In this document: positions 1-6,369 of the stretch, in pieces
Layout: every line of letters starts with the position of its first letter
How positions within the stretch are numbered: the stretch's first letter is position 1
Source of the DNA: an uncultured Lachnospiraceae bacterium
GTDB taxonomy: Bacteria; Bacillota_A; Clostridia; Lachnospirales; Lachnospiraceae
Assembly (NCBI GenBank): GCA_902795985.1
Contig: CADBNG010000234.1
Location: 1 to 6,369 of the forward strand
Direction: 5' to 3'
Length of the DNA: 6,369 nt
Notes under the pieces: generated by a model
Database searches by the model: none
Seen by the model: only the letters and a program-made list of their open reading frames with translations
Told to the model about the DNA's origin: nothing
Program-made: the position numbers and the translations under genes

Positions 1-2
1 AG

Positions 3-38
3 ACTCTGCCGACGGAATTGCGCAGACAACCGGACTGA
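3..38 (+). CDS. Possible 3' end of a gene entering from the left
   Basis: Only a dozen codons would lie in the window, ending at a TGA at 36-38 (last residues read LRRQPD). The reason for suspecting a gene is the strong plus-strand terminator at 63-107, which must serve a transcript coming from the left. The frame is not certain: another frame stops with TAA at 55-57, and a third stays open through the terminator, which makes it unlikely. No family can be assigned from so few residues. Confidence 0.2.
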   Translation, partial: TLPTELRRQPD

Positions 39-62
39 GAAACGTAATAGTCAGTAAAAAAA

Positions 63-107
63 GCACCGGAATTCCTCTGAAAAGGTTTTCCGGTGCCTTT
101 TGTTTTT
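63..107 (+). terminator. Rho-independent terminator, possibly bidirectional
   Basis: A perfect 9-bp stem, GCACCGGAA (63-71) with TTCCGGTGC (88-96), encloses a loop that can itself pair CCT with AGG. It is followed by TTTTGTTTTT (98-107). An A-run at 56-62 on the left side would act as a U-tract in the other direction. It most likely ends a plus-strand gene lying mostly outside the window. Confidence 0.85.
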
Positions 108-159
108 CCGAATCGGGACATCCCGGGGATCCGTTCCCACGTACGGCCCGAAGAAGCCA

Positions 160-194
160 TACGAAAACAGGAGCCATCACGAAGATGGCTCCTG
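160..194 (-). terminator. Rho-independent terminator of the URO-D-family gene
   Basis: A perfect 11-bp stem, CAGGAGCCATC (168-178) with GATGGCTCCTG (184-194), closes a 5-base loop. Read on the minus strand the loop is TTCGT and the stem is followed by TTTTCGTA. It lies about 40 bases after the stop codon at 234-236, the right place to end that transcript. Confidence 0.85.
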
Positions 195-233
195 CAGCAA
201 TTCTGGCTTTGATGATCTTCAGATCGATGGGAA

Positions 234-1280
234 TTACATATAGCCCTTCTTTTCGAACTGAAGCGGAAGACGGGTGATCTCGTCGCGGTTGATGCCGAAA
301 TGCTCGACGTTGTAGTCGTCGATGGCCGCGAAGATGGCTTCGTAAACGCCGTCGTAAACGGATCCGGGGCCGCCCTGCGCGATGCAGGGGATGTAGCCCT
401 TCGGGGAATTCTGGGCCAGGACCTCGTAAACACGGCCGTGAATCTCTTCCGCATCCCAGTCGGGTTTGTCGTAGTCCGCGCCGTCGAAGCCGCCCATGAA
501 ACCGATCTTGCCGCACCATTCCTTGGTGAGTTCGGGCAGGTTGTTGGAGGACATGCAGCCCTGCCATACGTCGATGCCCATTTCGATCAGGTAAGGAACA
601 AGGGTCACACCGTAGCTGTCGGAGTGATGGATGACCAGCTCACAGCCATGGGTCTTGTAGTATCCGTAGATCTCTTTATAAGCGGGTACATAGAACTCTT
701 CCCACATATCGGGCTTCATGAAGGTGCTGGTTCTGGAACCGAAGTCGTCATGATGGAAGAGGGCGTCGGGCTGCAGCTTGCTGCAGATCAGCTCGGCCAT
801 TTCCAGCTCATAATCCGTGATATATCTGATGAGGTCATGCATCTCATCCGGATACTCATACAGGTTCATCAGAGTGTTCTGGATTTCTCCGAGGTGGTGG
901 CACTGCTCGAATACGCCGGGAGCCCAGAAAAGAGCCTTGTAGGCCTGAGTGGTGTCAACGGAATCGTAGATCGCGCGGAGCATATCCCAGTCTTCCTGCG
1001 GGAATAAGGTGCTCGGCTTTTTCACATATTCTTTCCAGTCCTCGATATCCTTGATAACGATCTTATCCGGGGTATGGACAGGGAAAGCACCGGGTGAACC
1101 TTCCGGCCAGCTGTTGGTGATACCCCATGCATTGACGATGTTTTCCTGGCCCGGGGTCGGAGAGGGGCTGTGGAAATATCCGGGATGCATGCAGAGCCGG
1201 AGAGCTTCGTACTGGTTTGCGAAACGATCGGGGTTTCCTCCGATGGCAGCCTGATAATAGTTTTCTCTTGCTGTTAACAT
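234..1280 (-). CDS. Uroporphyrinogen decarboxylase (URO-D) family protein, methyltransferase-like
   Basis: A complete 348-residue cytoplasmic protein of the URO-D fold, which includes haem-pathway HemE and the corrinoid methyltransferases of the MtaA/CmuA/veratrol type. It looks like the second group: HemE's arginine-rich N-terminus is absent. Visible family features are HHDDFGSRTSTFMKPDMWEEF (about 176-196; a DD-x-G segment followed by the usual 'P-W-F-P' region), HHSDS at 218-222 in place of the H-x-C-G zinc motif, GIDVWQG at 235-241, GGFDG at 263-267, and a late cysteine at 299 (YIPCIAQGG) where MtaA-type proteins have a third zinc ligand. The start is fixed by AGGAG at 1288-1292, seven bases before the ATG. 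It is divergent from the glycosyltransferase and followed by its own terminator. No corrinoid protein, activator or second methyltransferase lies beside it, so the methyl donor is unknown. Family is certain; enzyme activity is inferred. Confidence 0.9.
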   Translation of the reverse strand: MLTARENYYQAAIGGNPDRFANQYEALRLCMHPGYFHSPSPTPGQENIVNAWGITNSWPEGSPGAFPVHTPDKIVIKDIEDWKEYVKKPSTLFPQEDWDMLRAIYDSVDTTQAYKALFWAPGVFEQCHHLGEIQNTLMNLYEYPDEMHDLIRYITDYELEMAELICSKLQPDALFHHDDFGSRTSTFMKPDMWEEFYVPAYKEIYGYYKTHGCELVIHHSDSYGVTLVPYLIEMGIDVWQGCMSSNNLPELTKEWCGKIGFMGGFDGADYDKPDWDAEEIHGRVYEVLAQNSPKGYIPCIAQGGPGSVYDGVYEAIFAAIDDYNVEHFGINRDEITRLPLQFEKKGYM

Positions 1281-1344
1281 AGACTCACTCCTTTTACTGG
1301 TACGATTTTTGCTTGTATTACTGATCTCGATTTCACAATTTGCT

Positions 1345-1379
1345 ATTATATTTTTATCAGATCAGAGGCTTTTTTTCAA
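1345..1379 (-). promoter_or_regulatory. Candidate promoter of the URO-D-family gene
   Basis: The minus strand has a perfect TATAAT (1345-1350), giving a leader of about 55-60 bases to the ATG at 1280. No good -35 sits 17 bases away. The nearest, TTGAAA (1374-1379), is 23 bases upstream and too far. A 7-bp inverted repeat, CTGATCT (1321-1327) and AGATCAG (1359-1365), brackets the -10, so a regulator may help or block polymerase here. Confidence 0.5.
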
Positions 1380-1389
1380 GGTGATTGCC

Positions 1390-1487
1390 CCGGAATTCTG
1401 GGCCTGATTTTTGAATTTGTCATTATTGACAGAAATTCCCCGGATTCTTATGATTATTTATAAACCATCCCGGCCGGAATTCGGGCC
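1390..1487 (+). repeat. Two copies of CCGGAATTC(T)GGGCC flanking the glycosyltransferase promoter
   Basis: CCGGAATTCTGGGCC occurs at 1390-1404 and CCGGAATTCGGGCC at 1474-1487, differing by a single inserted T. The left edges are 84 bases apart, about eight helical turns, and the promoter at 1426-1454 lies between them. Each copy is a near-palindrome around GAATTC. This arrangement suits paired operator sites, but that is inference from the sequence alone. Confidence 0.4.
1426..1454 (+). promoter_or_regulatory. Strong sigma-A-type promoter for the glycosyltransferase gene
   Basis: TTGACA (1426-1431), a perfect -35, is followed by a 17-base spacer and TATGAT (1449-1454), five of six matches to the -10 consensus. 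Transcription would start near 1461, giving a leader of about 50 bases that contains the hairpin at 1470-1489. Confidence 0.8.
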
Positions 1488-1489
1488 GG
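1470..1489 (+). promoter_or_regulatory. GC-rich hairpin or palindrome in the glycosyltransferase leader
   Basis: CCGGCC (1470-1475) pairs with GGCCGG (1484-1489). The DNA is symmetric across all 20 bases except one G/G position (1476/1483), with GAATTC in the centre. It lies between the predicted transcription start and the Shine-Dalgarno at 1501-1507 (GAGGAAA). No U-tract follows, so it is not a terminator. It could be a leader hairpin or a protein-binding palindrome. Confidence 0.5.
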
Positions 1490-1511
1490 AAGAAAGAAAA
1501 GAGGAAATTGG

Positions 1512-2885
1512 ATGAGAGTCTGTCTTTTAAACGATTCATTCCCCCCGGTTATCGACGGCGTGGCCAATACGGTCCTGAATTACGCGTCGGTGCTGTCGGG
1601 AACAGCCGGTTGGGGCGCGATGGTGGCAACCCCGAAATATCCCGGCGCCGATTATACGGGTTATCCGTTCCCGGTGGAGGCTTACACGAGCTTTTCCCTC
1701 GGGAAAATAGTGGAAGGCTACCGGGCGGGAAATCCCCTGGACCTGAATGTGATCAACCGGATACGGGAGTACGGGCCGGATGTCCTGCATACCCATTGCC
1801 CGGTGATCTCCGCAATGCTGGCGCGGATTCTCCGGAAGGAAACCGACGCGCCGGTAGTTTTTACCTATCATACGAAATTCGACGAAGACATCGCGAAAGC
1901 TCTTTCACAGGAATGGGCCCGGAAGGAAACGACGAAGGTTCTTGTCAGCAATATTTCGGCCTGCGACGAAGTCTGGACCGTCAGCAGCGGGGCCGGGGAG
2001 AATCTGAAGTCCCTTGGCTATGAAGGCGATTATAAGGTGGTCTTCAACGGTGTGGATTTCCCGAAGGGAAAGGTCCCGGAGAAGGAAATGCGGGAGCTCC
2101 TGAAAGATTATCCGATTGCGGAAGGCGTTCCGGTTTTCCTTTACGTCGGGCGGATGATGACCTATAAAGGCCTGCCCCTTCTGATTGACGCGCTGGGGAT
2201 CCTGAACCGGCAGGGCATGGATTTCCAGATGGTCTTCGTCGGCGGAGGCGTGGATACGGAAGAACTGAAAGAACAGTGCCGGGACGCCGGCATTGAGGGA
2301 AAGGTCCTGTTCACCGGGCCGATCTATGAGCGAAGGGTCCTGCAGGCCTGGAACACAAGGGCGGACCTGTTTATGTTTCCGTCTACTTACGACACGAACG
2401 GAATTGTGGTCCGCGAAGCGGCAGCCTGCGGCCTGGCGGCGCTGCTGATCGAAGAATCCTGCGCTGCGGAGGGCATAACAGACGGCGTGAACGGCTTTAC
2501 CGCGCCGGAGAACCCGGAAGGCTATGCTGAAAAACTGAAGCAGATCTGTGAGCAGGAAGGCTGCATGAAACGGGTCGGGGACCGGGCGATGGATGAGATC
2601 TATATTTCCTGGGAAGACAGCGTCCGTCATGCGCGGAGCCTTTATGAAGACCTGGTCGATCGAAAACTCAGCGGCCGTCTGGAAAAGCATCCGTTTGTGC
2701 CGACGGAAGCCGCGGTGGCAAAAGCCGCCGAAGCGGACCGCGTTATCTGGAAAATGATCCGTTCGCCGAAAAGGCTTTTGGACGGGATGCTGGAAAATAT
2801 CGGCAGCCTGGAACGGCTGGGAGCCAGAAGAAAGAAGAAAGATGAAATGGAGTTCCGGGACGAAACCGGAAACGAAACGGACTGA
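1512..2885 (+). CDS. Glycosyltransferase family 4 (GT-B fold)
   Basis: A 457-residue retaining GT4 glycosyltransferase that would transfer a sugar from a nucleotide donor to an envelope acceptor. The N-terminal domain opens with NDSFPPVIDGVANTV (7-21; the glycine loop of GT4 enzymes) and has HTHCP at 93-97 and TYHTKFD at 118-124. NGVD at 179-182 leads into the C-terminal donor domain, with YVGRMMTYKG (211-220; basic R214 and K219) and TGP (268-270). The usual E-x7-E motif is D294-x7-E302 (YDTNGIVVRE), with Asp replacing the first Glu. The overall pattern resembles diacylglycerol glucosyltransferases and related lipid-modifying GT4 enzymes, but the acceptor cannot be read from sequence. The C-terminus (about 411-445) is basic and possibly amphipathic (IRSPKRLL, ARRKKK), which would suit membrane association. 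Start: ATG with GAGG seven bases upstream. It is a single-gene unit with its own promoter and terminator. Confidence 0.92.
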   Translation: MRVCLLNDSFPPVIDGVANTVLNYASVLSGTAGWGAMVATPKYPGADYTGYPFPVEAYTSFSLGKIVEGYRAGNPLDLNVINRIREYGPDVLHTHCPVISAMLARILRKETDAPVVFTYHTKFDEDIAKALSQEWARKETTKVLVSNISACDEVWTVSSGAGENLKSLGYEGDYKVVFNGVDFPKGKVPEKEMRELLKDYPIAEGVPVFLYVGRMMTYKGLPLLIDALGILNRQGMDFQMVFVGGGVDTEELKEQCRDAGIEGKVLFTGPIYERRVLQAWNTRADLFMFPSTYDTNGIVVREAAACGLAALLIEESCAAEGITDGVNGFTAPENPEGYAEKLKQICEQEGCMKRVGDRAMDEIYISWEDSVRHARSLYEDLVDRKLSGRLEKHPFVPTEAAVAKAAEADRVIWKMIRSPKRLLDGMLENIGSLERLGARRKKKDEMEFRDETGNETD

Positions 2886-2900
2886 GGCGTATGAAAACGG

Positions 2901-2958
2901 CAGGAGGGACGTGCTTTTCTGTACAGGTGACAGAGAAACACGTCCCTCCTGTTATTTT
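2901..2958. terminator. Long bidirectional terminator between convergent genes
   Basis: CAGGAGGGACGTG (2901-2913) pairs perfectly with CACGTCCCTCCTG (2939-2951), 13 bp. After one mismatch the stem continues for eight more pairs (2915-2922 with 2930-2937, including one G-U), leaving a 7-base loop. TTATTTTG follows on the plus strand, ending the glycosyltransferase transcript. The minus strand continues into CCGTTTTC, ending the LtrA transcript. The LtrA stop codon (2952-2954) directly abuts the stem and lies inside the plus-strand U-tract. Confidence 0.9.
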
Positions 2959-4088
2959 GCTATGCATTTTTTATTATACTGCCTCTCCATCTGCCATATC
3001 GTGAAGCATAAAAGGACCGACACCGCAATGCTGATCCGGGCATTCCGGTAGAAAAAGATCATCAGCACGATAAAGATGCCGAGAATAACAAGAAGAGGAC
3101 GGAAAATCCGGAGTATTCCCTGATAGCATTTCGTATACGGCGCGCACAGGAACAGAAAGAGAAAATAAATCAGGAAAGAGGCGACCAGGAAAATATTCTT
3201 CGCAACTACGCTGACGTCCGGCTCCCGCATGAATTCCAGAGCGGTTGTCAGGCTGCTGAGAGCGAAGATGATGAAAATATGCAGAAACATATAGGTGTTT
3301 CCGCTGACGTGCATTTCCCGGTCCAGCAGGTGGTCGTAAAAGTATCCGTAACTCATGAACAGGCCGACGACAATCAGAAAGGCCATGGCGGAGAAGTAGA
3401 AGTTGTTCAGGCTGAACCCGCCTTCGAAGTAACCGGAAATGGCAATGATCATTTCACCGAAGGTGAAAACGATATAGAGCATGACCCTTTCGGACAGATG
3501 ATTGAAATCCACCGCAACCAGGTCCCTTTTCTTCCGTCCGGCCCATTCAAGAACCATACCCAGAACCATGGCAGCGGGAGTGAGCGGAAGCCGGGTCGGG
3601 ATATAGATCAGGATTCCGGCAAGGATGACGGCATCCTGAATCAGAAGAACCCGGATATGGTGCCGGATATTATCGGCTTCCCAGGGGGTGCTGCCGCTGA
3701 GCGAGCGGTATTTCAGATAATACTGGACCGCCAGGTTCAGAAGAATGAGCGCCCAGGCAATATTGTAGCGGAAGTAGTATTCCTGCCAGCGGATCCGCGT
3801 TCCGTCCGCCATATAGTACAGAAGGAACATGTTGATGAAAAGCCCGGTGTATTCCGTCAGGGAGTTCGTACCGAACCGGTTAATGAAAAGCGTGGAGGAA
3901 TACCAGATCTGGATCGTGATCAGCGTGCAGAGAATATAGGTCAGATAGAGATCCGGCCGGACAAAGCCGTCTTCGACGTGGGCCATCAGGGAATTGTTCC
4001 GACCGATGAGATAGACGAAGATCAGATCATAAATCAGCTCGACATACTCGACTTTTTTCTCTTTTTCCTTCAGAAAATCCTTTATCAT
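2952..4088 (-). CDS. LtrA-family (low temperature requirement A-like) integral membrane protein
   Basis: A polytopic inner-membrane protein of 378 residues from the ATG at 4088, or 380 from a GTG at 4094 (numbering below uses 380). LtrA was named from a Listeria locus linked to growth in the cold; its biochemical role is not established. The two family signatures are present: VEYVELIYDLIFVYLI (15-30; the usual E-L-x-x-D-L segment) and HLSERVMLYIVFTFGEMI (199-216; the H-x-x-E-R...G-E segment). About ten to twelve hydrophobic segments span residues 18-367. The N-terminus (KDFLKEKEKK) and C-terminus (RQYNKK) are basic and probably cytoplasmic. Length is normal for the family. Neither start has a recognisable Shine-Dalgarno. 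A TATTGT box (4095-4100) preceded by TGT would place transcription start on the ATG itself. It follows the lipoprotein gene on the same strand after about 106 bases, so cotranscription is possible but not shown. Confidence 0.9.
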   Translation of the reverse strand: MIKDFLKEKEKKVEYVELIYDLIFVYLIGRNNSLMAHVEDGFVRPDLYLTYILCTLITIQIWYSSTLFINRFGTNSLTEYTGLFINMFLLYYMADGTRIRWQEYYFRYNIAWALILLNLAVQYYLKYRSLSGSTPWEADNIRHHIRVLLIQDAVILAGILIYIPTRLPLTPAAMVLGMVLEWAGRKKRDLVAVDFNHLSERVMLYIVFTFGEMIIAISGYFEGGFSLNNFYFSAMAFLIVVGLFMSYGYFYDHLLDREMHVSGNTYMFLHIFIIFALSSLTTALEFMREPDVSVVAKNIFLVASFLIYFLFLFLCAPYTKCYQGILRIFRPLLVILGIFIVLMIFFYRNARISIAVSVLLCFTIWQMERQYNKKCIAK

Positions 4089-4105
4089 TTTCACACAATA
4101 ACAGT

Positions 4106-4137
4106 CCGGCAGACGGGATTTGCGTCCTGCCTGCCGG
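4106..4137 (-). terminator. Hairpin between lipoprotein and LtrA genes, possible weak terminator
   Basis: CCGGCAG (4106-4112) pairs with CTGCCGG (4131-4137). After an A/C mismatch five more pairs form (4114-4118 with 4125-4129, one G-U), closing a 6-base loop. On the minus strand it is followed by ACTGTTATTG, which is U-rich but not a proper U-tract. It may partly end the lipoprotein transcript, or sit in the LtrA leader if the two are cotranscribed. An 11-base direct repeat, CTGCCGGGAAA, starts in its right arm (4131-4141) and recurs at 4157-4167. Confidence 0.5.
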
Positions 4138-4194
4138 GAAAAGAATTCTCAAGCAGCTGCCGGGAAAGCGTTACCCGGAACCGTTCGTTCGGAA

Positions 4195-5067
4195 TTATTC
4201 GTTAAAAGAAGCAAGATCCAGCGTATAGATATTCAGCAGTTCCGGGTCGCCGTTTAACGGTGCGTAAACGAAGACCAGGCACATATTGCTGACCGGGTTC
4301 TGTGTCACCAGCGTCTGACGCGCCAGGACGGCGTAATTCGTTCCGGATACGATCTGGCTTCCAAGAAGGGCCAGGGGAACATAATCGGCGCCGAGCAGTC
4401 CGTCCATCACCTTGTCATAAGCCGTTACGGCCGGAGCGGGCAGGTTTACAGCCGGCGCTTCAGCATAGACGGTCCAGCCGCCGACAAGCTCCCCGGCCGC
4501 TTCCGGCTGATTGTCGACCATGGAGTAGTCGCCAAGATCGAAATCTTTAACGCCGGTGATTTCCGCGTTGCCATTCAGATCGGCATAGACAATAACGACT
4601 TTCAGGGCAGTAACGGGTTCCCGGGTTACGGTTGTCCCGCGGCAGAGGAACATGTGATTGGTTCCGGCAACGACCTGGCTGCCCAGATAGGCGAGAATTT
4701 CAAAATCCTGACCGACAAAACCTTCGCAGGCCTTGTCGAAAGCAGCCTGTGCCTCTTCCGGAACATAGCCCGTCGTTTCGTCCGAATTGACGGACCATCC
4801 GCCGGTCACGGCAGGAGGTACGACAGAGGCTTCGGCAGATCCCTGCGTTTCCGGTTCTTCGGAAACGGAAGAGACTTCGGAAGCTTCTTCCGCGGGAGCG
4901 GAGGTTTCTTTCACCGAAGAGGAAGCCGCAGCGGTTTCCGCAGGAGCAGAGGCTTCTTTCGACGCGGAGGAAGCGGCGGCCGGTTCCGCGGCTTTCTGGC
5001 TGCCGCAGGCGGCCAGGGCGGAGGCCAGTGTCAGGATGGTGATCAGTGCGATGATTCTGTTTTTCAT
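4195..5067 (-). CDS. Surface lipoprotein with two tandem cystatin-like domains
   Basis: A 290-residue secreted lipoprotein. The signal peptide is KNR plus a hydrophobic core ending in the lipobox LAAC, so C21 would be lipidated and the protein held on the outer face of the membrane. Residues 22-88 form an Ala/Ser/Glu-rich linker with a 16-residue unit repeated twice (30-45, 46-61). Two homologous domains follow (89-178 and 196-285), in register without a gap at an offset of 107 residues. Both start GGW, then a helix (AFDKACEGFVG; AYDKVMDGLLG), then a strand-turn-strand, LGSQVVAGTN (128-137) and LGSQIVSGTN (235-244), then VYADLNG and VYAPLNG, ending FDL and LDL. Q-x-V-x-G is the papain-binding loop of cystatins, and cystatins also have an N-terminal Gly. 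The Pro-Trp of the second cystatin loop is not seen. Cysteine-protease inhibition is therefore inference. Start chosen at 5067 by AGAGGA and the signal peptide, not an in-frame ATG at 5100. Confidence 0.88.
   Translation of the reverse strand: MKNRIIALITILTLASALAACGSQKAAEPAAASSASKEASAPAETAAASSSVKETSAPAEEASEVSSVSEEPETQGSAEASVVPPAVTGGWSVNSDETTGYVPEEAQAAFDKACEGFVGQDFEILAYLGSQVVAGTNHMFLCRGTTVTREPVTALKVVIVYADLNGNAEITGVKDFDLGDYSMVDNQPEAAGELVGGWTVYAEAPAVNLPAPAVTAYDKVMDGLLGADYVPLALLGSQIVSGTNYAVLARQTLVTQNPVSNMCLVFVYAPLNGDPELLNIYTLDLASFNE
4213..4803 (-). repeat. Internal duplication: two 90-residue domains
   Basis: Domain 1 is encoded at 4534-4803 and domain 2 at 4213-4482, a 321-base period. Aligned pairs include GGW/GGW, FDK/YDK, LGSQVVAGTN/LGSQIVSGTN, REPV/QNPV, VYADLNG/VYAPLNG and FDL/LDL, with no insertion or deletion across the domain. 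The copies differ at many positions, so this is an old duplication and not an assembly artefact. Confidence 0.9.
4885..4980 (-). repeat. 48-base tandem repeat in the lipoprotein linker
   Basis: Two adjacent units (4933-4980 and 4885-4932) encode AAASSASKEASAPAET and AAASSSVKETSAPAEE, identical at 12 of 16 residues. The unit gives a flexible, low-complexity spacer between the lipid anchor and the folded domains. Such a repeat can change copy number by slippage or recombination. Confidence 0.8.
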
Positions 5068-5073
5068 GTTAAA

Positions 5074-5080
5074 GTCCTCT
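5074..5080 (-). promoter_or_regulatory. Ribosome binding site that fixes the lipoprotein start
   Basis: AGAGGAC on the minus strand lies six bases upstream of the ATG at 5065-5067. The upstream in-frame ATG at 5098-5100 would add MTEQPRKEDFN before the signal peptide and has no such site. Position 5067 is therefore the start. Confidence 0.8.
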
Positions 5081-5113
5081 TTTCTTGGTTGTTCGGTCAT
5101 TTGTATTCCTGCA

Positions 5114-5138
5114 GATAATAACCGTCTGGTTTATTATC
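5114..5138 (-). promoter_or_regulatory. Dyad or hairpin in the lipoprotein leader
   Basis: On the minus strand GATAATAAACC and GGTTATTATC pair around an AGAC loop, ten base pairs with one bulged A. It lies about 20 bases after the predicted transcription start and 47 bases before the start codon. It could be an operator or an mRNA hairpin. No U-tract follows, so it is not a terminator. Confidence 0.45.
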
Positions 5139-5166
5139 GGAATGCGGTTCTGATACAGATACGGAT

Positions 5167-5195
5167 ATTATAAGCATTTTTATGGCGTTTGTGCA
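5167..5195 (-). promoter_or_regulatory. Predicted promoter of the lipoprotein gene
   Basis: A perfect TATAAT (5167-5172) on the minus strand lies 17 bases from TGCACA (5190-5195), four of six matches to the -35. The predicted start near 5160 gives a leader of about 93 bases. An A/T-rich stretch upstream (run of seven T on the minus strand, 5196-5202) could add to its strength. Confidence 0.6.
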
Positions 5196-5279
5196 AAAAA
5201 ATCCGGTTTTTCAGACGGTACGGACGGGACATACCGGCATATTTGCTCGGCCGGCGGATCAAAGTGCCGCCGTATGGAC

Positions 5280-5308
5280 TTGGAAGCCTTTGAAAATAGT
5301 GATACAGT
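5280..5308 (+). promoter_or_regulatory. Candidate extended -10 promoter for the phosphatase gene
   Basis: TTGGAA (5280-5285), a 17-base spacer and TACAGT (5303-5308) are preceded by TG at 5300-5301, the extended -10 dinucleotide. Each hexamer matches four of six. Transcription would start near 5315, too close for the upstream GTG at 5322 to serve as start, and would leave a leader of about 105 bases before the ATG at 5421. Confidence 0.35.
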
Positions 5309-5420
5309 AACAGGGTAAACCGTGGGGAACGCCAGGGTTGTATGCGGTGCTGAAACAGGACAGGGTCCTCTCCGTACAGAGCCGCAAACGGAGGATCAGA
5401 CAATTACCGGGATAAGAAAA

Positions 5421-5960
5421 ATGGGACAGGTCTTTTTTGTCCGGCACGGACAGACGTTATGGAATGTGGAGAACAAAATCTGCGGCGCGACGGATATCGC
5501 GCTGACAGACAGGGGACGGCAGCAGGCGGACGAAACGGGAAGGAAAATCCTTTCGGAGGGAATCACCGCGGATGAAATCCTCTGTTCGCCTCTGAGCCGG
5601 GCGCGGGAAACCGCGGAGCGGATTTCAAAAATCACGGGGATTCCCCTGCGTGCCGAGCCGCGGCTGACGGAACAGAATTTCGGCCGGTGGGAAGGGACGG
5701 CGCGGGACGGCGAGGACTTCCTGAAAGCGAAAGAAGTTTTTACCAGCCGTCACGGAAACGGGGAGTCCACGCTTCAGCTGGCCTGCCGGGTTTATTCCCT
5801 GCTGGATGAATTAAAGGCGGAATCGGACCGGAAAACCGTGATTCTCGTGGCGCACAACGGCATTGCCCGGATGGTTCATTCGTATTTTTATGAAATGACC
5901 AATGAGGAATATGCCCGTTTCGGGATTCCCAACTGCGCGGTAATGAAATACCGGTTCTGA
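5421..5960 (+). CDS. Histidine phosphatase family protein (phosphoglycerate mutase-like)
   Basis: A 179-residue cytoplasmic phosphatase of the branch-1 histidine phosphatase superfamily, which removes phosphate through a phosphohistidine intermediate. The full catalytic set is visible: FVRHGQT at 6-12 (R8, nucleophile H9), CSPLSRARETA at 55-65 (R60), LTEQNFGRWEG at 82-92 (acid E84), and VAHNG at 143-147 (H145). The TEQNFGRWEG segment resembles that of small bacterial members such as alpha-ribazole phosphatase CobC and GpmB-like phosphatases. The substrate cannot be decided, and no cobalamin gene is in the window. At 179 residues it is slightly short for the family but has both ends. The start at 5421 is chosen because the RHG motif normally lies within the first dozen residues. 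Its Shine-Dalgarno is poor (GGGATAAG). An in-frame GTG at 5322 would add 33 residues of no recognisable type. It is divergent from the lipoprotein gene. Confidence 0.88.
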   Translation: MGQVFFVRHGQTLWNVENKICGATDIALTDRGRQQADETGRKILSEGITADEILCSPLSRARETAERISKITGIPLRAEPRLTEQNFGRWEGTARDGEDFLKAKEVFTSRHGNGESTLQLACRVYSLLDELKAESDRKTVILVAHNGIARMVHSYFYEMTNEEYARFGIPNCAVMKYRF

Positions 5961-6132
5961 TAAAAGAATGCCGGTTGGAGTAGGATAGTCTTTGGCAACC
6001 GGACGAGCTCCTGCCGCCGGGTCTGTGGTCATCAGGCGCTCTGGCAGCGGCTGCGTAAAGTGCTTCTTGAGCAATTACTGAAAATACGGTATTTTAGTTT
6101 TTATAGAAACCAGCCTTCGAAAGAGGAAGATT
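5961..6132 (+). other. Intergenic region with several inverted repeats
   Basis: The 172 bases between the phosphatase and zinc-ribbon genes hold CCGGTTG (5971-5977) pairing with CAACCGG (5996-6002), CTGCC (6011-6015) pairing with GGCAG (6043-6047) with GCC/GGC inside, and an A/T-rich hairpin at 6077-6098. The first part is GC-rich, the last 60 bases AT-rich. No tRNA or riboswitch signature was recognised. A weak promoter for the next gene can be proposed: TTGAGC (6067-6072), 17 bases, TATTTT (6090-6095). Confidence 0.4.
6077..6104 (+). terminator. Weak A/T-rich terminator candidate after the phosphatase gene
   Basis: ACT-G-AAAATA (6077-6086) pairs with TATTTTAGT (6090-6098) with one bulged G and a CGG loop. 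It is followed by TTTTTAT that overlaps the stem's end (6098-6104). The stem is nearly all A-T and lies about 120 bases after the phosphatase stop, so termination would be inefficient. It also overlaps the proposed promoter of the next gene. Confidence 0.3.
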
Positions 6133-6369
6133 ATGAAGAAACAATGCCCGGAATGCGGGGCGGAGATTCAGAAGAAAAACGCGGTTTACTGCGAAGCCTG
6201 CGGGGCAGTGCTTAAAAGCGGCGGCAGAAAAAGAATGCGGCCGGCTGCCGAAAACGGGGCGGAGCAGGGGATTCATACCTATGTTCTGCGGTGCAAAAGC
6301 TGCGGGGGTACCCTGAACGAAGCGGAAGACGGCGAAACCCTGATCTGTCCGTATTGCGGCTCCCGTGAA
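6133..6369 (+). CDS. Zinc-ribbon protein, 3' end outside the window
   Basis: An open frame of 79 codons runs to the window edge without a stop, so only the N-terminus is seen. It has two treble-clef or zinc-ribbon units. The first is CPECG (5-9) with CEACG (20-24), the short N-terminal zinc ribbon common in Firmicutes proteins. The second is CKSCGG (54-59) with CPYCG (72-76). A basic linker (GGRKRMRP, 30-37) separates them. All eight cysteines are spaced as two four-Cys zinc sites. The start is supported by GAGGA at 6123-6127, five bases before the ATG. Proteins of this kind often continue into a membrane, coiled-coil or unknown domain. What follows cannot be seen, so no function is proposed. 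Confidence 0.8.
   Translation, partial: MKKQCPECGAEIQKKNAVYCEACGAVLKSGGRKRMRPAAENGAEQGIHTYVLRCKSCGGTLNEAEDGETLICPYCGSRE

Follow-up and report, generated by a model that had tools for sequence, protein, structure and literature searches.

The window analysed here, a stretch of 6,369 nucleotides from an uncultured member of the Lachnospiraceae, carries on its minus strand the gene for a 290-residue lipoprotein with two cystatin-like domains in tandem (Table 1). The open reading frame is real: in the 120 listed homologues (of 346) the frame is conserved, as is the Q-x-V-x-G motif in the first domain or in both, and a chance or non-coding ORF is thereby ruled out. A ribosome-binding site (AGAGGA, 5075-5080) lies 7 bases ahead of the ATG at 5067, so this start is preferred over one at 5100, which would yield 301 residues. 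The promoter scan found three sites, against 2.2 expected by chance; the one upstream of this gene is included in Table 1.

The surrounding genes encode LtrA-like, glycosyltransferase, URO-D-like, histidine phosphatase, and zinc-ribbon proteins. (The URO-D-like protein, encoded at 237-1280 on the minus strand, weakly resembles corrinoid methyltransferases.) A GC-rich hairpin without a T-tract (4095-4200; z -2.5) separates the cystatin gene from the LtrA-like gene. No terminator was called at this hairpin on the strand of the cystatin gene, and Rfam yielded no structured RNA at gathering scores.

Table 1. Features of the tandem cystatin-domain gene in the window, and sigma-linked cystatin loci in three other stretches
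Feature	Coordinates	Strand	Basis
Tandem cystatin-domain lipoprotein CDS, 290 aa	4195..5067	-	ORF call, homologues, and ribosome-binding site
Promoter-like TGCACA-17-TATAAT	5167..5195	-	Roughly 100 bases before the ATG; 10/12 matches
Lipoprotein signal peptide, residues 1-20	5008..5067	-	Hydrophobic segment ending LAA/C; helix 5-18 in model
Cys21, predicted lipidation site	5005..5007	-	Nearly invariant column C21
Ala/Ser/Glu/Pro-rich stalk, residues 22-88	4804..5004	-	Predicted disordered; block-mean pLDDT 46-62
Cystatin-like domain 1, residues 89-178	4534..4803	-	Profile 89-182, 132 bits; AF2; fold searches
Gly89-Gly90, N-terminal trunk of domain 1	4798..4803	-	Both columns (1, 2) rank with the most conserved
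L1 of domain 1, Gln131-Val-Val-Ala-Gly135	4663..4677	-	Turn at Ala134; Q131, V133, and G135 invariant
L2 of domain 1, Asp163-Leu164-Asn-Gly-Asn167	4567..4581	-	Between strands 153-162 and 168-175
Cystatin-like domain 2, residues 196-285	4213..4482	-	Profile 196-289, 105 bits; AF2
Gly196-Gly197, N-terminal trunk of domain 2	4477..4482	-	G196 invariant, G197 nearly invariant
L1 of domain 2, Gln238-Ile-Val-Ser-Gly242	4342..4356	-	Between strands 227-239 and 242-253
L2 of domain 2, Pro270-Leu271-Asn-Gly-Asp274	4246..4260	-	Between strands 260-270 and 276-282
Cystatin, ECF sigma, and anti-sigma-like genes	L066:6222-8735; L080:3516-5544; L081:6282-7995		

Protein architecture

The sequence-only reading had placed a lipid-anchored protein at this locus. 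The ORF is indeed present; LAAC ends its signal peptide, and the cysteine is nearly invariant. A lipobox pattern recurs in 110 of the 121 proteins counted (the 120 listed of 346 homologues, and the window protein). By its signal peptide and lipobox cysteine, the window protein is a bacterial lipoprotein, with lipidation predicted at that residue.

Two homologous domains of about 90 residues, also proposed at the outset, are recovered by the family profile and are 42% identical to each other. Each opens with GGW and continues through a helix to LGSQVVAGTN (domain 1) or LGSQIVSGTN (domain 2), just as first described. The second hairpins read DLNG and PLNG, respectively. Domain 1 contains two cysteines, and domain 2 contains one.

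Predicted fold and relation to cystatins

AlphaFold predicts a helix and four main strands for the domain, with QVVAG at the tip of a hairpin and not in a buried strand. The order helix-strand-L1-strand-strand-L2-strand is seen both in the model of the two domains together and in that of domain 1 alone, and in the latter domain V-A-G forms the tip of the first hairpin (L1). The likeness to cystatins had first been argued from the order Gly, helix, QxVxG, second hairpin; the predicted topology and the conserved columns both agree with that order.

With domain 1 alone as query, the cystatin superfamily leads the fold searches (Foldseek, VIA). The best E-values are 0.012 for domain 1 and 3.7e-4 for the whole model. 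Family profiles likewise match PDB cystatins and stefins, with a tick cystatin at the top (E 0.00037); these proteins make up 20 of 26 matches in one search (E <= 10), and 22 of 23 and 22 of 28 in two others (E <= 1). The remaining PDB matches are lipoprotein signals (one with E 0.0017, rank 2 in the E <= 10 search), chorismate mutases, and a few strays. The Pfam family that matches the most relatives is the cystatin family PF00031 (77 of 109 at E <= 1), and one relative, P0013, exceeds its cut-off (25.9 versus 22.2 bits). PF00031 matches only 10 of the 102 sequences in the single-domain alignment; the Pfam search gave no PF00031 match for the window protein. The family is mostly missed by Pfam and almost unannotated.

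Cystatins thus lead both the profile and the fold searches, at modest significance. Homology and predicted structure support the assignment of the window protein to the cystatin fold and family, and at that level the first reading was right. Animals and plants block papain-type proteases with proteins of this fold. That reading had counted the absence of Pro-Trp from the second hairpin (L2) against itself. The objection falls away: L2 carries a conserved Leu in stefins and a Trp in true cystatins (PMC9986714), and most domains here have Leu, so the missing Pro-Trp is no argument against inhibition. It had also been suggested that the GGW and LNG pattern might define a separate family. The pattern does mark a bacterial subfamily, but one that lies within the cystatin superfamily (I25).

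Conservation of the inhibitory edge

Cystatins insert their N-terminal trunk and first hairpin into the cleft of the protease (PMC9986714). Among the 121 proteins (the 120 listed homologues and the window protein), Q-x-V-x-G is kept in every first domain and in 116 of the 121 second domains, with three of the five failures in the close relatives P0002-P0004. The GG trunk is present in 110 first domains and in 110 second domains of the same set. Six columns have the lowest entropy across 106 non-redundant domains: G1, Q43, G47, N49, V45, and G2.

The homologue search gathers proteins that share five-residue words with the query, and the resulting set is therefore biased to the motif. For this reason, conservation was assessed again on domains found by profile in genomes. 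This set contains 19 two-domain proteins, which keep Q-x-V-x-G in 17 first and 16 second domains; 14 proteins keep it in both, five have one domain without it, and all 19 have at least one copy. (The protein of genome G646, L048, is scored as single-domain in this set, its second domain having escaped detection. The second domain of the G646 cystatin gene, seen in stretch L063, is degenerate.) The lowest-entropy columns across 37 non-redundant genome-derived domains are G1, N49, G47, Q43, V45, G78, and G2. In word-collected and genome-derived sets alike, the highest sequence conservation is that of the columns that correspond to the protease-binding edge of cystatins.

Other features are shared across the family. 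Leu occupies L2 in 216 of 246 domains, with Trp there or nearby in one; in the genome-derived set, Leu is found in 24 of the 37 non-redundant domains. The central span between aligned positions is 15 residues long in 222 of the 246 domains, and there is no large insert. Stefins are defined as free of disulfides; here, cysteines number one in 158 domains, none in 12, and two or more in 76, and no second conserved Cys column was seen in the family alignment.

Family and distribution

A survey for the domain uncovered a sizeable bacterial family, whose members are predicted to be exported and often anchored. The search with the window protein returned 346 database proteins at E <= 0.001; the architecture counts cover 120 listed homologues and the window protein, and among these 121 the number of domains is two in 118, three in two, and four in one. 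A profile built from 43 domains, run under a different length limit, returned 683 shorter proteins at E <= 0.01. Among the 120 matches listed of these 683, 105 have one domain and 15 have two matching stretches, and a lipobox pattern precedes the domain in 25. Inspection of 13 proteins by eye found a signal peptide followed by one domain in six (P0137, P0146, P0151, P0155, P0166, and P0190), the others being mostly fragments. S-layer domains occur in P0049, P0097, and L064. The theme that recurs across these sequences is predicted export, with probable lipid or S-layer anchoring in many members.

Distribution in Clostridia is patchy. Matches at E <= 1e-6 were found in 20 of 295 genomes in the order of genome G001, 11 of 391 in the class, and 3 of 398 in the phylum. 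Kordis and Turk, in 2009, described the distribution of bacterial cystatins and stefins as extremely limited and patchy (PMC2784779). A contig search with one relative, P0080, returned a single locus.

Carriage by phages or plasmids was considered and rejected. There was no match in phages. The viral-contig scan returned one locus, which matches only residues 1-21, the signal peptide. The two weak plasmid matches are stretches about 36% identical to the family on Persicobacter and Aureibacter replicons (CP012852.1 and NZ_AP025306.1).

Two further observations concern individual members. One family match (G302:C1:3753565-3753801, L015) contains four internal TAA codons and is possibly a decayed copy. 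Members of 92-93 residues in L014, L016, and L017 have no evident signal peptide, and may be the cytosolic stefins that the 2009 survey described in bacteria.

Proposed function and alternatives

Together, these results suggest a surface-tethered, two-headed cystatin that probably plugs C1 proteases, with a target most likely outside the cell. The signal peptide would export the protein, and Cys21 would be lipidated. The 67-residue stalk, predicted to be disordered, would then hold the two cystatin-fold domains off the membrane. Each domain is expected to form the tripartite wedge of stefins, whose elements are conserved here on a predicted fold: the Gly-Gly trunk; QxVxG in L1; and the Leu-bearing L2. 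The most likely role of this wedge is to block the active-site cleft of papain-family (C1) cysteine proteases. Since each of the two domains has such a wedge, one molecule could hold two proteases, by analogy with kininogens. The target would most likely be met outside the cell, as a cathepsin-like gut protease from the diet, the host, or protozoa, and the bacterium's own secreted C1 enzymes may be a secondary target in some species. The protein probably protects the cell from papain-type proteases, presumably by inhibiting them.

Ingested plant tissue supplies papain-like enzymes. Another source is the rumen ciliate Entodinium caudatum, in which C01A cathepsins are highly expressed (PMC6925433). 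These sources, along with the 13 of 20 carrier genomes that have no C1 match of their own, favour a foreign target. A 2012 review called for experimental data on the role of bacterial cystatins (PMC3594739), and the literature covered, available in part, contained no biochemical test of a bacterial cystatin.

A less likely alternative is that the protein regulates papain-family proteases secreted by the bacterium itself and so keeps them away from the cell surface. Within the order, C1 genes are present in 7 of 20 carriers versus 32 of 275 non-carriers (Fisher p 0.009, kinship ignored), a value that is optimistic because the genomes are related; five carriers (L072-L076), for example, appear from their common neighbours to be a single clade and do not count as independent. 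Dockerin, a proxy for the fibre-degrading secretome, is not enriched (11/20 versus 153/275), and such a secretome therefore does not explain the C1 enrichment. The class sample is small and consistent, with C1 genes in 5 of 11 carriers (one of which, G302, has stops inside its family match) versus 3 of 20 non-carriers taken from 380. In G646 (L063:7524-13023), about 3 kb separate the cystatin gene from a C1 gene whose product has lectin-like and dockerin domains, but HSP90 and cyclophilin genes lie in between, so the two do not form one operon. Moreover, two of the seven C1 matches are short and weak (G398, 1.3e-6; G434, 6.6e-7), and the other 13 carriers have none at E <= 1e-5, which makes endogenous control unlikely as a general role and a foreign main target probable. 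Kordis and Turk, in the text available, also see endogenous regulation as unlikely, given that chagasins already serve this purpose (PMC2784779).

Could the cystatin fold instead serve for sensing or binding, with the protein acting at the outer surface as a sensor of ligands or proteases linked to an ECF sigma/anti-sigma circuit? Gene neighbourhoods were compared in 22 stretches (the window, L002, and 20 others), which together take in 21 of the 30 carrier genomes of the order and class searches; several end at contig ends, and simple gene calling missed the cystatin ORF in L071. These neighbourhoods have no general partner, and a conserved operon was rejected. In three of the 22 (L066, L080, and L081), the cystatin gene lies immediately upstream of genes for an ECF sigma factor and a protein resembling an anti-sigma factor, an association that is real but confined to a minority and absent from the window. 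The three anti-sigma-like proteins each have one apparent hydrophobic segment, judged from sequence, and are homologous to the C-terminal domain of the cystatin fusions P0104, P0111, P0117, P0118, and L066. (A profile of that domain matches them at E 4e-23 in L081, 3e-21 in L066, and 2e-9 in L080, and matches the cystatin proteins in L067 and L077 as well; P0104 falls just below the DUF4367 cut-off, 21.3 versus 22.1.) However, searching the 22 stretches, window included, with a profile of these three sigma factors brings up no further one beside a cystatin gene; in L068, L074, and L076, the contig stops just downstream. The anti-sigma label itself reflects position, the look of the sequence, and one sub-threshold match (20.6 versus 100 bits), and conservation lies on the inhibitory edge, which a pure sensor would not need. 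With the sigma pair adjacent in only 3 of 22 stretches, a sensor role cannot be shown to explain the family, and we regard it as improbable. Two other explanations fare worse. Inhibition of a different enzyme class (legumain, C13, or an aspartic protease), after the manner of cystatin E/M or the squash inhibitor SQAPI, draws on the appearance of both proteins among the fold matches and on the rank of SQAPI (PF16845) as second Pfam family by members (48/109 at E <= 1). The SQAPI scores seen are nevertheless below the family's cut-off (17.6 versus 31 bits for P0013), and conservation falls on the columns of the C1 wedge, leaving this explanation highly improbable. That the domain is no cystatin at all, with a separate bacterial fold and a convergent QVVAG, would fit the modest E-values to known cystatins and the lack of a Pfam cystatin match for the window protein. 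The fold, topology, motif placement, Gly-Gly trunk, L2 Leu, and search results all concur against it, and of the explanations considered we find it the hardest to credit.

Inhibition of C1 proteases met outside the cell thus remains the preferred reading and, if true, would amount to a bacterial counter-measure against the cathepsin-like enzymes of animal guts. A wider but less probable picture can be drawn tentatively. Gut Clostridia may possess a large family of exported stefins, single or tandem and in many cases held at the surface by lipid or S-layer domains, that protect cells against cathepsins from the diet, the host, or ciliates; some of these might be wired, through the shared outer domain, to an ECF sigma/anti-sigma envelope circuit that senses or answers papain-type attack. 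The sigma link in this subset offers a way to find what the cells respond to.

Comparison with known systems

The window family and the stefins (type 1, I25A) share the Gly-Gly trunk, QxVxG in L1, Leu in L2, and the lack of a large central insert. Unlike stefins, which are defined as intracellular and single-domain, the window protein has a signal peptide, a lipobox Cys, a stalk, and two domains; secretion and tandem domains fail the stefin definition, so it is not a strict stefin. Nor is it a true cystatin (type 2, I25B), as it has neither the L2 Trp nor the four Cys, and the repeats of type 2 domains found in kininogens (type 3, I25C) are rejected on the stefin-like L2 and central span. The most fitting description is a secreted, anchored branch of the cystatin superfamily that resembles stefins.

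Kininogens and plant multicystatins also have several cystatin domains per chain, but these are of type 2 or of the plant cystatin kind, and such proteins are not known to have a lipid or S-layer anchor. Kininogens bind two proteases (PMC10380794). Another comparison is with the CyL-stefins, represented by Fasciola FhCyLS-2 (PDB 6I1M, rank 3 in the Foldseek search with domain 1), which combine a stefin-type body with a secretion signal and QVVAG; these animal proteins differ in having a single domain and two disulfides, and the available text describes no membrane anchor (PMC9986714).

Chagasin and bacterial ICP (I42) have an immunoglobulin-like fold unrelated to that of cystatin. They are bacterial inhibitors of C1 proteases (PMC2784779). 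The three-domain cystatin fusion of Polaribacter also shows repeated cystatin domains in a bacterium, but it belongs to the Bacteroidetes and to the cystatin lineage, has three domains, and is fused to another gene (PMC2784779). Bacterial stefins, including those of Clostridium, were already reported by Kordis and Turk in 2009; the word "lipoprotein" occurs 0 times in their main text as available, and a supplement legend mentions the gain of a signal peptide by stefins of some taxa (PMC2784779). The literature covered, mostly open-access and therefore weak evidence of absence, contained no lipid-anchored, tandem, or S-layer-anchored bacterial stefins. Set beside the known bacterial stefins, what is new here is a protein family that is secreted, tandem, and anchored by lipid or S-layer domains.
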